64,000 bases of DNA from Beijerinckiaceae bacterium (GCA_947475995.1 CANJNI010000008.1:54467-118466), one strand, 5' to 3'; positions 1 to 64,000 are shown, numbered from the stretch's first letter. Program-made: numbers and translations. The notes: a model not told the origin generated them from the sequence alone.

Positions 1-147
1 ATCTCGTCCACCGCGCGCATCTTCCGCCAGATGGGCCTGAATACGCTGGAGCAGTTCGAGGACGCGCCCGAGTTCGATCCCTATGTGAAGCTGACGGACG
101 AACTCGTGCGCCAGTATCTGCGCGGCGAGATCAAGCCGAAAGCCTGA
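1..147 (+). CDS. 3' end of an unidentified CDS
   Basis: Frame 1 is open from the first base and ends at TGA 145-147, giving 48 residues that finish in a charged, helical-looking tail (...LRGEIKPKA). The start lies outside the window. I do not recognise the family from this fragment. It is not the C-terminus of EutB or EutC, although the next gene is eutA-like. It may be co-transcribed with that gene, since both run rightward about 100 bases apart. Confidence 0.6.
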   Translation: MSSTARIFRQMGLNTLEQFEDAPEFDPYVKLTDELVRQYLRGEIKPKA

Positions 148-244
148 GGCCTACGGCGCGCCTTTTTATTGCATCGCGTACATCATGGCCGGGTCATTCC
201 CGGCCATGATGTTTCAAGGCGGCGCCAAGTTCGAGCGGACCCTG

Positions 245-1840
245 ATGGCTCCTGCCGATCCTCCCAGAAAATCGCACACGCTCTCCGATCACATGTTCGG
301 CTTCGATTCCGCGCATGCGCATGATGAAGACGCCGATCACGAACATGACGAATCCGAACATGACGTGCTGCCGATGGAGTCCCGCGCGCTGGAAGGCGCG
401 CCGTTCGTCAGCATCGGCCTCGACATTGGATCGTCGGGGACACAGGTGGCGTTCTCGCGCCTGCTGATGCGCGGACCGGGCGAACCGCAGTCATTGCGTC
501 GCCTCGCGCGCGAACGCGAAACGCTCTATCTCTCGCCCGTCTCGCTGACGCCGTTCCGGGCCGACAATACAATCGACATCGAGAAGCTGCGCGACATTCT
601 GGACGCAGCTTACGATGCATCCGGCGTGACGCCTGACGATATCGAGACCGGTGCGATCATTCTCACGGGCGAGGCCGCGAAGCGCGACAATGCGCGCGCA
701 ATTCTGGATGCGCTCTCGGAGGAATCCGGCGAACTGGTTTGCGCCGCCGCCGGTCATCACATGGAGGCCATGTTGGCCGCGCACGGCTCCGGCGCAGTGC
801 GGCTGTCGCGCGAGATGCAGGCGCGCATCCTGAACATCGACGTTGGCGGCGGCACCACGAAACTGGCGATCTGCGACGATGGCCGCGTGACGCAGGTGGC
901 GGCCCTGGCAATCGGCGGCAGGTGTCTTGTGTTCGATGATGGCGGCTGCATCACGCGCCTTGATGAAGCGGGGCGCTTGCATGCACGGCGCGCCGGCTTC
1001 GACTGGAATATCGGAGACATTGTTTTATCCGGGCAATTGCAGCTTTTGGCGCGAGGCATGGCGGATGCGCTTGTCGCAGCGCTGCGCGGCGCATCGGGCG
1101 GCGACACAGGAGCGCTATTCGTCACAGAGCCGATCGGGGATTTTGGTCGCATCGACGGCGTGCTGGCCTCGGGCGGCGTGGCTGAGTTCATTTATGGGCG
1201 TGAAACGCGCAGCTTCGGCGATCTCGGTCTGCTGCTTGGCCGTGCGATTGCTGAGCATTTCGAGAACGGCGCCATTGCATGGCCGCTGCTGCCGGCGCAG
1301 GAATGCATTCGGGCGACCGTACTCGGCGCATCGGGATATTCGATGCAGATGAGCGGGCAAACCTCCACGATTACCTCCTATGCAGACCTTCTGCCGCGCC
1401 GCAATCTGCAGGTGTTGCATCCGCCGTTCGACTTTTCGGGGCATATCGACCCGCACGCTCTGGCGAGTGCGATCCGGCGTCATCGCGAGGCTTTCGACAA
1501 ACCGGATGCGCGCAGCGAAGCGGCGTATGCGTTTCGCTGGCGTGGCGAACAATCGCACGAACGATTGCGCGCCTTTGCGGAAGGCGTTGCGGAAGGTCTG
1601 GCCGATTGCATCGCGGTGAACGCGCCGATCTATATCCTGACGGAAGGCGACGCTGCGCTCTCGCTGGGAGCAATCCTGCGTCAGGAGCTGAATGTGACGA
1701 GCGAAATTCTCGTCATTGATGGAATCGTGCTGCGCGATTTCGATTTCGTCGACATTGGCCGCATGCGCGTTCCCTCCGGCATGGTGCCGGTGACGGTTAA
1801 AACGCTTTTGTTCACGCCCGACCAGAAGACGCGCTTCTGA
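245..1840 (+). CDS. eutA: EutA-like ethanolamine ammonia-lyase reactivating factor
   Basis: EutA belongs to the actin/ASKHA-fold ATPases that release damaged cobalamin from ethanolamine ammonia-lyase. The protein shows the phosphate-binding motif GLDIGSSGTQ, a second nucleotide motif NIDVGGGTTKLAI, and the typical end VPSGMVPVTVKTLLF. The body matches EutA over its full length (about 470 residues). The first 40 residues are extra and rich in His/Asp/Glu, suggesting metal binding. I chose the ATG at 245 because a weak GAGCGGA lies upstream; an in-frame ATG at 185 has no visible ribosome site and would add 20 residues. No eutB or eutC is visible next to it, so the partner enzyme must lie elsewhere or be different. 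Confidence 0.85.
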   Translation: MAPADPPRKSHTLSDHMFGFDSAHAHDEDADHEHDESEHDVLPMESRALEGAPFVSIGLDIGSSGTQVAFSRLLMRGPGEPQSLRRLARERETLYLSPVSLTPFRADNTIDIEKLRDILDAAYDASGVTPDDIETGAIILTGEAAKRDNARAILDALSEESGELVCAAAGHHMEAMLAAHGSGAVRLSREMQARILNIDVGGGTTKLAICDDGRVTQVAALAIGGRCLVFDDGGCITRLDEAGRLHARRAGFDWNIGDIVLSGQLQLLARGMADALVAALRGASGGDTGALFVTEPIGDFGRIDGVLASGGVAEFIYGRETRSFGDLGLLLGRAIAEHFENGAIAWPLLPAQECIRATVLGASGYSMQMSGQTSTITSYADLLPRRNLQVLHPPFDFSGHIDPHALASAIRRHREAFDKPDARSEAAYAFRWRGEQSHERLRAFAEGVAEGLADCIAVNAPIYILTEGDAALSLGAILRQELNVTSEILVIDGIVLRDFDFVDIGRMRVPSGMVPVTVKTLLFTPDQKTRF

Positions 1841-1872
1841 ACTTGTGCGTAGCAATGCCCATATGGCCGGGC

Positions 1873-1901
1873 TTGAACTGTCCGGCAGCGCTTCCTAGAT
1901 C
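1873..1901 (+). promoter_or_regulatory. candidate sigma-70-type promoter of dps
   Basis: TTGAAC, a 17-base spacer and TAGATC lie about 60 bases upstream of the dps start, in the only gap before that gene. This is a visual match only; no transcription start is known. Confidence 0.35.
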
Positions 1902-1960
1902 CAGCATATGATTATGGCGGAGCCTGCGTTGGGAGCTGCCAAGCTTCAGGAGGGGCCAGC

Positions 1961-2443
1961 ATGAAACTTCACAAGACCCGCAACTCGATTCCCTCGAACG
2001 CCCGGAATACGGTTGTCGAAATCCTGAACGCACGCTTGGCGGATTCCATTGATCTCGGCCTCGCCACCAAGCAGGCGCATTGGAACCTGCGCGGGAAAAA
2101 CTTCATCGCCGTTCATGAAATGCTCGATGGATTCCGGGCGCAGATTGATACGTTCACCGACACGATGGCAGAGCGCGTGGTTCAGCTTGGCGGCGTGGCG
2201 CGTGGAACATCGCAGAATGTCGTCGAGGGCACGAAGCTGAAGCCCTACCCGCTCGATCTCGTGAAGGTTGAGGATCACCTGACAGCTCTGGCGGAACGCT
2301 ATGCGAGTGTCGCCAATGATGTTCGCGCGGCGATCGAAGCCACCGACGAAGCCGGCGACGCCGACAGCGCGGATATTCTCACCGGCTATTCGCGCGAACT
2401 CGACAAGGCGCTCTGGTTCATCGAGGCGCATATCCAGGCGTAA
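1961..2443 (+). CDS. dps: Dps ferritin-like DNA-protection protein
   Basis: This 160-residue protein is a Dps mini-ferritin. Such proteins form 12-subunit shells that oxidise Fe(II) with hydrogen peroxide and protect DNA during starvation or oxidative stress. The intersubunit ferroxidase ligands are present with exact family spacing: H40 (in AHWN), H52, D67 and E71. The Lys/Arg-rich N-terminal tail (MKLHKTRNS) fits direct DNA contact. The start is fixed by a strong AGGAGG about nine bases upstream. It stands alone, facing the convergent HAD phosphatase gene. Confidence 0.95.
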
Positions 2444-2449
2444 CCGGTC

Positions 2450-2505
2450 GCCATTGCGAGGAGTGACGAAGCGATCCGCAATACTCACACGGATCGCTTC
2501 GCGAG
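2450..2505. repeat. REP-like palindromic repeat, copy 1
   Basis: The stretch begins CCATTGCGAGGAG and contains a perfect 12-bp inverted repeat (CGAAGCGATCCG / CGGATCGCTTCG, 2467-2478 and 2490-2501) with an 11-base loop. It sits between the convergent dps and HAD genes. A related half-element occurs at 8356-8386. The form resembles the dispersed 'cattgcgag...gaagcgatcc' repeats common in Rhizobiales genomes. It may also act as a bidirectional terminator. Confidence 0.6.
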
Positions 2506-2534
2506 GCCGTCAGCCACGCCTCCGGTGACTTACA

Positions 2535-3152
2535 TTATTTCGTCAGCATCCCGGCATTCACCAGATCGCTGCGGAACTGCTCCGGGCTTGTGAAATGCAG
2601 CGCGTGAAAGCCCAGCGCCCCCGCCGAGTCCACGTTCGGCTTGCTGTCGTCGATGAAGACGCATTGCGCAGCGCGCATCTTGTAGCGGGACAGGAATAAT
2701 TCAAAGATCGCCCGATCAGGCTTGAGCAATTGCTCGTCGCCGGACACGACAGTTCCGATGAATGATCGCAGGAAGGGAAAGATTTCGCCGGCGCGGTCGA
2801 ATTTCTCCCGCGAGAAATTGGTGATGGCGTAAGTGGGAATGCTGCTGCGCTGCAATTCCTCAAGGATCTCCACCGTTCCGCCGATGGCCCCGTCGAGCAT
2901 ATCTTCCCAGCCGGTATCGTAGAGCGCGATTTCCTTTTTCCATTCGGGATGACGCGCGGTCAGTTCTGCGACCGCTTGTGCGAAAGGCCGGCCGCGGTCC
3001 TGTTCCAGATTGAATTCCGTCGTGCAGATGTTCGACAGGAACCATTCCATCCGCTCATGGTCGGTGAAGATTCTGCGATACAGGTTCCGCATGTCCCAGC
3101 GGATCAGCACGTTGCCGATGTCGAAAACAACAGTGTCGGGCCGATCCGCCAT
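2535..3152 (-). CDS. HAD-IA family hydrolase (YihX-like)
   Basis: A 205-residue haloacid-dehalogenase-superfamily phosphatase. Motif I is VFDIGNVLI, where the usual +2 acidic residue is Gly, as in YihX-type sugar-phosphatases. Motif II is ITNFS, Lys of motif III lies in LLKPDRAIF, and motif IV is FIDDSKPNV. The ORF track extends far upstream, but homology starts at MADRPDTVV, so I set the start at 3152; the upstream extension overlaps the dioxygenase gene. It follows that gene by 8 bases on the same strand, so the two are probably one operon. The substrate cannot be told from sequence. Confidence 0.88.
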   Translation of the reverse strand: MADRPDTVVFDIGNVLIRWDMRNLYRRIFTDHERMEWFLSNICTTEFNLEQDRGRPFAQAVAELTARHPEWKKEIALYDTGWEDMLDGAIGGTVEILEELQRSSIPTYAITNFSREKFDRAGEIFPFLRSFIGTVVSGDEQLLKPDRAIFELFLSRYKMRAAQCVFIDDSKPNVDSAGALGFHALHFTSPEQFRSDLVNAGMLTK

Positions 3153-3160
3153 GCGGGCTC

Positions 3161-3958
3161 CTAGTTGAATGTGTAGGCGTCCATCAGCATGACGCCGCTC
3201 TGGTTGCTGGTGTGCTGACGCTTGCCTTTTGCGCCTTCGCCCGCAGCGCCCATCGCGAAGGGAAGCGGCAGGAAGTGATCGTCCGAAGGATGGTTTTCCC
3301 GCGCGAAGGGAGCGGCCTTCAGATAGTCGGCGATCTCGTCGGTCGCGCCCGCTTCGGCTTTTTCGCAGACCCAGTCGCCGAAACGCGAGACCCATTCGGG
3401 CGTGGGATAGTCGGGCATCCGCCGCACTTGCGAATAGGCGTAAAGATTGTGCGTCAAAGTTCCCGACCCGACGATCAGAACGCCTTCCTCGCGCAACGGC
3501 GCGAGCGCGCGACCGAGCGCCACATGGTGCGCGCCGCCCGCCTGCGGCTGGATGGATATCTGCACCACCGGAATATCCGCCTGAGGATACATCAGGGCCA
3601 GCGGCGTCCACGTGCCGTGGTCGTAGCCGCGATTGGTCATCGGAGCCGCCCGGTAGCCTGCGGCCTTGAGCATATCGACAGCGCGGCGCGCCAGTGCAGG
3701 TTCGCCCGGCGCGGGATATTTGATTTCGTAGAGCGGGCGCGGGAAGCCGCCGAAATCATAGATCATCTCGGGCTTTGCGTCGGCTGACAGGCGCGGTTCT
3801 CCTGTCTCGAAATGCGCGCTGCACATCAGGATGGCTTTGGGCCGGCCAAGGGCTGTCCCGAACTGCTGGAGAAAGTCACGCGCCTCGCTGCTTTCCAGCA
3901 TGATCATGGGCGATCCGTGCGAAACGAACACGGTCGGAAAACGGGTCCCTGTCATCAT
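3161..3958 (-). CDS. ygiD: DODA-type (YgiD/LigB) extradiol ring-cleavage dioxygenase
   Basis: A 265-residue class III extradiol dioxygenase of the 4,5-DOPA dioxygenase family, which opens catechol rings using a non-haem metal. Metal-binding or acid-base histidines are visible in SHGSP, CSAHFET, GYDHGTW and TLTHNL. Length and motif order match E. coli YgiD. It is the first gene of a two-gene leftward unit with the HAD phosphatase. A 14-bp perfect palindrome 64 bases upstream is a candidate operator. The substrate in this organism is unknown; a quinone or catechol detoxification role is inference. Confidence 0.88.
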   Translation of the reverse strand: MMTGTRFPTVFVSHGSPMIMLESSEARDFLQQFGTALGRPKAILMCSAHFETGEPRLSADAKPEMIYDFGGFPRPLYEIKYPAPGEPALARRAVDMLKAAGYRAAPMTNRGYDHGTWTPLALMYPQADIPVVQISIQPQAGGAHHVALGRALAPLREEGVLIVGSGTLTHNLYAYSQVRRMPDYPTPEWVSRFGDWVCEKAEAGATDEIADYLKAAPFARENHPSDDHFLPLPFAMGAAGEGAKGKRQHTSNQSGVMLMDAYTFN

Positions 3959-4021
3959 TCACCTCCGGGCGCGATGCGCCGCTACTGGTGCAGAGATAGG
4001 TTCAAACGGCGCAAAGCGCAC

Positions 4022-4035
4022 TTGCACGCGTGCAA
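4022..4035. promoter_or_regulatory. perfect palindrome upstream of the ygiD-like gene
   Basis: TTGCACGCGTGCAA is a perfect 14-bp palindrome between the 3' end of dgkA and the start of the dioxygenase gene, where that gene's promoter must lie. It looks like the binding site of a dimeric repressor. No cognate regulator gene is adjacent. Confidence 0.45.
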
Positions 4036-4055
4036 ACGAATGTTTTCGCGCCCGG

Positions 4056-4409
4056 TCACAGGAAGCCGAGCCGCATCAGCAGGGCGGCGCCCCATGCGAG
4101 CCCCGCGATGCAAAGCGCGCAGAAGACAGCCGCCGAGCCCATGTCCTTGACGATCTTGATGGCCGGATGCGTGTGCGGGGTCACGTGGTCGCACAGTTTC
4201 TCTATGCTCGTATTGAGCAGTTCGACGGCCAGCAAGAGCAGGATGGTCGAGACCAGCGCGATGCGCTCCCATGCGGTCGAACCGATCGCGAAGGCGGCCG
4301 GAATTGCAATCGCCAGCAGGATCAGTTCCTGCTGGACGGCGCGCTCGGTCGAGCCTGCATGAAGCAGGCCCGCACAGGTGTTGCGAAAGGCTTTCCAGAG
4401 CGTGTGCAC
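4056..4409 (-). CDS. dgkA: diacylglycerol kinase (DgkA family)
   Basis: A 117-residue integral membrane kinase that phosphorylates diacylglycerol for phospholipid recycling. It has the family layout: an N-terminal amphipathic segment, three hydrophobic helices, and the signature ELLNTSIEKLCDHV with the catalytic Glu and Asn region. The start is GTG at 4407-4409, preceded by a purine-rich GGGGGAAA. It lies 24 bases downstream of aroG on the same strand and is probably co-transcribed with it. Confidence 0.93.
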   Translation of the reverse strand: MHTLWKAFRNTCAGLLHAGSTERAVQQELILLAIAIPAAFAIGSTAWERIALVSTILLLLAVELLNTSIEKLCDHVTPHTHPAIKIVKDMGSAAVFCALCIAGLAWGAALLMRLGFL

Positions 4410-4433
4410 GCGGACGTTTCCCCCGATCCGCGT

Positions 4434-5819
4434 TTATTCGGCGGCCTTTACTTCCACCCGCTTGCCGGCGCGCTCCTTCTTCAGGAGTTCCGCAACCAGG
4501 AAAGCCACTTCGATGGATTGCTCCGCATTGAGGCGCGGATCGCAGGTCGTGTCGTAGCGGTCCTGCAGGTTGAGTTCGGAAATCTCGCGCGCGCCGCCGA
4601 GGCATTCGGTGACGTTCTTGCCGGTCATTTCCAGATGAACGCCGCCCGCATAGGTGCCCTCGATCTGGTGGACTGCAAAGAAGTTGCGGATTTCGCCCAT
4701 GACGCGCTCGAAAGGCCGCGTCTTGTAGCCGTCGCCGACGCTGATCGTGTTGCCGTGCATGGGATCGCAGGACCAGACGACCGTCTTGCCCTCGCGCTTC
4801 ACGGCGCGGATCAGCGGCGGCAGGAATTCGCCGACCTTGTCGGAGCCGAAGCGGCAGATGAGCGTCAGGCGGCCCGCCTCGTCGGTAGGGTTCAAAACGT
4901 CGATCAGGCGCAGCAGATCGTCCGGCTTGAGCGATGGTCCGCACTTGATGCCGATCGGGTTTCTGACGCCGCGGCAGAACTCCACATGGGCGTGGTCGAA
5001 CTGGCGGGTCCGGTCGCCGATCCAGATCATGTGGCCGGAGGTCGAGTAGTAATCGCCGGTGGTCGAGTCGACGCGCGTCATGGCCTGCTCGTAGCCGAGC
5101 AGCAGCGCCTCGTGGGAAATGTAGAAATCCGTCTGGCGCATTTCCGGATGCGCTTCGGGATCGAGCCCGATGGCGCGCATGAAGTCGAGCGACTCCGTGA
5201 TGCGGGCGGCGAGTTCCTGATACCGGCCCGACAAAGGACTGTCCTTGACGAAGCCCAGCATCCAGCGGTGAGCGTTTTCGAGATTGGCGTAGCCGCCCGT
5301 CGCGAAGGCGCGCAGCAGGTTCAGGGTTGCGGCGGACTGGCGGTAGGCCTTGAGCTGGCGGCGCGGGTTCGGAATACGCGCCTCGGGGGTGAAATCCACC
5401 CCGTTGATGATGTCGCCCCTGTAGCTTGGCAGTTCGGCGCCGTCCCGCTTCTCGGTGGGCGAGGAGCGGGGCTTGGCGAACTGGCCGGCGATGCGGCCGA
5501 CCTTCACGACGGGCGACGCCGCCGCAAATGTCGTCACGACGGCCATCTGGAGGAAGACGCGGAAGAAGTCGCGGATGTTGTCGGCGGAATGTTCCGCGAA
5601 GCTCTCGGCGCAGTCGCCGCCCTGCAGAAGGAAGGCTTCGCCTGCCGCTACTTTCGCAAGTGCTTTCTTGAGCTTGCGCGCCTCGCCGGCAAACACGAGC
5701 GGCGGAAAGCCCGCGAGTTCCCGCTCCACATCCGAGAGCGCCTGGGCGTTCGGATAATCGGGAACCTGCTGGATGGGTTTTGCTCTCCAGCTATCGGGGG
5801 ACCAGCGTTCGGCGGACAT
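4434..5819 (-). CDS. aroG: class II 3-deoxy-7-phosphoheptulonate synthase
   Basis: A 461-residue plant-type (class II) DAHP synthase, the first enzyme of the shikimate pathway, condensing phosphoenolpyruvate and erythrose 4-phosphate. Family motifs are clear: [11 protein letters not shown] near residue 85, [13 protein letters not shown], the [14 protein letters not shown] phosphate site, [11 protein letters not shown] and [18 protein letters not shown]. Length is normal. It is transcribed divergently from the type III PKS gene across a 152-base gap. Confidence 0.96.
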
Positions 5820-5879
5820 GACGAGACTCCAGAGTGCGCCGGTCGGACCGACGCGAGGTCACTTATATACCCCTCATTA

Positions 5880-5889
5880 CGCAATTGCG
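5880..5889. promoter_or_regulatory. short palindrome in the aroG / PKS divergent promoter region
   Basis: CGCAATTGCG, a perfect 10-bp palindrome, lies near the middle of the 152-base gap between the divergent aroG and polyketide synthase genes, just after a TATATA stretch. It is short enough to be chance. Confidence 0.25.
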
Positions 5890-5971
5890 AGATTGGCTGT
5901 TCGTCGCGGGCGGTGGAACGGCAGGGCCTCGGGTTCGTTAAGCGAAAAGTTCCAGGCAATTTGGATCAAAG

Positions 5972-7024
5972 ATGGCTCCCCGCGCTCGCCTCCTGTCGCT
6001 CGCCACGAGCGTGCCCCCGTACGTGATCCACCAGGGCGTTGCGGCTGCAGTCGCGCATCGCGCCTTTGCGCCGCGCTATCCCGAGTTCGAGCAGCTTCGT
6101 CCGGTTTTCGACAATGCGGGGATCCGGACGCGGCGGGGCGTGCGGCCCATCGAATGGTATCTGGAAGATCGCGGCTGGCCGGAGCGGACTACTGTGTTTC
6201 TGGAAGGCGCCGGCGAGCTGTTCTGCGCGGCCGCGCGCGAGGCCATCGAGCAGGCGGGACTTACGCCGGAGCAGATCGACACGATCGTCACTGTTTCGTC
6301 GACCGGTATCGCGGCCCCTAGCCTTGAAGCCCGCGCCGCCGCCCGGATGGGCTTCCGGGCGGATGTAGAGCGTATTCCGATCTTCGGCCTGGGCTGCGCA
6401 GGCGGCGTTTCGGGCCTCGCGATCGCTTCACGACTGGCGCAGGCCAGACCCGGGACAAATGTGCTGCTCGTCGCTGTCGAAATCTGCACGCTGGCCTTCC
6501 GGCTCGACAAGCTCACAAAGGCCAACATCGTGGCGACCGCCTTGTTTGGGGACGGCGCGGCGGCCTGCGTGCTGCGGGCCGGAGAGGGCGGACTGGCGGA
6601 GATCGAAGCAAGCGCCGAGCATCTGTGGCCCGACACGCTCGGCATCATGGGCTGGGACGTTGAGCCGCAAGGATTCGGGGTGATCTTCGACCGCGACATC
6701 CCGCCCTTCGCCGAAAAACATCTGGAACCCGCCATGACATCCATGCTCGGCAAGGCGGGGCTGACCAGCGAGGATATTGACCGCTTCGTTTTTCATCCCG
6801 GCGGCGTGAAGGTGTTGCAGGCGCTCGAGTCCGCGCTCTGGCTCGGACAGGGGGCGCTAGACCACGAGCGCGAGGTTCTGGCCGAGTGCGGCAACATGTC
6901 GGCCCCCACGGCGCTGTTCGTGCTGAAGCGCGTGATGGATGAGGGGCTGCCTGACCGGATCGCGCTTGGCGCGCTGGGACCGGGATTTACGGCGAGTTGC
7001 GTCACCATGAGGGCGGCCGCATGA
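5972..7024 (+). CDS. type III polyketide synthase (chalcone/stilbene synthase superfamily)
   Basis: A 350-residue homodimeric ketosynthase that extends an acyl-CoA or acyl thioester with malonyl-CoA, usually giving alkylpyrones or alkylresorcinols in bacteria. The nucleophile C142 sits in GLGCAGG; the His is in FHPGGVK and the Asn in CGNMSAPT, completing the Cys-His-Asn triad. The C-terminal GPGFTASC matches the conserved cyclisation-pocket loop. It overlaps the following methyltransferase-like gene by ATGA, as in Bacillus bpsA-bpsB. I infer an O-methylated alkylpyrone product. Confidence 0.93.
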   Translation: MAPRARLLSLATSVPPYVIHQGVAAAVAHRAFAPRYPEFEQLRPVFDNAGIRTRRGVRPIEWYLEDRGWPERTTVFLEGAGELFCAAAREAIEQAGLTPEQIDTIVTVSSTGIAAPSLEARAAARMGFRADVERIPIFGLGCAGGVSGLAIASRLAQARPGTNVLLVAVEICTLAFRLDKLTKANIVATALFGDGAAACVLRAGEGGLAEIEASAEHLWPDTLGIMGWDVEPQGFGVIFDRDIPPFAEKHLEPAMTSMLGKAGLTSEDIDRFVFHPGGVKVLQALESALWLGQGALDHEREVLAECGNMSAPTALFVLKRVMDEGLPDRIALGALGPGFTASCVTMRAAA

Positions 7025-7518
7025 CGCCCGCGATCTGGCTGCTCGCTTTTGTCACGGCGCAGAGGATCGCAGAACTTGTCTGGGCGCAGCGCAATACGCG
7101 CGCGCTTCTTGCGCGGGGCGGACGGGAAATCGCAGGCGAGCATTACCCGCTGATTGTCGCGCTGCATGCCGCATGGCTGGCGGGACTCTGGGGACAGGCC
7201 GGGGATCTTGTGCTCGACCCGTTCTGGCTTGGAGCCTATGCGGGCCTGCAGACGCTCCGCGTATGGGTTTTGGCCAGCATGGGCCGTCGCTGGACGACCC
7301 GCATCATCGTCGTCCCCGGCGAAACGCTGGTTCAGCGCGGCCCCTTCCGTCTGATCTCACATCCGAACTATCTCGTCGTCGCGGGCGAGATCGCGGTGCT
7401 GCCGCTTTGCTTTGGCCTGTCGGCCTATGCGGCGATCTTTTCGATCCTGAATGCCGTCGTGACCACGATCCGCATCAGGGCCGAGGGCGGAGCGCTGCGA
7501 CGCGCCGCCCTCCAGTAA
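7021..7518 (+). CDS. isoprenylcysteine carboxyl methyltransferase-like protein
   Basis: A 165-residue membrane methyltransferase of the ICMT family, with several hydrophobic helices and the C-terminal SAM-binding motif seen as FRLISHPNYLVV. In the PKS context such enzymes (BpsB) methylate the alkylpyrone hydroxyl rather than a prenylcysteine. The start ATG at 7021 overlaps the PKS stop by 4 bases, implying translational coupling; the longer ORF in the track begins inside the PKS gene. Its stop abuts that of the convergent SDR gene with no spacer. Confidence 0.88.
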   Translation: MTPAIWLLAFVTAQRIAELVWAQRNTRALLARGGREIAGEHYPLIVALHAAWLAGLWGQAGDLVLDPFWLGAYAGLQTLRVWVLASMGRRWTTRIIVVPGETLVQRGPFRLISHPNYLVVAGEIAVLPLCFGLSAYAAIFSILNAVVTTIRIRAEGGALRRAALQ

Positions 7519-8304
7519 TCAGGTGCCGCTGCCGCCGCCGAGGTGCTGCCCGGCGTCCATCCGGATGGCTTCGCCCGTCATCGTCCCAAAGCCCTCGATC
7601 ACCGAAAGCGCGGCTTGCGCAACGTCAATCGGCCAGAGGCCCTTGCCGAGAGGAAACTGCTTCTTGGCCGCTTCCACACGCGCCTGATAGGCTTCGTCGC
7701 TGAGGATCTTGTTGGTCCATGGACCGAACAGTCCACCGGGGCACAAGGCATTGACGCGCACTTCCGGAGCGAGCGCGCGCGCCATCGAGAGCGTGAGATT
7801 GTTCAGCGCGGCCTTCGAGGCGCAATAGGCCATCGAACTGCCGCCCGCCCGGAAAGCGCCCACGGACGAAATGTTCACGATGGCGCCGTCGCCGTGCGCC
7901 TTCAGATGAGGCGCTGCGGCGCGGCACATCTGGAAATTGCCGATGACGTTCACCGCGAAGACGCGCTCGAACTCGGCGCGGTCCAGCAGGTGCAGGTCCT
8001 TGTGCTTGATGGGATTGGTGGTGGCGGCGTTGTTGATCAGGATGTCGAGCCGCCCGAAGGCTTTCACAGCCTCGTTGACCATGTTCACGCAATCGGCGTC
8101 TTCGGCCACGTTGCCCTTGACGACGACGACCTTGACCCCGTGCGCGCGGCAATCGGCCGCGACCTGTTCGGCGCCCGCCGCGTTGCCCGCATAGTTCACC
8201 AGAACGTTGCAGCCGCGCGAAGCGAGAAGTTTGGCGGCTTCGCCCCCGATGCCTTCTGGCGAACTCGAACCCGTGACGATGGCAGCTTTACCCTTGACGT
8301 TCAT
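7519..8304 (-). CDS. short-chain dehydrogenase/reductase
   Basis: A 261-residue classical SDR oxidoreductase. The N-terminal cofactor motif is TGSSSPEGIG (TGxxxGxG type with a two-residue insertion). NNAATT corresponds to the NNAG motif and YCASKAAL holds the YxxxK catalytic pair, with the catalytic Ser in NISSVG. The start at 8304 is fixed by GGAGGAG a few bases upstream. The tail is glycine-rich. The substrate is unknown and the gene is not visibly part of an operon. Confidence 0.88.
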   Translation of the reverse strand: MNVKGKAAIVTGSSSPEGIGGEAAKLLASRGCNVLVNYAGNAAGAEQVAADCRAHGVKVVVVKGNVAEDADCVNMVNEAVKAFGRLDILINNAATTNPIKHKDLHLLDRAEFERVFAVNVIGNFQMCRAAAPHLKAHGDGAIVNISSVGAFRAGGSSMAYCASKAALNNLTLSMARALAPEVRVNALCPGGLFGPWTNKILSDEAYQARVEAAKKQFPLGKGLWPIDVAQAALSVIEGFGTMTGEAIRMDAGQHLGGGSGT

Positions 8305-8355
8305 GCGTCTCCTCCATGTTGGAGACACAATAGCGGGGCTGCGGCGGGAGGCAAC

Positions 8356-8386
8356 GTCATTGCGAATGCAGCGAAGCGATCCATGA
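8356..8386. repeat. REP-like repeat, partial copy 2
   Basis: GTCATTGCGAATGCAGCGAAGCGATCC resembles the left half of the palindromic repeat at 2450-2505, sharing CATTGCGA and the core GAAGCGATCC. The matching right arm is absent. It lies in the gap between the gor stop and the SDR start. Confidence 0.45.
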
Positions 8387-8424
8387 GGCTTTCGCGGCCG
8401 GACAGCGGGCGTGGGAGAGTGCGA

Positions 8425-9801
8425 TTAACGAACGTGCCGGGCCGTCCGGGTGCGCATCGTCACCAGTTCTTCCGCCGCAGTGGGATGCACCGCCATGGTG
8501 GCGTCGAAGTCGGCCTTGCTGGCCCCCATCTTGATGGCGATTCCCAGGAGCTGCGCCATCTCGCCCGCCTCGTGGCCTAGAATGTGGACTCCCAGCACCT
8601 TGTCGTGCTTGCCGTCGACGATGATCTTCATGATCGTCTTTTCCTGACGGCCCGAGAGCGTCGCCTTCATGGGACGAAAGCTCGCCTGATAGATGTCGAC
8701 GATGTCGTGGGTGCGGCGCGCTTCGGTTTCGGTGAAACCCACCGTGCCGATTTCCGGCGTGGTGAAGACGGCGGTCGGCACGTTGGCGTGCGACACAAGT
8801 GTAGGTTTCTCCCCGAAAACACTGTCCGCGAAGGCATGGCCCTCGCGAATCGCCACGGGCGTCAGGTTGATGCGGTTGGTGACGTCGCCGACTGCGAAGA
8901 TCGACGGCGTGCTGGTGCGCGAGTGCGCGTCGACCTTGATGGCGCCAACCTCGTCGACCGCCACATCGGCGTTCTCGAGGCCCAGTGCGCGCGTGTGAGG
9001 GCGACGTCCTGTGGCGAGCATCACCTGATCGCTGAACGCTTCGCCGCCGTCGGTGAGCGTGACCCGGTAGCCGGACGCGCTCTTCTCGATCAGCAGCGGC
9101 AGCGCGCCGAAATGGAACGAGACGCCTGCATGGACCAGCGCATCGCGCATCCCGTTGCGCATGTCCTCGTCGAAGCCGCGCAGAACGTTGTCGGCGCGCA
9201 TGCACATCGTCACCTGCACGCCAAGTCGCGCCAGCATCGAGGCGAATTCCACCGCGATATAGCCGCCGCCCACGATCAGCAGCCGACGCGGCAATTCGGG
9301 AAGGTCGAACACTTCATTCGACGAGATGGCATGTTCAATGCCCGGAACAGCCGGTTCCATGACGGGCGATGCGCCCGTGGCGACCAGAATGTAGCGGGCG
9401 CGCACGAGACGTCCGTCGGCTTCGAGACGAACGCAGTTCGGGTCCTCGATGGTGGCCCGTGTCTCCTCGATGGCGACGCCTGCACGCTCCAGATTGGCGC
9501 GATAGATGCCGGAGAGGCGCGAGATTTCCTTCTCCTTCGAGTCGACGAGCCTGCGCCAGTCGAACGTCGGCTTCTGGGGAATCGTCCAGCCATATCCGGC
9601 CGCATCCTCGAATTCGTCGACGAAGCGGCTGGCGTAGACATAAAGCTTCTTGGGGACGCAACCGCGGATCACGCAGGTGCCGCCGATGCGGAACTCCTCC
9701 GCGACCATCACGCGCTTGCCATAGCCGGCCGCGATGCGGGCTGCGCGCACGCCGCCCGAGCCCGCTCCGATCACGAAGAGATCGACGTCAAAATCCGCCA
9801 T
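8425..9801 (-). CDS. gor: glutathione-disulfide reductase
   Basis: A 458-residue NADPH-dependent flavoenzyme that reduces oxidised glutathione in the cytoplasm. It shows the FAD motif GAGSGGVRAAR, the redox-active disulfide GGTCVIRGCVPKK, the NAD(P) motif GGGYIAVEF, and the C-terminal catalytic His-Glu in HPTAAEE. The family-typical 'CVIRGCVPKK' separates it from lipoamide and mercuric reductases. It is the last gene of the leftward rpiA-DUF2059-gor unit, 21 bases after the DUF2059 stop. Confidence 0.96.
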   Translation of the reverse strand: MADFDVDLFVIGAGSGGVRAARIAAGYGKRVMVAEEFRIGGTCVIRGCVPKKLYVYASRFVDEFEDAAGYGWTIPQKPTFDWRRLVDSKEKEISRLSGIYRANLERAGVAIEETRATIEDPNCVRLEADGRLVRARYILVATGASPVMEPAVPGIEHAISSNEVFDLPELPRRLLIVGGGYIAVEFASMLARLGVQVTMCMRADNVLRGFDEDMRNGMRDALVHAGVSFHFGALPLLIEKSASGYRVTLTDGGEAFSDQVMLATGRRPHTRALGLENADVAVDEVGAIKVDAHSRTSTPSIFAVGDVTNRINLTPVAIREGHAFADSVFGEKPTLVSHANVPTAVFTTPEIGTVGFTETEARRTHDIVDIYQASFRPMKATLSGRQEKTIMKIIVDGKHDKVLGVHILGHEAGEMAQLLGIAIKMGASKADFDATMAVHPTAAEELVTMRTRTARHVR

Positions 9802-9822
9802 GGCCCCCGCCTCAAACCGCGA

Positions 9823-10410
9823 TCAGATGTCGTGGCCTTTTTTCTTCATTTCGGCGCGCGCCTTTTCGAACATCTGCTGCGACATCTGCCGGCTCCACTG
9901 CTCCATCATCCCCGAGATGATGTTGACCGACTGGCCTTGCGTGTCGAGATACTTCTGTCCGGCGGGCGACTTGAGGAAGGTGACCGTCTCGCGAAGTTCC
10001 TGCTCGGTCATGGCGCGGCTGAACACGCGCGCGGCGTCCTCGACGACGAGCGGGGTCTGCTTGTCGAATTCCGTACGGATGCTATCCATCACGGTCTTCA
10101 GGTCATTGCTCAATTCCGGGCGCGTGGCCGTCACGGTCTGGGTGAGGCGCGCGACCATGTTGCCGACGACCGTCTCGATGAGGCGTTCGGCGCCGATCTG
10201 GTTCAGCAATTCACGGGCAAAAGCCAGATGCTCGGCGGTCGGCGGCGTCACGGCCAGCGACATGCCTGGCTGCGCAGAGGCTGCCGGCGCTTGCGCGGGC
10301 GCGGGTTGGGCAGGCGCCGGAGCCGGCTGCTGCGCCAGCGCCGGAGCGGCGCCGAGAAGCAAGGCCAGAGGGAGCGCCCGAAGGCCGTTGCGAAGGGTCT
10401 TGTTGGTCAA
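9823..10410 (-). CDS. DUF2059 exported protein
   Basis: A 195-residue exported protein with an N-terminal signal peptide (LPLALLLGAAPALA) followed by a Pro/Ala/Gln linker and a C-terminal helical DUF2059 domain of unknown function. The ORF track runs back to 10629 through rpiA. I place the start at TTG 10408-10410 because GGAG lies six bases before it and the signal peptide begins directly after. The position between rpiA and gor is commonly seen in this group. Probably periplasmic. Confidence 0.85.
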   Translation of the reverse strand: MTNKTLRNGLRALPLALLLGAAPALAQQPAPAPAQPAPAQAPAASAQPGMSLAVTPPTAEHLAFARELLNQIGAERLIETVVGNMVARLTQTVTATRPELSNDLKTVMDSIRTEFDKQTPLVVEDAARVFSRAMTEQELRETVTFLKSPAGQKYLDTQGQSVNIISGMMEQWSRQMSQQMFEKARAEMKKKGHDI

Positions 10411-10481
10411 GTGAGGCTCCTGTTCGGCGGGTACGCTCGATCTGGTCGATCGGATGGCCCGCCTGCCGGTCGGCGATTGGC

Positions 10482-11192
10482 CTAGCCAAGATCGCCGATG
10501 ATGTCCACTCCGGCGGAATCGGCCACAATCACGGCCTTTGCAAGGCCGATGAAAAGTCCGTGCTCGACCACGCCGGGCGTCGCCGCCAGCGCTGTCGCCA
10601 CCGCGTCCGGATAGGAAATCATCCCGCATTCGCAGTCGAGTATGTAATGGCCGCCATCGGTCAGGAAGGGCTTGCCGTCCGCCCCCATCCTGAGCTTCAC
10701 CGGCCCGCGCGTGCCGGTCATGCGGCAGATCTTCTCCACGCGCCGTCTGGTCGCTTCCAGCCCGAAAGGCACGACTTCCACCGGCAGCGGGAACTTGCCG
10801 AGCACCTCGACCTGCTTCGAGCGGTCCGTGATGACGATCATCTTTTTCGACGCGGCCGCCACGATCTTCTCGCGCAGCAACGCCCCGCCGCCGCCCTTGA
10901 TCAGGCGCATTTTCGTGTCGAACTCATCGGCGCCGTCGACCGTCAGGTCGAGTTCGGGCGTCTCGTCCAGCGTCGAGAGCCGGATGCCGAGCGCGCGCGC
11001 CTGGGCGGCGGTCTGCTCCGAAGTCGGGACGCAGATCAGGTCCATGCCGGCCTTCACCTTCTCGCCGACCAAATCTACGAAATGCTTGGCGGTGGAGCCT
11101 GTGCCGAGGCCGAGCTTCATGCCGGGGCGGATCAGTTCGGCGGCGCGGGCGGCCGCGAGGCGCTTGGCCTCATCGACGGAAAGAACGGTCAC
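10482..11192 (-). CDS. rpiA: ribose-5-phosphate isomerase A
   Basis: A 236-residue enzyme interconverting ribose 5-phosphate and ribulose 5-phosphate in the pentose phosphate pathway. Visible motifs are [11 protein letters not shown] (phosphate loop), TVDGADEFD with the catalytic Asp region, and [11 protein letters not shown] with the catalytic Glu and Lys. Length matches RpiA. It follows a small exported protein gene by 9 bases and precedes DUF2059 and gor on the same strand. Confidence 0.96.
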
Positions 11193-11201
11193 TTGAACTC
11201 G

Positions 11202-11573
11202 CTATTTGGCTGGTGGGGTGCAGACGACAAGATCGTTCAGCACATAGCAGATAGACATGGCGCCGGTGCGCAAATCGACGCGGAACACGCCGGCCTCGCG
11301 CTCGTGCCGGGAGGCGACGAGACTGTATTCGCTGGGGGCCTGCGGACCCGCGCCTTCGCCCGGCTGGTAGCAGAGGGTGACGCCGATGGAATTGTCCTTC
11401 AGCCCATACTGGCAGGCCCCGACCTCGCCGGTGGCGCGATCCAGACGATAGACCCGGTTCAGGTCGATCTCGGGAGCGGCCAGAAATTCGAAATTGGCCG
11501 CGTGGACGGGCGCGGCCGCCACGCATGCGGCGAACGCGAAAGGCAGGACGCCTGAATTTCGGCGGTCACTCAT
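11202..11573 (-). CDS. small exported protein of unknown function
   Basis: A 123-residue protein with a signal peptide (LPFAFAACVAAAPVHA). The mature part has three Cys residues (GACQYG, VTLCYQ, SICYVL plus a C-terminal VCTPP). I do not recognise the family. The start at 11573 is preceded by GGAG at a normal distance; the track's earlier start lacks one. It heads the leftward rpiA operon and is divergent from gph across about 115 bases. Confidence 0.75.
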   Translation of the reverse strand: MSDRRNSGVLPFAFAACVAAAPVHAANFEFLAAPEIDLNRVYRLDRATGEVGACQYGLKDNSIGVTLCYQPGEGAGPQAPSEYSLVASRHEREAGVFRVDLRTGAMSICYVLNDLVVCTPPAK

Positions 11574-11688
11574 CGGTCGGCTCCCAGAAACGAATCGCCC
11601 CAATCTGTATTTTAACGGTTTCGGGGCGGTCCGGGTTTATTTGCGCAAGGCCGTTCAGTTTTGGCGCAGGATCGGCTAGGCCGGTCGC

Positions 11689-12384
11689 ATGACCGCACCG
11701 CTTCTCGTCTTCGATCTCGACGGCACGCTGGCCGAAACCGCCGGCGACCTGATCCGCACCCTGAATTACATTCTGAGTCGCGAAGGAATCGCGCCCGTGC
11801 CGCTGGCCGAGGGGCGCAAGCTGGTCGGGCAGGGGTCGCGCGTCCTCATCAAGGACGGCTTTGCGCGGGCGGGCCGCGACCTCGATCCGGACAGGCTGGA
11901 GCAATTGTTCCGCGATTTTCTAGCCTATTACGAAGAGCATATCGCGGTGGAAAGCCACCTTTTCGAGGGCGTCGTGGCGGCGCTTGACCGGTTCGAGGCC
12001 GCCGGCTGGGCCTTTGCGGTCTGCACCAACAAGGTGGAGCATCCCTCCGTCCGGCTGCTGACCGAACTAGGCATTGCGGGCCGTTTCCGGGCCATCTGCG
12101 GTCAGGACACATTCCGCGACGGCGACCGGATGATCGCCAAGCCGGACCCGCGCCATCTGCTGAAAACCATCGAAAAGGCGGGCGGCGATCCGGCCCGGGC
12201 GGTCATGGTCGGGGATTCGCGCTTCGATATTGAGGCCGCCCAGCGCGCCCATGTGCCGGTGGTGGCGGTGGATTTCGGCTACACGGACGAGTCCGTGCGG
12301 GCCTTCAACCCGGACCGGATCATCGCCCACTACGACCAATTGTGGGAGGCGGCGACGGGCCTGCTGCCTGTCCGCGCGCCTTGA
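11689..12384 (+). CDS. gph: phosphoglycolate phosphatase
   Basis: A 231-residue HAD-family phosphatase that hydrolyses 2-phosphoglycolate. Motif I is VFDLDGTLAET, motif II is VCTNK, motif III is KPDPRHLL, and motif IV is MVGDSRFDIEAA, with a four-helix cap domain between I and II. Length and the cap match Gph of alphaproteobacteria. It is divergent from the rpiA operon, the usual arrangement in this group. Confidence 0.92.
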   Translation: MTAPLLVFDLDGTLAETAGDLIRTLNYILSREGIAPVPLAEGRKLVGQGSRVLIKDGFARAGRDLDPDRLEQLFRDFLAYYEEHIAVESHLFEGVVAALDRFEAAGWAFAVCTNKVEHPSVRLLTELGIAGRFRAICGQDTFRDGDRMIAKPDPRHLLKTIEKAGGDPARAVMVGDSRFDIEAAQRAHVPVVAVDFGYTDESVRAFNPDRIIAHYDQLWEAATGLLPVRAP

Positions 12385-12547
12385 CGGAGCCCGCGCCCAA
12401 GCGCATTGTATCCACCATGACGAGCAAATCGGCTTCTCGCCCCTGCATCTGCCGGATTATTATCAGCTAGCCCACACGCTGGCTGGAGCCGTCTTTTTCC
12501 TAAACACGAAAAGATAGAAGCCCCGGCCGGCAGGTCCGAGGAAATCC

Positions 12548-13984
12548 ATGTCGACGCCCACGCTGCGCCTCTACAACACGTTGACGCGCGCCAAGGAAGA
12601 TTTCCGGCCGATCGATCCGGCGAACGTCCGCATGTATGTGTGCGGGCCGACGGTTTACGATTTTGCCCATATCGGCAACGCGCGTCCCGTCATCGTGTTC
12701 GACGTGCTGTACCGGCTGCTGCGGCATCTCTACGGCAACGATTGCGTCACTTACGTTCGCAACATCACGGACGTGGACGACAAGATCAACGCGCGGGCGG
12801 CGCGGGATTTTCCGGGCCTGCCGCTGAACGACGCTATCCGTCAGGTGACGGAAAAGACCGCCAATCAGTTTTTCTCCGACGCGAAGGCCCTGGGGTGCCT
12901 CGAGCCCGACGTGCAGCCGCGCGCGACCGAAAACATTGCGCAGATGATCGCCATCATCAACCAGTTGCTCGCCAAGGGCCACGCCTATGTGGCGAGCGGC
13001 AACGAGGGCCGCGAGGTTCTGTTCGCTGTCGGCAGCATGAAGGATTACGGCCAGCTCTCGAAGCGCAATCTGGAAGACCAGCAGGCGGGGGCGCGCATCA
13101 GCGTCGAGGCGCACAAGCGCAATCCGGGCGATTTCGTCCTGTGGAAAGAGTCGGCGCCGGACGAGCCGGGCTGGGCTGGCGCTTTTGTCGAAGGCGGAGC
13201 GAGCGTTTCAATCCACGGTCGCCCCGGCTGGCACATCGAGTGCTCGGCGATGAGCAACCGATATCTGGGCGAGACGTTCGACATTCACGGCGGCGGTCTC
13301 GATCTCATCTTCCCGCATCACGAAAACGAAATCGCCCAATCGCGCTGCGCCTTCGGTCACGATGTGATGGCCAATGTATGGATGCACAACGGCTTCCTGC
13401 AGGTCGAAGGCGAGAAGATGTCGAAGAGCCTCGGTAATTTCGTGACGATCAACGAATTGCTGGAGACTGAGAAGTTCGGCGGGCGGAAGTGGCCGGGCGA
13501 GGTGCTGCGGCTCGCGATGCTGAAGACGCATTATCGGCAGCCGATTGACTGGACGGTGAAGTCGCTGGAAGAGGCCGAGAAGACGCTGGAAGACTGGTTC
13601 GCTGGACTTAAGGATGTAGTTTCCTCTGCGCCATCTGAAAGCGTCATCGCGGCGCTTTCAGACGATATCAACTTCTCAATGGCGATCGCCGAATTGCACC
13701 GTCTTTCGCGAAGTGGCGAATTGCCAACCTTGAAAGCCTCGCTCGAACTTTTGGGGTTTGATAAGCATCTTTACGCCAGTGGCCTCAAAAAGGAGCTCAG
13801 CGCAAACTATGATGCGGCTGTTGTCGCTTCCCTCGTTGACGCCCGCATCGCAGCCCGCAAAGCGAAGAACTGGGCCGAGTCCGACCGCATTCGCGATGAA
13901 CTCGTCGCGATGGGCATCCAGTTGATGGATGGAAAAGACCCCGTCACCGGCGAACTCGTCACCACATGGGAAGTCAAGCGGTGA
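12548..13984 (+). CDS. cysS: cysteinyl-tRNA synthetase
   Basis: A 478-residue class I aminoacyl-tRNA synthetase. The zinc ligands include the Cys of YVCGPTVYD, the Cys of WHIECSAM and the His of HHENEIAQ. The HIGH motif appears as HIGN and the KMSKS loop as [11 protein letters not shown]. The C-terminal anticodon-binding part is present, ending at a normal length. It is followed 13 bases later by a GNAT gene on the same strand. Confidence 0.97.
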
Positions 13985-13997
13985 TGAGGGCCAGCCG

Positions 13998-14504
13998 ATG
14001 ACCGTCTCGCTTCGCCCCTATCTTCCCTCAGACGCGCAGCGCGTCGCCGACATCTTTGTCGCCAGCATCGAGGAGATCGCGTCCGAGGATTACAGCGCCG
14101 CGCAATGCGAGGCGTGGGCGCGCGCGGTGGACGATCCGGCTTTTGCAAAACGCCTTGCGGGCAATCTGACGCTCGTCGGGCTGGTCGATGGCGAAGTCGC
14201 CGGTTTCCTGACGTTGAAAGGCGCGGATGTGATCGACCTGCTTTACGTGCATCCGCAGTTTTCGCGGCAGAAGGTGGCGACCACGCTTTGCGACGCCATC
14301 GAGAAGCTCTCGGGCGCGCGCGGCGCGAAGCAGTTGAGCGTCGACGCCAGCGACACTGCGCAACCGTTCTTTGCGCGGCGCGGCTATGTGCCCGAACGGC
14401 GCAACACTATCGTGGTCGAAGACCAGTGGCTCGGAAACACCACCATGCGCAAGACGCTCGCGGCCAATGACGATGGCGCGCCTGCAGGCAGGAGACTGCA
14501 ATGA
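13998..14504 (+). CDS. GNAT family N-acetyltransferase
   Basis: A 168-residue acetyltransferase with the GNAT fold: the beta-strand VAGFLTLKGADVIDLLYVHP leads into the acetyl-CoA pyrophosphate loop around SRQKVATTLCD, then ARRGYVPER near the C-terminus. The loop is less conserved than the classical QxxGxG/A. The start at 13998 lies just after the cysS stop; the longer track ORF begins inside cysS. It overlaps the next small gene by ATGA. The substrate is unknown. Confidence 0.85.
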   Translation: MTVSLRPYLPSDAQRVADIFVASIEEIASEDYSAAQCEAWARAVDDPAFAKRLAGNLTLVGLVDGEVAGFLTLKGADVIDLLYVHPQFSRQKVATTLCDAIEKLSGARGAKQLSVDASDTAQPFFARRGYVPERRNTIVVEDQWLGNTTMRKTLAANDDGAPAGRRLQ

Positions 14505-14638
14505 CAGAACCCAACAACGAACCGACGTGGAAAAGCTCGCTGCCGTTTCCGCGCAAATGGCTCGCCTATGTGGCGATCAAGTTCATCGTTCTGGCGATCG
14601 TGATCTATGTGGCGCTGCGTTACTACGGATTGGCCTGA
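14501..14638 (+). CDS. 45-residue single-pass membrane protein
   Basis: This ORF is absent from the supplied track. It starts at ATG 14501, overlaps the GNAT stop by four bases, has GGAG in the preceding GNAT sequence, and stops five bases before cimA. The product has a polar, Pro-rich N-terminus (about 17 residues), a positive patch PRKW, and one hydrophobic helix (AIKFIVLAIVIYVALRYYGLA). The overlap on one side and tight spacing on the other strongly suggest it is translated. The function is unknown; similar small inner-membrane proteins are often subunit stabilisers. Confidence 0.75.
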   Translation: MTEPNNEPTWKSSLPFPRKWLAYVAIKFIVLAIVIYVALRYYGLA

Positions 14639-14642
14639 CCCG

Positions 14643-16235
14643 ATGATGCGCGAAAGACTTTATCTGTTCGATACGACGCTGCGCGACGGCGCGCAGACGA
14701 CGGGCGTCGATTTTTCGCTGGAAGACAAGCGGCGCATTGCGAAGCTGCTGGATGATCTCGGCGTTGATTATGTCGAAGGCGGCTATCCGGGCGCCAACCC
14801 GACTGATACCGAATTCTTCAAGAAGAAGCGCACGCAGAACGCGAAGTTCGCCGCGTTCGGAATGACCAAGCGGGCAGGGCGCTCGGCCGCCAACGATCCG
14901 GGCGTGGCGGGGCTGATCGACGCTGAAGCCGATACGATCACTTTCGTGGCCAAGACATGGGACTACCATGTGCATGTGGCGCTCGGCTGCACGCTCGACG
15001 AAAATCTCGACAGCATCGCGGATTCGATCAAGCTGGCGCGCAGTCACGGGCGCGAGGCGATCCTTGATTGCGAGCACTTCTTTGACGGCTACAAGGCCAA
15101 TCCGAAATATGCGCTGGATTGCGCCATGACGGCGCATAGCGCGGGCGCGCGCTGGATCGTGCTGTGCGATACGAATGGCGGAACGTTGCCGGCCGAAGTC
15201 TCGAAGATCGTCACGGAAGTCACCAGGCACATTCCGGGTTCGCATGTGGGCATCCACACGCATAACGACACCGAGAATGCGGTGGCGAATTCCTTCGCGG
15301 CCATCGAGGCCGGCGCACGGCACATACAGGGCACGCTGAACGGACTTGGCGAGCGCTGCGGCAACGCCAATCTGGTCTCGATCATTCCGACGCTTCTGCT
15401 GAAGAAGGATTATGCAGACCGTTTCGAGATCGGCATCTCGCTCGACAAGCTGAAGGGTCTCAGCAAGATCAGCCACACGCTCGACGAATTGCTGAACCGC
15501 AGACCCAACCGTCATGCGCCCTATGTGGGCGCGTCGGCCTTCGCCACCAAGGCGGGCATTCATGCGTCCGCCGTGCTGAAGGATCCGCGCACATACGAGC
15601 ATGTGACGCCGGAATCAGTCGGCAATGCCCGCAGGGTTCTGGTGTCGGATCAGGCAGGGCGTTCCAACATCCTGTCTGAGCTGGAGCGCCTTGGCGTTGC
15701 GGTCGCCAAGAACGATCCGCGCGTCGGGCGTTTGCTGGACGAGGTGAAGGAGAAGGAATCGCTGGGCTATGCGTATGAAGGCGCGGACGCCTCGTTCGAA
15801 CTTCTGGCCCGGCGGATTCTCGGCGAAGTGCCGAACTATTTCGATGTGGAGCGGTTCAGCGTCAGCGTCGAGCGACGGCACAATGCGGAAGGTCAGCTGG
15901 TCAGCATGTCCGAAGCGGTCGTGAAGCTCGTTGTCGACGACCAGCCTTTCATCTCAGTGGCCGAGGGCAACGGACCGGTGAACGCGCTCGATCTCGCGCT
16001 TCGCAAGGATCTGGGCAAATACCAGAGGTTTATCGAGGATCTGGAACTGATCGACTATCGCGTGCGCGTCTTTCAGGGCGGAACGGATGCGGTGACGCGC
16101 GTGCTGATCGAGTTCGGGGATTCGACGGATGCGCGCTGGTCCACGGTCGGCGTTTCGGCCAACATCATCGACGCCTCGTTTCAGGCGCTGACGGATTCCA
16201 TCTTCTACAAGCTGCTCAAGGCAGGGGCGCGGTAG
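14643..16235 (+). CDS. cimA: citramalate synthase
   Basis: A 530-residue enzyme of the isopropylmalate/homocitrate synthase family that condenses pyruvate with acetyl-CoA, giving citramalate for threonine-independent isoleucine synthesis. The catalytic start is LFDTTLRDGAQTTG, the metal-binding HTHND is present, and a C-terminal LeuA-type regulatory domain follows (from about residue 400). DGAQTTGV is typical of the CimA type rather than LeuA (DGEQSPG). The start is one of two adjacent ATGs (14643/14646). A clear hairpin terminator follows. Confidence 0.94.
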   Translation: MMRERLYLFDTTLRDGAQTTGVDFSLEDKRRIAKLLDDLGVDYVEGGYPGANPTDTEFFKKKRTQNAKFAAFGMTKRAGRSAANDPGVAGLIDAEADTITFVAKTWDYHVHVALGCTLDENLDSIADSIKLARSHGREAILDCEHFFDGYKANPKYALDCAMTAHSAGARWIVLCDTNGGTLPAEVSKIVTEVTRHIPGSHVGIHTHNDTENAVANSFAAIEAGARHIQGTLNGLGERCGNANLVSIIPTLLLKKDYADRFEIGISLDKLKGLSKISHTLDELLNRRPNRHAPYVGASAFATKAGIHASAVLKDPRTYEHVTPESVGNARRVLVSDQAGRSNILSELERLGVAVAKNDPRVGRLLDEVKEKESLGYAYEGADASFELLARRILGEVPNYFDVERFSVSVERRHNAEGQLVSMSEAVVKLVVDDQPFISVAEGNGPVNALDLALRKDLGKYQRFIEDLELIDYRVRVFQGGTDAVTRVLIEFGDSTDARWSTVGVSANIIDASFQALTDSIFYKLLKAGAR

Positions 16236-16250
16236 ACGGCTTCACAAACC

Positions 16251-16281
16251 AAAAAGGCCCCGCCGAAGACGGGGCCTTTTT
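16251..16281. terminator. bidirectional intrinsic terminator after cimA
   Basis: AAAAAGGCCCCG-CCGAAGA-CGGGGCCTTTTT forms a perfect 12-bp stem including the A/T tracts, with a 7-base loop. It has a U-tract in either direction and sits between the convergent cimA and a hypothetical gene. Confidence 0.92.
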
Positions 16282-16296
16282 AGGCAATCGGGCCGC

Positions 16297-16758
16297 TTAC
16301 TCGACCAGATTGATCGTGCCGTCGCGGCAGAGATCGAGGCCGGAAACCTCGATCGTCGACTCATCGTCGAATTCGCCCGAGATGTCGTAGACGCAGCCGC
16401 CGTTCTTGGTGAGGTTGCTGGTCTTGCGCTTGCCGGCCAGAAGGCCTGCAGCCACGACCTGCGGCTGGGCGTTGGCGGCGCTCTTGGAGACGACCGCGAG
16501 TTCGACCAGCGTCGCGCCGCGCTTGTTGACGATGTTCACCCTGGCGGCGTGCTTGGCCGTCGTCTTCTTGGCGACTGCCTTGCGGGCAGGGGCGGTGGCT
16601 CGGGTGGCGGCGCCGGCGGCCTGCTCGGCTGCAGCCTCGACGGCCGGAGCGGGGGTTGAATTGAACAGGCTCTGCGCCCTGGCGGGGGCTGAGGCGACAA
16701 GGGCGGCGCCGCCCAGCGCCAGCGCCAGCGCGGCGGCTTTGGTATCGAAACGGGTCAT
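16297..16758 (-). CDS. exported Ala/Lys-rich protein of unknown function
   Basis: A 153-residue protein with a signal peptide (AAALALALGGAALVASAPARA), a low-complexity Ala/Lys segment from about residue 35 to 75 resembling histone-H1-like tails, and a compact C-terminal part with two Cys (GGCVYD and DLCRDG) that could form a disulfide. The start at 16758 is set by GGAGAGG upstream. No family is recognised. Periplasmic location is inferred. Confidence 0.75.
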   Translation of the reverse strand: MTRFDTKAAALALALGGAALVASAPARAQSLFNSTPAPAVEAAAEQAAGAATRATAPARKAVAKKTTAKHAARVNIVNKRGATLVELAVVSKSAANAQPQVVAAGLLAGKRKTSNLTKNGGCVYDISGEFDDESTIEVSGLDLCRDGTINLVE

Positions 16759-16845
16759 TGGCCTCTCCACATTACTCGGTACTCAGGACGCGAGATGGGA
16801 AAGTCATAACAATTGAATGTAATTCAGGCAAATCGGCTTGGCTGT

Positions 16846-17472
16846 TCAAAGCGCTGGGTTCAGCCTGGCGTCCACCCCGTCCCCGGCGCGGCGGGCCGCA
16901 GTCTCAAGCATGGGGATGATGTCGTCGACCTTTTCGGCCACCAGATAGCGCACCTCGAGTTTGGTGGGGATGAAGCCGTTGTCCCGCATATGAGCCATCA
17001 GGGACAGCAGCGGCCGCCAGAAACCATCAATATCAGCGATCAGGACGGGCTTCTTGTGGCGGCCAAGCTGCACCCAGGTGAGTTGCTCGACGAGTTCCTC
17101 AAGGGTTCCGACCCCGCCCGGAAGCGCCACGAAAGCGTCGGCCTTCTCGAACATGAGCCGCTTTCGCGTGTGCATGTCCGGCACGACGATTGCTTCCTGA
17201 GCATCCTGCAGCATCGCTTCTTTCTGTTTCAGGAAGTCCGGGATGATGCCGGTGACGTGTCCGCCATGTTCGAGGGTGCTGCGGGCCACAATGCCCATCA
17301 GGCCATTGTTTCCGCCGCCGTAGACGAGCCCGATCCCCGCCTGGGCGAGGTTCTGGCCGAGACGACGGGCGGTTTCGGCAAAGATCGGGTCGGTTCCGGG
17401 GGAGGAGCCGCAATAAACACAGACGCGGCGGATAAGACGATCGTTTGGATTTCGGGTGATTTCTTCTGTCAT
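16846..17472 (-). CDS. LOG family (TIGR00730) Rossmann-fold protein
   Basis: A 208-residue LONELY GUY-type protein. The family hydrolyses nucleoside 5'-monophosphates such as AMP or cytokinin ribotides to free base and ribose 5-phosphate. The signature PGGVGTLEE is present, preceded by the Arg-bearing TRKRLMFEKADAF, with YGGGNNGLMG near the N-terminus. Start choice between ATG 17472 and GTG 17496 is not resolved by a ribosome site. The true substrate is not known. Confidence 0.9.
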   Translation of the reverse strand: MTEEITRNPNDRLIRRVCVYCGSSPGTDPIFAETARRLGQNLAQAGIGLVYGGGNNGLMGIVARSTLEHGGHVTGIIPDFLKQKEAMLQDAQEAIVVPDMHTRKRLMFEKADAFVALPGGVGTLEELVEQLTWVQLGRHKKPVLIADIDGFWRPLLSLMAHMRDNGFIPTKLEVRYLVAEKVDDIIPMLETAARRAGDGVDARLNPAL

Positions 17473-17589
17473 CAAAAAAAACTGGGGATGAGCCACGGGG
17501 TGGTCAAGTGGCCCCGGTCAAGATTCCGGATTTCGGTGGCGAACTTGTCAGCAGAGCGCTAGGTAAGGCGCGTTAATGGAGCGAAAACC

Positions 17590-19146
17590 ATGTTCGGGCT
17601 GTCGAAAGCCGCAATGACCTATGTGATCTCGGCGGTTGTCGCCCTGATCAGCATCGGGACGATTGCGTACCAAAGCTGGAAAGGCAGCCAGCCGCCGTCC
17701 GTCGCTCCGGCGCCGGTCGTCGCGACGGCTCCGGCGACGCCGTCCGCCACGCCTGCTCCGGTGGCAAACCCGACAACGGCCGCGCCGACCGCAGCCGCTC
17801 CGGCCCCGGCTCCCGCGCAGCAGATTGCGGCGGTTCCGCCACCGGCGGCTGCTCCGGTCGCTCCGCCGACCGCCCCTGCGGCGACTGCTACGCCGCCTGG
17901 ACCCGCATCGGCCGCGCCCACGCCTGCTCCCGCACCCGCGCAACCCGCCCAGCAAAGCGCCGCCTTGCCTTCAGCGCCTGCCGCTCCGGCCGCAGCCCCC
18001 GCCGTAACAACTGAACCTCGGCCAGAGTTCGACGTCGTGCGCGTCGAACCGACCGGAGGCGCTGTCGTGGCGGGCCGCGCTTCGCCGAATTCCAAGGTCG
18101 TCCTGCTCAACAAGGGGCAGGAGATCGCCAGCGTCCAGACCGACGCGAACGGGCAATTCGTCATTGTGCCGTTAGAACTGCCGCCGGGCGACCATATCCT
18201 GGCGCTTGGGAACGAGCGATCGGGCGCGCGCGTGGATTCGACCCAGAACGTCACCGTCAGCGTCCCGCAGCGCGGCGGCGGCAATACGCTGGTGGCGCTG
18301 GCCGAGCCGGACAAGCCGACCCGCATCCTGTCAGACCCGTCGCGTCCTGCCGGAGCGCCAAGCCAGCAGGTTGCAGCTGCGCCGCCGCCTTCCGCAGGGG
18401 TGACTGCGCCGACCCCGCCTGTCGATCCGTCGTCGGTCACGTTCCGCACCGTGGAGGCGGACGAGTCCGGCGGCTTCTTTGCCACCGGGACCGGATCGGC
18501 CGGTGCGACGATCAGGCTTTACCTGAACGATATTTCTGTCGCGACTGTTACGGCGGGGCCGGACCGGCAATGGTCGCTGCGCATCGAGCGCGGCATGGCG
18601 GCCGGCGCCTATCGGGTCCGGGCCGATCTGGTCGATGCGTCGGGCAATGTGCTGGCGCGCGCGGAAGTGCCCTTCGACTATCCTGACCGTCGCGTTGCGG
18701 CTGCTCCGGCGGTTCCGATGCCGCCGTCGCGCCCGGCTGATCTTCCGGGCGGACCCGCTGCGGCTGCCATCGCCACCGCGCCTGCGGCTCCCGCAGAGGC
18801 TCCGGCTCCCGCCACTGCTCCTGCGGTTGCCGCAACTCCTGCGCCTGCGGCCGATGCTGCGGCTCAGGCCGCTGCTACGGTTGCGGCAAATGCCCAGCAG
18901 GCTGCGAACTCCCCCGCCGCGCAGGCTGCGGCCAACGCGCCGGGCGCGGCAAATGCCGTAGTGCCGGAAATCCAGACCGTGACGGTGGTGCGCGGCGACA
19001 ATCTGTGGCGCATCAGCCGCAAGATGCTGGGGCGCGGCATGCGATACACCCAGATCTACGAGGCCAATACGGCCCAGATCCGCGATCCGCGCCTGATCTA
19101 TCCGAACCAGATTCTCGTTGTCCCGGGCGCCCAGCAGGCGAACTGA
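17590..19146 (+). CDS. LysM-domain envelope protein with Pro/Ala-rich linkers
   Basis: A 518-residue protein with an N-terminal membrane anchor (AMTYVISAVVALISIGTIAYQ), a long Pro/Ala linker to about residue 145, an Ig/carbohydrate-like module (VRVEPTGGAVVAGRA...), a second such module (FRTVEADESGGFFATG...), another Ala-rich linker, and a C-terminal LysM domain (VVRGDNLWRISRKMLGRG) that should bind peptidoglycan. It probably tethers the inner membrane to the cell wall. It is divergent from the LOG gene. The linkers explain the long shadow ORFs here. Confidence 0.88.
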   Translation: MFGLSKAAMTYVISAVVALISIGTIAYQSWKGSQPPSVAPAPVVATAPATPSATPAPVANPTTAAPTAAAPAPAPAQQIAAVPPPAAAPVAPPTAPAATATPPGPASAAPTPAPAPAQPAQQSAALPSAPAAPAAAPAVTTEPRPEFDVVRVEPTGGAVVAGRASPNSKVVLLNKGQEIASVQTDANGQFVIVPLELPPGDHILALGNERSGARVDSTQNVTVSVPQRGGGNTLVALAEPDKPTRILSDPSRPAGAPSQQVAAAPPPSAGVTAPTPPVDPSSVTFRTVEADESGGFFATGTGSAGATIRLYLNDISVATVTAGPDRQWSLRIERGMAAGAYRVRADLVDASGNVLARAEVPFDYPDRRVAAAPAVPMPPSRPADLPGGPAAAAIATAPAAPAEAPAPATAPAVAATPAPAADAAAQAAATVAANAQQAANSPAAQAAANAPGAANAVVPEIQTVTVVRGDNLWRISRKMLGRGMRYTQIYEANTAQIRDPRLIYPNQILVVPGAQQAN

Positions 19147-19172
19147 GGTCCAGTCACGACGGTTTGCTTGAG

Positions 19173-19199
19173 ACAGCGGGTGCTTTCAGCGCCCGCTGT
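19173..19199 (+). terminator. hairpin after the LysM gene
   Basis: ACAGCGGGTGC-TTTCA-GCGCCCGCTGT forms an 11-bp stem with one G-T pair, 27 bases after the stop codon. There is no strong U-tract after it, so termination is only likely. Confidence 0.4.
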
Positions 19200-19246
19200 G
19201 TCTATATGGCTGTAGAACAAGATTCCCGCCAAGGCGCCCCCGACAC

Positions 19247-21151
19247 ATGTCACCTCCCAAGCCCGCCGTTCCGCAGCAGAAAGCCCCGACCGGCAGGCCG
19301 GACATACGCGCCGAAGCCAGCATGCTGACGACAGTGCGGCTTCTGTGGCCCTATATGTGGCCGCAGAACCGCTCCGATCTGAAGATGCGCGTCCTCGGCG
19401 CGATGGTGCTTCTGCTTTTCGCCAAGTTCGTCACCATTGCGGTTCCGTATTCCTTCAAATGGGCCACCGATGCGCTGACGCCGGGACCGGGGCACGAAGT
19501 GCCGCTGCCTGCGCTTCTGGCGGGGCCGGTGATCCTGGTGATCATCTACGGCTTGCTGCGCACGCTGATGCAGTTCTTTACGCAGGGGCGCGACGCGCTC
19601 TTTGCTGCCGTCTCGATGCATGCGACGCGCAAGCTGGCGACGGAAGTCTTCGTCCACATGCACCAGCTCTCGCTGCGCTATCATCTGGAGCGCAAGACAG
19701 GCGGCCTGACGCGCGTGCTCGAACGCGGCCGCGAAGCGATCCACCAGATCGTCCGCATGACCATGCTCACCGCGATCCCGACGGCGGTCGAGTTCGCCAT
19801 GATCCTCGGCGTGTTTCTTTACGAATTCGACTGGCGCTATGCGGCGACAGTGATCGTGATGATCATCGCCTATCTGAAGTTCACGTGGTTGGCCACGGAC
19901 TGGCGCATCGGCATCCGCCGCTCGGTGAACGAGAGCGACACCGACGCCAACGTGAAGGCGATCGACTCGCTGCTCAACTACGAAACCGTGAAGTATTTCG
20001 GCGCGGAAGCGCGCGAGGCGCAGCGCTACGACAAGTCGATGGAGCGCTACGAGCGCAACAGCACGCGCAGCTACATTTCGCTCGCCATCCTCAATTCCGG
20101 GCAGGGGCTGATCTTCTCCATCGCCCTGACGGTCGTGATGATCCTGTGCGCCATCGGGGTTCGCGACGGTACGCATACTGTCGGCGATTTCGTCCTGATC
20201 AACGCGATGATGATCCAGCTCTATCAGCCGCTGAACTTCATGGGCATGGTCTATCGCGAGATCAAGCAGGCGACGATCGACATCGAATCCATGTTCCAGA
20301 TCCTCGGGCAGAACCCCGAAATCCAGGACCTTCCGGGCGCCGTGCCGCTGACGATCCAGAAGGGCGGCATGAAGTTCGAGAACGTGCATTTCGCCTACGA
20401 TCCGGCGCGCCCGATCTTGCGCGGCGTGTCGTTCGAAGTGCCGGCAGGCAAGACGGTTGCGGTGGTGGGCCCCTCGGGCGCCGGCAAGTCGACCATTTCG
20501 CGGCTGCTTTTCCGGTTCTACGAGCCCCAGTCGGGACGCATCACGATCGACGGGCATGAAATCCGCAACGTCACGCAGCGCTCGTTGCGCGACCAGATCG
20601 GCATGGTCCCGCAGGACACGGTGCTGTTCAACGATACGATCGGCTACAACATTCGCTACGGCCGCTGGGATGCGACGGACGCGGAAGTCGAGGAAGCCGC
20701 GAAGCTGGCGCAGATCGACGAATTCATCCGCACGGTTCCGAAGGGCTATGAGGCGCAGGTCGGCGAACGAGGCCTGAAACTCTCGGGCGGCGAGAAGCAG
20801 CGCGTGGCCATTGCGCGCACAATCCTGAAGGGGCCGCCGATCCTTCTGCTCGACGAGGCGACGTCGGCGCTCGACAGTTTCACCGAGCGCGAAATTCAGG
20901 CCGCGCTCGACCGTGTGGTCATCGGACGCACCACGCTGGTCATCGCGCACCGTCTGTCCACCATCGTCAATGCGGACGAGATCCTCGTGCTCGACAAGGG
21001 CGAGATCGTGGAGCGCGGCACACACGACCAACTGCTGGCCAAGAACGGCGTCTATCACGCGATGTGGAACCGCCAGCGCGAAGTCGACGCCGCGCAGGAG
21101 ACCCTGCGCCGCGCCGAGAAGGAAGAACCCCGCGTGACGGTCGGGGCCTGA
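19247..21151 (+). CDS. Atm1-type ABC exporter (fused permease-ATPase)
   Basis: A 634-residue half-transporter of the ABCB7/Atm1 class, which exports glutathione-linked sulfur or metal compounds and affects iron-sulfur homeostasis. Six membrane helices span about residues 40-340, with the family-typical DSLLNYETVKYFGAE and the glutathione-site region ATIDIESMFQIL. The ATPase has Walker A GPSGAGKST, signature LSGGEKQRVA, Walker B ILLLDEATSALD and the H-loop IAHRLST. The start at 19247 gives a short Pro-rich cytosolic leader. Heavy-metal detoxification via glutathione conjugates is plausible. Confidence 0.92.
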   Translation: MSPPKPAVPQQKAPTGRPDIRAEASMLTTVRLLWPYMWPQNRSDLKMRVLGAMVLLLFAKFVTIAVPYSFKWATDALTPGPGHEVPLPALLAGPVILVIIYGLLRTLMQFFTQGRDALFAAVSMHATRKLATEVFVHMHQLSLRYHLERKTGGLTRVLERGREAIHQIVRMTMLTAIPTAVEFAMILGVFLYEFDWRYAATVIVMIIAYLKFTWLATDWRIGIRRSVNESDTDANVKAIDSLLNYETVKYFGAEAREAQRYDKSMERYERNSTRSYISLAILNSGQGLIFSIALTVVMILCAIGVRDGTHTVGDFVLINAMMIQLYQPLNFMGMVYREIKQATIDIESMFQILGQNPEIQDLPGAVPLTIQKGGMKFENVHFAYDPARPILRGVSFEVPAGKTVAVVGPSGAGKSTISRLLFRFYEPQSGRITIDGHEIRNVTQRSLRDQIGMVPQDTVLFNDTIGYNIRYGRWDATDAEVEEAAKLAQIDEFIRTVPKGYEAQVGERGLKLSGGEKQRVAIARTILKGPPILLLDEATSALDSFTEREIQAALDRVVIGRTTLVIAHRLSTIVNADEILVLDKGEIVERGTHDQLLAKNGVYHAMWNRQREVDAAQETLRRAEKEEPRVTVGA

Positions 21152-21155
21152 TCGT

Positions 21156-21359
21156 TCAGTGGCGAGCGGGCTTCAGCCCCTCGCGCTCGGCGTCCTTCAG
21201 GTCCTTCGCCTCCGGGCCGTCGAGCGCATTCTTTGCGTCCCTTGCGGCCTCTTCCACCTTGCCGCTTCTGGCGAACTTCTCCTGGGCGTCGTTGTAATGG
21301 CGCGCAGCCTCGCGGTTGCCTTCGCCCTGATTGTCCGGGGCCTTGCGATCGTCGGTCAT
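21156..21359 (-). CDS. small charged protein of unknown function
   Basis: A 67-residue hydrophilic protein (MTDDRKAPDN..., with REAARHYNDAQEKFARSGKVEEAARDAKNAL) predicted to be mostly helical. The start at 21359 is chosen because GGGAG precedes it; the track's longer version adds a basic stretch without support. Small proteins of this pattern recur in proteobacteria without known function. It converges with the ABC exporter gene, with 4 bases between stops. Confidence 0.72.
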   Translation of the reverse strand: MTDDRKAPDNQGEGNREAARHYNDAQEKFARSGKVEEAARDAKNALDGPEAKDLKDAEREGLKPARH

Positions 21360-21489
21360 GGGAAACTCCCTGTTGCGGGAGTTAATGCCCAAGGCTGACG
21401 GACGTTCCGTACGGAGCCTCCGTCTTGGCCGCCGTGACATCGCCGCGGTTTAGTGCGAAAAGCGGCCCGCTCAGCATCAGGGACCTCCC

Positions 21490-22188
21490 ATGTCGGTCGT
21501 AGACAGCATTCAGAAGCAGTTCGTGCCCATCCACCCGGCGGGCTATCCGTTCATCGCCGCCTTTGCGGCGGCGGCGGTCATCCTCGGGTTCCTGTGGGAG
21601 CCGCTGGGCTGGATCGGCGCGGTCCTGACAGTCTGGTGCATCTATTTCTTCCGCGATCCGCCGCGCGTCACCCCCGTCAAGGATGGGCTGATCGTCTCGC
21701 CGGCGGACGGCTACGTCTGCTCGGCGGGCCTCTACATTCCGCCGCCCGAACTGGCCCTCGGCGACCAGCCGCTGCTGCGCATCTCGGTCTTCATGTCGGT
21801 CTTCGACTGCCATGTGAACCGCTCGCCCGTGACCGGCAAGATCTCCAAGATCGCCTACAAGCCCGGCCTTTTCGTCAATGCGGACCTCGACAAGGCGAGC
21901 GAGGACAACGAGCGCAACGGCTTCGTGATCGAGACGACCGATGGACCGGTCGGGGTGGTGCAGATCGCCGGACTGATCGCGCGCCGCATCATCTGCTTTT
22001 CGAAGCAGGGCGAATCCGTCGGAGTCGGCGAGCGCATCGGGCTGATCCGGTTCGGATCGCGCGTCGATGTGTTCCTGCCCGCCCATGTGCAGCCATTGAT
22101 CGGCCTCGGGGCGCAGGCGGTGGCGGGCGAGACCATTCTGGCGGACCTGCGTCCGGCCGAACCGGCCCGCACCTGGCGCCGGGGCTGA
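21490..22188 (+). CDS. psd: phosphatidylserine decarboxylase proenzyme
   Basis: A 232-residue short-type Psd that makes phosphatidylethanolamine. Two N-terminal hydrophobic segments anchor it to the membrane. VSPADGYV and the His of [10 protein letters not shown] are conserved. The autocleavage site is the GS of RFGSRVD near residue 195, the serine becoming the pyruvoyl cofactor. It is followed 74 bases later by pssA, which makes its substrate, so the pair forms a phospholipid operon. Confidence 0.95.
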
Positions 22189-22262
22189 GCGGCGCTCATA
22201 CGCTGCTTTGGGCTGCGCCCCGGCCCTGCTAGTATGGGGCGTTTCGTTCACCGGGGGCGCAT

Positions 22263-23135
22263 GTGGTGTTGGATGATAAGCCGGGACTGCCGGGCGGCCG
22301 CGAGCCGCTGGCGGGCAGGATGCGCAGGCTGAGGCGCATCCGGCGCATTCCCATGCGGTTCGTGCTGCCGAATCTGGTGACGCTGATCGCCCTGTGCCTT
22401 GGCATGTCCTCCATCCGTTTCGCCGCGGAAGGCAGGTTCGAGACGGCCGTGCTGTCGATTCTCGCCGCCGCCGTGCTGGACGGCCTCGACGGGCGCATTG
22501 CGCGCGCGCTCGAAGGCACGAGCCGCTTCGGGGCGGAACTCGATTCGCTCGCCGACTTCATCGATTTCGGCGTCGCGCCGGCGGTGCTGCTGTATTTCTG
22601 GACCCTGCATGATTTCAAGAGCATCGGCTGGGTTGCGGCGCTGATCTTCGCGATCGCCTGCGCGCTGCGTCTGGCGCGCTTCAACGTCATGATCGACGAT
22701 CCCAACAAGCCAGTGTGGATGTCGCATTTCTTCGTCGGGATGCCCGCGCCGGCAGGGGCGATCGTGGTGCTGCTGCCGATGTATCTGCATCTTTCCTTCG
22801 TGCAGATGCCGAACGATTCGGCTCTCGCGCCTTTCGCCACGGCCTACGTGATCCTCATCGCGTTCCTGATGGTCAGCCGCATTCCGCATTTCTCCGGCAA
22901 GCAGATCGGCCGGGTTCCGCGCGAATGGTTCATCCCGGTCCTGTTCGGCACGGCGGTCTTTCTGCTGATGCTCTGGCAGTTCCCGATGGAAGTGCTGATC
23001 GGGCTGGTGGTGATCTATCTGGGGATGATTCCCTTCTCGATTCGGCGGCACACGAATTACCAGAAGGCCGATCAGGCGGCCGCCGAAGCGGCCGAGCAGG
23101 GGGCTGTTGCGCCTTCCGGGACCCCGCAAGCCTGA
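22263..23135 (+). CDS. pssA: CDP-diacylglycerol-serine O-phosphatidyltransferase
   Basis: A 290-residue membrane enzyme producing phosphatidylserine from CDP-diacylglycerol and serine. The CDP-alcohol phosphotransferase motif is complete: DGLDGRIARALEGTSRFGAELDSLAD. About eight hydrophobic helices follow the basic N-terminus. The start is uncertain: GTG 22263 lacks a good ribosome site and downstream ATG codons (about 22320 and 22353) are alternatives. It works directly upstream of Psd in phosphatidylethanolamine synthesis. Confidence 0.93.
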   Translation: MVLDDKPGLPGGREPLAGRMRRLRRIRRIPMRFVLPNLVTLIALCLGMSSIRFAAEGRFETAVLSILAAAVLDGLDGRIARALEGTSRFGAELDSLADFIDFGVAPAVLLYFWTLHDFKSIGWVAALIFAIACALRLARFNVMIDDPNKPVWMSHFFVGMPAPAGAIVVLLPMYLHLSFVQMPNDSALAPFATAYVILIAFLMVSRIPHFSGKQIGRVPREWFIPVLFGTAVFLLMLWQFPMEVLIGLVVIYLGMIPFSIRRHTNYQKADQAAAEAAEQGAVAPSGTPQA

Positions 23136-23172
23136 CTTTTCGATGCAATTCTTTGTATCGCGGGGCTTGCGG
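23124..23172 (+). terminator. nested hairpin at the pssA 3' end
   Basis: A perfect 9-bp outer stem (CCGCAAGCC / GGCTTGCGG) encloses an inner 7-bp stem (CGATGCA / TGTATCG, one G-T pair). It spans the pssA stop and the start of the gap before infA. There is no U-tract. It may be a terminator or an mRNA-stability element. Confidence 0.35.
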
Positions 23173-23310
23173 CGCGGCAGGGCGGTTCACAAATCCGGCA
23201 ATCTCGATTAGTTTCGGCGCCAAGCGTGCCTCCCTGTCAGGGACAGCACTGTTGCGCCGTTCGCCGGCGGACCGTTCCACACGGACGCCCGCGTCGAAAG
23301 ACAGGATCAT

Positions 23311-23529
23311 ATGTCGAAGGAAGAACTTCTGGAATTCCCGGGCGTCGTCTCGGAACTTCTGCCCAACGCGACCTTTCGCGTGAAGCTGGAGAACGACCAC
23401 GAAATCATCGCCCATACGGCCGGCAAGATGCGCAAGAACCGCATCCGCGTGCTGACTGGCGACCGCGTCCTTGTCGAGATGACGCCCTACGACCTCACCA
23501 AGGGCCGTATCACCTACCGGTTCAAGTAG
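23311..23529 (+). CDS. infA: translation initiation factor IF-1
   Basis: A 72-residue OB-fold protein that occupies the ribosomal A site during initiation. The sequence is canonical IF-1: [42 protein letters not shown] and a C-terminal KGRITYRFK. It is the first gene of the infA-maf-yacG run. The preceding 175 bases must carry its promoter. Confidence 0.98.
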
Positions 23530-23566
23530 CACCCTCCGCGATGCGGACCTTTCAGCGGGGCGGCGC

Positions 23567-24202
23567 GTGAGCGAAGCAAAGGGCTGGCGGCCCAAACTCG
23601 TTCTGGCTTCGGGCTCGCCGCGCAGGCTGGCCCTGTTGCAGCAGATCGGCATCGAACCGGATGCGCTCATTCCGGCCGATCTGGACGAGACTCCCAAACG
23701 CAGCGAATTGCCGCGCAGCCTTGCGGTGCGGCTCGCCAGCGAGAAGGCGCAGGCTTCTGCGGCCATCGCACGGGCGAGGCCGGAGCTTGCCGACAGTTTC
23801 GTTATCGCCGCCGACACCGTTGTGTGCGTCGGCCGCCGCATCCTGCCGAAATGCGAAATTGCCGACGAGGCGGGCGCCTGCCTGCGGCTTTTGTCGGGAC
23901 GCGCGCACCGCGTCTATACGGCGGTCAGCGTCATCACCCCCAAGGGCGCAGAGCGAAAACGTCTGGTCGAGACTCGCGTGCGCTTCAAGCGGCTCTCGGG
24001 AGCCGAGGTCGAGGCCTACATCGCCTCGGGCGAATGGCGGGGCAAGGCGGGCGGCTATGCCATCCAGGGCCTTGCAGGAGCCTTCGTGGCGAAGATCGTC
24101 GGATCCTACACTTGCGTGGTCGGGCTGCCGCTCTACGAGACGCTGGCGCTGCTGGCAGGCGAGGGCTATCCGGCGCATTTCTTCTGGCTGAACCGGGTGT
24201 GA
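23567..24202 (+). CDS. maf: Maf family nucleotide pyrophosphatase
   Basis: A 211-residue Maf/YhdE-type house-cleaning NTP pyrophosphatase. The N-terminal signature is [16 protein letters not shown], with the catalytic Asp in IAADTVV and a Lys/Arg-rich pocket (SEKAQA). The QGLAGAF-type end of the substrate pocket is present in [11 protein letters not shown]. The start is GTG 23567, 37 bases after infA. It overlaps the yacG start by GTGA. Confidence 0.93.
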
Positions 24203-24426
24203 CCTTGAGCGAGGCCGCGAACGACAATCAGGGCCGCAAGCTTTTTGCGCCGCGTCCATGTCCGATCTGCAAAAAGCCGAGCACGGAGAAGTATCGCCCG
24301 TTCTGTTCCAAGCGCTGCGCGGATGTCGATCTGGCGCGTTGGCTGGGCGGAAACTACGCGATCCCGGCCGCGCCCGAGCAAGATGGCGACGATGACGAGG
24401 GTCCGGCGAATCCGACGCGGGGCTGA
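24199..24426 (+). CDS. yacG: YacG zinc-finger DNA gyrase inhibitor
   Basis: A 75-residue protein with the CxxC-x15-CxxxC zinc finger ([20 protein letters not shown]) followed by [15 protein letters not shown] and an acidic tail. The family binds GyrB and inhibits gyrase. The track hides it in a longer ORF beginning inside maf. I start it at GTG 24199, overlapping the maf stop; TTG 24205 is an alternative. Confidence 0.92.
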
Positions 24427-24460
24427 CCGCTCAAGATGTTGGCCATGTGATTGTGTTTAA

Positions 24461-24536
24461 TGGTGCCCAGGGGCGGAATCGAACCACCGACACTGCGATT
24501 TTCAGTCGCATGCTCTACCAACTGAGCTACCTGGGC
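24461..24536 (-). tRNA. trnF: tRNA-Phe (GAA)
   Basis: The reverse complement folds as a complete 76-base tRNA with encoded CCA: acceptor GCCCAGG/CCTGGGC, D-arm GCTCAGTTGGTAGAGC, anticodon loop CTGAAAA with GAA, and T-arm GGTTCGATTCC. It is convergent with yacG. Confidence 0.98.
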
Positions 24537-24606
24537 GTTCGCGGCGCAGACTGTGCGCCGGAAGTTGGCGGTTTATAGGGACGCCGAATTGGCTTGTCCA
24601 GCCTTC

Positions 24607-24732
24607 ATGAGCAATTCCCGCACGGATTTTCAGGCGGCCGCGACGGTTCCTGAGCAGGAAGGAACGTTCGAGTCTTCGAAAGTCCGTGCGATCGAGTTCG
24701 CCAGAAGCGGCGACGGCGCGGAACTGCATTGA
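24607..24732 (+). CDS. possible 41-residue ORF in the gap after tRNA-Phe
   Basis: An ATG-to-TGA ORF of 41 hydrophilic residues (MSNSRTDFQAAA...) lies in the 234-base gap between tRNA-Phe and the cusF-like gene. No good ribosome site or recognised motif is seen. It could be chance; a shadow ORF exists on the other strand. Confidence 0.2.
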   Translation: MSNSRTDFQAAATVPEQEGTFESSKVRAIEFARSGDGAELH

Positions 24733-24770
24733 GGACGGCCCACGGCGGCGTCGGCCGCGTTGCTGCGAGC

Positions 24771-25061
24771 CTATCTGGCCTTCTCAATCTTCATTACGGT
24801 CATCTGGCCGTTGATGCTGTCGGCGGTGAATTTTACCTTGTCTCCGGCTTTCACTGTCTTCAGCTGATCCGGATTCGAGGCGCGGAACACCATCGTCATG
24901 GGGGGCATGTCGAGGTTGGGGATCTTCTGATGATCGATGGTGATCTTGCCGGCTGATACATCGACCTTGGTGATCTTGCCGTCCACCGATGGCAGGTTCT
25001 GCGCCGCTGCCGGAACGGTTGCGCCCAGCAGAACCAGCGCCGCAATGATGTGCTTCTTCAT
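24771..25061 (-). CDS. CusF-like periplasmic copper-binding protein
   Basis: A 96-residue exported protein: signal peptide to about residue 20 (AALVLLGATVPAAA), then the small beta-barrel CusF domain. Copper ligands align with CusF spacing: H44, then M52, M55 and M57 in NLDMPPMTMVF. CusF itself has Trp at the M52 position, so this site would be His-Met3 without the cation-pi Trp. It is the last gene of the leftward copper operon, 10 bases after the cupredoxin. Likely role: periplasmic Cu(I) chaperone. Confidence 0.9.
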   Translation of the reverse strand: MKKHIIAALVLLGATVPAAAQNLPSVDGKITKVDVSAGKITIDHQKIPNLDMPPMTMVFRASNPDQLKTVKAGDKVKFTADSINGQMTVMKIEKAR

Positions 25062-25071
25062 GGTGCGCTCC

Positions 25072-25536
25072 CTATTTGACCACTACGGTTCCGTGCATCC
25101 CGGCCTGATGATGGCCCGGAATGAGGCAGGCAAATTCAAACGTTCCGCGCTTGGAAAATTTCCAGATCATCTGGACGTTCTGTCCAGGCTCCAGGGATTT
25201 CCCGTTCGGGTCATCGTGTTCCATGTTGGGGAACTTTTCCATGACTTTCCCGTGCTCGGCGTTTTCCTTCACGGTGGCCAGCATGAACTCGTGCTTGAGC
25301 GCCCCGGCATTCTTCAGCACGAATTTGATCTGCTCGCCGCGCTTCACGTCGAGCTTGTCGGGCGCGTAGGACATGGTCCCGTCGCCCTCGTTCATGGTGA
25401 TCTCGACGATGCGGGCTTTCTGCTTCGGATTTCCGGGCTCTCCGGCCGAATAGGTCTTTGAGCCGTGCGCCAGAGCCGCATGGGCGAAGCCGAAGGCCAG
25501 CAGGCCGGCCAATGCGCCTTTCAGGATGGTACGCAT
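25072..25536 (-). CDS. plastocyanin/azurin-like cupredoxin
   Basis: A 154-residue exported blue-copper protein. The signal peptide ends near AHAALAH. The type 1 copper ligands are H82 (LKHEF), C137, H142 or H143 and M147 in ACLIPGHHQAGM. The track begins this ORF far upstream; the start at 25536 has GGGGAG ahead of it and leads directly into the signal peptide. It lies between the multicopper oxidase and CusF genes and probably exchanges electrons or copper with them. Confidence 0.92.
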   Translation of the reverse strand: MRTILKGALAGLLAFGFAHAALAHGSKTYSAGEPGNPKQKARIVEITMNEGDGTMSYAPDKLDVKRGEQIKFVLKNAGALKHEFMLATVKENAEHGKVMEKFPNMEHDDPNGKSLEPGQNVQMIWKFSKRGTFEFACLIPGHHQAGMHGTVVVK

Positions 25537-25550
25537 GTGTTTCTCCCCTT

Positions 25551-26927
25551 TCAGTGTTCCATTTTTGTTGCGTTGGGCTTGACGACCTTGAAGGGCGCCT
25601 TGCCGGGGTCCTGCGGCGCGCCCTGCCGCTGCGGGGCGGGCGCGTTGGGCACGACCCGGGCGACCGTGCCTTCGGGGTGCCTGAACCAGCCCGGATCTGT
25701 GTAATCGCCGCTCTTCAGTCCTTCGCGCACCTTCAGCACCGAGAACATGCCGCCCATCTCGACGGGTCCGAATTGCGCGAAGCCGGTCATCATCGGCAGC
25801 GTGTTGTCGGGCAGGGGCATTTCCATCGCGCCCATGTCGGCCATGCCCTGATGGCCCATCGCCATGAAGCCCGGCGCGGTCTTGCCGATCCTCTTGGCGA
25901 GGTCGGGCAGCTTCACGCCGATATAGGTTTTCACCGAATGGCCCATGGCGTTCATCGTGTGATGCGACTTGTGGCAATGGACGGCCCAGTCTCCGGGCTC
26001 ATCGGCGACGAATTCGATCGAGCGCATCTGCCCCACCGCAATGTCTGTCGTCACTTCCGGCCAGGCGGAACCGGGCGGAACCCAGCCGCCGTCGGTGCCG
26101 GTCACGGTAAATTCGTGTCCATGAATATGGATCGGATGATTGGTCATGGTGAGATTGCCGATGCGCATGCGCATCTTGTCGCCGAGGCCAGCCACGAAAT
26201 TGTCGATCCCCGGAAAGGCGCGGCTGTTCCACGTCCAGAGATTGAAATCCAGCATGGTGTTGACCTTCGGCACATAGCTTCCGGGCTCGATGTCGAAGGC
26301 GTTGAGCAGGAAACAATAGTCGCGGTCGACGCGGCGTTCCGCCGGATCTTTCGGATGCACGATGAACATGCCCATCATGCCCATGGCCATCTGGACCATT
26401 TCATCCGCATGCGGATGGTACATGAAGGTCCCGGCGCGACGGAGCTGGTATTCATACACGAAGGTCTGGCCCGGCTTGATGGCCGGTTGGGTGAGGCCGC
26501 CGACCCCGTCCATTCCGTTCGGCAATCTCTGCCCGTGCCAGTGCACGGCTGTGTGTTCGGGCAATCTGTTGGTGACGTAGATGCGGACCTTGTCGCCCTC
26601 CACCGCCTCGATGGTCGGTCCGGGCGATTGCCCGTTGTAACCCCAAAGATAGGCCTTCATGCCCGGCGCGATTTCGCGCACCACGGGTTCGGCGACGAGG
26701 TGGAACTCCTTCCAGTCGCCGTTCATGCGCCACGGCAGGGTCCAGCCATTCAGCGTCACGACCGGGTTGTAGTCCGGCCCCGTGTGAGGCTTCAGGGGCG
26801 ATTGCGTGGCGGGCTCTTTCTGGGTGGCGATCTCCGGCACGGCTGCGAAGGCGGTGCGACCGCTGACAGCCGCAACCGTGATGGCCGAGCCAACTGTCGC
26901 ATCAAGAAATCCGCGTCTGGATAGCAT
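25551..26927 (-). CDS. Tat-exported multicopper oxidase (CopA/CueO type)
   Basis: A 458-residue periplasmic multicopper oxidase. The twin-arginine signal is SRRGFLDATVGSAI. All four copper motifs are visible: HWHG at about 129, HPH at about 171, HPIHIHGHEF, and HCHKSHHTMNAMG containing the type 1 Cys and His. A Met-rich tail (GMADMGAMEMPLPDNTLPMM) may bind Cu(I). It probably oxidises Cu(I) to the less toxic Cu(II). It is in the middle of the six-gene leftward operon, 9 bases after the TolC-family gene. Confidence 0.94.
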   Translation of the reverse strand: MLSRRGFLDATVGSAITVAAVSGRTAFAAVPEIATQKEPATQSPLKPHTGPDYNPVVTLNGWTLPWRMNGDWKEFHLVAEPVVREIAPGMKAYLWGYNGQSPGPTIEAVEGDKVRIYVTNRLPEHTAVHWHGQRLPNGMDGVGGLTQPAIKPGQTFVYEYQLRRAGTFMYHPHADEMVQMAMGMMGMFIVHPKDPAERRVDRDYCFLLNAFDIEPGSYVPKVNTMLDFNLWTWNSRAFPGIDNFVAGLGDKMRMRIGNLTMTNHPIHIHGHEFTVTGTDGGWVPPGSAWPEVTTDIAVGQMRSIEFVADEPGDWAVHCHKSHHTMNAMGHSVKTYIGVKLPDLAKRIGKTAPGFMAMGHQGMADMGAMEMPLPDNTLPMMTGFAQFGPVEMGGMFSVLKVREGLKSGDYTDPGWFRHPEGTVARVVPNAPAPQRQGAPQDPGKAPFKVVKPNATKMEH

Positions 26928-26936
26928 GTGAATCTC

Positions 26937-28376
26937 CTAGTGCGCAGCATCGCCGCCGCCGGCTGCGGCGGCAGGCTTGACGTCGCTTCCGCTGATGCCG
27001 ACACCCGTGAGGGCCGCGCGCAGATCGGCTTCGGCGAGGAAGAAATCGCGGCGCGCGTCGATGGCCGCGACGTTGCTGAGAATGCGTGAACGGGCGTCCT
27101 GCAGCAGCACGAAGAGATCGGCCAGCATGCCGTTATAGTGCAGCATGGACTCGTCCTGAATCAGCTTGCGCAGGGGCAGGACCTTGGACTGATAGAGGCG
27201 CGCGACATCATGTGCGCCCTTGTAGGCCATATAGGTTTCGCGCACTTCTGAACGAGCGTTGACGCCTTTCTCGGCCAGCAGGTTTGCGGCGCGCAGATAG
27301 GTTTCCTGCGCCTCGCGGCTTCGTGCTTCTCCAAAGTCGAACAGCGGAATCGCAATCGTCAGTTCCGCGCCCCTCGCAAGGTTCTTCTCGGCCGAAATGT
27401 CTCCCGTTACGGGATCGATGGTCCGGACCTTCGAGATGCTTTCCGCTGCCGAGAGTTCAATGGCGTCGACAAAGCGCGTGGCCTGCGTGAGGCCAAGTTC
27501 CTTTGCGGTCTTTTCCATTTCGAGGCGAGCGATCTGCACATCGACGCGCTTGGATAACGCCAGTGCTTCGAGAGCCTGCGGACCCAGAAGTTTCCCCGGC
27601 AATGGTGGGAGGGTGCGCGGCAATTCATATCGCTCATCGGCCTGCCAAAGGCCCATGAGGCGCGTCAGGCGTTCCTTCTCGACCTGCTCCTGCGTGCGGG
27701 CGCGTGCGATCTCGGCTGAAAGCTCCGCGTAAAAGGCAAACTCGCGACCCTGATCAAGCCTGTTCAGGGCGCCGGTTTCGCCGAGCTTCTGGGCGAGTTC
27801 CGCGAGATTCTCGGAAGCCGCGCGCGCTTCCACCAGATATTGCGTCTGGGCGCGCGCAGCGACAGCCTTCCAGTATTGTCGTCTCACATCTGCGGTCAGC
27901 CGCACCGTGGCGGCGACGGCGTCGAGTTGCGCTTTTCTCCAGACGGTCTGGGCAATGTCCTGCCGGGCCGGCAAAGTCGCGAGCGACAGAAGGTCCGCGA
28001 TCAGCTTGCGCTCGATGTCGAGTTCGAGATGCGCTGACATTTTGGAGATCGAGAGCGCCGGATTGGGGGGCAGGCTGTCGTGCACATAGCGTGCTTCGGA
28101 AATGCCGAGTTCGTTATAGGCGGCCTGCAATCCCTTGTTGCGCAACAGCGCAATCTGCACCGCGTCATTCACCCCGAGCCCACGCTTGAGCAAGGCGCGG
28201 GCGCGTGACTGCGTCAAGATATCCTTTTCGGGTGTTTCAACCTTCGCGGTCTCGCGTCCTTCGTCGGCCGCGATGCGCTCGACCACGCTCGACATGCCGC
28301 CGTCGGGAGAGAGGGTCACGCAGCCTCCAAGCAGGCTCACGAAAGCCGTCGTCCAAAGCCAATGTGCAATCTTCAT
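26937..28376 (-). CDS. TolC-family outer membrane efflux lipoprotein
   Basis: A 479-residue outer-membrane factor of the TolC/CusC type. The N-terminus is a lipoprotein signal with lipobox LLGGC; two long helical repeat units follow (ALLRNKGLQAAYNELG and the repeat around KTAKELGLTQATRF). Such proteins form the outer-membrane channel of RND or ABC efflux pumps, but no inner-membrane pump or adaptor gene is nearby. The start at 28376 overlaps the preceding lipoprotein gene by ATGA. Confidence 0.9.
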   Translation of the reverse strand: MKIAHWLWTTAFVSLLGGCVTLSPDGGMSSVVERIAADEGRETAKVETPEKDILTQSRARALLKRGLGVNDAVQIALLRNKGLQAAYNELGISEARYVHDSLPPNPALSISKMSAHLELDIERKLIADLLSLATLPARQDIAQTVWRKAQLDAVAATVRLTADVRRQYWKAVAARAQTQYLVEARAASENLAELAQKLGETGALNRLDQGREFAFYAELSAEIARARTQEQVEKERLTRLMGLWQADERYELPRTLPPLPGKLLGPQALEALALSKRVDVQIARLEMEKTAKELGLTQATRFVDAIELSAAESISKVRTIDPVTGDISAEKNLARGAELTIAIPLFDFGEARSREAQETYLRAANLLAEKGVNARSEVRETYMAYKGAHDVARLYQSKVLPLRKLIQDESMLHYNGMLADLFVLLQDARSRILSNVAAIDARRDFFLAEADLRAALTGVGISGSDVKPAAAAGGGDAAH

Positions 28377-28588
28377 GGCTCGCTCCCCGGCGGGGCCACG
28401 CGCCTGTTGATCGTCATCCAGTCCAGCGGCTCCACGGGCCGATAGTCCTGCGTTCCCGCGGTCGTCGAAATGACCGGTACGGGCTTTCCACGCACGAGCG
28501 GGTCCGATGCCTGTGCCAGATGCGAGGTCGTCGGCTGGGCGCATGCGGCCAAAGACAGGCCCAGTCCCGACAGGAACAAAAACTTCAT
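28373..28588 (-). CDS. small lipoprotein
   Basis: A 71-residue protein with a clear lipoprotein signal (FLFLSGLGLSLAAC). The mature part is short and Pro-rich, with DWMTINRRVAPPG near the end. No family is recognised. It overlaps the TolC-family gene by 4 bases, so it is translationally coupled to it and may be an assembly partner. Confidence 0.8.
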   Translation of the reverse strand: MKFLFLSGLGLSLAACAQPTTSHLAQASDPLVRGKPVPVISTTAGTQDYRPVEPLDWMTINRRVAPPGSEP

Positions 28589-28642
28589 GAGATTATCCTG
28601 ACAGAGCGTCGAAAGGCGCGCGAAAGCGCGCGCCAGCGCAAT

Positions 28643-29017
28643 TCAGGCTCTGGGCGGCTTCTCGATGCCGGGCCCCTTGATGTCGGCCCGCTGTGGTTCA
28701 TCCGGCAGCCACGAGGTTACAGCTGAATGGGCGCGCTGTTTCGCAAAAGGCGCTTCCGCCGCCAGAAGCGAATGACAGGCGGCTCCGCAGCACCCGTCCT
28801 TGCAAGGGTCTCCCGGCAGTTGCCGATCGGTTTGCTTGTCGTGATGGGAATGATCATGAGCTGTTGCATGATGATGCGCGTGACCAGCGGACACATGTTT
28901 CGTCGCGGCATGCGCGATGTTCGTCTGCTGCAGATTTGCGGTCATCGCCAGAAACGCCAGAAGACCGGCGACAAGGCCAGTCCGTCCGAGGGTTTGTAAC
29001 AGGCGCCTGAAACTCAT
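28643..29017 (-). CDS. His/Cys-rich secreted protein
   Basis: A 124-residue exported protein, first gene of the leftward copper operon. After a signal peptide (LVAGLLAFLAMTANLQQTNIAHA) comes a His cluster (HAHHHATAHDHSHHD) and a Cys motif CKDGCCGAACHS. Metal binding, most likely copper or zinc, is inferred from these residues and from the operon. No family is recognised. A similar Cys motif occurs in the exported protein at 62242-62637, next to a DUF305 gene. Confidence 0.82.
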   Translation of the reverse strand: MSFRRLLQTLGRTGLVAGLLAFLAMTANLQQTNIAHAATKHVSAGHAHHHATAHDHSHHDKQTDRQLPGDPCKDGCCGAACHSLLAAEAPFAKQRAHSAVTSWLPDEPQRADIKGPGIEKPPRA

Positions 29018-29256
29018 CCGGAGAATCTGTTTGCGAGCCAGGATTGTAGGCTTGGCGAATCGTTATTGAGAGTCTTCACCTCGGTCAAGGCTGGCCCGGT
29101 CCGGCATCGCGCGCCACCGCATTAGCCAAGCTCATGCTTGCTGATTCACGGCGGACGGTGATGTGATCGCTGGTCAATGCCGCCGCCTCAACCGCGAAGC
29201 GTCAACGGCGACAAAACGCGCCGATGAAGCGCGGATCTACAAGTCAGGAGGACGCC

Positions 29257-29367
29257 ATGTGGGCAAATGATGGAATGATGAGCGGAATGACAGGACTCTT
29301 CGGATTGCTGGTCCTGCTGCTTGCGGTGCTTGGAATAGCGGCGCTGATCAAATATCTCAGGACCTGA
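29257..29367 (+). CDS. 36-residue Met-rich membrane peptide
   Basis: This ORF is too short for the track. It starts MWANDGMMSGMTG and continues as one hydrophobic helix (LFGLLVLLLAVLGIAALIKYL). AGGAGG lies five bases before the ATG, an excellent ribosome site. Met-rich N-termini joined to one helix are typical of tiny proteins in copper loci. It is divergent from the copper operon across a 239-base gap. The function is unknown; inner-membrane metal sensing or pump association is inference. Confidence 0.75.
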   Translation: MWANDGMMSGMTGLFGLLVLLLAVLGIAALIKYLRT

Positions 29368-29399
29368 CACGTCGCAGGTCGGCCGCCGCCCGATCTTTC

Positions 29400-29684
29400 G
29401 TGACGGGGGCCGGCAGCAAGGAGCCATGGGCGAAGCGGTTATTTCGTAACGTGATCATTGCTCTTGGTCTTCTGGCCGGATCTTCCGCGCTCGCAGAAGG
29501 AAGTTGCGAGCAGGGTCGGCAGGAGGTCGCCGAGGCGCTTCAGCACGCGCGTCTTGATGATTACACGAAACGTCAGGTGGAGGGAGAGTTGTCGCGCATC
29601 GAACAGGCGCAGGCGGCGAAGAGCGAAACCGATTGCGAGGACGCCATCGGAAAACTGAAACACATCCTGCATCTCGATCATTGA
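29400..29684 (+). CDS. small exported helical protein of unknown function
   Basis: A 94-residue ORF with a hydrophobic signal (NVIIALGLLAGSSALA) and a mature helical part with two Cys (GSCEQG and TDCEDA) likely joined by a disulfide. The start is unsure: GTG 29400 lacks a ribosome site, and GTG 29451 would begin at the signal peptide. It follows the 36-residue peptide gene by 32 bases. The pattern resembles DUF-type periplasmic proteins of about 70 mature residues, but I cannot name one. Confidence 0.68.
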   Translation: MTGAGSKEPWAKRLFRNVIIALGLLAGSSALAEGSCEQGRQEVAEALQHARLDDYTKRQVEGELSRIEQAQAAKSETDCEDAIGKLKHILHLDH

Positions 29685-29688
29685 TGCG

Positions 29689-30672
29689 TTACTGCGGCCG
29701 GAATTCCAGGATCTCCGCTCCCCCTTCCGGACCAGCCCGCGCCGCCACGAAAAGCCGATCGAGTTGTTCCACATACAACGAGGTCCGCGCTCCCGTTCGG
29801 GTTTTGACAGTGTCGATGCGTTTTGGACTGCCGGAGATGTTGAATACGTCAATGACGCCGCTGCCGCAGGTCACATAGGCCCTGTGCCGTTTTTCGTCGA
29901 TGAAGACATCGTCTGCATCGTCGCAGGTTTCGACCCTGTCGTCGGTTTTCTTCGATTGAATATCGAAGCGAACGAGTTGGGCCGGCCTCGTGCGAGCCAC
30001 CACGAAAAGTGAATGCTGCGCGGCCGACAACGCCATCGGGAATGCGCCTGATGCGCCTTCCAGCGGCCAGCGACTAACCGACCCCGAAGGATCGATAGCC
30101 GCTATCGCGTTCAATCTCGGGATGTTCGCGAAAACGGTCCCGGATTCAGGGTGGACCTGAAACCCTTCCGGATGGGCCGGGAGTTGATGATCGCCGACTT
30201 TGGCCATTCGTTCGGGATCAATCATTACGATGCCGCCGTTGCCGTAACCAACGAAGACCTTTCCATTGCTGACCCGTAGGTTATCGGCGTCGCCCGAAGT
30301 CTGCATGTTTCCGGCGGGGCCAAGATCATTTGCGCGGAAAAAACTTATGGAGCCATTTCCGGCATTCGCCACGACCAAAAGGTTTTGGGCGTCGACAAAC
30401 CCGATGCCCTGCGGCTCGGACAGCCCCCTGATCCGGGACGACAAGACTCCCTTCTTCAGATCGACCACCCCGATGGAATTATTGCCGAGTTCCGCCACAA
30501 AAAGGCGTTGTGTGCGAAGATCGACCGCCATGTGGTCAATCCTTCCGGCGACATTGCCGAGTGGAATGTGACGCTCAAGCACCAGTGATTGCGCGAAGGC
30601 GCATGTCGAGAGCAAAAGGCCGGCGAAGGCGCCCGCGATGTGTTTCGTGGCTTCCCTATTCACGCGAAACAT
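29689..30672 (-). CDS. YncE-like beta-propeller exported protein
   Basis: A 327-residue exported protein (signal GAFAGLLLSTCAFA) composed of repeated four-strand blades of the YncE/PQQ-like type: DLRTQRLFVAELGNNSIGVVDL, AQNLLVVANAGNGSISFF and KRHRAYVTCGSGVIDVFN. Such propellers bind ligands or partner proteins; no catalytic motif is visible. Its start overlaps the end of the LamG/DUF1080-like gene by 17 bases, so the two are co-transcribed. It converges with the 94-residue gene. Confidence 0.83.
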   Translation of the reverse strand: MFRVNREATKHIAGAFAGLLLSTCAFAQSLVLERHIPLGNVAGRIDHMAVDLRTQRLFVAELGNNSIGVVDLKKGVLSSRIRGLSEPQGIGFVDAQNLLVVANAGNGSISFFRANDLGPAGNMQTSGDADNLRVSNGKVFVGYGNGGIVMIDPERMAKVGDHQLPAHPEGFQVHPESGTVFANIPRLNAIAAIDPSGSVSRWPLEGASGAFPMALSAAQHSLFVVARTRPAQLVRFDIQSKKTDDRVETCDDADDVFIDEKRHRAYVTCGSGVIDVFNISGSPKRIDTVKTRTGARTSLYVEQLDRLFVAARAGPEGGAEILEFRPQ

Positions 30673-31303
30673 CCACCGTCAGATTGGCGAACAGTGTGAA
30701 ACTGTCTGCCTTGCTCCAGAGCGCGATTCCGCCCGAGGTTCGAAACGTCGTATCGCGGACTTCGAACAATTGCTTCCCGGCAAACGAGACGGTGATCAGG
30801 TCTCCGGCGATCTTCACCGCCAGGCGCTGCGGTTTGCCCGAGGCGACCGGAGTATCGGCTCCGGCGAACTGAATGCGGTTTCCGTTTACGGTTCGATAGA
30901 GCCGCACATTGTTTTCGAGCGCATTTGCGCGCACCACGAAATAATTGTTTCGATCCTGCAGCCGGAACGCCAGACCGCCCGCGCGGTCGATCTCGCCCTC
31001 CTGCGGAATGAGATCGACCGCAATTTCGAGATCAGTCGCCCGGACGTCCTTCACGATGCAAAGCGGATATCGCGCGTCGAGCTTCTCGCGGCTGACTTCA
31101 GCCAGCCCCGAGCGGTCGCCCTGCTGCACAAACTGCCATCGTGGAGGTCCGCCGGCGTTGCCGGTCAGGGCGGAATCGCAGGCCGATGGAGGCGACCCCG
31201 CAATCTGCCCGGATGAGAACAGGGGAATCGACCGTTCGGCCGCGTCCGCTGCACAACAGGCTGCCATCAATGCGAGAACCAGCACGGACCTCATCCGCCA
31301 CAC
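30656..31303 (-). CDS. LamG/DUF1080-like exported protein
   Basis: A 215-residue exported protein with a signal peptide (VLVLALMAACCAADA) and a jelly-roll domain resembling DUF1080/3-keto-disaccharide hydrolases: GGLAFRLQDRNNYFVVRANALENNVRLY, then RTSGGIALWSKADSFTLFANL. These domains bind or modify carbohydrates, but no active site is recognised here. It lies between the DUF1259 gene and the YncE-like gene on the same strand, suggesting one operon. Confidence 0.75.
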   Translation of the reverse strand: MWRMRSVLVLALMAACCAADAAERSIPLFSSGQIAGSPPSACDSALTGNAGGPPRWQFVQQGDRSGLAEVSREKLDARYPLCIVKDVRATDLEIAVDLIPQEGEIDRAGGLAFRLQDRNNYFVVRANALENNVRLYRTVNGNRIQFAGADTPVASGKPQRLAVKIAGDLITVSFAGKQLFEVRDTTFRTSGGIALWSKADSFTLFANLTVDVSRE

Positions 31304-31330
31304 ATCCTTTCGCCGGACGATCAGACTTTC

Positions 31331-32218
31331 CTAGCCCTTCGGGGCCACATGGACCGCATCAAGCGCGCCTCGCAAGCCCTTTGCGAGTTTCTGCACGTCG
31401 TCATTTGCCCAGAAATGCACGAAGAACGCGCGAGGTTCGTCATCCAGCATGTGATTGTGAATCGCCGTCACCTCGATGCCGTTGCTGCGGAGCGCTTTCA
31501 GCAAGGGAGTCACTTCCTTTGCGAGGGCCACGAAGTCTCCTGTTATGGCTGCCTTGCCGTTGCCGCTCGACTGGAAGTTGATCGCAATGGCTGCGCCCAT
31601 TGGTCCGGCGACTTTCATGCCGTCCATCTTGATTTCGTCGGATCGCGGGATGCCAAACTGAAAGACGCCCCCGTTGTTGCGTCCCTTGAAGCCCAGGATC
31701 TCCTCCACTTGCGAAGTGTTGAAACCCGGTTCGGGCGCCTGAGCGCTCGCGGCGGGCGGGTCGAACGGGGTTTTGGACACAGAGAGCGCCGTCCGCACGG
31801 CTTTCGCGAGCTTCACAGGATCGCCATGCCCGGACACGTGCATGTAAAAGGTTGCGGGGCTCGCACGCAGAAGATGGTTGTGCAGAGCCGTCACCTCGAT
31901 TCCGCTTTCAAACAGTTTCGACATGACCGGATTGATTTCCGTTTCCGTCAGCACGAGATCGCCCATCATCATGGCGTCTGATCCCTTGTCTTCAAACGCG
32001 ATCCATCCGCCGAGCGCGAAGCCGGTCTTGATGTCGACGCCGTCCAGAGTCACCTTCAGGTCTGTGCGCGGAAGCCCGTAGCGATACACGCTGCCCGTCT
32101 GGGCATTGGTCTTGCCGATCGCCTGATCGACCGCTTTCCAGTCGGCCGCAACAGCGGGGAGCGGCGCTCCCGCAATCGAGAGGCAGGCCAGCATGAACAA
32201 ATGCGATTTGATTGTCAT
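31331..32218 (-). CDS. DUF1259 exported protein with internal duplication
   Basis: A 295-residue exported protein (signal LACLSIAGAPLPAVA) made of two similar halves. Each has YRYG/FQFGIPRxD, a Gly-rich hydrophobic strand, and a His motif: ALHNHLL in the first half and AIHNHML in the second. This is the DUF1259 (LppY/LpqO) pattern, of unknown function; the paired HNH motifs suggest metal binding. The start at 32218 has GGGAG upstream. First gene of the DUF1259-LamG-YncE unit. Confidence 0.85.
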   Translation of the reverse strand: MTIKSHLFMLACLSIAGAPLPAVAADWKAVDQAIGKTNAQTGSVYRYGLPRTDLKVTLDGVDIKTGFALGGWIAFEDKGSDAMMMGDLVLTETEINPVMSKLFESGIEVTALHNHLLRASPATFYMHVSGHGDPVKLAKAVRTALSVSKTPFDPPAASAQAPEPGFNTSQVEEILGFKGRNNGGVFQFGIPRSDEIKMDGMKVAGPMGAAIAINFQSSGNGKAAITGDFVALAKEVTPLLKALRSNGIEVTAIHNHMLDDEPRAFFVHFWANDDVQKLAKGLRGALDAVHVAPKG

Positions 32219-32640
32219 GGAATTCTCCCGTTCTTCAGGCGTGCATGCTGGACCTGTTCGGGTCCTGAATTTCGGGAGGAATGGCGGTTCGAACTGCAAG
32301 CCGCACACATCGCTCCTCCGTCGGACTTGTCCGAACAGGAAAAGCGGAACTTGGACGCGAAGCGTCTGAGTCGGGGCGTCCGCGCCGGCCCCGTCACTTC
32401 TAGATAATCCGATTGAAAGTCCGGCAAAGGACCGGAAAGTCCGCATTTCGTGCGCTGGACACGCGCTGGCGCGGGTGTCCGAAACGCAGCGCGGCGCCCC
32501 AACACTTGGCTACATGGCCATCGCTGCCATGGCAGAAAATGCGCTCATGGCGTCTTCCGGCGAGGCACAGAAGTGCCCGCAGCAGCGCGCCGTTAAAGCG
32601 CGTGCTTCTGAATATATTCTCTCGGGAAGGCTCTTGCCGG
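32219..32640. other. 422-base gap with a candidate operator
   Basis: No gene is supported here; the ORFs in the track overlap mucR or lack any motif. It must contain the promoter of the DUF1259 unit. TCGGAC-TT-GTCCGA at 32321-32334 is an inverted repeat about 100 bases upstream of that gene, and AAAGTCCG is repeated nearby at 32415 and 32436. The rest is unremarkable. Confidence 0.4.
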
Positions 32641-33078
32641 TCAGCGTCCCTTGCGGGGTCCCCGGAGGCTCTGGCCGTGCTTGCGGCCGAGGCCCATCTT
32701 CTTGGCGAGTTCCGACCGAGCGGCCGCATAGTTCGGGGCCACCATCGGATAATCCGCCGGCAGGCCCCAACGGGCGCGGTAGTCCTCGGGAGAAAGGTTG
32801 TGGTCGGTGCGCAGGTGGCGCTTGAGCGACTTGAAGCTCTTGCCGTCCTCCAGACACACGAGATGATCGTCGTGGATGGACTTGCGGACCGGCACGGCCG
32901 GGGCCGGCTTCTCGGCCGGGGCGGCCACAGGGGCGGGGGCGGCCGCTGCTCCGGTCAATTGCGCGACGGCCCGATGCACGGCGGCGATCAGTTCGGGAAG
33001 TTCGGACTTGGGCAGGTTGTTATTCGAAACATAAGCAGCCACGATATCTGCGGCCATTTCCAAAGTGGTGTCGGACAT
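32641..33078 (-). CDS. mucR: MucR/Ros family zinc-finger transcriptional regulator
   Basis: A 145-residue regulator. The C-terminal zinc-finger domain has the family pattern [31 protein letters not shown]. The middle is a Pro/Ala linker, and the N-terminus [20 protein letters not shown] is the usual oligomerisation helix. MucR proteins are H-NS-like silencers of horizontally acquired and surface genes in Rhizobiales and usually repress themselves. AGGAGG-like sequence (CGGAGGA) precedes the start. It lies between the copper/periplasm genes and the flavin module. Confidence 0.95.
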
Positions 33079-33146
33079 AAATTCCTCCGAAGTTGAACTG
33101 CTCTACCTGAGGCTGCGAATAAAAGAAAGTTCGTTCCTATACATTT

Positions 33147-33185
33147 CTGGAAAAATTCCAGCGCAAAATATCCGGACATCATGTC
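33147..33185. promoter_or_regulatory. two inverted repeats upstream of mucR
   Basis: CTGGAA-AAA-TTCCAG (33147-33161) and GACAT-C-ATGTC (about 33175-33185) lie 70-105 bases upstream of the mucR start in an AT-richer stretch. They may serve autoregulation, though MucR proteins often prefer AT-rich DNA without strict palindromes. Confidence 0.3.
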
Positions 33186-33221
33186 GGAAATCGGTCGATC
33201 CCGTCCGCCGGGGCGGGTCCT

Positions 33222-33506
33222 TCAGCTATCGTCGCGGCGGCGTTCCGGGCGTCGGCTTACCATGTCCAGCGTCGCCGGGTTGAACATGGCTTCGAGCCTT
33301 TCGCCGCGACCGTTGCGCGCGTGGACATGGTAGCAGCCGTCATTGACCCGCAGCATTTCGATGTTCCAGCCGTCTGTTTCGAGCCGTTGCTGCAGGGCCT
33401 GACGCGGCTTCCAGTCCGTGAGCGGCGCGCGGCAGCGGGGGGATGCGGCGGCTGAACCGCCGGCAAACGCCAATGTCAGGACCACAAGGACCGCAAGCCG
33501 GAACAC
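33222..33506 (-). CDS. small exported PepSY-domain protein
   Basis: A 94-residue exported protein: signal LAVLVVLTLAFAGGSAAA, then a single PepSY domain (DWKPRQALQQRLETDGWNIEMLRVNDGCYHVHARNGRGERLEAMFNPATLDMV). The track's ORF runs far upstream antisense to the response regulator. I use GTG 33504-33506 because GGGAGCG precedes it and the signal follows at once. It is divergent from the two-component genes, the usual layout where a PepSY protein is the target or inhibitor of the system. Confidence 0.82.
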   Translation of the reverse strand: MFRLAVLVVLTLAFAGGSAAASPRCRAPLTDWKPRQALQQRLETDGWNIEMLRVNDGCYHVHARNGRGERLEAMFNPATLDMVSRRPERRRDDS

Positions 33507-33635
33507 GACACGCTCCCACGCCAGATATCCACCATCCAAGCATATTTCCCTGACGAATGGCTGAATGATTGACCTAATTTTTTGCGCCGAAAGCGGCGCG
33601 CTCCAGCTAATCTGGGGCGAACGGACCGGAAATCC

Positions 33636-34307
33636 ATGCGCATTCTGCTTGTCGAAGACGATTCCCTGCTCGGCGCCGCCGTGCGCGACCAGATCATCTC
33701 CGAGGGCCACTCGGTCGACTGGGCGCGCCAGATCAGCAAGGCGACGGACTTCATCCTGTCCGCAGCCTACGATCTTGTGCTGCTCGACCTGATGCTGCCG
33801 GACGGCCGGGGTCTCGACTTCCTGAAGGGCCGCCGCGCCGCCGGGGACGTGACGCCCGTCATCATCCTCACGGCGCGCGACCAGATTTCCGACCGGATCG
33901 CCGGACTCAATGCCGGCGCTGACGATTATCTGGTCAAACCTTTCGACCTGTTCGAACTTTCCGCCCGGATCCGGGCTGTCGGGCGGCGCTATTCGGGCAA
34001 CCCCAATCCCCTCGTCACGATCGGCGATCTGGAGGTGGATCTGGCGGGGCGCACGGTGCGCCGCGGCGGCAGGCCTGTGCCGCTGACCTCGCGCGAATGG
34101 GCGCTTTTCGAAGGACTTGTGCAGCGACCCAACCAGTTGCTGTCCAAGGCGCAACTCGAAGAGCGTCTCTATTCTTTCGACACGGAAGTCGAGAGCAACA
34201 CGATCGAGGTCTATATCGGCCGAATCCGCAAGAAGCTCGGGCCAGCCGCCATCGAGACCGTGCGCGGCATGGGATACAGGCTCGGGTCTGCGGAGCGCGG
34301 CGCATGA
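33636..34307 (+). CDS. OmpR/PhoB-family response regulator
   Basis: A 223-residue two-domain regulator. The receiver has the acidic pair EDD, phospho-acceptor D51 (LLDLMLPDG) and the Lys in LVKPFD. The C-terminal winged helix (from about 130) shows LTSREWALFEGL and the recognition-helix region ESNTIEVYIGRIRKKLG. It resembles the QseB/PmrA type. The start at 33636 begins MRILLVEDD; the track start is 18 residues earlier without support. It overlaps the kinase gene by ATGA and probably controls the divergent PepSY gene and the downstream flavin genes. Confidence 0.95.
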   Translation: MRILLVEDDSLLGAAVRDQIISEGHSVDWARQISKATDFILSAAYDLVLLDLMLPDGRGLDFLKGRRAAGDVTPVIILTARDQISDRIAGLNAGADDYLVKPFDLFELSARIRAVGRRYSGNPNPLVTIGDLEVDLAGRTVRRGGRPVPLTSREWALFEGLVQRPNQLLSKAQLEERLYSFDTEVESNTIEVYIGRIRKKLGPAAIETVRGMGYRLGSAERGA

Positions 34308-35641
34308 CCGGCAAGCCGCAGCGATGGAGTCTTCAGCGCCGCCTGAGCCTGTGGATCGCCGGAGGCGTTGCGGGGCTCTGGATCGCCTCGGCGGTGGCTG
34401 CGGGATTCATCATCCGGCATGAAGTCTACGAGGTCTTCGACAGCGCCTTGCAGGAAGTGGCGCATCGCGTGCTGCCGCTGGCCTACGCGGAGCTGCTGAA
34501 CCGCGACTCCAACGAGACACAGTGGATCGCCCCGGTGGATCGCAACCGCGAGTACATCACCTATGTGGTGCGCGACGAGAATGGCCGCGACCTCATGCAG
34601 TCGAGCGACGACGAGACCATGCCGATCCCGCGCATGACGCGGCATGGATTCGCCACTGTGGGCGACTTGCGACTCTACACCGAGACGGCGGTGAGCGGCA
34701 CGATCGTGGTGACGGTGGCGGAAAATCTCGCACATCGCCGGGGCGCCGTGGTCAAGGCGATTCTGACGCTCGCATGGCCGTTGGCCGCATTGGTTCCGTT
34801 CGCGGCCATCGGCGTCTGGATGGCGGTGCGCTGGTCGCTGGCGTCGGTCGAAACCTTCCGGGCCGCCGTGGAATCGCGCGGGCAGGGCAATCTCAATGCG
34901 ATTGCGGCGGATGGCCTGCCGAATGAAATCGTGCCACTGGCGACTTCGGTCAATGCGCTGATCGGGCGAATGAAATCGGCGCTGGATGCGGAACGCAGCT
35001 TCACCGCCAACAGCGCACATGAATTGCGCACTCCCATTGCGGCGGCTCTGGCGCAAACGCAGCGACTTGTCAGCGAGCTTGGAGAGGCTCCGCAAGGCGA
35101 GCGCGCCCGCACGATCGAGTCCGCGCTCCGGCGTCTCGCGCGCTTGTCGGAAAAGCTCATGCAGCTGGCGCGGGCGGAGGGCGGCAGTCTCGTGGCGGAA
35201 CAGCCGACTCCGGTCGGCGAAATCCTGCGGTTCGTGGTGGACGAGGCCGAGCAGCAAAGCGGCGCGCAGGGCAAGATCGCGCTCGAAATGCCGGCGAGCG
35301 GCGGACCGGCGCTCGAGATCGACCCTGACGCCTTCGGCATCATGGCGCGCAATCTCATCGAAAACGCCATCCGGCATGGCGATCCGGCGCTGCCTGTGCG
35401 GGTCAGCCTTCGCGACGACCGGCTTGAGGTCGCCAATGGAGGGGCAGCCATCGCGCCGGAGGTTCTGGAGCGCCTGACGCGGCCGTTCGAGCGCGGCGCG
35501 ACGCCGGCAGAGGGGTCGGGCCTCGGTCTTGCAATCGTCAACGCCATTTGCCGCGGGGCGGGTTTCCGGCTTGCCCTTCAATCGCCCGTAGCAGGTCAGC
35601 CCGAGGGCTTTCTGGCGACCGTGCATTTTTCGCGCACATGA
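34304..35641 (+). CDS. sensor histidine kinase (QseC/PmrB-like)
   Basis: A 445-residue inner-membrane kinase. Two membrane helices (about 15-38 and 152-174) flank a roughly 115-residue periplasmic sensor domain. HAMP-like and dimerisation regions follow; the phospho-acceptor is H239 in NSAHELRTPIA. The ATP-binding N box is NLIENAIRHG and the G box GSGLGLAIV. The start at 34304 overlaps the response regulator stop. The signal sensed is unknown; neighbours suggest redox, flavin or metal status. Confidence 0.94.
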   Translation: MTGKPQRWSLQRRLSLWIAGGVAGLWIASAVAAGFIIRHEVYEVFDSALQEVAHRVLPLAYAELLNRDSNETQWIAPVDRNREYITYVVRDENGRDLMQSSDDETMPIPRMTRHGFATVGDLRLYTETAVSGTIVVTVAENLAHRRGAVVKAILTLAWPLAALVPFAAIGVWMAVRWSLASVETFRAAVESRGQGNLNAIAADGLPNEIVPLATSVNALIGRMKSALDAERSFTANSAHELRTPIAAALAQTQRLVSELGEAPQGERARTIESALRRLARLSEKLMQLARAEGGSLVAEQPTPVGEILRFVVDEAEQQSGAQGKIALEMPASGGPALEIDPDAFGIMARNLIENAIRHGDPALPVRVSLRDDRLEVANGGAAIAPEVLERLTRPFERGATPAEGSGLGLAIVNAICRGAGFRLALQSPVAGQPEGFLATVHFSRT

Positions 35642-35734
35642 CCTGACGCGCAACTGAAGAGAATTTTCGCCAGGGTTCAGGGGACTGTCAGCCAGCGCAG
35701 GCAATGTGAACCCGTCCGCACCCTGGAGGTTCAC

Positions 35735-36046
35735 ATGTCCAAACGTCTCTTGATTGGCTCCGTGCTGCTCGCGTGCGCCACGGTTGCCGGAGTCGCGCTT
35801 GCGGCGAATTATCGCGAAAGCCGCGAATACCGACGTCACGAGTCGCGCCTCGACCGTGACGATGACGGCAAATATTTTGGCCGTCGCGAGCGCGAACACC
35901 ACGGCGAGCGCAGGTCCCGCGACGAGCGCGGAGAGCGCGGTCGCCGGCGCGAGGCTGCGCAGGGCGCTCCGCCGAACGACGCCCAGCCGCTGCCGGATAC
36001 AAATCTGTTCACCAACGGCAAGCGGCCGCAGGTCGAAGTCCGTTAA
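35735..36046 (+). CDS. small exported highly charged protein
   Basis: A 103-residue exported protein. After the signal peptide (LLIGSVLLACATVAGVALA) the mature part is dominated by Arg, Glu, Asp and His (HESRLDRDDDGKYFGRR, then REREHHGERRSRDERGERGRR) and ends LPDTNLFTNGKRPQVEVR. It is probably disordered. No family is recognised. It sits 93 bases after the kinase gene and 21 before the DUF2271 gene, so it is likely part of the flavin module. Confidence 0.78.
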   Translation: MSKRLLIGSVLLACATVAGVALAANYRESREYRRHESRLDRDDDGKYFGRREREHHGERRSRDERGERGRRREAAQGAPPNDAQPLPDTNLFTNGKRPQVEVR

Positions 36047-36067
36047 TTCGCAATCGAGGAGATTTTC

Positions 36068-36538
36068 ATGAGCAAGACCTTGCTTCCCGTCATGGCCGCC
36101 GCCACCGCGATTGCGGCGCCCGGACTCGCAGAGGCGCGTCAGGTGACGATTGAAGCCCAGTTGAAGAACTACAGCGGAGACGGCGCCTATCTGGCGGTTT
36201 ACGTCACGGACGCAGCCGGAAAATACAAGGGCACACTCTGGATGGCAGGGCGCAAGTCGCGTTTCTGGAGCCATCTGACCGACTGGGCGAAGCAGGCGGG
36301 GCGCAGCGCCAATGTCGACGGCATTACGGGCGCAAGTGTCGGGTCGGGCAAGACGCTGAAGATCAGCGTCGATATCGCCGACGCCCTGATCGACGCAGGC
36401 TATCAGGTGCGGGTGGATTCTTCCGTCGAGGATGCGCGCGACTACGGCTCGGACGCGGTCGCGCCACTTGCGACGGCGTCGTCCGGCAAGCCCGCCCCCG
36501 GCAAAGGCTATGTGCAGACCCTCAAGGTGACTTTCTAG
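36068..36538 (+). CDS. DUF2271 exported protein, candidate flavoprotein
   Basis: A 156-residue exported protein of the DUF2271 family (signal VMAAATAIAAPGLAEA). The sequence VDGITGASVGSGKT near residue 90 resembles the D-x-x-(S/T)-G-A-(S/T) motif to which ApbE attaches FMN through a Thr/Ser. With apbE two genes downstream, I infer covalent flavinylation in the periplasm; from memory, DUF2271 has been grouped with ApbE in comparative genomics. A strand-rich fold follows (LKISVDIADALIDAGYQVRVD). Good ribosome site (GAGGAG). Thirteen bases separate it from the next gene. Confidence 0.87.
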   Translation: MSKTLLPVMAAATAIAAPGLAEARQVTIEAQLKNYSGDGAYLAVYVTDAAGKYKGTLWMAGRKSRFWSHLTDWAKQAGRSANVDGITGASVGSGKTLKISVDIADALIDAGYQVRVDSSVEDARDYGSDAVAPLATASSGKPAPGKGYVQTLKVTF

Positions 36539-36551
36539 TCTGGAGCGAGAC

Positions 36552-38096
36552 ATGTTCAGACGCTGGCATTCCCTGACAGGATTGATCCTCGGGCTTCTGC
36601 TGATCGTGACCTCGATCAGCGGAGCGATTCTGGCGATCGAACCAACGCTGGACCGGATCGAGAATCCATCCATCCCGCAGGGCGTCAGCGTCGCCGCGCT
36701 GGCGGAAAAAGTCGTCGCTCGTCATGAGAGCGTCAGCCGCATTGCGGTGCGCCCGAATGGCGCGGTGACGGTGAGTTATGCAGACGGCGAACAATCGGGC
36801 GTCGAGCGCGTCGATCCGTCCACCGGCGCGGGGCTTGGACCGTACCAGAATTCGGAAGCGAGCCTGTTTGTGACGAACCTGCATCGCGCCTTCCTGGCAG
36901 GCGACGTGGGGCGCGACATTGCAGCGGCGAGCGCGGCCGGTATCCTTGTCCTCAGCATCTCGGGGCTTTTTCTGCTCGCGCGCCGGCAGGGCGGCTGGTC
37001 GCAGCTTTTGCGCCCGGCGATCGGTGAAGGCGCGCAAAGGCTGCACGCCGAGGTCGCGCGCATTGCAATTGCCGGATTGCTGGTGCTGTCGTTATCGGGC
37101 GTCTGGATGTCGGCCGACTGGCTGGGGCTCGTCCCGCAGCCGCCGCGTGCTGATCTGACGACCGGCAGCGGCAGGCCCGCTGCTCCTTTGGGCGCCCTGC
37201 AGACGCTACGCAACACGGAGCTCGCTTCGCTCAAGGAGCTGAATTTTCCCTCGCCAATGGATCCTGAGGACGTGTTCACGCTCAAGACCGGCGAGGGCGA
37301 GACGCAGATCGATCCAGCCAACGGGGATGTGCTGGCTTTCACTCCGGTGACCGCAATTGACCGGGTGCAGGATTTCGTCCGGATGATGCATACGGGCCGC
37401 GGAGTCTGGGCGCTGGGTCTCGTGTTGGGATTGTCCTCTGCGGCCGTGCCGGTTCTGGCCGTGAGCGGAACCCTGATCTGGCTGCGCCGTCGCCGCGTGG
37501 CGGTGGTGGCGTCAAGAGACGCAAGCCGCAAGCCTTCAACAGTGATCCTCGTTGGCAGCGAAGGCAACGTCACATGGGGCTTTGCGCATGCGCTTTCCTC
37601 CGCTCTTGCGGCGGAGGGCTGCGCGATCCGGATCGCGGCCATGAACGACGTCAGTCAGGATGATCTGGAGGCGCAGCGTGTGCTGATCCTTACATCCACC
37701 TACGGGCAGGGCGACGCCCCCGCCTCGGCGTCGGATTTCCTGGCCCGGTTGAAGACCATCGATGGCGAGACGCCTTTCGCGGTGCTTGGCTTCGGCGACC
37801 GTCGTTTCAAGCAGTTCTGCGGCTTTGCCGAACAGGTCTCGCATGAACTCACGGCGCGCGGGTGGCAGGCGATTCTGCCCCTCGGGCGGGTGGACCGCCA
37901 GTCGGCTGAGGCTTTCGCCCAATGGGGCGATGATCTCGGCCGCGCCATGGGCGTCGTGCTGAAGCTCGAACACACGCCAGAGCGTCCGCGCCGTAATCGG
38001 GTGCGCAATGTCGCCGCGAGCAGCGATGTGCAGTTGGCGCCTGCCCCCGCCGCGGTGCCGGTGCGCGCTCGCGAAGGAGCCCGCCGTGTCGGTTGA
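36552..38096 (+). CDS. PepSY-type membrane protein fused to a flavodoxin domain
   Basis: A 514-residue inner-membrane redox protein. The N-terminal part is a PepSY-associated TM protein: helix 1 (LTGLILGLLLIVTSISGAIL), NLHRAFLAG before helix 2, helix 3 (IAIAGLLVLSLSGVWM), and a fourth helix after MMHTGRGVWALG. The His residues at helix ends could bind haem. From about residue 325 a flavodoxin domain begins: ILVGSEGNVTWGFAHALSSAL, LTSTYGQGDAP, VLGFGDRRFKQFC. Longer relatives continue into an FAD/NADPH reductase domain; this one stops after a basic Pro/Ala tail. It overlaps apbE by 11 bases. Confidence 0.88.
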   Translation: MFRRWHSLTGLILGLLLIVTSISGAILAIEPTLDRIENPSIPQGVSVAALAEKVVARHESVSRIAVRPNGAVTVSYADGEQSGVERVDPSTGAGLGPYQNSEASLFVTNLHRAFLAGDVGRDIAAASAAGILVLSISGLFLLARRQGGWSQLLRPAIGEGAQRLHAEVARIAIAGLLVLSLSGVWMSADWLGLVPQPPRADLTTGSGRPAAPLGALQTLRNTELASLKELNFPSPMDPEDVFTLKTGEGETQIDPANGDVLAFTPVTAIDRVQDFVRMMHTGRGVWALGLVLGLSSAAVPVLAVSGTLIWLRRRRVAVVASRDASRKPSTVILVGSEGNVTWGFAHALSSALAAEGCAIRIAAMNDVSQDDLEAQRVLILTSTYGQGDAPASASDFLARLKTIDGETPFAVLGFGDRRFKQFCGFAEQVSHELTARGWQAILPLGRVDRQSAEAFAQWGDDLGRAMGVVLKLEHTPERPRRNRVRNVAASSDVQLAPAPAAVPVRAREGARRVG

Positions 38097-39021
38097 TGTT
38101 CTCGATCGAGCCCTGCGACGGCATTCCGTGCATGGACCGACCATGGGCTCGCGCTGGACGGCGACGTGGGAGAGTCTGGCCGGCGACGATGTGTCGGGCG
38201 TTCGGGCGCAGTTGCAGGAGGCCGTGGACCGCGTCGACGACCAGATGTCGACATGGAAGCCACAGTCGGACCTCAACAGGCTCAACGATGCGCCAGTCGG
38301 CGTCTGGGTCGAACTGCCGCACGAACTGATCTGCGTGCTCGACGCCGCGCTGGAGATCGGACGCGCATCCGCAGGGGCGTTCAACATCGGCGTCGGCGAT
38401 CTCGTCAAGAATTGGGGTTTCGGGTTCGGGGCCCGTTCGGCCGATGAGAACCTCATCGCGATGCACGCGCCGCTCCTGTGCGATCCGCCGCAGACGTTGC
38501 GGGTTGACACGGTCGCGTTGCGCGCCATGAAACTCGCGCCCTTGCGGCTCGATCTTTCCGGCATCGCCAAGGGGTTCGGGGTGGACCAACTCGCCGGTGT
38601 GATGAATGCCGGCGGCATCGGTTCCTGGCTGGTCAGCATCGACGGGGAAATGCGCGCGCAGGGCATGCGCTCTGACGGGCAGGCATGGACCGTCGCGCTG
38701 GAGCGGCCGGAAGATGAGGCGCGCGAGGCGCTGGGAGTCATCGAGCTTGTCGATTCAGCCGTGGCGACCTCGGGCGACTACCGGCATTTCAGGATGCATA
38801 AGGGCAGGCGCGTGTCGCACACGATGGATGCGCGCACCGGTGCGCCGGCCGAGAATGATCTGGCGTCGGTGACGGTGCTGGCGGATCTGTGCATGATGGC
38901 GGACGCATGGGCGACGGCCATCATGGTGATGGGCGCGCAGCGCGGCTTCGCCATCGCGGAAAAGCTTCAGCTACCCGCGATTCTTGTCACCCGCGACGGC
39001 CGCATTCTGTCCACGCTTTGA
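38086..39021 (+). CDS. apbE: FAD:protein FMN transferase
   Basis: A 311-residue ApbE protein, which attaches FMN from FAD to Ser/Thr of periplasmic proteins using Mg2+. Motifs are PTMGSRWTATW, the region QMSTWKPQSDLNRLN, GDLVKNWGFG, DLSGIAKGFGVD, the SGDYRHF loop and SHTMDARTGAPA. The track ORF starts inside the preceding gene; I use GTG 38086, with AAGGAG upstream. No obvious signal peptide is present, which is unusual because most ApbE proteins are exported; the start or the site of action is therefore uncertain. Confidence 0.92.
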   Translation: MSVDVLDRALRRHSVHGPTMGSRWTATWESLAGDDVSGVRAQLQEAVDRVDDQMSTWKPQSDLNRLNDAPVGVWVELPHELICVLDAALEIGRASAGAFNIGVGDLVKNWGFGFGARSADENLIAMHAPLLCDPPQTLRVDTVALRAMKLAPLRLDLSGIAKGFGVDQLAGVMNAGGIGSWLVSIDGEMRAQGMRSDGQAWTVALERPEDEAREALGVIELVDSAVATSGDYRHFRMHKGRRVSHTMDARTGAPAENDLASVTVLADLCMMADAWATAIMVMGAQRGFAIAEKLQLPAILVTRDGRILSTL

Positions 39022-39155
39022 TCCGGATGGCATGTCGAGGAACAGCGCTGGCGCGCTGGCGAGGCTCCTTGCGGGCTCCCGATTGATGTTTGCTTGCGGC
39101 CAACCGATTTATTCGGTCAAATGCCGCCAAGACGAGACAAATCGGGGGGAAGGCA

Positions 39156-39851
39156 ATGAGGAATGGGCGCGGAGCGCTCGTTTGCCTGCTGGCAGTGCTG
39201 ATGCCGACGCTCGCGCTCGCTCATGCCATCGGCGGCAAGGACGCCGCCTTTGTGGCAGCCACATCAGGCCCGGCCGCGCTGCCTTTTGCTTATCTCGGCG
39301 CGAAGCACATGGTGACCGGGTACGACCACCTGCTGTTCCTGCTTGGGGTCATCTTCTTTCTGCATCGCCTCAGGGATGTGGCGCTCTACGTCACCCTGTT
39401 TTCCATCGGCCATTCGCTGACGCTTGCGACGGGCGTTGCGGCGAATCTCAACGTCAGTTCTTACCTCGTGGATGCGGTGATCGGATTGTCGGTCGCCTGG
39501 AAAGGGTTCGATAATCTGGGAGGATTCCGGGTCCTGTTCGGCGTCCAGCCGGACAATCGTCTCGTGGTCCTGTGTTTCGGCCTCGTCCATGGATTCGGGC
39601 TCGCCACGAAACTTCAGGACCTGCATCTCAAGCCGGAGGGGTTGGGGGTGAACCTCGCATCCTTCAACATTGGCGTCGAGATGGGCCAGTTGCTGGTCCT
39701 GAGTTTTCTGGTTCTGGGCCTTGCGATCCTGCGCGGGCTGCCGCTGTTCATGGCTGCGTCGAGACTCTCGAATGCAGCCTTGATTACGGCGGGGTTCATC
39801 ATCGCGGGCGGCCAGTTCGCCGGGCATGTCCTGTCGGGGAGCGCATCGTGA
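39156..39851 (+). CDS. HupE/UreJ-like membrane protein
   Basis: A 231-residue membrane protein of the HupE/UreJ_2 family: signal-like first helix (VCLLAVLMPTLALAHA), then five or six helices with conserved His/Asp: GYDHLLFLLG, FSIGHSLTLA and GLVHGFGLA. Family members are putative metal (nickel or cobalt) permeases. The start at 39156 follows GGGGGAAGG; the track start is 22 residues upstream. It overlaps the next gene by GTGA, so the two products probably act together. Confidence 0.85.
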   Translation: MRNGRGALVCLLAVLMPTLALAHAIGGKDAAFVAATSGPAALPFAYLGAKHMVTGYDHLLFLLGVIFFLHRLRDVALYVTLFSIGHSLTLATGVAANLNVSSYLVDAVIGLSVAWKGFDNLGGFRVLFGVQPDNRLVVLCFGLVHGFGLATKLQDLHLKPEGLGVNLASFNIGVEMGQLLVLSFLVLGLAILRGLPLFMAASRLSNAALITAGFIIAGGQFAGHVLSGSAS

Positions 39852-40489
39852 CCGACAACGCGCAAATGCCCGGAGACCTGAGCGCGCGCGGGCTCCTGTT
39901 GACGCTTGCGCTTGCGCTTGCGGTGAGCGTCCTGGTCGTTTTCGCAGCTGTGCTTCCGGCCGAATACGGGCGCGATCCGACAGGACTCGGCAAATTGACC
40001 GGGCTGTCTGGATTGTGGAAGCCTGACGAGATCAGGATCGACCCGAACGCCGGCGTCGTTGCGAGGTCGCATGCCTACGACATTCCCTACAGGAGCGACC
40101 TGATCGAAATCGACCTTGAAACCATGGGTCGCGCAGGGGCCAAATACGAGATCGAATACAAGGTGCGCATGCAGAAGGACGCATCGATCGTGTTTGACTG
40201 GGAGGCTGTCGGGACGGAAGATCCGGAGGATTTCTATTACGATTTCCACGGCCATACCTTGGCGCAAAATCAGGAAGCGATGACGGTCGCAATTTACCGG
40301 CAGGGCTCCGCACAGCGGGCGGGCGGGGCGCTGACGGCTCCCTTCGACGGAATCCACGGCTGGTATTTTCAGAATTCCGCCGCCGGCAAGGTGACGGTCC
40401 GTATCCGGGTCAGCGGCTTCTACGAATTGATTGCGCCGGGTGAGCCGGGAAATGAAGCAGGCGTCACGAATGTCAGGTCCGTCCGCTGA
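39848..40489 (+). CDS. membrane-anchored periplasmic protein coupled to the HupE-like gene
   Basis: A 213-residue protein with one N-terminal helix (GLLLTLALALAVSVLVVFAAVL) and a periplasmic beta-rich domain (IPYRSDLIEIDLETMGRAGAKYEIEYKVRMQKDASIVFDWEA, and YFQNSAAGKVTVRIRVSGFYEL). No enzyme motif is seen. Start GTG 39848 overlaps the HupE-like stop, and its own stop overlaps the glycosylase ATG by one base. It probably is a subunit or substrate-binding partner of the HupE-like protein. Confidence 0.75.
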   Translation: MTDNAQMPGDLSARGLLLTLALALAVSVLVVFAAVLPAEYGRDPTGLGKLTGLSGLWKPDEIRIDPNAGVVARSHAYDIPYRSDLIEIDLETMGRAGAKYEIEYKVRMQKDASIVFDWEAVGTEDPEDFYYDFHGHTLAQNQEAMTVAIYRQGSAQRAGGALTAPFDGIHGWYFQNSAAGKVTVRIRVSGFYELIAPGEPGNEAGVTNVRSVR

Positions 40490-41019
40490 TGCGGGCCGCG
40501 ACGCCGCGAGTTCTTGCGCCGGACTTTTTCGACCGGCCGACGCCGGTTGTCGCGCGACAATTGCTCGGCAAATTTCTTGTCCGGGAACTCGGCGGCGAAA
40601 GGCTTGCGCATATGATCACCGAGACCGAGGCCTACCACGGATATGACGACAAGGCTTCCCACGCGCATCGCGGCGTGACACAGCGCAACGCGCCCATGTT
40701 CGGGCCTCCGGGCTCGATCTATGTCTATTTCACATACGGGATGCATTGGATGCTCAACCTTGTGTGCGGCAAGGAAGGCCATCCGGGCGCGGTGCTGATT
40801 CGTGGCGTGAAGGAAATCTCGGGCCCGGCGCGATTGACGAAAAGATTGCAGATCGACAAGCAGTTGAACGGTCAGATGCTGTCGGTTTCGTCCGGCCTTT
40901 GGATCGAGGACAGGGGCGTCGTGGCGAAAGCCGCGCATATCCGGAAGACCCCGCGCATCGGCATCGCCTATGCGCAGGACTGGACTGACAAGCCGTGGCG
41001 TTTCGTCTTCACGCCCTAG
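40489..41019 (+). CDS. DNA-3-methyladenine glycosylase (AAG/MPG type)
   Basis: A 176-residue base-excision repair enzyme that removes alkylated purines. The family core is intact: ARQLLGKFLV, ITETEAYHGYDDKASHAHRG with the catalytic Glu, and PGSIYVYFTYGMHWMLN with intercalating residues. The C-terminal part is shorter than in mammalian MPG, as usual for bacteria. It starts one base into the preceding stop codon, although a functional link to the HupE-like pair is not obvious. Confidence 0.93.
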   Translation: MRAATPRVLAPDFFDRPTPVVARQLLGKFLVRELGGERLAHMITETEAYHGYDDKASHAHRGVTQRNAPMFGPPGSIYVYFTYGMHWMLNLVCGKEGHPGAVLIRGVKEISGPARLTKRLQIDKQLNGQMLSVSSGLWIEDRGVVAKAAHIRKTPRIGIAYAQDWTDKPWRFVFTP

Positions 41020-41049
41020 CGGCTTGCCAGTCCGGTTATTGCGTTTGCG

Positions 41050-43386
41050 TCAGTTCAGCGGACCGAACGAAGGCGGCGGAACGCGACGCTTTGAGGCCGC
41101 CTCATAAGCCGACGCGACCCTGATCTGAATGTCCTCCATGCCGGGCTCGGCGCGGAAGACGAGCGAGAAAGGCATGCCGGGCTCAGGCACTTCGGTGGGC
41201 GTGTCGCCGGGGACGCAGATGTATTTGGTTCCATCTGCGCTGAGCTTGAACACCGGGTCGTAGACGGTCTTCACATAGCCCGCCGGGATCAGCACTTCGC
41301 TGAGGCCTGCATTCGGCCCGTTCATGGTCTCGGGGCGGATGTTGGCCGGGTAGCCAGGCTGATAGGCCATGCCGATCTTGCCGGGCGCGAAAGGCGTATG
41401 CAGCCGCACCAGACAGTCGAGATGGTTTTCGTAGATCACCATCATGTCGGCGCGACGCAGCAATTCGCGCAGCATGATGCGCTCGTTGACGCCCTGTCGG
41501 CCGTCCAGCGGGTTGCGCGGATCGCCGATCTCTTCCCAGTTCTTGAAGCCGGCGCGCTGGTCGTCGCCCCAGAACTTCGAGCGCTTGTTGAGCTCTTCGA
41601 AGTTGATGAGCGTTTCCTTGAAGCCCAGCTTCTCCCATTCCGCCGCGCGCCGCGTCAGATATTGCGGGATATGCAGCCGGAACGCATTGGCGAGTTCCTG
41701 ATGCTGCACGGTCGCGAGATCGAGGTTGACCGGCGAGGGAATGATGCCGTCCGCCATCGCCACCATATAATCGATGGGCTTCATGGAGCCGTTGCCGAAA
41801 ACCTTGCCGGGGAAGAATTCCGTCGGCTCAATGGCGGCTTCGAACTCCTTGAAGATCGGCTTTCCGTCGGCGCCGAGACGGAACATGATGTCGGGCATGA
41901 AGACCGGCACGAGGCGCGCGAGCGCCGTGCGGAAGTCCACGCTCATCTTTTCGACGGTCGGGTCCGCCTTCCACATCGGATGGCCGGATTCCACAAGCGT
42001 CGCGCCGAGCTTGTCGCGCAAGATTTCCTTCATCTCGCGATCGGCCGCCGAAACGATCGGCTCCTCGGATTTCGAGCCAGCCGGATAGATCATGGATTCG
42101 CGGATGATGCCGATGCGCATGCCCTTCAGGGAGCCCGGCGCGCCATTGGTGAGATGGCTCGCGAAGGGAGTACTGAGGATCGACGAGCGCGGCACTGTGG
42201 TGAAGACGTCGCGGGGATCGTAATAGCCGTTTTCATCATCCTTGAGCGCATCGAGGATCTTGGCGCAATCGACGATGGATCGGGCATGGATGCCGGTGCG
42301 GTCGCAATAGATGTCCGCCCCGATGGCGCCGCCGTCGAAGCCGATCATGGCCTTGTGCGGCAGGATCAGCGCCACCGAATTGTGGTTCGACGGGCCGCGG
42401 CAGGACGCGCGGGTTTCTTCGCCCAGGCTCGCCATGCAAAGATTGGCGCTGACCGAGACGGCAGAACCGGAACTTGAACCCAGCGATCCAGCGCGCGTCG
42501 TATCGTAGACGTTGGCCGGATTGCCGCCCCATGTGCCGCGCTGATAGCCGAGCGTCGAAGGCAGGATCTTGTCCGGCGTATGCCGTCCGCCCGGATCGCC
42601 GGCGCGTCCGTTATATTCGGTGTTGATCGCCTTGGCGTAAATGATTGCGCCCTTCTTGCGCAACTGTTCAACGAGGATGTGGTCGCGCGCCGGCGCGTCC
42701 ATGTCGTAGCGCGCATCGGCTGCGCCGGTCGAGCGCATGTCCTTTGTGTCGAACGGGTCCTTGAAGGAGAAGCAGACGCCGTAAAGCGGCATGGCTTCGA
42801 GATCCGGATTGCTTCCGTATTTGGCGTCGAGTTCGACGGCTGTTTCCAGCGCGTCAGGCAAATGACGGAAATATTCGCAGACTGCAGGCGCGCCGGGGGG
42901 CAGCGGACCCTTGGAGGGATGCAGATCAAAATCGCCCTTGCAGGTCACCGAGCGTTCGCCGCGAATGTTGATCGTCGCGAGCGTGCTCAATTGTCCGGAA
43001 TTCGGCATGCCGACAATCATGCCGAATTGCTGCATGACTTCGGGGTCAGACGCTGTTGCTTCCATGCGCCCGAATTCGAGCGGCGGGCCCTTGTACTTGT
43101 CGAGGTCGGGAAGAATCTCGGCGGCCTTGACGGTCTTGGTCGGGAACTTCAGCGGATGGGTGGCGCGCATGGTGCCGGGGGCATCTGGGATGTCCTTGCC
43201 GTCCTCGGTGACGAGCATCGAGGCCACGCCATTATACGCCTTGGCTCGCGCGATATATTCCTTGACGACGTCAACCAGTGTCGTCTTGCCGGCCTTGATG
43301 GCGGCGTGAAGATCTTCAATCGTCGCCTCGACGAGTTGAAACGGCTTCGCATCAGCCGCATTTTGTGTAGACGGTTTATCCAGCAT
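41050..43386 (-). CDS. large divergent amidase-signature enzyme
   Basis: A 778-residue member of the amidase signature family, which hydrolyses amides with a Ser-cisSer-Lys triad. The Lys lies in IIYAKAINTEYN, the cis-Ser in SLGSSSGSAVSV, and the likely nucleophile in TRASCRGPS, where typical amidases read TGGSIRGPA. It is some 250-300 residues longer than usual, with extra N-terminal sequence before the Lys. The start at 43386 is the best of several. It lies downstream of a peptide-type ABC importer and an MFS gene, so an imported amide is the likely substrate. No signal peptide is seen. Confidence 0.83.
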   Translation of the reverse strand: MLDKPSTQNAADAKPFQLVEATIEDLHAAIKAGKTTLVDVVKEYIARAKAYNGVASMLVTEDGKDIPDAPGTMRATHPLKFPTKTVKAAEILPDLDKYKGPPLEFGRMEATASDPEVMQQFGMIVGMPNSGQLSTLATINIRGERSVTCKGDFDLHPSKGPLPPGAPAVCEYFRHLPDALETAVELDAKYGSNPDLEAMPLYGVCFSFKDPFDTKDMRSTGAADARYDMDAPARDHILVEQLRKKGAIIYAKAINTEYNGRAGDPGGRHTPDKILPSTLGYQRGTWGGNPANVYDTTRAGSLGSSSGSAVSVSANLCMASLGEETRASCRGPSNHNSVALILPHKAMIGFDGGAIGADIYCDRTGIHARSIVDCAKILDALKDDENGYYDPRDVFTTVPRSSILSTPFASHLTNGAPGSLKGMRIGIIRESMIYPAGSKSEEPIVSAADREMKEILRDKLGATLVESGHPMWKADPTVEKMSVDFRTALARLVPVFMPDIMFRLGADGKPIFKEFEAAIEPTEFFPGKVFGNGSMKPIDYMVAMADGIIPSPVNLDLATVQHQELANAFRLHIPQYLTRRAAEWEKLGFKETLINFEELNKRSKFWGDDQRAGFKNWEEIGDPRNPLDGRQGVNERIMLRELLRRADMMVIYENHLDCLVRLHTPFAPGKIGMAYQPGYPANIRPETMNGPNAGLSEVLIPAGYVKTVYDPVFKLSADGTKYICVPGDTPTEVPEPGMPFSLVFRAEPGMEDIQIRVASAYEAASKRRVPPPSFGPLN

Positions 43387-43497
43387 TGACGCCACCCTGG
43401 GTCGGTTTCCGATAACAAGTCGCAATGCAACTCATGTGCCGCATTGGCCAAACCGGGGATCTTTGAATCAAAGCGGATTTCCGCGCCGAAAATGCAA

Positions 43498-43528
43498 AGG
43501 CGGCAGGAGGACTTTTCCCCTGCCGCCT
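43498..43528 (-). terminator. hairpin between the MFS and amidase genes
   Basis: AGGCGGCAGG and CCTGCCGCCT pair as a 10-bp stem around an 11-base loop, about 65 bases after the MFS stop on the minus strand and followed by a T-rich TTTGCATTTT. It suggests that the amidase has its own promoter in the remaining part of the 207-base gap. Confidence 0.6.
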
Positions 43529-43593
43529 GTTCCGGCGATGCTGCGCAATGTTCAAACAAACATCGCATCAATCGAACTTATGAAGCTGGATAT

Positions 43594-44871
43594 CTACTCG
43601 GCAGCTTTTGGAAGTTCCTGAGGCTTGGGAGGATTGATCGGCTCCGGCTTCAGATGCGCGAGGTCGAGATGGAGAAGCTTCGGCGACCGGAGCGCAATAA
43701 ACGCAACGATCGCCAGCGTGATTGTTCCGCCCGTCATGACGGCCAGCACCGGACCCAGCAGGCTTGCCGAGAAGCCGATCTGCAGCGCGCCAAGTTCATT
43801 CGACGAGCCGACGAAGACCGAACGCACGGCCGCAATGCGACCGCGCATTTCTTCCGGCGAGGCCAGACGCATGACCGCATGGCGGATCACCATGCTGACG
43901 CCGTCGCAGATCCCGGCGACAAACAGCGCCAGCATCGACAGCCAGAACCACGTCGATGTTCCGAAGACAATCATGCTGACGCCGAAGACGGCGATGACCG
44001 CGTGAAGCACCCGGCCGGCGTTCTTTGAAGGCATATAGCGCGTCGCCAAAACGGCGGCCGTCAGCGCGCCGGCTGCGGTTGCGGAACGAAGCAGCCCGAA
44101 ACCCTCCGGTCCCACATGCAGGATGTCCGTGGCGAACATCGGCAGCAAGGCCGTTGCGCCGCCGAAGAAGACTGCAAAAAGATCAAGCGCCATGGAGCCA
44201 ACGAGAATCTGGTTGCGGAAGACATAGCCGATGCCTTCGCGGATGCGCTGGATCACGTTCCCGTTCGCATTGCCTGAATGGACGGGAGGCTTCTCGCCGA
44301 TGCGGACAAATATCGTCAGCGCCGTTGCGAAAAGAATGGTCGCGAGAGTCGCGTAAGTTCCGGTGGGTCCGGCATAGGCCCACAGAAATCCAGCCGCGAC
44401 GGGTCCGACCACATCCGCCGTGCGACCGCAACTGGCGATGAGCGGGACGCCTTTCATCACTTGTCCCAAAGGCAGGACCTGCGCTTCGAGGCCGGTGGCC
44501 GCCGGCGTCTGAAAGGCTTTCATTCCGGCTGTGACAAAGCCGACGCCGTACAAGAGGAAATGCAGGCCGCTTGGTTTCAGCATGGAGGCGATCGCCATGA
44601 TGACGGCGAGCGTTCCCAGACCCGATACTGTCGTCACCACCATGCGACGGCGGCTCCAGATATCGGCGAAATGACCGCCGAATAGAACGAGGCCGAGGCC
44701 AGGGATGGCCTCGACCAGCCCGAGCAGACCGAGGTTCAACGGATTTTTTGTCAGTTCATAGATCTGAAATCCGAGAAGCACGGTCATGCCCGACGCGGCG
44801 AACCGCTCCAGCGTGTTGGCGAAGAGAAATGCCCGAAATTCAGGCAGCCGGAGCAGTTCCTTGTACGTCAT
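43594..44871 (-). CDS. MFS transporter (EntS-like)
   Basis: A 425-residue major facilitator with 12 predicted helices. The loop 2-3 motif is GGHFADIWSRRRM and the N-terminus TYKELLRLPEFRAFLFANTLERFAASG matches the EntS/MFS_3 drug-efflux branch. It starts 6 bases after the substrate-binding-protein stop, so it is co-transcribed with it. Export of a product or toxic intermediate of the cluster is an inference. Confidence 0.88.
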   Translation of the reverse strand: MTYKELLRLPEFRAFLFANTLERFAASGMTVLLGFQIYELTKNPLNLGLLGLVEAIPGLGLVLFGGHFADIWSRRRMVVTTVSGLGTLAVIMAIASMLKPSGLHFLLYGVGFVTAGMKAFQTPAATGLEAQVLPLGQVMKGVPLIASCGRTADVVGPVAAGFLWAYAGPTGTYATLATILFATALTIFVRIGEKPPVHSGNANGNVIQRIREGIGYVFRNQILVGSMALDLFAVFFGGATALLPMFATDILHVGPEGFGLLRSATAAGALTAAVLATRYMPSKNAGRVLHAVIAVFGVSMIVFGTSTWFWLSMLALFVAGICDGVSMVIRHAVMRLASPEEMRGRIAAVRSVFVGSSNELGALQIGFSASLLGPVLAVMTGGTITLAIVAFIALRSPKLLHLDLAHLKPEPINPPKPQELPKAAE

Positions 44872-44877
44872 TTTCTA

Positions 44878-46464
44878 TCAGTCCTTGACGGTGAGCTGCG
44901 TGAAGTCCTGATACCAGCTCTGCGCCTGGTTGAAGCCGACAACCTTGGGGCTCAGCGCGCGCGGATTCAGATCGTGCACCACGAACAGCCACGCGGCTTC
45001 ATCGACGACAACCGAATGCGCTTCGGCGATGAGCTTGTCGCGTTCGGCGGCGTCGAAAGTCTGGAACGCCTTGTTAGCCAGTTCGTCCACCTTCGGATGG
45101 ATGAACGTGCTCCAGTTCGACCCGAGCTTGTTCGCCATGCCGGTGAACTGGCTGTAGAAGTTCGTCACGTCGCCGAGCGGCAGGCCGTGCGCGATGGCGT
45201 CGCGACGCGGTTCTGCTCCCTTGCCGGGCATCTGGCGCAACGATGTGAGCATCGTGCCCCAGTCGACTACTTCGTGCGTCACTTCAACGTTGATCTCGCG
45301 CAGGCTCTGCTGCACGAATTCACCGATCTGCAACGGCACCATGTTGCCGGAGCCGGCCGTGGGCAATTGCACGTTGAGCTTCAGCGGCTTGCCGGGTCCG
45401 TAGCCTGCCTCCTTCAGAAGCGCCTTCGCCTTTTCCGGATCATATTTGAACATTTCCTTCGGGGCGCCGAAGAACTTGCTTTCCTTTTCGTAGAAGCCGA
45501 TCGAGGGCTTCGCGGTGCCGGCGAGCAGCTCCATCATGGAGTCGCGGTCGAGTCCGTAATTGAGCGCCAGACGCAGGCGCTTGTCCTGCAGCACGGAGTC
45601 TGACGTATGATTATACTGCCACACCCAGACATGCGGGTAGGGCTTCACGACGACGTTGAAACCGGCAGCCTTCAGCGAAGCATTCGAATCCGGAGCGGGA
45701 TATTCAATCCAGTCCACCTGGCCCGACCGAAGCGCCGCAACGCGCGTATTGGCGTCCGGGATCGGCATCAGGATCATCTTCTTGACCTTGGGGATGCGTC
45801 CCTTGTCCCAGTACTCTTCATTGCGGGCGAGATCGATGGAGACGCGCGGATTGATCTTTTCGACCTTGAAAGGACCGTTGCCTGACGGCTGCATCTGGAA
45901 GTCGAGCCAGTTTCCGATTTTCTTGTACTGCGTCGGGCTCACAATAAAGACGCGAGAGATCAGATAGGGCAGAACGCTGAAAGGTTGTGCGGTCTGCAGT
46001 GCGAGGTGCGTGTCGTCGATCTTCCAGTATTTGACGACCTGTCCGGTATAGGTGCGATACGAGCGGGCCTGCGCGGTGTCAAAGTGCGGCGCACTTTCCT
46101 TCAAATGCCTGTCGAAATTCCAGACGATGTCATCGACCGTCATGGTCGAGCCGTCGTGGAATTTCACGCCCTGACGGATGGTGAAGATCCAGATCGTCTT
46201 GTCGTTCGGATCGACCTTCCATTCGGTCGCAAGTCCGGGCGTCAGGTCGGCGGCTGCATCGGTCTTGGTGAAGTCCCAGTTCGCGAGGCCGTCAAAGATC
46301 GGATAGCCCGCGAAGCGTCCGCCTTCGCTGCCGTTGTCCGGTATGCCGCCGGTGAGCGGAAGATCGGACGTCGTCATGGCGACGCGCAAGGTCTGCGCCT
46401 GGGCAGCCGAGATGCATCCGCTGATCGCGAAAGCTCCCAGCAGGTAGGATAGCTTCATACGCAT
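44878..46464 (-). CDS. ABC transporter solute-binding protein, peptide/family 5
   Basis: A 528-residue periplasmic binding protein of the DppA/OppA family (SBP_bac_5). The signal peptide is YLLGAFAISGCISAAQA; the domain shows WKVDPNDKTIWIFTIRQGVKFHDGSTMTVDDIVWNFDR, the family hallmark. GGAG precedes the start at 46464. A terminator separates it from the permease genes upstream, allowing its higher or separate expression. The ligand may be a peptide, amide, or other small organic compound. Confidence 0.93.
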   Translation of the reverse strand: MRMKLSYLLGAFAISGCISAAQAQTLRVAMTTSDLPLTGGIPDNGSEGGRFAGYPIFDGLANWDFTKTDAAADLTPGLATEWKVDPNDKTIWIFTIRQGVKFHDGSTMTVDDIVWNFDRHLKESAPHFDTAQARSYRTYTGQVVKYWKIDDTHLALQTAQPFSVLPYLISRVFIVSPTQYKKIGNWLDFQMQPSGNGPFKVEKINPRVSIDLARNEEYWDKGRIPKVKKMILMPIPDANTRVAALRSGQVDWIEYPAPDSNASLKAAGFNVVVKPYPHVWVWQYNHTSDSVLQDKRLRLALNYGLDRDSMMELLAGTAKPSIGFYEKESKFFGAPKEMFKYDPEKAKALLKEAGYGPGKPLKLNVQLPTAGSGNMVPLQIGEFVQQSLREINVEVTHEVVDWGTMLTSLRQMPGKGAEPRRDAIAHGLPLGDVTNFYSQFTGMANKLGSNWSTFIHPKVDELANKAFQTFDAAERDKLIAEAHSVVVDEAAWLFVVHDLNPRALSPKVVGFNQAQSWYQDFTQLTVKD

Positions 46465-46619
46465 GGTGTCTCCTGTCCGTGTCGAGATCCCGTCCGTCTG
46501 CTGATGATGCTCAGACGGCCTGCAGGAAGAACAGCAACCGCCGTGCCAGAATTTCTCGAAAAGGCTGAATTATAAAAGCTTATGGGCCGATGCCCATGGG
46601 TTGAACATTCATGCACTCG

Positions 46620-46652
46620 AAATGAAAAAGGCGCGGGATGAACCCGCGCCTT
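46620..46652 (-). terminator. intrinsic terminator after the ABC permease gene
   Basis: On the minus strand AAGGCGCGGG / CCCGCGCCTT form a perfect 10-bp stem (46628-46652) with a 5-base loop, followed by TTTTTCATTT. It is 23 bases after the DppC-like stop. Confidence 0.85.
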
Positions 46653-46674
46653 CGAGATCGAACAAGTTGCGTGT

Positions 46675-47577
46675 CTAGTTGCGCACGTCCATGGCGCCGC
46701 GCAGGCCGTCGCTCAGCAGGTTGAAGCAAAGGCTGGTGACGAAGATGCAGATGCCCGGCAGCGTCGCCAGAAGCGGTTGCGAATAGATGGCGGTGCGCAG
46801 CGTGTTGAGCATCATGCCCCACTCGGGTGTCGGCGGCTTGACGCCGAGTCCGAGGAAGGAGAGGCCGGAGGCAAGGATCATCGACACGCTGATGAGTGTC
46901 GTTGCATAAACGAAGATCGGACCCATGACGTTCGGCAAGACGTGCACGCGCACGATGGTGAAAGCGCTGGCGCCGGTTGCGCGCGCCGACTCGACATAAT
47001 CGAGGTTCCGGACGCTGGTGGTGACGCTTTCGGACACGCGGATCAGCGGCGGGATAAAGACAAGCGTCATGGACAGGATCGCGTTGAAGATGCCCGGTCC
47101 GAGCGCGCCGCTGATCGCGACGGCGAGCAGCACCGACGGGAAGGCGTAAAACACATCAGTCGCCCGCATGATGAGCATGTTGACCTTGCCGCCGACGAAG
47201 CCCGCCAGAATGCCCAGCGAACCGCCGATTGCGAAGGCGATTGTCACAGGTGTGATGCCGACGAACCAGGAATAGCGCCCGCCATACATCAGGCGGGTCA
47301 GCATATCGCGGCCGAGTTCGTCAGTGCCCAGCAGATGGCCCTGCCAGCCGACCGGCTTCAGACGCCGCGCCATGCTGCCCTGCAGCGGATCATAGGGAGC
47401 GATCCATGGAGCGAACACGATCAGCAGGAACATCACAAGCAGGATGCCGCCGCAGATCAGCGTGATCTTGTCGCGCCGGACGCGGCTGCCGACGCCGGCC
47501 CAGTATCCCTGCTGCTTTTTGGGACCTGAGGCGCTGGCGCCCGAGATGTCAGGAGAGGTGGTTGAAGCGGTGCTCAT
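46675..47577 (-). CDS. ABC transporter permease (DppC-like)
   Basis: A 300-residue inner-membrane permease of the oligopeptide type: N-terminal OppC_N segment (RVRRDKITLICGGILLVMFLLIVFAPWIAPYDP), six helices, and the EAA coupling motif ESARATGASAFTIVRVHVLPN. The C-terminal FLGLGVKPPTPEWGMML is diagnostic for DppC. Its start overlaps the DppB stop by 4 bases. Confidence 0.95.
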   Translation of the reverse strand: MSTASTTSPDISGASASGPKKQQGYWAGVGSRVRRDKITLICGGILLVMFLLIVFAPWIAPYDPLQGSMARRLKPVGWQGHLLGTDELGRDMLTRLMYGGRYSWFVGITPVTIAFAIGGSLGILAGFVGGKVNMLIMRATDVFYAFPSVLLAVAISGALGPGIFNAILSMTLVFIPPLIRVSESVTTSVRNLDYVESARATGASAFTIVRVHVLPNVMGPIFVYATTLISVSMILASGLSFLGLGVKPPTPEWGMMLNTLRTAIYSQPLLATLPGICIFVTSLCFNLLSDGLRGAMDVRN

Positions 47578-48518
47578 TTGCGCACAATCCTCGGGTCAAT
47601 CATTGTCTGCATGATGTCGACGATGAGATTCAGCATGACGAAGAACATCGCCAGCACGAGCGTTGCGCCCTGGATGACCGGTATGTCGCGGCGGAAGATG
47701 GCGGCGTTCAGCATCGAACCGGTGCCGGGCCAGCTGAAGATGGTTTCCACCAGAATGGATCCACCCATCAGGTATCCCAGTTGCAAGCCCATGACGGCCA
47801 GAATGGTCGGGGCGGCGTTCTTGACGACATGCAGCATCATCGTGCGATTGCGCAGGCCCTTGCCGCGCAGTGTCGTGACGAAATCCTGATTGAGGATTTC
47901 GCTGACGATGCCGCGCACGGTGCGGGTCAGCAGTCCGATAGGCGTGCAGGACAGGGTGAGGGCAGGGAGGATCAGATACTGGATGTGCTGCCAGTCCCAT
48001 TGCCAGTCGCCAGGTCCGGCGCCCATGGCCGGAAAGACATTCATCAACACGCTGAAGAAGATGACCATCACCATGCCGAGCCAGTAATGCGGCACGGACA
48101 CGCCGCCGACGGCGAATGAGACGGCCAGCCTGTCGATCCATGTTCCCTTGAAGAAAGCCGCTAGGCTGCCGAGGAAAATGCCGATGGCGAAACCGAACAT
48201 CGCGGCCGTCAGCGCAAGCACGAAGGTCTTGCGCGCAGCGAGGATCAGATCACCTGCGACAGGCCTGCGTGTCGCAATCGAACGTCCCAGATCGCCCTGC
48301 AGGACGTGTCCGAGCCAGACCGCGTATTGAATGGGCAGCGGCTTGTCGAGGCCGTAATCCTTGCGGACCTGCTCGACCACATCTTTCGGCGTGTCGGGCG
48401 GAACGATCGCGTCGATCGGATCGCCCGGGGCGATATGGACGAGCATGAAGCAGACGACGCTGACCGACAGCGCAATGGGGATTGCGTAGGCAATGCGTCT
48501 GAGAATGTACTTGAGCAT
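47574..48518 (-). CDS. ABC transporter permease (DppB-like)
   Basis: A 314-residue permease with the N-terminal LKYILRRIAYAIPIALSVSVVCFMLVHIAPGDPI typical of DppB, and the coupling motif LRGKGLRNRTMMLHVVKNAAPTI. It forms the transport channel with the DppC-like protein. It lies 52 bases after the first ATPase gene. Confidence 0.95.
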   Translation of the reverse strand: MLKYILRRIAYAIPIALSVSVVCFMLVHIAPGDPIDAIVPPDTPKDVVEQVRKDYGLDKPLPIQYAVWLGHVLQGDLGRSIATRRPVAGDLILAARKTFVLALTAAMFGFAIGIFLGSLAAFFKGTWIDRLAVSFAVGGVSVPHYWLGMVMVIFFSVLMNVFPAMGAGPGDWQWDWQHIQYLILPALTLSCTPIGLLTRTVRGIVSEILNQDFVTTLRGKGLRNRTMMLHVVKNAAPTILAVMGLQLGYLMGGSILVETIFSWPGTGSMLNAAIFRRDIPVIQGATLVLAMFFVMLNLIVDIMQTMIDPRIVRK

Positions 48519-48570
48519 TTGATGTCCTCAGGACGGATGCTTCAAAGAGGCAAGGCGTGTGCCATGCGGT

Positions 48571-49560
48571 TCAGGCAGCTTGGGCAGCTTGTGCGACATG
48601 GATGCAGCGGGCCGCACGTCCGGGTTCGGGTCCGCGCAGTTCGGGAACGGCTGAGCGGCAGGCGTTCTCGACCATCGGGCAACGCGGTGCGAAGGCGCAT
48701 CTGGTCGGCAGATCCCGCAGGTCGGGCGGCGCGCCCGGAATGGTCGTGAGCCTCTTGCCGCGCAAGCCGGCGTGAACCGTCGCTCCCAGCAAGCCCTGCG
48801 CGTAAGGATGCAGCGGCGCGCGCATCACGTCGCGCACGGGGCCTTCCTCGACGAAACGGCCCGCGTACATGACGGCGATCCGGTCGGCAATTTCGCCGGC
48901 CACGCCGAGGTCATGCGTGACGAAGATGACGCCCATGCCGAGCTCCTGCTGCAGGCGGCGCAGCAACAGGAGAATCTGGATCTGTACAGTCGCGTCGAGC
49001 GCAGTCGTCGGCTCATCCGCCAGCAACAATTTGGGCCTGCAGGACAGGGCGATTGCGATCATGGCGCGCTGGCGAAGGCCGCCCGAAAGCTCGTGCGGAT
49101 AAGCTTCGAGACGGCGTTTGGCGGAGGGAATTTGCACGAGTTCGAGCAGTTCGAGCGCGCGCGCCATCGCGGCCTTGTAGCTGACGCCTTCGTGGCGCAC
49201 GATGGTTTCGGCAATCTGGCGTCCGATCGTGAAGACCGGATCGAGCGCGGTCATCGGCTCCTGAAAGATCATCGAAGCCTGACGGCCGCGCAGAGCGCTC
49301 ATGCGGGCTTCGGAGGCCGCAATGACATCCTCGCCGCAGAGCTTCAGTTCGCCGCTCATCACCGTCTTGGCGCGCGGGTTGAGGCCCATGATGGCGCGCA
49401 AGGTGACGGACTTTCCTGATCCGCTCTCGCCGAGGATGCAGAGCACTTCGCGCTCGGCGAGATCGAAGTCGACGCCGTTGACCGCATGGACGGTCGCGTC
49501 GCGCGAAACGAATTTCACATTCAGGTTGCGGGCGCGAACGAGAGTCTGAGGGGTCATCAT
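48571..49560 (-). CDS. ABC transporter ATP-binding protein (DppD-like)
   Basis: A 329-residue ATPase of the oligopeptide importer class. Walker A is GESGSGKS, signature LSGGLRQRAMIA, Walker B LLLADEPTTALD, and the C-terminal oligopeptide domain has CAFAPRCPMVENAC with Cys residues that may hold an iron-sulfur cluster. The start at 49560 overlaps the stop of the second ATPase gene; the track's extra N-terminus comes from that overlap. Confidence 0.94.
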   Translation of the reverse strand: MMTPQTLVRARNLNVKFVSRDATVHAVNGVDFDLAEREVLCILGESGSGKSVTLRAIMGLNPRAKTVMSGELKLCGEDVIAASEARMSALRGRQASMIFQEPMTALDPVFTIGRQIAETIVRHEGVSYKAAMARALELLELVQIPSAKRRLEAYPHELSGGLRQRAMIAIALSCRPKLLLADEPTTALDATVQIQILLLLRRLQQELGMGVIFVTHDLGVAGEIADRIAVMYAGRFVEEGPVRDVMRAPLHPYAQGLLGATVHAGLRGKRLTTIPGAPPDLRDLPTRCAFAPRCPMVENACRSAVPELRGPEPGRAARCIHVAQAAQAA

Positions 49561-50627
49561 GCGGCCTCCCGGGGAGCCAGCGAATGTCCGCTGGCGGTTA
49601 CGTTGGCGTGACAGGCGGCCTGATGCATCGGCGCAACTTCGGCCAGTGGCGGCGTGGCGGATGCGCAAACATCCTCGGCGATCTTGCAGCGTGTGCGGAA
49701 ACGGCAGCCGGAAGGCGGGTTCACCGGATTGGGCGGATCGCCCGTGATGGGCGGTTCGGTGCGCCGCTGGTCGGGGTCCATGGAGGGCCGGCTGGCGAGC
49801 AGCGCCTGCGTATAGGGATGGCGCGGCGCATCGAAGATGGAGTCGACGGGGCCGACTTCCGCAACGCGGCCCAGATACATCACCAGCACGCGGTCTGCGA
49901 CGTGCTGCACGACGTTGAGGTCGTGGCTGATGAACAGATAGGTCAGTTCGAACTGCGCCTTCAGGTCCTGCAGCATGTTGAGCACCTGCGCCTCGACCGA
50001 CTTGTCGAGCGCCGACACAGGCTCGTCGAGAATGAGCATGCGGGGCCGCAGGGCCAGTGCGCGCGCAATGTTCACACGCTGGCGCTGTCCTCCGGACAAT
50101 TCGTGCGGGTAACGATGAGCGAACTGTGCCGGCGCCAGGCCGACGGCAGTCAGCAGATCATGTGCGCGCGGTATGGCGCGCGACCGATTGAGGCCATGCA
50201 CCATCGGGCCGAATGCGATGGATTCCTCGATCGGCAGACGTGGGTTCAGCGACGCATAGCTGTCCTGAAACACCATCTGCACCTGACGGCGATATTCTTT
50301 GAGCGGCAGTGCGCTCGTGCCTACTTTCTCACCATCAAAAATAATTTCGCCGTCGGTCGGCTCGATGAGCGACATGATCAAACGGGAGGCAGTCGACTTG
50401 CCGCACCCGGATTCGCCAACGATCCCAAGGGTTTCGCCCTTGCGAATTTCAAAGTCGATGCCGTCGACGGCCTGAACCTTGCCGCCAGCGCCGAATAAAC
50501 CGCCTTTCAGCGGGAAGTGTTTCTTGAGGTCCTTGACGATCAGAAGCGGCTGGGCCGGACCGCCGCGGTCGGGCATCGTGGGTAACTGCAGCATGGAAGA
50601 CCTCGCGAAGCTCTTGTCGACCATCAC
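49557..50627 (-). CDS. ABC transporter ATP-binding protein (DppF-like)
   Basis: A 356-residue ATPase, the second nucleotide-binding subunit of the importer. [15 protein letters not shown] is typical of DppF; Walker [10 protein letters not shown], signature [12 protein letters not shown] and Walker [13 protein letters not shown] follow, with [14 protein letters not shown] near the end. It is the first gene of the leftward F-D-B-C transporter unit. Confidence 0.94.
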
Positions 50628-50699
50628 GAAGCAACCACAGTGCCAAGTCCCGCGCGGCGGGCGTCTGCGGCGATCTTGCCGCAGGCAAAGCGCGTCTTG

Positions 50700-51740
50700 C
50701 TACTTCTTGCCGTCGTTGAAGGAGTTCAGCATCTTCGTGAGCTGGCCGATTGCTTGCGGCGACGTGCGAGCAATGCGCTCGACTTCCGCTTGCAGGGTGG
50801 CGCCGTCCATCGGCTGGTCAAATTCCAGGTTGAGGCGGGTGACTTCGTCGATAAAGCCCTTGTCGACAACGGTCTTGCTGAAAGCCTGCCGGAGCATCTC
50901 CACCACGGGAGCGGGTACGCCCGGGGGAGCAAGGTAAGGCTTGGCTATTTCGCCGCGCACGCGCATCACATCCAGCATCTGCCGTTCCGTATCGTTTTTG
51001 GCGAGATCGCCAAACAGCGGCACGTCCCTGAGTTCCGGATGAGGCTTCGCGCCATGCTGCAGGATGACTTTCACGGCCTTGCGGCGGAGTAGGTCGGACG
51101 TCTTGAGCGAGCCCCATGTGCTGCCCATGGTGCCCTGAATTTCTCCGCGCTCCATGGCGAGCTTGGTTTCGTCGCTGGTGCGGTATCCGGGAATGATCTT
51201 CAGCTTCAGGCCAAACAGTTCCTTGCCGATGATGCCCATGTCGATGCCGCTGCTGCCCAGGCTGGTGCCGCCGACGATCCATTCTTTCGTCTTCGCTTCT
51301 TCCAGGCTCTGCACGGGCGAAGCGGCGGTGACATAGCCGATGTAGACGTCGGCTGTGGCGTTCCCGAGCCAGTTGAATTTCGTCACGTCGAAATCAACGA
51401 CCGAAGGCTGGAGCAGGGGGGCGGTGATCACCGCTCCGTGGATGGCGCCGAGGACGGTTCCGTCCTTGGGGGCGATGTTATAAAGGAAGCTCGCGGCCCG
51501 GATGCCGCCGTTGCCCGGCATTTCCTGCACGATCATCGCTGGCTTGCCGGGGATGAAGGCCGGCATGTGGCGCGCCACGAGCCGCGCATAAGCCTCGTAG
51601 GCGCCGCCGCCGCTGACGACGATGCGGATGACCTTGCCGGAGAAGTTCGTTTCCTGCGCAGCGGCCTGCGAGGCTGCGCCCGCCGTGAGCAAAGCGCCCA
51701 GCGCCAGCGCCCCGAGTGTTTTCGATGCCATCGTTTTCAT
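50700..51740 (-). CDS. TctC/Bug-family solute-binding protein
   Basis: A 346-residue periplasmic binding protein of the tripartite tricarboxylate transporter type. Signal peptide LGALALGALLTAGAASQAAA; the mature part has VIRIVVSGGGAYEAYARLVARHMPAFIPGKPAMIVQEMPGNGG, the Bug hallmark. The TctA and TctB membrane subunits are absent nearby, as is common for Bug proteins. The start is ATG 51740 or 51734. It follows the bicupin gene by 16 bases and may bind a carboxylate linked to its pathway. Confidence 0.9.
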   Translation of the reverse strand: MKTMASKTLGALALGALLTAGAASQAAAQETNFSGKVIRIVVSGGGAYEAYARLVARHMPAFIPGKPAMIVQEMPGNGGIRAASFLYNIAPKDGTVLGAIHGAVITAPLLQPSVVDFDVTKFNWLGNATADVYIGYVTAASPVQSLEEAKTKEWIVGGTSLGSSGIDMGIIGKELFGLKLKIIPGYRTSDETKLAMERGEIQGTMGSTWGSLKTSDLLRRKAVKVILQHGAKPHPELRDVPLFGDLAKNDTERQMLDVMRVRGEIAKPYLAPPGVPAPVVEMLRQAFSKTVVDKGFIDEVTRLNLEFDQPMDGATLQAEVERIARTSPQAIGQLTKMLNSFNDGKK

Positions 51741-51756
51741 CCCTGGTTGTAGCGCC

Positions 51757-52983
51757 TTAAAAGACCGCGCCGCCCCACTTGCGGGCCATCTCGTTGCCGG
51801 GTTCGTACATTTCCGGCTCCATGTGCGACACGGCGCCGTTCTGCGCGAGAATGTTCTCGAACTCCTTGCGGATGAACGGATCCTCCTCGTCATAGGCGAT
51901 GGCGTTGCCGCCCGAGCGAATGTCGATCGAGCCGAGGTCGAGGCGCTTTTCTCCCGGCACGCGCGGCTTGCGCGACAGGGCGTTGTTCGGTCCCATCCAG
52001 GCGATGAGGCGGAGCGGGTCCTTGCTCACGCCGAAATGCTGATGGAACCAGTCGCCCGACATGGGAGCCGCGGAGACTAGCCCCACGGGTTCATATTCGA
52101 CGCGCTTGACCATTTCGGGCTTGCCGGCTTCCCACGGGCGGGGGCCGATGGAGGTCGGCCATGTATAGGTGTAGCCCTTGCCCTTCAGGCAGATCAGCAC
52201 GGCTGCGGACCCGTGGAAATGGGCTTTCGAATAGCGGCCGGTCTGGTGCTCGCCGACGAAAATATAGAAGCGGTTGCCGGCCATATCGGGCTCGATGCGC
52301 CGGTAGCCGACCGAGCGGCGGTTGTCCAGAGGCAGATCGGCATTGATGATGTCGGGGATCAGATTCGTGCGCTTGGCGGCCAGGCCGCGCACCGGATCGG
52401 GCGTGACGTCGTCGTTCGGCTTGAAGTAGTCGTCACGACCGTCGTAGCGCTTCTTGAAGACGTAGGACGAGTTGAAGATGAAATCATTGTCGTCGTAGAG
52501 ATTCATCGCGTTCGGGGCGGATGTGCCCACGAGGATCAACGCGGGTTGCGACGAGGCGTTGACGACGCGGTGATAGGCGTTCAGCGGAATCGAGAAGAGC
52601 GAGCCCTTCTGCCATTCGAACGTGTGCGGCTTGCCGCCCTCCATCCAGACTTCCGTGGTGCCGCGTCCTTCGAGCACCAGAAAGACTTCTTCATACAGGT
52701 GACGTTCCACGTTCAGCGCGCCGCCGCCGGGCACCTCGACCAGATACATCCCCCAAAGGCCTTCGGTGCCGTAAAGCTGGATGAAGGTGCCGCGTCCCCC
52801 CATGCGCTTCCAGGGCTTCAGCGGGAGGTCCTGCACACGGCTGATGCCGATGTCGCGGAAGATCGGGATTTCCTGCTCCTCCATGAAAGTGTCGTAGGGC
52901 ATGGCGGGCTGCTTGAACTGGCCGAGCCCGGCCTTCTTCATCCCTGTCACTTCATGAAAATGCTCGGGCCCATCATGCGGCAT
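51757..52983 (-). CDS. bicupin protein, possible dioxygenase-like enzyme
   Basis: A 408-residue protein with two cupin barrels. The first has ERHLYEEVFLVLEGRGTTEVW and the second SKAHFHGSAAVLICLKGKGYTYTW, each carrying His/Glu residues able to bind metal. The layout recalls gentisate- and oxalate-metabolising bicupins but lacks a decisive motif for either. GGGAG precedes the start at 52983. It is co-oriented with the Bug gene and the peptide importer, so an oxygenase or isomerase for the imported compound is possible. Confidence 0.78.
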   Translation of the reverse strand: MPHDGPEHFHEVTGMKKAGLGQFKQPAMPYDTFMEEQEIPIFRDIGISRVQDLPLKPWKRMGGRGTFIQLYGTEGLWGMYLVEVPGGGALNVERHLYEEVFLVLEGRGTTEVWMEGGKPHTFEWQKGSLFSIPLNAYHRVVNASSQPALILVGTSAPNAMNLYDDNDFIFNSSYVFKKRYDGRDDYFKPNDDVTPDPVRGLAAKRTNLIPDIINADLPLDNRRSVGYRRIEPDMAGNRFYIFVGEHQTGRYSKAHFHGSAAVLICLKGKGYTYTWPTSIGPRPWEAGKPEMVKRVEYEPVGLVSAAPMSGDWFHQHFGVSKDPLRLIAWMGPNNALSRKPRVPGEKRLDLGSIDIRSGGNAIAYDEEDPFIRKEFENILAQNGAVSHMEPEMYEPGNEMARKWGGAVF

Positions 52984-53078
52984 GCGTCAACTCCCGGGGA
53001 ATCTGTCTCGATTGCCGGGAATTGATCACGCTTTGCGCAGAAATTCAAATGTTTAGGCTGCGTCGGCGGGACGCAGCG

Positions 53079-54314
53079 CTAGCCGAATATACGCAAGGAC
53101 TCGAAGTCGCCGCCCAGAATGTCCCGTGTGTCGGCCACGCCAAGCCAGTCGCGCATCAGCGTCGCATAGATGCGCCGGTAGTCGGTGGTGTGAACGAGAT
53201 TTCCATCGTCCAGATTGGTCAGGCTTGGCGGTTTGCCATACTGGCCTCCGCGCACCGGCTTGCCTGCAATGAAGGCCGGTCCTGCCGTGCCGTGGTCGGT
53301 CCCCTGGCTGGTGTTTTCCTGAACACGGCGGCCGAACTCGCTGAAAGCCATCAGGACCACATCGTCCGCACGACCCATGCGCTGCATGTCGGCCATGAAA
53401 GCCGCAATATGATCCGCCGTATAGGTCCAGAGTCGCGCGTGGACATCTGACTGATAGACATGCGTGTCGAATGCATTGTGCCGGTATGCGAGATAGAAGA
53501 GCCGGGTGGGAAATTCGGCCGCGATCAGAGCGGCGACCTTGTCGAGGCCAAAGCGCACAAGTCCGTAATCGACGGGCGTCCGGAAATTGCTCCAGGCTTC
53601 CCGGACGAGGCGTTCGGAATGAACGGCGCTGCGGGAAATGTCGATCATGAACTGGGCGGCGGCGGACTCTGCGTCCTTGCGGTGCAGGACAGCGTCGAGA
53701 GCCTGCGCCTGATCCGCAAAGGTCGCACGCGCAAATCGCGCCGGATCGTCGAACACCAGCGGCACATGGTTGCGGGACATGACCGCCAGCGACTGGTTGG
53801 TATCGATGTTGACGAGGAAATTGTTGCGCTGCTCGGGGTCGAGCCTGTCGGCCAAAGCGCCCATCCATCCGTAGGGCGCGCCACGGTTCGGCGCTGCAGT
53901 GTGCCAATAGGCCATAGAGGAGAAGTGCGAAAAGGACGGTTGCGGATAGCCCGCTCCGTGCACGATGGCCATCTGGCCGTCGTTGTAGAGCCGCTCGAAG
54001 CCCGACATGGTGTTCTGGAAACCGAAATGATCGTCGATCCTGCGAAGGTCCTTCGGCTTGATGCCGATGCGCGGACGCGCCTTGTAATATGCGTCGTCGC
54101 CGTATGGCACGATCGTGTTGAGACCGTCATTGCCGCCGGACAGTTCGACGACGACGAGGATGCGGTTCGGGTTGGGAGTCTGCGCCGCAGCGCTGGTCGC
54201 GAACAGGGGCGCCAGGCCGACAGCCTGACCGCCGCCCAGCGCCACAGCGCCAAATCCGGCGCGCAGAAGATCGCGCCGCGCAATGCCGGACCGGCTCTTG
54301 TCTGAATTGCTCAT
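53079..54314 (-). CDS. DUF1501 exported protein
   Basis: A 411-residue protein of the DUF1501 family (alkaline-phosphatase-like fold, function unknown). A Tat-type signal (ARRDLLRAGFGAVALGGG) directs export; VVVELSGGNDGLNTIVPYGD and SEFGRRVQENTSQGTDHGTAGPAF are family motifs with possible metal ligands (Asp, His). It follows the DUF1800 gene by 10 bases, the standard pairing of the two families. Confidence 0.92.
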   Translation of the reverse strand: MSNSDKSRSGIARRDLLRAGFGAVALGGGQAVGLAPLFATSAAAQTPNPNRILVVVELSGGNDGLNTIVPYGDDAYYKARPRIGIKPKDLRRIDDHFGFQNTMSGFERLYNDGQMAIVHGAGYPQPSFSHFSSMAYWHTAAPNRGAPYGWMGALADRLDPEQRNNFLVNIDTNQSLAVMSRNHVPLVFDDPARFARATFADQAQALDAVLHRKDAESAAAQFMIDISRSAVHSERLVREAWSNFRTPVDYGLVRFGLDKVAALIAAEFPTRLFYLAYRHNAFDTHVYQSDVHARLWTYTADHIAAFMADMQRMGRADDVVLMAFSEFGRRVQENTSQGTDHGTAGPAFIAGKPVRGGQYGKPPSLTNLDDGNLVHTTDYRRIYATLMRDWLGVADTRDILGGDFESLRIFG

Positions 54315-54324
54315 CGGGCCCTCC

Positions 54325-56127
54325 CTAGTTCAACTGGTATTCCGGCATGCTCATGATGAGATGCGTGACGCGGCGCAAAGGCTGCTCCAGATAGGTGGAG
54401 GCCTGCGCCAGGTCGCCGCTGCCGATCTGCGACGTCAGGTAATCGACCAGAGCCTCGCGGGCCTGCGGGGCAACCTGCACATGCAGGAAGCGGAGAAGCA
54501 GCAGGTCGACGGCGTCTTCGGCAGTGCGAGCTCCCTCGTCGGCAATTGCCCCGGCGATTTCGAATTGCGCGGCGTTCCGGAGGATCGGCTTGACGCGCCG
54601 CACGGCCTCCTGCCAGCCGACAAGACTGGCATAGCGCGTGTTGAAATCCTCGGCGCTCGCCACGACGTTGGCCATTGTCATGGCCTCCATTCCGCCGGTC
54701 GCGGCGGCCTGTTCGATGGTTGCTGCGCCAATATCAAGCCCTGCGCGGATCTTGGTGTTCACCTCGCGGATTTGTTCGCCGGGGTCGAAGCTTGGATCGG
54801 CAAAATCGATGATGTTCGGGAACAGGATGTCGCGCGCCAGATTGTTGCGCGACAGCATGGCGCCGGGATTCATCCAGGCGCGGCCCTGCGCCCATCCGGC
54901 GACCGTGGGCGGATTGAGCAGGATCTGGCCGAGTTCTCGGCTTGCGGCATGAAAGTCGGGTATGCCGGGCAGGTTCTTCACCCCGAACTGGCGATAGGTC
55001 GAGACGATCAGTTCCACCGGCCCCTTGATGCGCGTAGCGAACGACGGCGGCGCATAGAAATCGCGCGACAGGAAGATGGTTTCGAGCAATGGCGCGATTT
55101 CGTAGTTCGCGCCGCGCAACAGATCGCCGAGGCGCGCCTTGAGTGCGTCCGAGGGTTCATCCATGACGAAGAAACTGTATATCTTTGAAGCGATATATTC
55201 GGCCGTGATCTTCTGCTCGAGGATAATTTTCAGGATATCCATGCCGTCGAAATTTCCGGTCTGGCCGAGAAATGTCTTGGGCGAGTCATCGTGCCGCGCT
55301 GCATCGACCTTGAACGCCAGATCGTCGTCGATCCATCCTGTAAAAGCTCGCGCGGCTTCGCGGATATCGCTTTCCGTGTAATGTCCCACTCCCATGGAAA
55401 ACAGTTCCATGACTTCGCGGGCGAAGTTCTCGTTCGGGGCGCCCTTTACATTCTGGGCGGCGTCCAGGAACACCAGCATGGCAGGGTCGCGCGCGACGCC
55501 CGTCAACAGATTGCGGAAATTTCCGGTTGCGTTGCTGCGCAGGAACGCCAGCTGTTGCAGCATTTTCCGATAGTCACGGATCTTGTCCTCGCCGGTTGCG
55601 AAATGACCGTGCCAGAACAGGGTCATCTTTTCTTCCAGAGGGCGCGAGGTGGCTACCATTCGGTCTCCCCACCATTGCGCCAGCCGCCGCGTCTCCAGCA
55701 GCGTCGCGCGCAGCCAATAAAAGAAACGGTCTACGACGGGTTGCAGTCTTCGCGGCCCTTGCGGCTTCACCTTCACGCCCATGGCCTCGCCGAGCGCTTC
55801 GGCCCTCTTCGTGGCTGCGACGCGACTCGGCGGAAAGTTTTTCAGCGACGGATCCCAGACAGAGGATTCCTCGAATGCCGGCAGCGTGTCGGGTATGTTT
55901 CTGTAGCGTACGAGGCTTTCCACAGCCCCGCGCGGCCCGAGCGACAAAAGCCTTTTGATGTCTGCGGGCGTGCCGCCGAAGCCCGCGCGTTCGAGAAGAT
56001 GCGCCGCCCGGTCATAGCTCCAGTCGTCGTTGGCGATGGCCGTCAAATCGCCGATCCAGCCTTTGGGACCGGCGCCAAGCATCTTCACGCGCGCAGACGC
56101 AATCCCGCCATCGGCAGACAAGGCCAT
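54325..56127 (-). CDS. DUF1800 protein
   Basis: A 600-residue protein of the DUF1800 family, function unknown. The N-terminal hallmark AAHLLERAGFGGTPADIKRLLSLG is present, with WWGDRMVATSRPLEEKMTLFWHGHFATG and ENFAREVMELFSMGVGHYTESDIREAARAFTGW following. GGGAGGG sets the start at 56127. It makes a two-gene operon with DUF1501. Such pairs are usually taken as secreted or envelope proteins, but I see no clear signal peptide here. Confidence 0.92.
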   Translation of the reverse strand: MALSADGGIASARVKMLGAGPKGWIGDLTAIANDDWSYDRAAHLLERAGFGGTPADIKRLLSLGPRGAVESLVRYRNIPDTLPAFEESSVWDPSLKNFPPSRVAATKRAEALGEAMGVKVKPQGPRRLQPVVDRFFYWLRATLLETRRLAQWWGDRMVATSRPLEEKMTLFWHGHFATGEDKIRDYRKMLQQLAFLRSNATGNFRNLLTGVARDPAMLVFLDAAQNVKGAPNENFAREVMELFSMGVGHYTESDIREAARAFTGWIDDDLAFKVDAARHDDSPKTFLGQTGNFDGMDILKIILEQKITAEYIASKIYSFFVMDEPSDALKARLGDLLRGANYEIAPLLETIFLSRDFYAPPSFATRIKGPVELIVSTYRQFGVKNLPGIPDFHAASRELGQILLNPPTVAGWAQGRAWMNPGAMLSRNNLARDILFPNIIDFADPSFDPGEQIREVNTKIRAGLDIGAATIEQAAATGGMEAMTMANVVASAEDFNTRYASLVGWQEAVRRVKPILRNAAQFEIAGAIADEGARTAEDAVDLLLLRFLHVQVAPQAREALVDYLTSQIGSGDLAQASTYLEQPLRRVTHLIMSMPEYQLN

Positions 56128-56187
56128 CGAGCCCTCCCGTTGCAAATTTCTCTATGCAGGCAGGAATGCGCGGATGGAGGCAAGACT

Positions 56188-57195
56188 TCAATCTATAGGT
56201 GCTATTACGCTTCTCAATGACGCATCGGCCGCTTGACCCTTCGCGGGCGTGGCGAGGAATGGCGCCATGGGCTCGATGGGCGGAAGCTCCACGGATGTGG
56301 ACACCTCCTGCAATGTCGCAACGAGCGAGCGGAACGGTTCAAGACGCGCATATTGCTCGGGCATCAGGGCGACTGTATTGCGCGTGCCGTGATCGGTTGC
56401 ATAGAGCTTGATGCCGTCGAGATTGCCGGCGATCAGAAACGACGTCAGCGCAGGAAGAAGACAGACGCCGAGCCCGGCGCGCACAAAGCTCAGCGCCATT
56501 TCGTAGGTGCGGCAATGCGCGATGACACGGTGGCCGGGCAATACGGTCTGGTACCATTGCTGGACGCGCAATGTGTGCTGGGTGCCGAAGTGAAACTGGA
56601 TGCAGCTTTCCAGCACGCGCTGCTGCTCGGGCGGCAGGCTTGAAGGGTCCTGAAGCCCGGCAAGATCGAGGCTCGCGGGAGCTGCGAAAACGTAAGGATC
56701 CTTGATGATCGGAACGCGCTTGAAACCGATGCTGGCAGAAGCCAGAGACTCGGCGGCAATCAATCCGATATTGGCGCGCCGCGCATAGAGCATGTCGAGC
56801 ACTTCGGACGGCGGCGCTTCGTGGATGTCCACCTCAATTCCCGCGTGCGGTGCGCCGAGCTTGCGCAAGGTGCGGGGCATCAGGGCCATGATGACCGAAC
56901 TGAGACCGGCGATCCGCACGATGGTGCGATCACCCGACGCGAAGGCACGTAGCCCGGATTCGGCTTCGTCGAGCTCGGTGAGAATGAACTGCGCATGACG
57001 CAGCAGAATTTGCCCGGCGTCGGTCAGGATCATCCGGTTCTGGACGCGCTCGAAAAGTCGCGTGCCGGTGCTCTCCTCAAGCTTTGCAAGCTGCTGCGAT
57101 ACGGTGGGTTGAGCGATGCCGAGCTGTTTTCCGGCGCGCGTCAGGGACGACAGTTGCGCGACCGCCAGAAAGATTCGCAATTGATGTAACGTCAC
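56188..57195 (-). CDS. LysR-family transcriptional regulator
   Basis: A 335-residue LTTR. The N-terminal winged helix is standard (LRIFLAVAQLSSLTRAGKQLGIAQPTVSQQLAKLEESTGTRLFER), with a substrate-binding domain from about residue 90. It lies 60 bases upstream of the DUF1800 operon on the same strand and is divergent from the SbmA-like gene across 155 bases; either could be the target. Confidence 0.93.
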   Translation of the reverse strand: MTLHQLRIFLAVAQLSSLTRAGKQLGIAQPTVSQQLAKLEESTGTRLFERVQNRMILTDAGQILLRHAQFILTELDEAESGLRAFASGDRTIVRIAGLSSVIMALMPRTLRKLGAPHAGIEVDIHEAPPSEVLDMLYARRANIGLIAAESLASASIGFKRVPIIKDPYVFAAPASLDLAGLQDPSSLPPEQQRVLESCIQFHFGTQHTLRVQQWYQTVLPGHRVIAHCRTYEMALSFVRAGLGVCLLPALTSFLIAGNLDGIKLYATDHGTRNTVALMPEQYARLEPFRSLVATLQEVSTSVELPPIEPMAPFLATPAKGQAADASLRSVIAPID

Positions 57196-57350
57196 CCGGT
57201 TTCCGCCTTTTCTGGTCCGGCTTGCTGTCCGGAGCGGTTCAATCGGCGCAGTCTAGACCATGCGGCCGGCTTTATAAAGACAAGCTGCCGGAGCGGCAGG
57301 CGCCGGCGATTGTGATATGGTGCGCGGCGATTCACTTTAGAAAGTCCGAC

Positions 57351-59453
57351 ATGAAACTGCTCAGCGGCGCTGTTGCGCTCCTCTCCCTGCTGTCGCTGGC
57401 CGTGTTCTGGCGGAGCGATGAGTTGGGTCCCGCGCTTCTGGCGGGGTTTGGACTCGTCTGCGCCTATACGACCTGGCGGTCGGGGACGATCTCGACCTTC
57501 CTGAAGATATTCGTGTCGATCTTTTCGACCGAAGTGGTCTTGTTCGGCGGCGTCTATCTGCTGTCGGCGACCGGAAACTGGCCGGCCTCGCTGGAGGAAT
57601 ACCGGATTCCGGAATCGCTGCCGCTCACGGTGGCGATGTTCAGTGCGTTGGTCTGGGCGATTTCGCATCTGCGGGTGGTGCGCTCGATCACCAGTATTGC
57701 CGATCGCTATTTCGAGTCGGACGGGTCCACGCAAGCGCGTATCTGGCCCTTCGCGGCGTTCCAGGTGCGCGAACGCAGGCTGGCGATTCTGATGGTCGTG
57801 TTTCTGGTGGTGATCAATCAGGCTCAGGTCGCCATCAATATCAGATTGTCCTATTTCAACCGTGACTGGTTCAATGCGATCCAGAACAAGGATGCGACGA
57901 CGTTCTGGAGCCTCCTGTTCACGGTTTTCCTGTTCTGGGCGGCCATCTTCATCACTGCGGCCATCGCCGAATTCGTCGTGCAGTCGATGCTGATCATCCG
58001 CTGGCGGCGCTGGCTGACGCATCATTATATCGGGCGCTGGCTTGACGGCGCGACGCACTATCGCATGTCCCTGAAGGGCATCAACGCCGACAATCCCGAC
58101 CAGCGCATTTCGGAAGACGTGACGCGCTTCATCGACGGCGGACAGGTCGGGTACGGCATCTACTCCTATTCGATCCTGCTGATCTCGACGCTGTCGTCGC
58201 TGGTGTCTTTTGCGGTCATCCTCTGGACGCTGTCGGCGGACTTCACCATTCCGGGCACCGATGTGGCCGTGCCGGGTTTTCTGTTCTGGGTCGCGCTCGT
58301 CTATTCGGCAATCGGCACGATCATCACGCACATGATCGGGCGCTCGCTCATTGGTCTTTCTTTCGAGCGGCAAAGGTATGAAGCGGACTTCCGCTTTTCG
58401 CTGGCGCGCCTGCGCGAATACAACGAGCAGATCGCACTGCTGAAAGGCGAACCTGCCGAAAGGCAGATGGCGATGGGGCGTTTCGGGCGGATCTACGCAA
58501 ATTATCTGCAAATCGTGGAGCGCCGGAAGCGGCTCATGGCATTCACCGCCTCGTATGGACAGATCAGTCCGTTCATTCCCTATATCGTGGCCGCGCCCTT
58601 CTACTTCATCGGCAAGGTTGAGCTTGGCGTTCTGACGCAGACGGCTGATGCGTTCGGGCGGGTCGGCGATGCGCTGAATTTCTTCGTCAACTATTATACG
58701 TCGCTGGCGGACTTCAAGGCTGTGCTGGACCGATTGAGCGGATTCGATTCCTCGATCGACCAGGCCCGGCAACTGGAGTCGGATACGCTGGTGCGGGATC
58801 AGGAGAAGGGCGAGCCGTCCATCGAAATCGAGGGTCTTTCGCTGGTCCTTCCGAATGGGCGCACGATCGTGAAGCCGTCCAGCATCAGGCTCGAGGCGCG
58901 CAAGGCGACGCTCGTGACGGGTCCTTCGGGCTCCGGCAAGTCGACGCTGTTTCGCGCCATAGCGGGACTTTGGCCTTATGGCTCGGGCGTCATCGAAGCG
59001 CCACCGGACAGAAAGGTGATGCTGCTTCCGCAGAAGCCTTATATTCCCATCGGGACTCTGCGGTCTGCGCTCGCCTATCCGGCCGAGGCGGAGGATTACA
59101 GCGAAATGCAATTCGTCGACGCCCTGAAGGCCACGCAGCTCGATGCGCTGATCGAACAGATGGACGTTGAAGAGAACTGGGCCGCGCGTCTGTCGGGCGG
59201 CGAACAGCAGCGCGTTGCGGTGGCGCGTGCGCTGCTGGCGAGGCCCGACTGGCTTTTTCTCGACGAAGCGACGTCGGCGCTCGATGAACCGAGCGAAGCA
59301 CGCCTCTACGGCGAACTCGCGCGGCAGTTGCCGGAAGCTACAATTGTGTCGATTGGCCATCGGTCAAGCCTGCTGGCTTTTCATCGTGATCACATCACTT
59401 TCGAAAAGACCGGCGACGGCGCATTCATTGCCCGGGCGGGCGTGGCCGCGTAG
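57351..59453 (+). CDS. SbmA/YddA-type ABC transporter (fused permease-ATPase)
   Basis: A 700-residue ABC protein of the ABC_membrane_2 class (YddA, Rv1819c, peroxisomal ABCD). The membrane part contains the diagnostic YFNRDWFNAIQNKDATTFW and WRRWLTHHYIGRWLDGATHYRM..NPDQRISEDV. The ATPase has Walker A GPSGSGKST, signature LSGGEQQRVAVA, Walker B WLFLDEATSALD and the H-loop SIGHRSSL. Relatives import peptides or cobalamin. The start at 57351 drops an upstream extension that overlaps the LysR gene. Confidence 0.9.
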   Translation: MKLLSGAVALLSLLSLAVFWRSDELGPALLAGFGLVCAYTTWRSGTISTFLKIFVSIFSTEVVLFGGVYLLSATGNWPASLEEYRIPESLPLTVAMFSALVWAISHLRVVRSITSIADRYFESDGSTQARIWPFAAFQVRERRLAILMVVFLVVINQAQVAINIRLSYFNRDWFNAIQNKDATTFWSLLFTVFLFWAAIFITAAIAEFVVQSMLIIRWRRWLTHHYIGRWLDGATHYRMSLKGINADNPDQRISEDVTRFIDGGQVGYGIYSYSILLISTLSSLVSFAVILWTLSADFTIPGTDVAVPGFLFWVALVYSAIGTIITHMIGRSLIGLSFERQRYEADFRFSLARLREYNEQIALLKGEPAERQMAMGRFGRIYANYLQIVERRKRLMAFTASYGQISPFIPYIVAAPFYFIGKVELGVLTQTADAFGRVGDALNFFVNYYTSLADFKAVLDRLSGFDSSIDQARQLESDTLVRDQEKGEPSIEIEGLSLVLPNGRTIVKPSSIRLEARKATLVTGPSGSGKSTLFRAIAGLWPYGSGVIEAPPDRKVMLLPQKPYIPIGTLRSALAYPAEAEDYSEMQFVDALKATQLDALIEQMDVEENWAARLSGGEQQRVAVARALLARPDWLFLDEATSALDEPSEARLYGELARQLPEATIVSIGHRSSLLAFHRDHITFEKTGDGAFIARAGVAA

Positions 59454-59503
59454 GCTCTTGCCAGTACTATGCCGGGAAATCGTTCGGACGCATCGAGACC
59501 TTC

Positions 59504-59773
59504 ATGGCGAAGCTGCACTTCACGGCGAATATCCAGCGGCATGTGGAATGCCCATCCGCTGACGTGCGGGGAGATGACGTGCGCGCCGTGCTTGAACATT
59601 TTTTCGAGAACAATCCGCTTGCGCGGTCCTACATCCTCGACGATCAAGCGAGCGTGCGAAAACACATCACGATCTTCGTGGACGGGCAGGCGATCCGCGA
59701 CCGATTGCGCTTGAGCGATCGCGTCACATCCACAAGCACAATCTATGTGTTTCAGGCGCTTTCGGGAGGTTGA
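59504..59773 (+). CDS. MoaD/ThiS-like protein ending in Gly-Gly
   Basis: An 89-residue protein with the ubiquitin-like pattern of sulfur carriers: strand MAKLHFTANI, helix VRAVLEHFFENNP, HITIFVDGQAIRD, and a C-terminal IYVFQALSGG. The terminal diglycine is the site that E1-like enzymes adenylate and thiolate. No moaE, thiF or moeB gene is nearby. Its stop is immediately followed by the ATG of the BNR gene, so they are co-translated. The role is unknown. Confidence 0.8.
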   Translation: MAKLHFTANIQRHVECPSADVRGDDVRAVLEHFFENNPLARSYILDDQASVRKHITIFVDGQAIRDRLRLSDRVTSTSTIYVFQALSGG

Positions 59774-60874
59774 ATGAGCGACCGTCTTCTGGTGTCCACC
59801 CGCAAGGGCCTGTTTCATGTCGTGCGCAGGAGCGGCGCATGGAGCATCGATCACGTCGATTTTCTTGGCGACAACGTTACGCTTGCATTGTCCGATCACC
59901 GTTCCGGCAAGCTTTACGCCGCGCTCGATCACGGCCATTTCGGCGTGAAGGTTCACCGGTCCGGCGACGGCGGCTGGGAGGAGGTCGGCAAGCCGACCTA
60001 TCCGCAGAAGCCGGAGGGCGATGAAGACAAGGATCCCTGGGGCCGTGAGGTCAAATGGGACGCGCATCGCATCTGGTCGCTTCAGGCCGGCGGCGCGGAC
60101 GAACCGGGTGTGCTTTGGTGCGGCACGCTGCCGGGCGGCCTGTTTCGTTCAAATGACCATGGCGCGACATGGGAGATGGCTCGGTCGCTGTGGGATGATC
60201 CGCTGCGCCGCAAATGGTCGGGTGGCGGCGCCGACTGGCCGGGCATTCATTCGATCATCGTCGACCCGCGCAATTCGAAGCGCGTCTGGATTGCTGTCTC
60301 CACAGGCGGCGTCTGGCTCACCGAGGATGGCGGAGCGACCTGGAAAATCATCGGGCAGGGGATGCGGGCCGATTATTTTCCGCCCGAACTGACGCACGAT
60401 CCGATTTCGCAGGACGTGCATTGCCTCGTCCAGTGTCGCAACGCGCCTTCGCGCATGTGGGTTCAGCATCACAACGGCATTTTCATTTCTGACGACGAGG
60501 CGCAAACTTTTCGCGAAATCCGGGATGTGGGCGTCTCGACGTTCGGCTTTGCGGTGGTGGTGCACCCCGACGATCCGGACACGGCGTGGTTCGTGCCGGA
60601 GATCAAGGATGAGAAGCGGATTCCCAACGCGGGCCGTCTGATCGTCACGCGAACGCGCGACGGCGGGAAGACGTTCGAGGAACTCACGAAAGGTCTGCCG
60701 CAGCAGCACGCCTACGATATCGTCTATCGTCACGCTCTTGCGCTTGACCGCAAGGGCGAAAGGCTGGCGATGGGTTCGACCACGGGCGGGCTTTGGGTGA
60801 GCGAAGACCAGGGCGATTCCTGGTCGATGATTTCGCACACCTTGCCGCCCGTCTATGCAGTGACCTTCGGCTAG
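59774..60874 (+). CDS. BNR/Asp-box beta-propeller protein (sialidase-like)
   Basis: A 366-residue propeller with at least four Asp boxes: SNDHGATWEM, TEDGGATWKI, RTRDGGKTFEE and SEDQGDSWSM. The fold is that of sialidases and YCF48-like proteins, but the Arg triad of sialidases is not evident and there is no signal peptide, so it is probably cytoplasmic. It directly abuts the MoaD-like gene upstream; its stop overlaps that of the convergent dehydrogenase gene by 4 bases. A scaffold or substrate of sulfur transfer is speculative. Confidence 0.82.
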   Translation: MSDRLLVSTRKGLFHVVRRSGAWSIDHVDFLGDNVTLALSDHRSGKLYAALDHGHFGVKVHRSGDGGWEEVGKPTYPQKPEGDEDKDPWGREVKWDAHRIWSLQAGGADEPGVLWCGTLPGGLFRSNDHGATWEMARSLWDDPLRRKWSGGGADWPGIHSIIVDPRNSKRVWIAVSTGGVWLTEDGGATWKIIGQGMRADYFPPELTHDPISQDVHCLVQCRNAPSRMWVQHHNGIFISDDEAQTFREIRDVGVSTFGFAVVVHPDDPDTAWFVPEIKDEKRIPNAGRLIVTRTRDGGKTFEELTKGLPQQHAYDIVYRHALALDRKGERLAMGSTTGGLWVSEDQGDSWSMISHTLPPVYAVTFG

Positions 60875-62088
60875 CCGGGCGTCAGTCGTGGTCGATGTGC
60901 GATGATGTCCGCCGTCACATCGGCGGGCGTCGGACAGCCGACGTAGCCCATCGTCAGGCGATATTCGTTTTCGATGAGTTTCAGCGCATGTTCGGCGCCG
61001 GCCTGTCCGGCGGCGGCCACGCCGTAAAGCGTGCTGCGGCCCGACATGACGGCCTTCGCGCCCAGCGCCAGCGCCTTGACGATGTCCGCGCCGCGCCGCA
61101 CGCCGCTGTCGAGCAGGACCGTGGTGCGATGGCCGACCGCAGCGGCGATCTCCGGCAGCGCATCAATCGAGGCGGGCGCGACATCCATGCATCGACCGCC
61201 GTGATTCGAGACGACGATTCCGTCCGCACCGCGTTCGACAGCCGCAATGGCGTCTTCGACCCGCAAGATACCCTTGACGATCAGAATGCCGGGCCAGACG
61301 TCGCGCAGGCGCGCAATGTCGTCCCAGGATTGATCGAGCACACGCGGCGCTTTTGTCCGACCCTTGGCGGGCAGGACGCTTTCCTGAAATCCTTCCGGGT
61401 AATTCACATGGCGCGGGAAGCCGGAGGTTCGCATGTAGCGCAGGATCACGCGCGCCAGCCAGCCCGGATGACAGGCGATGTCCAACACCGTGCGGGGCGT
61501 GAAAGCGAAGGGTTGGTCGAAGCCGGTGCGCCGCCAGTTCTCGCGCGTGCCGCCCGGATTGAAGCCTGAATCCACGGTGACGACCAGCGCTTCGAAACCT
61601 GCCCGATGCGCGCGGCGCGCCACACCATAGTTTAGTTCACGCTCGCGCGACATGTAGAGCTGGAACCAGAGGCGTCCGCCTGCCTCTGCGGAAAGCTGCT
61701 CCATCGGGGTGACGGAGCCCGTCGCGACCGCGCAGGCGATGCCGCGTGTGGCGGCCGCCCGGGCGAGCGACAGTTCGCCCTGATAGGAGCACATGCCGGC
61801 GATGCCGGTGGGCGAGATGATGTAGGGCATCTTCAGCGGCTTGCCGAACAGCGTCGTGCTCAGGTCGGCCTTGTCGAGCGGCACCATGACTTTCGTGCGC
61901 AACTGGATGCGGTCGAAGGCACGGCGGTTTTCCTTGAGAGCCAGCTCGTCGTCGGAGCCGCGATCGATGTAATCGAACAGGCCCCATGGAAGCTGCGTCC
62001 GCGCATAGGCGCGCAGGTCTGCGATGTTCAGGCAGCGGTCGAGGCGGCTCATCGGCTGGCGCGCTCCCGCCCGCAGGCGCGTCTGCAT
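60871..62088 (-). CDS. FMN-dependent alpha-hydroxy-acid dehydrogenase (LldD/mandelate type)
   Basis: A 405-residue flavoenzyme with a TIM barrel. FMN contacts include SPTGIAGMCSYQGE and ATGSVTPMEQL; WFQLYMSR, VTVDSGFNPGGTREN and the catalytic His in VVSNHGGRCMD follow, then LLDSGVRRGADIVKALALGAKAVMSGR. Family members usually read SNHGGRQLD at the catalytic site. It could oxidise L-lactate, glycolate or mandelate. The start is ATG 62088 or ATG 62052. Confidence 0.9.
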   Translation of the reverse strand: MQTRLRAGARQPMSRLDRCLNIADLRAYARTQLPWGLFDYIDRGSDDELALKENRRAFDRIQLRTKVMVPLDKADLSTTLFGKPLKMPYIISPTGIAGMCSYQGELSLARAAATRGIACAVATGSVTPMEQLSAEAGGRLWFQLYMSRERELNYGVARRAHRAGFEALVVTVDSGFNPGGTRENWRRTGFDQPFAFTPRTVLDIACHPGWLARVILRYMRTSGFPRHVNYPEGFQESVLPAKGRTKAPRVLDQSWDDIARLRDVWPGILIVKGILRVEDAIAAVERGADGIVVSNHGGRCMDVAPASIDALPEIAAAVGHRTTVLLDSGVRRGADIVKALALGAKAVMSGRSTLYGVAAAGQAGAEHALKLIENEYRLTMGYVGCPTPADVTADIIAHRPRLTPG

Positions 62089-62241
62089 GTGGGCCCCATC
62101 AGATCCTCCCGGTCGCGCCCTCTGGCGGGCGCTTGAAGCTCCATTTAACCGTCAACTTCGCCGCAGGGGAAGGGCTTGATCCAGCGCATTGGAATGCGGG
62201 GCGGCGGATGGCTATATTGGAAGAATGCAAAGGTGGATTGC

Positions 62242-62637
62242 TTGACGGTCGCCAGCGGGAAATTTCTTGGATGGATCGGCGCAGCGCTGTTGCTGCTGGC
62301 AGGCATTTTCATGCCCGCCGCCGTTCAGGCTCACGTTCATGGCCATCACGCGCGGTATGAAACCAATACCGGGGTGACGTCGCCCGCGGCGGCGGCATCG
62401 GATGCCGTTGCGACACGTGTGTTTCTGCAGGCGCTCCCCGTTGCGCCTGCCGGCCCTGAACATTGCCATGATGCCTGTTGTTCGCCCGGCGCCAATTGCT
62501 GTGAGGCGACCTGTCTGTCGCCCGGCGCGGCCGTCACGCCATCGGGCGCTGCCGGACCGGCCTTTCCGCCGTCAAAGGCAGCAATCCGGGAGGGCATCGA
62601 GCCATCGGGCCTGATAGAGCCCCCCATCCGGTCCTGA
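62242..62637 (+). CDS. Cys/His-rich secreted protein
   Basis: A 131-residue exported protein. I place the start at TTG 62242 because AAAGGTGG precedes it and the signal peptide (FLGWIGAALLLLAGIFMPAAVQA) begins at once. The mature part starts HVHGHH and contains HCHDACCSPGANCCEATC. Metal binding is inferred. The Cys motif resembles CKDGCCGAACHS in the first gene of the copper operon (28643-29017). It lies 76 bases upstream of the DUF305 gene. Confidence 0.72.
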   Translation: MTVASGKFLGWIGAALLLLAGIFMPAAVQAHVHGHHARYETNTGVTSPAAAASDAVATRVFLQALPVAPAGPEHCHDACCSPGANCCEATCLSPGAAVTPSGAAGPAFPPSKAAIREGIEPSGLIEPPIRS

Positions 62638-62713
62638 CGTTCGATCATCCCTTAACGGCGGGCCGCGCCCGCTTCCATCGAACAGGCCGTCGCTGACGGC
62701 ACAGGAGCTGACC

Positions 62714-63214
62714 ATGAAAAACATTCGTATTCTGACTGCCGCCGCCGTTGCCGGCGTTTTCGCAACGCTCGCCATAACGGGCGCCATCGGGCAGGCAGAT
62801 CACAGCGGCCACCAGGCCGCCCCGAAGGCGGAAGCGCCGAAGCCAACCGCTGCGAACCCTCATGCCGGACACGACATGAGCCAGATGATGAAAGGCGCGG
62901 CCCAGAACGCCGCCGGCGGCCACGACATGGCCAGCATGAAGCCCAAGGGCGATCAGGGACCGTCGAGCCAGGCCTTCGCGGCCATCAACGCCCGGATGCA
63001 CGAGGGCATGAACATTACCTTCACGGGGAATGCAGATGTCGATTTCGTGCGCGGCATGATCCCGCATCACGCCGGGGCGGTCGATATGGCCAAGGTCGTT
63101 ATGGCCTTCGGCAAGGACCCCGAAATCCGCAAGCTGGCGGAAGCGGTGGTCAAGGCGCAGGAAGCCGAGATCGCCATGATGAACGAGTGGCTGACAAAGA
63201 ACGCGCCGAATTAA
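62714..63214 (+). CDS. DUF305 protein (copper-associated)
   Basis: A 166-residue exported protein with signal TAAAVAGVFATLAITGAIG, a Met/His-rich linker (DHSGHQ, HAGHDMSQMMKG, GGHDMASM), and the ferritin-like DUF305 domain marked by FVRGMIPHHAGAVDMAKVV. DUF305 proteins are common in copper-resistance loci; the His-His and Met residues suit copper binding. Strong ribosome site (AGGAG). It forms a pair with the upstream Cys/His-rich gene. Confidence 0.92.
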   Translation: MKNIRILTAAAVAGVFATLAITGAIGQADHSGHQAAPKAEAPKPTAANPHAGHDMSQMMKGAAQNAAGGHDMASMKPKGDQGPSSQAFAAINARMHEGMNITFTGNADVDFVRGMIPHHAGAVDMAKVVMAFGKDPEIRKLAEAVVKAQEAEIAMMNEWLTKNAPN

Positions 63215-63592
63215 CGCACAAGGCGAAAGCCGGGGATTTGCCGCAACGGCAAGTCCCCGAGCGTGGCGTCCGGCTTTTCAGCGCTGAATTCTGGCGGAGA
63301 CGGTGTGCACCCGGTCCGATTTTAGGCGGGTTTCAATCCTGTTCGACGTGCCGCGCGTGCCAAACTTCTCTGGGTTGAAGTTGCATAGGCGCCGATAGTG
63401 CTGGTGAGGGCGGCATAGACCCCTGCCAGCCGAAAAATAAAGCCATGCCCAAGCTCTAGGCAAACTGTTGCGCTTGGAACACTTGTTAAGCCTAAGTTTA
63501 CATTTGTAAACGGTTTCTTAACGCCCATGGTTGGATGCGCCTGAGACCTGTTTTACCCCTACGGCACAGTTGTACCGGCGGGTTGTGATGCG
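63215..63592. other. 378-base gene-poor region
   Basis: No convincing gene. It contains a hairpin after the DUF305 stop (GGGGATTTGCCG-CAA-CGGCAAGTCCCC, 63232-63258; no U-tract) and, further on, an AT-rich stretch with TTAAG-N6-TTTAC (63486-63501), one base from a CtrA-like box, overlapping the palindrome GTTTACA-TT-TGTAAAC (63496-63511). The latter two probably mark the promoter of the next ORF. Confidence 0.5.
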
Positions 63593-63877
63593 ATGGCTGG
63601 ACGTAAGAATCGTTTCAAGATTCAGGTATTTTTCCGGTTTCTGGTTGCCATTTCGTTCTTGGGGGCTTCCACGGCGGCCTCGGGCCAGTCGGCCGCACCC
63701 AGCCGAGTTACTCCGCAGAGTTTTGCTCCTTCCGCCACGCTGCCCACGCCGTCATCACCCAGACGTGGCTATGCGCGCCTTTACGCCGAGCAGATTATGG
63801 GTGCGGATAAAGGATGCGACTTCAAGTTCATGCTTCCCGAAGACGAGAACAATAGACACAAACGCTCGTCGCCCTAG
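63593..63877 (+). CDS. short exported protein, possibly a truncated gene
   Basis: A 94-residue ORF with a signal-like segment (FFRFLVAISFLGASTAASG) and a Pro/Ser-rich mature part (VTPQSFAPSATLPTPSSP). The 'SRVTPQSFAP' start resembles the mature N-terminus of two-partner-secretion transporters, but no barrel follows in any frame, so it is either a remnant or unrelated. Weak ribosome site. Confidence 0.45.
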   Translation: MAGRKNRFKIQVFFRFLVAISFLGASTAASGQSAAPSRVTPQSFAPSATLPTPSSPRRGYARLYAEQIMGADKGCDFKFMLPEDENNRHKRSSP

Positions 63878-63975
63878 CACTACTTTGGCAGATTTTTGAG
63901 GTGCATGACATTTTTGGGATTCCCGAAATTCATATTGCGTGATTCATGGGTGGTCGGCATCGCGGAGGGCCGGCC

Positions 63976-64000
63976 ATGGATCAGACTTGGAAATCCGATC
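63976..64000 (+). CDS. possible start of a CDS cut by the window end
   Basis: ATG at 63976, preceded by GGAGG at a normal distance, opens an ORF of eight codons (MDQTWKSD) before the sequence ends. Too short to identify. Confidence 0.3.

Follow-up and report, generated by a model that had tools for sequence, protein, structure and literature searches.

A conserved bacterial gene set probably encoding a two-component-controlled transmembrane flavin relay, and a variant lacking the reductase domain of its flavodoxin fusion

A compact gene cluster with a patchy distribution

The window, i.e. the whole 64,000-nucleotide stretch of DNA that was analysed (Beijerinckiaceae bacterium, GCA_947475995.1, CANJNI010000008.1:54467-118466), contains at positions 33222-39021 a gene cluster which begins on the minus strand with a small exported PepSY_2 protein (33222..33506, GTG start at 33506; Pfam PF13670, 7.5e-20), in which comparison with relatives reveals two conserved cysteines and a conserved DGCY. 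Its gene is divergent from that of a response regulator, a position like that of DbfQ. The regulator is OmpR-type and PmrA/QseB-like (33636..34307, plus strand, ATG at 33636; Pfam Response_reg and Trans_reg_C) and is followed on the same strand by a QseC/PmrB-like sensor histidine kinase (34304..35641; Pfam HisKA and HATPase_c), whose ATG at 34304 overlaps the regulator's stop codon. Further downstream, the plus strand encodes a charged exported peptide of 103 amino acids (35735..36046), the single DUF2271 protein of the genome (36068..36538; Pfam DUF2271, 4e-33), a PepSY_TM–flavodoxin fusion of 514 amino acids (36552..38096; Pfam PepSY_TM, PF03929, 1.1e-39, and Flavodoxin_1, 1.1e-16) and an ApbE FMN transferase without a signal peptide (38086..39021; Pfam PF02424, 2.9e-75), whose GTG start at 38086 overlaps the stop codon of the fusion gene and is preceded by a Shine–Dalgarno sequence, GAAGGAG. 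A first-pass annotation made from the sequence alone had described just this clustering, and Pfam bears it out with scores above the curated cut-offs for every part except the peptide. Beyond what that annotation had seen, the flavodoxin fusion is shorter than its relatives' version.

About 115 loci were compared in total. Of 249 genomes sampled from the order Hyphomicrobiales, 31 contain the fusion, and the genes of the locus occur together in most of the 30 genomes other than that of the window, with PepSY_2, regulator–kinase, DUF2271, fusion and ApbE genes in two main arrangements, i.e. with the regulator genes upstream in line or divergent. The 80 named loci, which are mostly from Alpha-, Beta- and Gammaproteobacteria, show a largely similar gene neighbourhood. 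This recurrence in most of the order genomes and most of the named loci means that the grouping is not due to chance, and the conserved co-occurrence that the first-pass annotation had proposed to look for is thus strongly confirmed. A HupE/UreJ gene downstream was considered as a further member of the module and dismissed, as it was found near no relative. Within the family of the window's genome, only nine of 99 genomes carry the fusion, and the module was not found in three other genomes of the genus. Moreover, GC content over the operon is about 65-67%, compared with about 59-62% in most of the flanking DNA. Given this patchy distribution and raised GC content, the module was probably acquired horizontally.

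The fusion protein and the loss of its reductase domain

The membrane region of the fusion matches, by its PepSY_TM profile, a single protein in the PDB, the P. aeruginosa heme protein FoxB (7ABW, 5.7e-7), whose two heme sites have been described (PMC11334425). The membrane region contains five histidines, and four of them (H6, H111, H165 and H280), unchanged across 29 diverse sequences, are candidate heme ligands, the membrane core and these histidines being homologous to those of FoxB. Unlike FoxB, the window protein carries an additional flavodoxin domain and has DUF2271 and ApbE as partners. The flavodoxin domain (residues 332-455) carries the loops TSTYGQGD and GFGDRRF, as in diflavin proteins of the CysJ or P450 reductase type. 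A Foldseek search with a model of the fusion returned mostly flavodoxin and P450-reductase matches together with flavodoxin-fused receptors and was uninformative for the membrane part. A flavinylation motif within the fusion itself was also considered, and none is present in its sequence.

In contrast to the diflavin proteins, the window fusion has no reductase domain. In every intact relative of the standard layout, the fusion comprises some 720 amino acids or more and has a CysJ-like FAD/NAD(P) reductase at its C-terminus; tblastn located this domain in all 80 named loci. The window protein tracks these relatives to about residue 490, shows a trace of the following strand before it stops, leaving a tail of 37 residues (478-514) that is predicted to be disordered; the gap between the flavodoxin and ApbE matches is 88 bases, compared with about 750 in relatives. 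That the reductase is concealed by a frameshift or a split gene can be discarded: the sequence continues without interruption from the end of the flavodoxin part into ApbE, and no close copy of the domain turned up elsewhere in the genome, the search yielding only a weak match to an oxygenase reductase (1.1e-5). NAD_binding_1 domains were likewise detected in only three of its proteins, all of them oxygenase-reductase-like. With the reductase gone, the electron donor of the window fusion becomes uncertain.

This raises the question of whether the window copy is simply a decaying, horizontally acquired module, in which deletion of the reductase cut the electron input and left an operon that no longer works as a reductase. 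The ubiquity of the domain among the named relatives and the intact relatives from order and family, the disordered tail, the patchy occurrence in family and genus and the deviating GC content would all fit such a history. However, all reading frames are intact, the FMN loops, the four histidines and the ApbE and DUF2271 motifs are retained, as are the operators (see below) and the Shine–Dalgarno sequence and overlapping coupling at the ApbE start, and a second PepSY_TM–flavodoxin protein without a reductase exists in another genome (L062, genome G027). We regard decay as unlikely, albeit worth keeping in mind.

On which side of the membrane is DUF2271 flavinylated?

The DUF2271 protein contains the sequence DGITGAS (residues 84-90), with Thr87 (codon 36326-36328) as the predicted FMN site. 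Its resemblance to an ApbE target, already pointed out in the first-pass annotation, holds up well: TGA[ST] is present in 79 of 81 DUF2271 proteins, and a homologue has been experimentally flavinylated by its own ApbE at [ST]GA[ST] (Meheust et al. 2021, PMC8238504). As judged by eye and hydrophobicity, the window protein has a Sec-type signal without a twin-arginine motif; the N-termini of the 81 proteins are Sec-like, and a motif resembling twin arginine occurs in only one of them.

The ApbE of the cluster, however, has no signal peptide by the same criteria, whereas DUF2271 is exported, and flavinylation in the periplasm can therefore not simply be assumed. Throughout the 58 named loci that have an adjacent ApbE, and also in the order sample, these proteins typically start with MSK[TM]S[TI][DE]...GPTMG without a hydrophobic stretch, and the overlap with the fusion gene, whose product ends in YVEDVY, encodes the N-terminal residues. 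In the L062 protein, PepSY_TM, flavodoxin and ApbE even form one frame of 849 amino acids, a topology that would place ApbE behind the cytosolic flavodoxin. Either the DUF2271 preprotein receives its FMN before leaving the cytosol, or the task falls to a different ApbE in genomes that have one. Cytosolic ApbE activity is known (PMC12052999), and in the literature searched we found no cytosolic ApbE for an exported target.

Taken further, the second option would mean that the signal-less ApbE leaves DUF2271 untouched, and that the modification is done by Tat-type ApbE proteins of the same genome, or that DUF2271 is not flavinylated in the first place. The window genome indeed encodes two further ApbE proteins with Tat-type signals, beside NosR-like genes, and all 20 genomes in which the cluster lacks ApbE have one elsewhere, mostly of the lipoprotein type, which, together with the absent signal peptide, would suit this alternative. 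Yet the cluster ApbE is tightly linked and translationally coupled to the fusion and, by coordinates, it is the sole ApbE in 11 of 22 genomes tested, which, along with the precedent for activity in the cytosol, makes it rather improbable that the cluster enzyme is not the DUF2271 modifier.

An exported peptide related to the PepSY_2 protein

The exported peptide consists of a signal peptide, an Arg/Asp/His-rich linker with DRDDDG and the C-terminal sequence PDTNLFTNGKRPQVEVR. Searched against Pfam and NCBIfam, it gives only a sub-threshold Excalibur match (0.0043) and nothing above the cut-offs. In relatives, the peptides encoded at the equivalent position are built likewise, with a D/H/R-rich linker between a signal peptide and a C-terminal NGLFxGKxRPKVEV[QN]; the window peptide retains this ending, and its acidic tract is weaker. 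By approximate, pattern-based counts, linker and ending are encoded by a gene of their own in 36 loci, similar ones make up the tail of PepSY_2 in 24, and both forms occur together in none. Judged by these sequence patterns, the peptide is a member of an unnamed family and corresponds to a PepSY_2 tail that has become detached. AlphaFold2 predicts the C-terminal tail to be unstructured and not docked on PepSY_2 (pLDDT about 47-65). The peptide probably binds metal or docks via its C-terminal motif.

A tandem operator common to regulator and redox genes

The intergenic region between the PepSY_2 and regulator genes and the region upstream of the peptide and DUF2271 genes have a direct repeat, CTGA-N7-CTGA, in common. 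It occurs in 59 of 65 regulator-side and 60 of 92 operon-side regions (0.5 and 0.7, respectively, in shuffled sequences), essentially only at a spacing of seven, and at least one site lies upstream of DUF2271 in 84 of 91 loci with two-component genes, against a background of 21 sites in 563 kb of downstream DNA. Among loci without two-component genes in the fetched stretch, seven of 15 still have a site, some of these loci lying on cut contigs. In the window, the candidate site in the PepSY_2/regulator promoter region is CTGACGAATGGCTGAAT (33550..33566, plus strand), with an equal box in 59 of the 65 orthologous regions. The redox operon is preceded by two candidates, CTGACGCGCAACTGA (35643..35657, plus strand), the third window site, which matches only partly, and CTGACAGTCCCCTGAAC (minus-strand reading, 35675..35691). 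Across the 4.14 Mb of the genome, the strict form matches exactly at five sites: two belong to the locus, and the other three fall inside unrelated genes or at their edges. Its reversed control has no match. By this pattern, CTGAC-N6-CTGAA is a conserved candidate tandem operator at the promoters of both the regulator and the operon. Boxes of the TTAAG type (PmrA/BqsR-like) were also considered and are not enriched. The regulator itself has BasR/PmrA as its nearest solved structures and scores 212 bits with the NCBIfam PmrA model, i.e. below the cut-off of 330 for a PmrA equivalog.

The kinase carries a periplasmic HEVYE (H-ExxE) directly after its first membrane helix, and in 45 of 64 kinases both glutamates of this H/R-ExxE are present. 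A motif of the ExxE type has been described for iron-sensing kinases including BqsS (PMC12666569), and in DbfQRS the PepSY protein encoded beside the two-component system binds the sensor domain of the kinase (PMC12714742). The window resembles DbfQRS and BqsPQRS (PMC12714742, PMC12666569) in having a small exported PepSY protein beside a response regulator and a kinase, and its kinase resembles BqsS in the ExxE of the sensor. It differs from both in the tie to an adjacent flavin relay, in its PmrA/QseB-like regulator and in the CTGAC-N6-CTGAA box. FeuNPQ was considered as the closest two-component system and set aside after a literature search. Since DbfQRS of V. cholerae does not respond to added iron (PMC12714742), a metal cue is only a guess, and no iron-transport gene was identified among the neighbours examined.

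Because PepSY-associated two-component modules are widespread (PMC12714742), the regulatory genes could in principle belong to a metal or envelope-stress system which is unrelated to the redox operon and just happens to adjoin it. With the operator common to both promoters and the linkage conserved in two different gene arrangements, such mere adjacency seems very improbable; the same operator supports the connection between redox genes and two-component system drawn in the first-pass annotation.

Discussion

Overall, the genes of the locus form a conserved bacterial set and probably serve to move electrons across the inner membrane onto the flavin of an exported protein, controlled by a sensor system of their own. 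We put the probability that it represents a two-component-regulated, ApbE-dependent transmembrane flavin relay at roughly two in three. Domains, motifs, gene linkage, operators, the domain loss and the absent signal peptide are read from the sequence; we infer the direction of electron flow, the occupancy by heme and FMN, the acceptor, the signal and the donor. An electron path from cytosolic flavodoxin across the membrane to a periplasmic flavin, as initially put forward, stands as far as domains, linkage and TGA[ST] are concerned, but lacks the reductase that feeds the flavodoxin in relatives and involves an ApbE without a signal.

In such a relay, the cytosolic CysJ-type flavodoxin domain with its FMN would receive electrons, two hemes held by the four invariant histidines of the PepSY_TM helices would pass them on, and the FMN fixed on exported DUF2271 would be reduced by them, to be reoxidized by a periplasmic acceptor, probably iron, with Fe(III) the most likely form, or another metal. 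In relatives, NAD(P)H would enter via the C-terminal FAD/NAD(P) reductase domain; as this domain is gone in the window genome, a separate reductase would have to feed the flavodoxin. The kinase, probably aided by the PepSY_2 protein, would sense a periplasmic metal cue, for which H/R-ExxE makes ferrous iron the best guess, and the regulator would drive both its own promoter and the operon via the CTGAC-N6-CTGAA tandem sites, with the Asp/His/Arg-rich peptide as a probable metal-binding or docking component. One may go further and imagine that signal-less ApbE flavinylates DUF2271 in the cytosol, as a preprotein awaiting Sec export, that the D/H-rich peptide carries metal between flavin reductase and kinase, that a product of the relay such as Fe(II) is read back via the CTGAC operator, and that the built-in reductase has been swapped for one acting in trans; taken as a whole, this scenario is speculative and on balance doubtful.

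The core of these findings is already known from the flavinylation work of Meheust et al. and from a related Caulobacter operon that responds to iron limitation (PMC12004947). Thousands of PepSY/DUF2271/ApbE clusters, with links to iron, have been described, and PepSY-like ApbE/DUF2271 systems have been proposed to deliver electrons to an extracytosolic flavin for iron reduction (PMC8238504). The window has the corresponding PepSY-like membrane protein (PF03929 or PF16357), DUF2271 with [ST]GA[ST], ApbE and, in the product of at least one key gene, a signal peptide (DUF2271, with its Sec-like N-terminus). In contrast to the roughly one third of PepSY-like genes in such clusters that have an NAD-binding domain (PMC8238504), however, its fusion has no cytosolic NAD-binding donor domain, but a flavodoxin without a reductase. 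It further departs from these systems by the tie to a two-component system with a defined candidate operator, by the added gene for the tail peptide, by an ApbE without a signal peptide and by the missing DUF4198 gene. Thus, with the relay core known, the control circuit with its operator, the small exported peptide and the loss of the reductase appear to be new additions; no paper joining all of these was present in the literature searched, which was largely open-access.

A widespread extracytosolic flavin relay tied to a metal-type sensor by a defined operator offers a handle on both its inducer and the substrate that it reduces. The undescribed family of exported peptides provides a Rosetta-stone link to the accessory protein of a PepSY sensor, and the pairing of a signal-less ApbE with an exported target exposes a topological problem. 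Finally, the reductase-less form is a natural variant in which it can be tested how such relays obtain their electrons.

Gene neighbourhood of the module

Upstream of the module in the window lies a minus-strand gene (31331-32446) whose product carries two PF07485 (DUF1259/DUF1529) stretches according to Pfam, with a minus-strand gene for a ROS/MucR-type regulator (32641-33078) located between it and the PepSY_2 gene. Immediately downstream of the FMN transferase gene apbE, and on the same strand, follows a gene for a HupE/UreJ_2 membrane protein (39090-39851), and no relative of the cluster was found to have such a gene nearby. At many loci (L046, L054, L150 and similar stretches), the regulator and DUF2271 genes are separated by closely spaced pairs of the CTGAC-N6-CTGAA operator in opposite orientation, and the half-site ends vary (AAC versus AGC).

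An ApbE fusion and additional ApbE proteins

On contig 1 of genome G027, PepSY_TM, flavodoxin and ApbE form a single frame of 849 amino acids (L062:5694-8072), which has no reductase domain and is preceded by a DUF2271 gene; nearby frames, read by eye, resemble a multiheme cytochrome of the NapC type and a molybdenum reductase of the TorA type. In two Halomonas genomes (L185, L188), the cluster has no ApbE, a signal-less ApbE with an MSKTSTE-type start being encoded at a distance, and a lipoprotein-type ApbE is additionally present. The genome holding the window encodes two further ApbE proteins with Tat-type signals, on contigs 12 and 19 (L192:4315-7508 and L193:7418-10634), and by eye each adjoins genes for a NosR-like large membrane protein, an ABC transporter and xanthine-dehydrogenase-like proteins.
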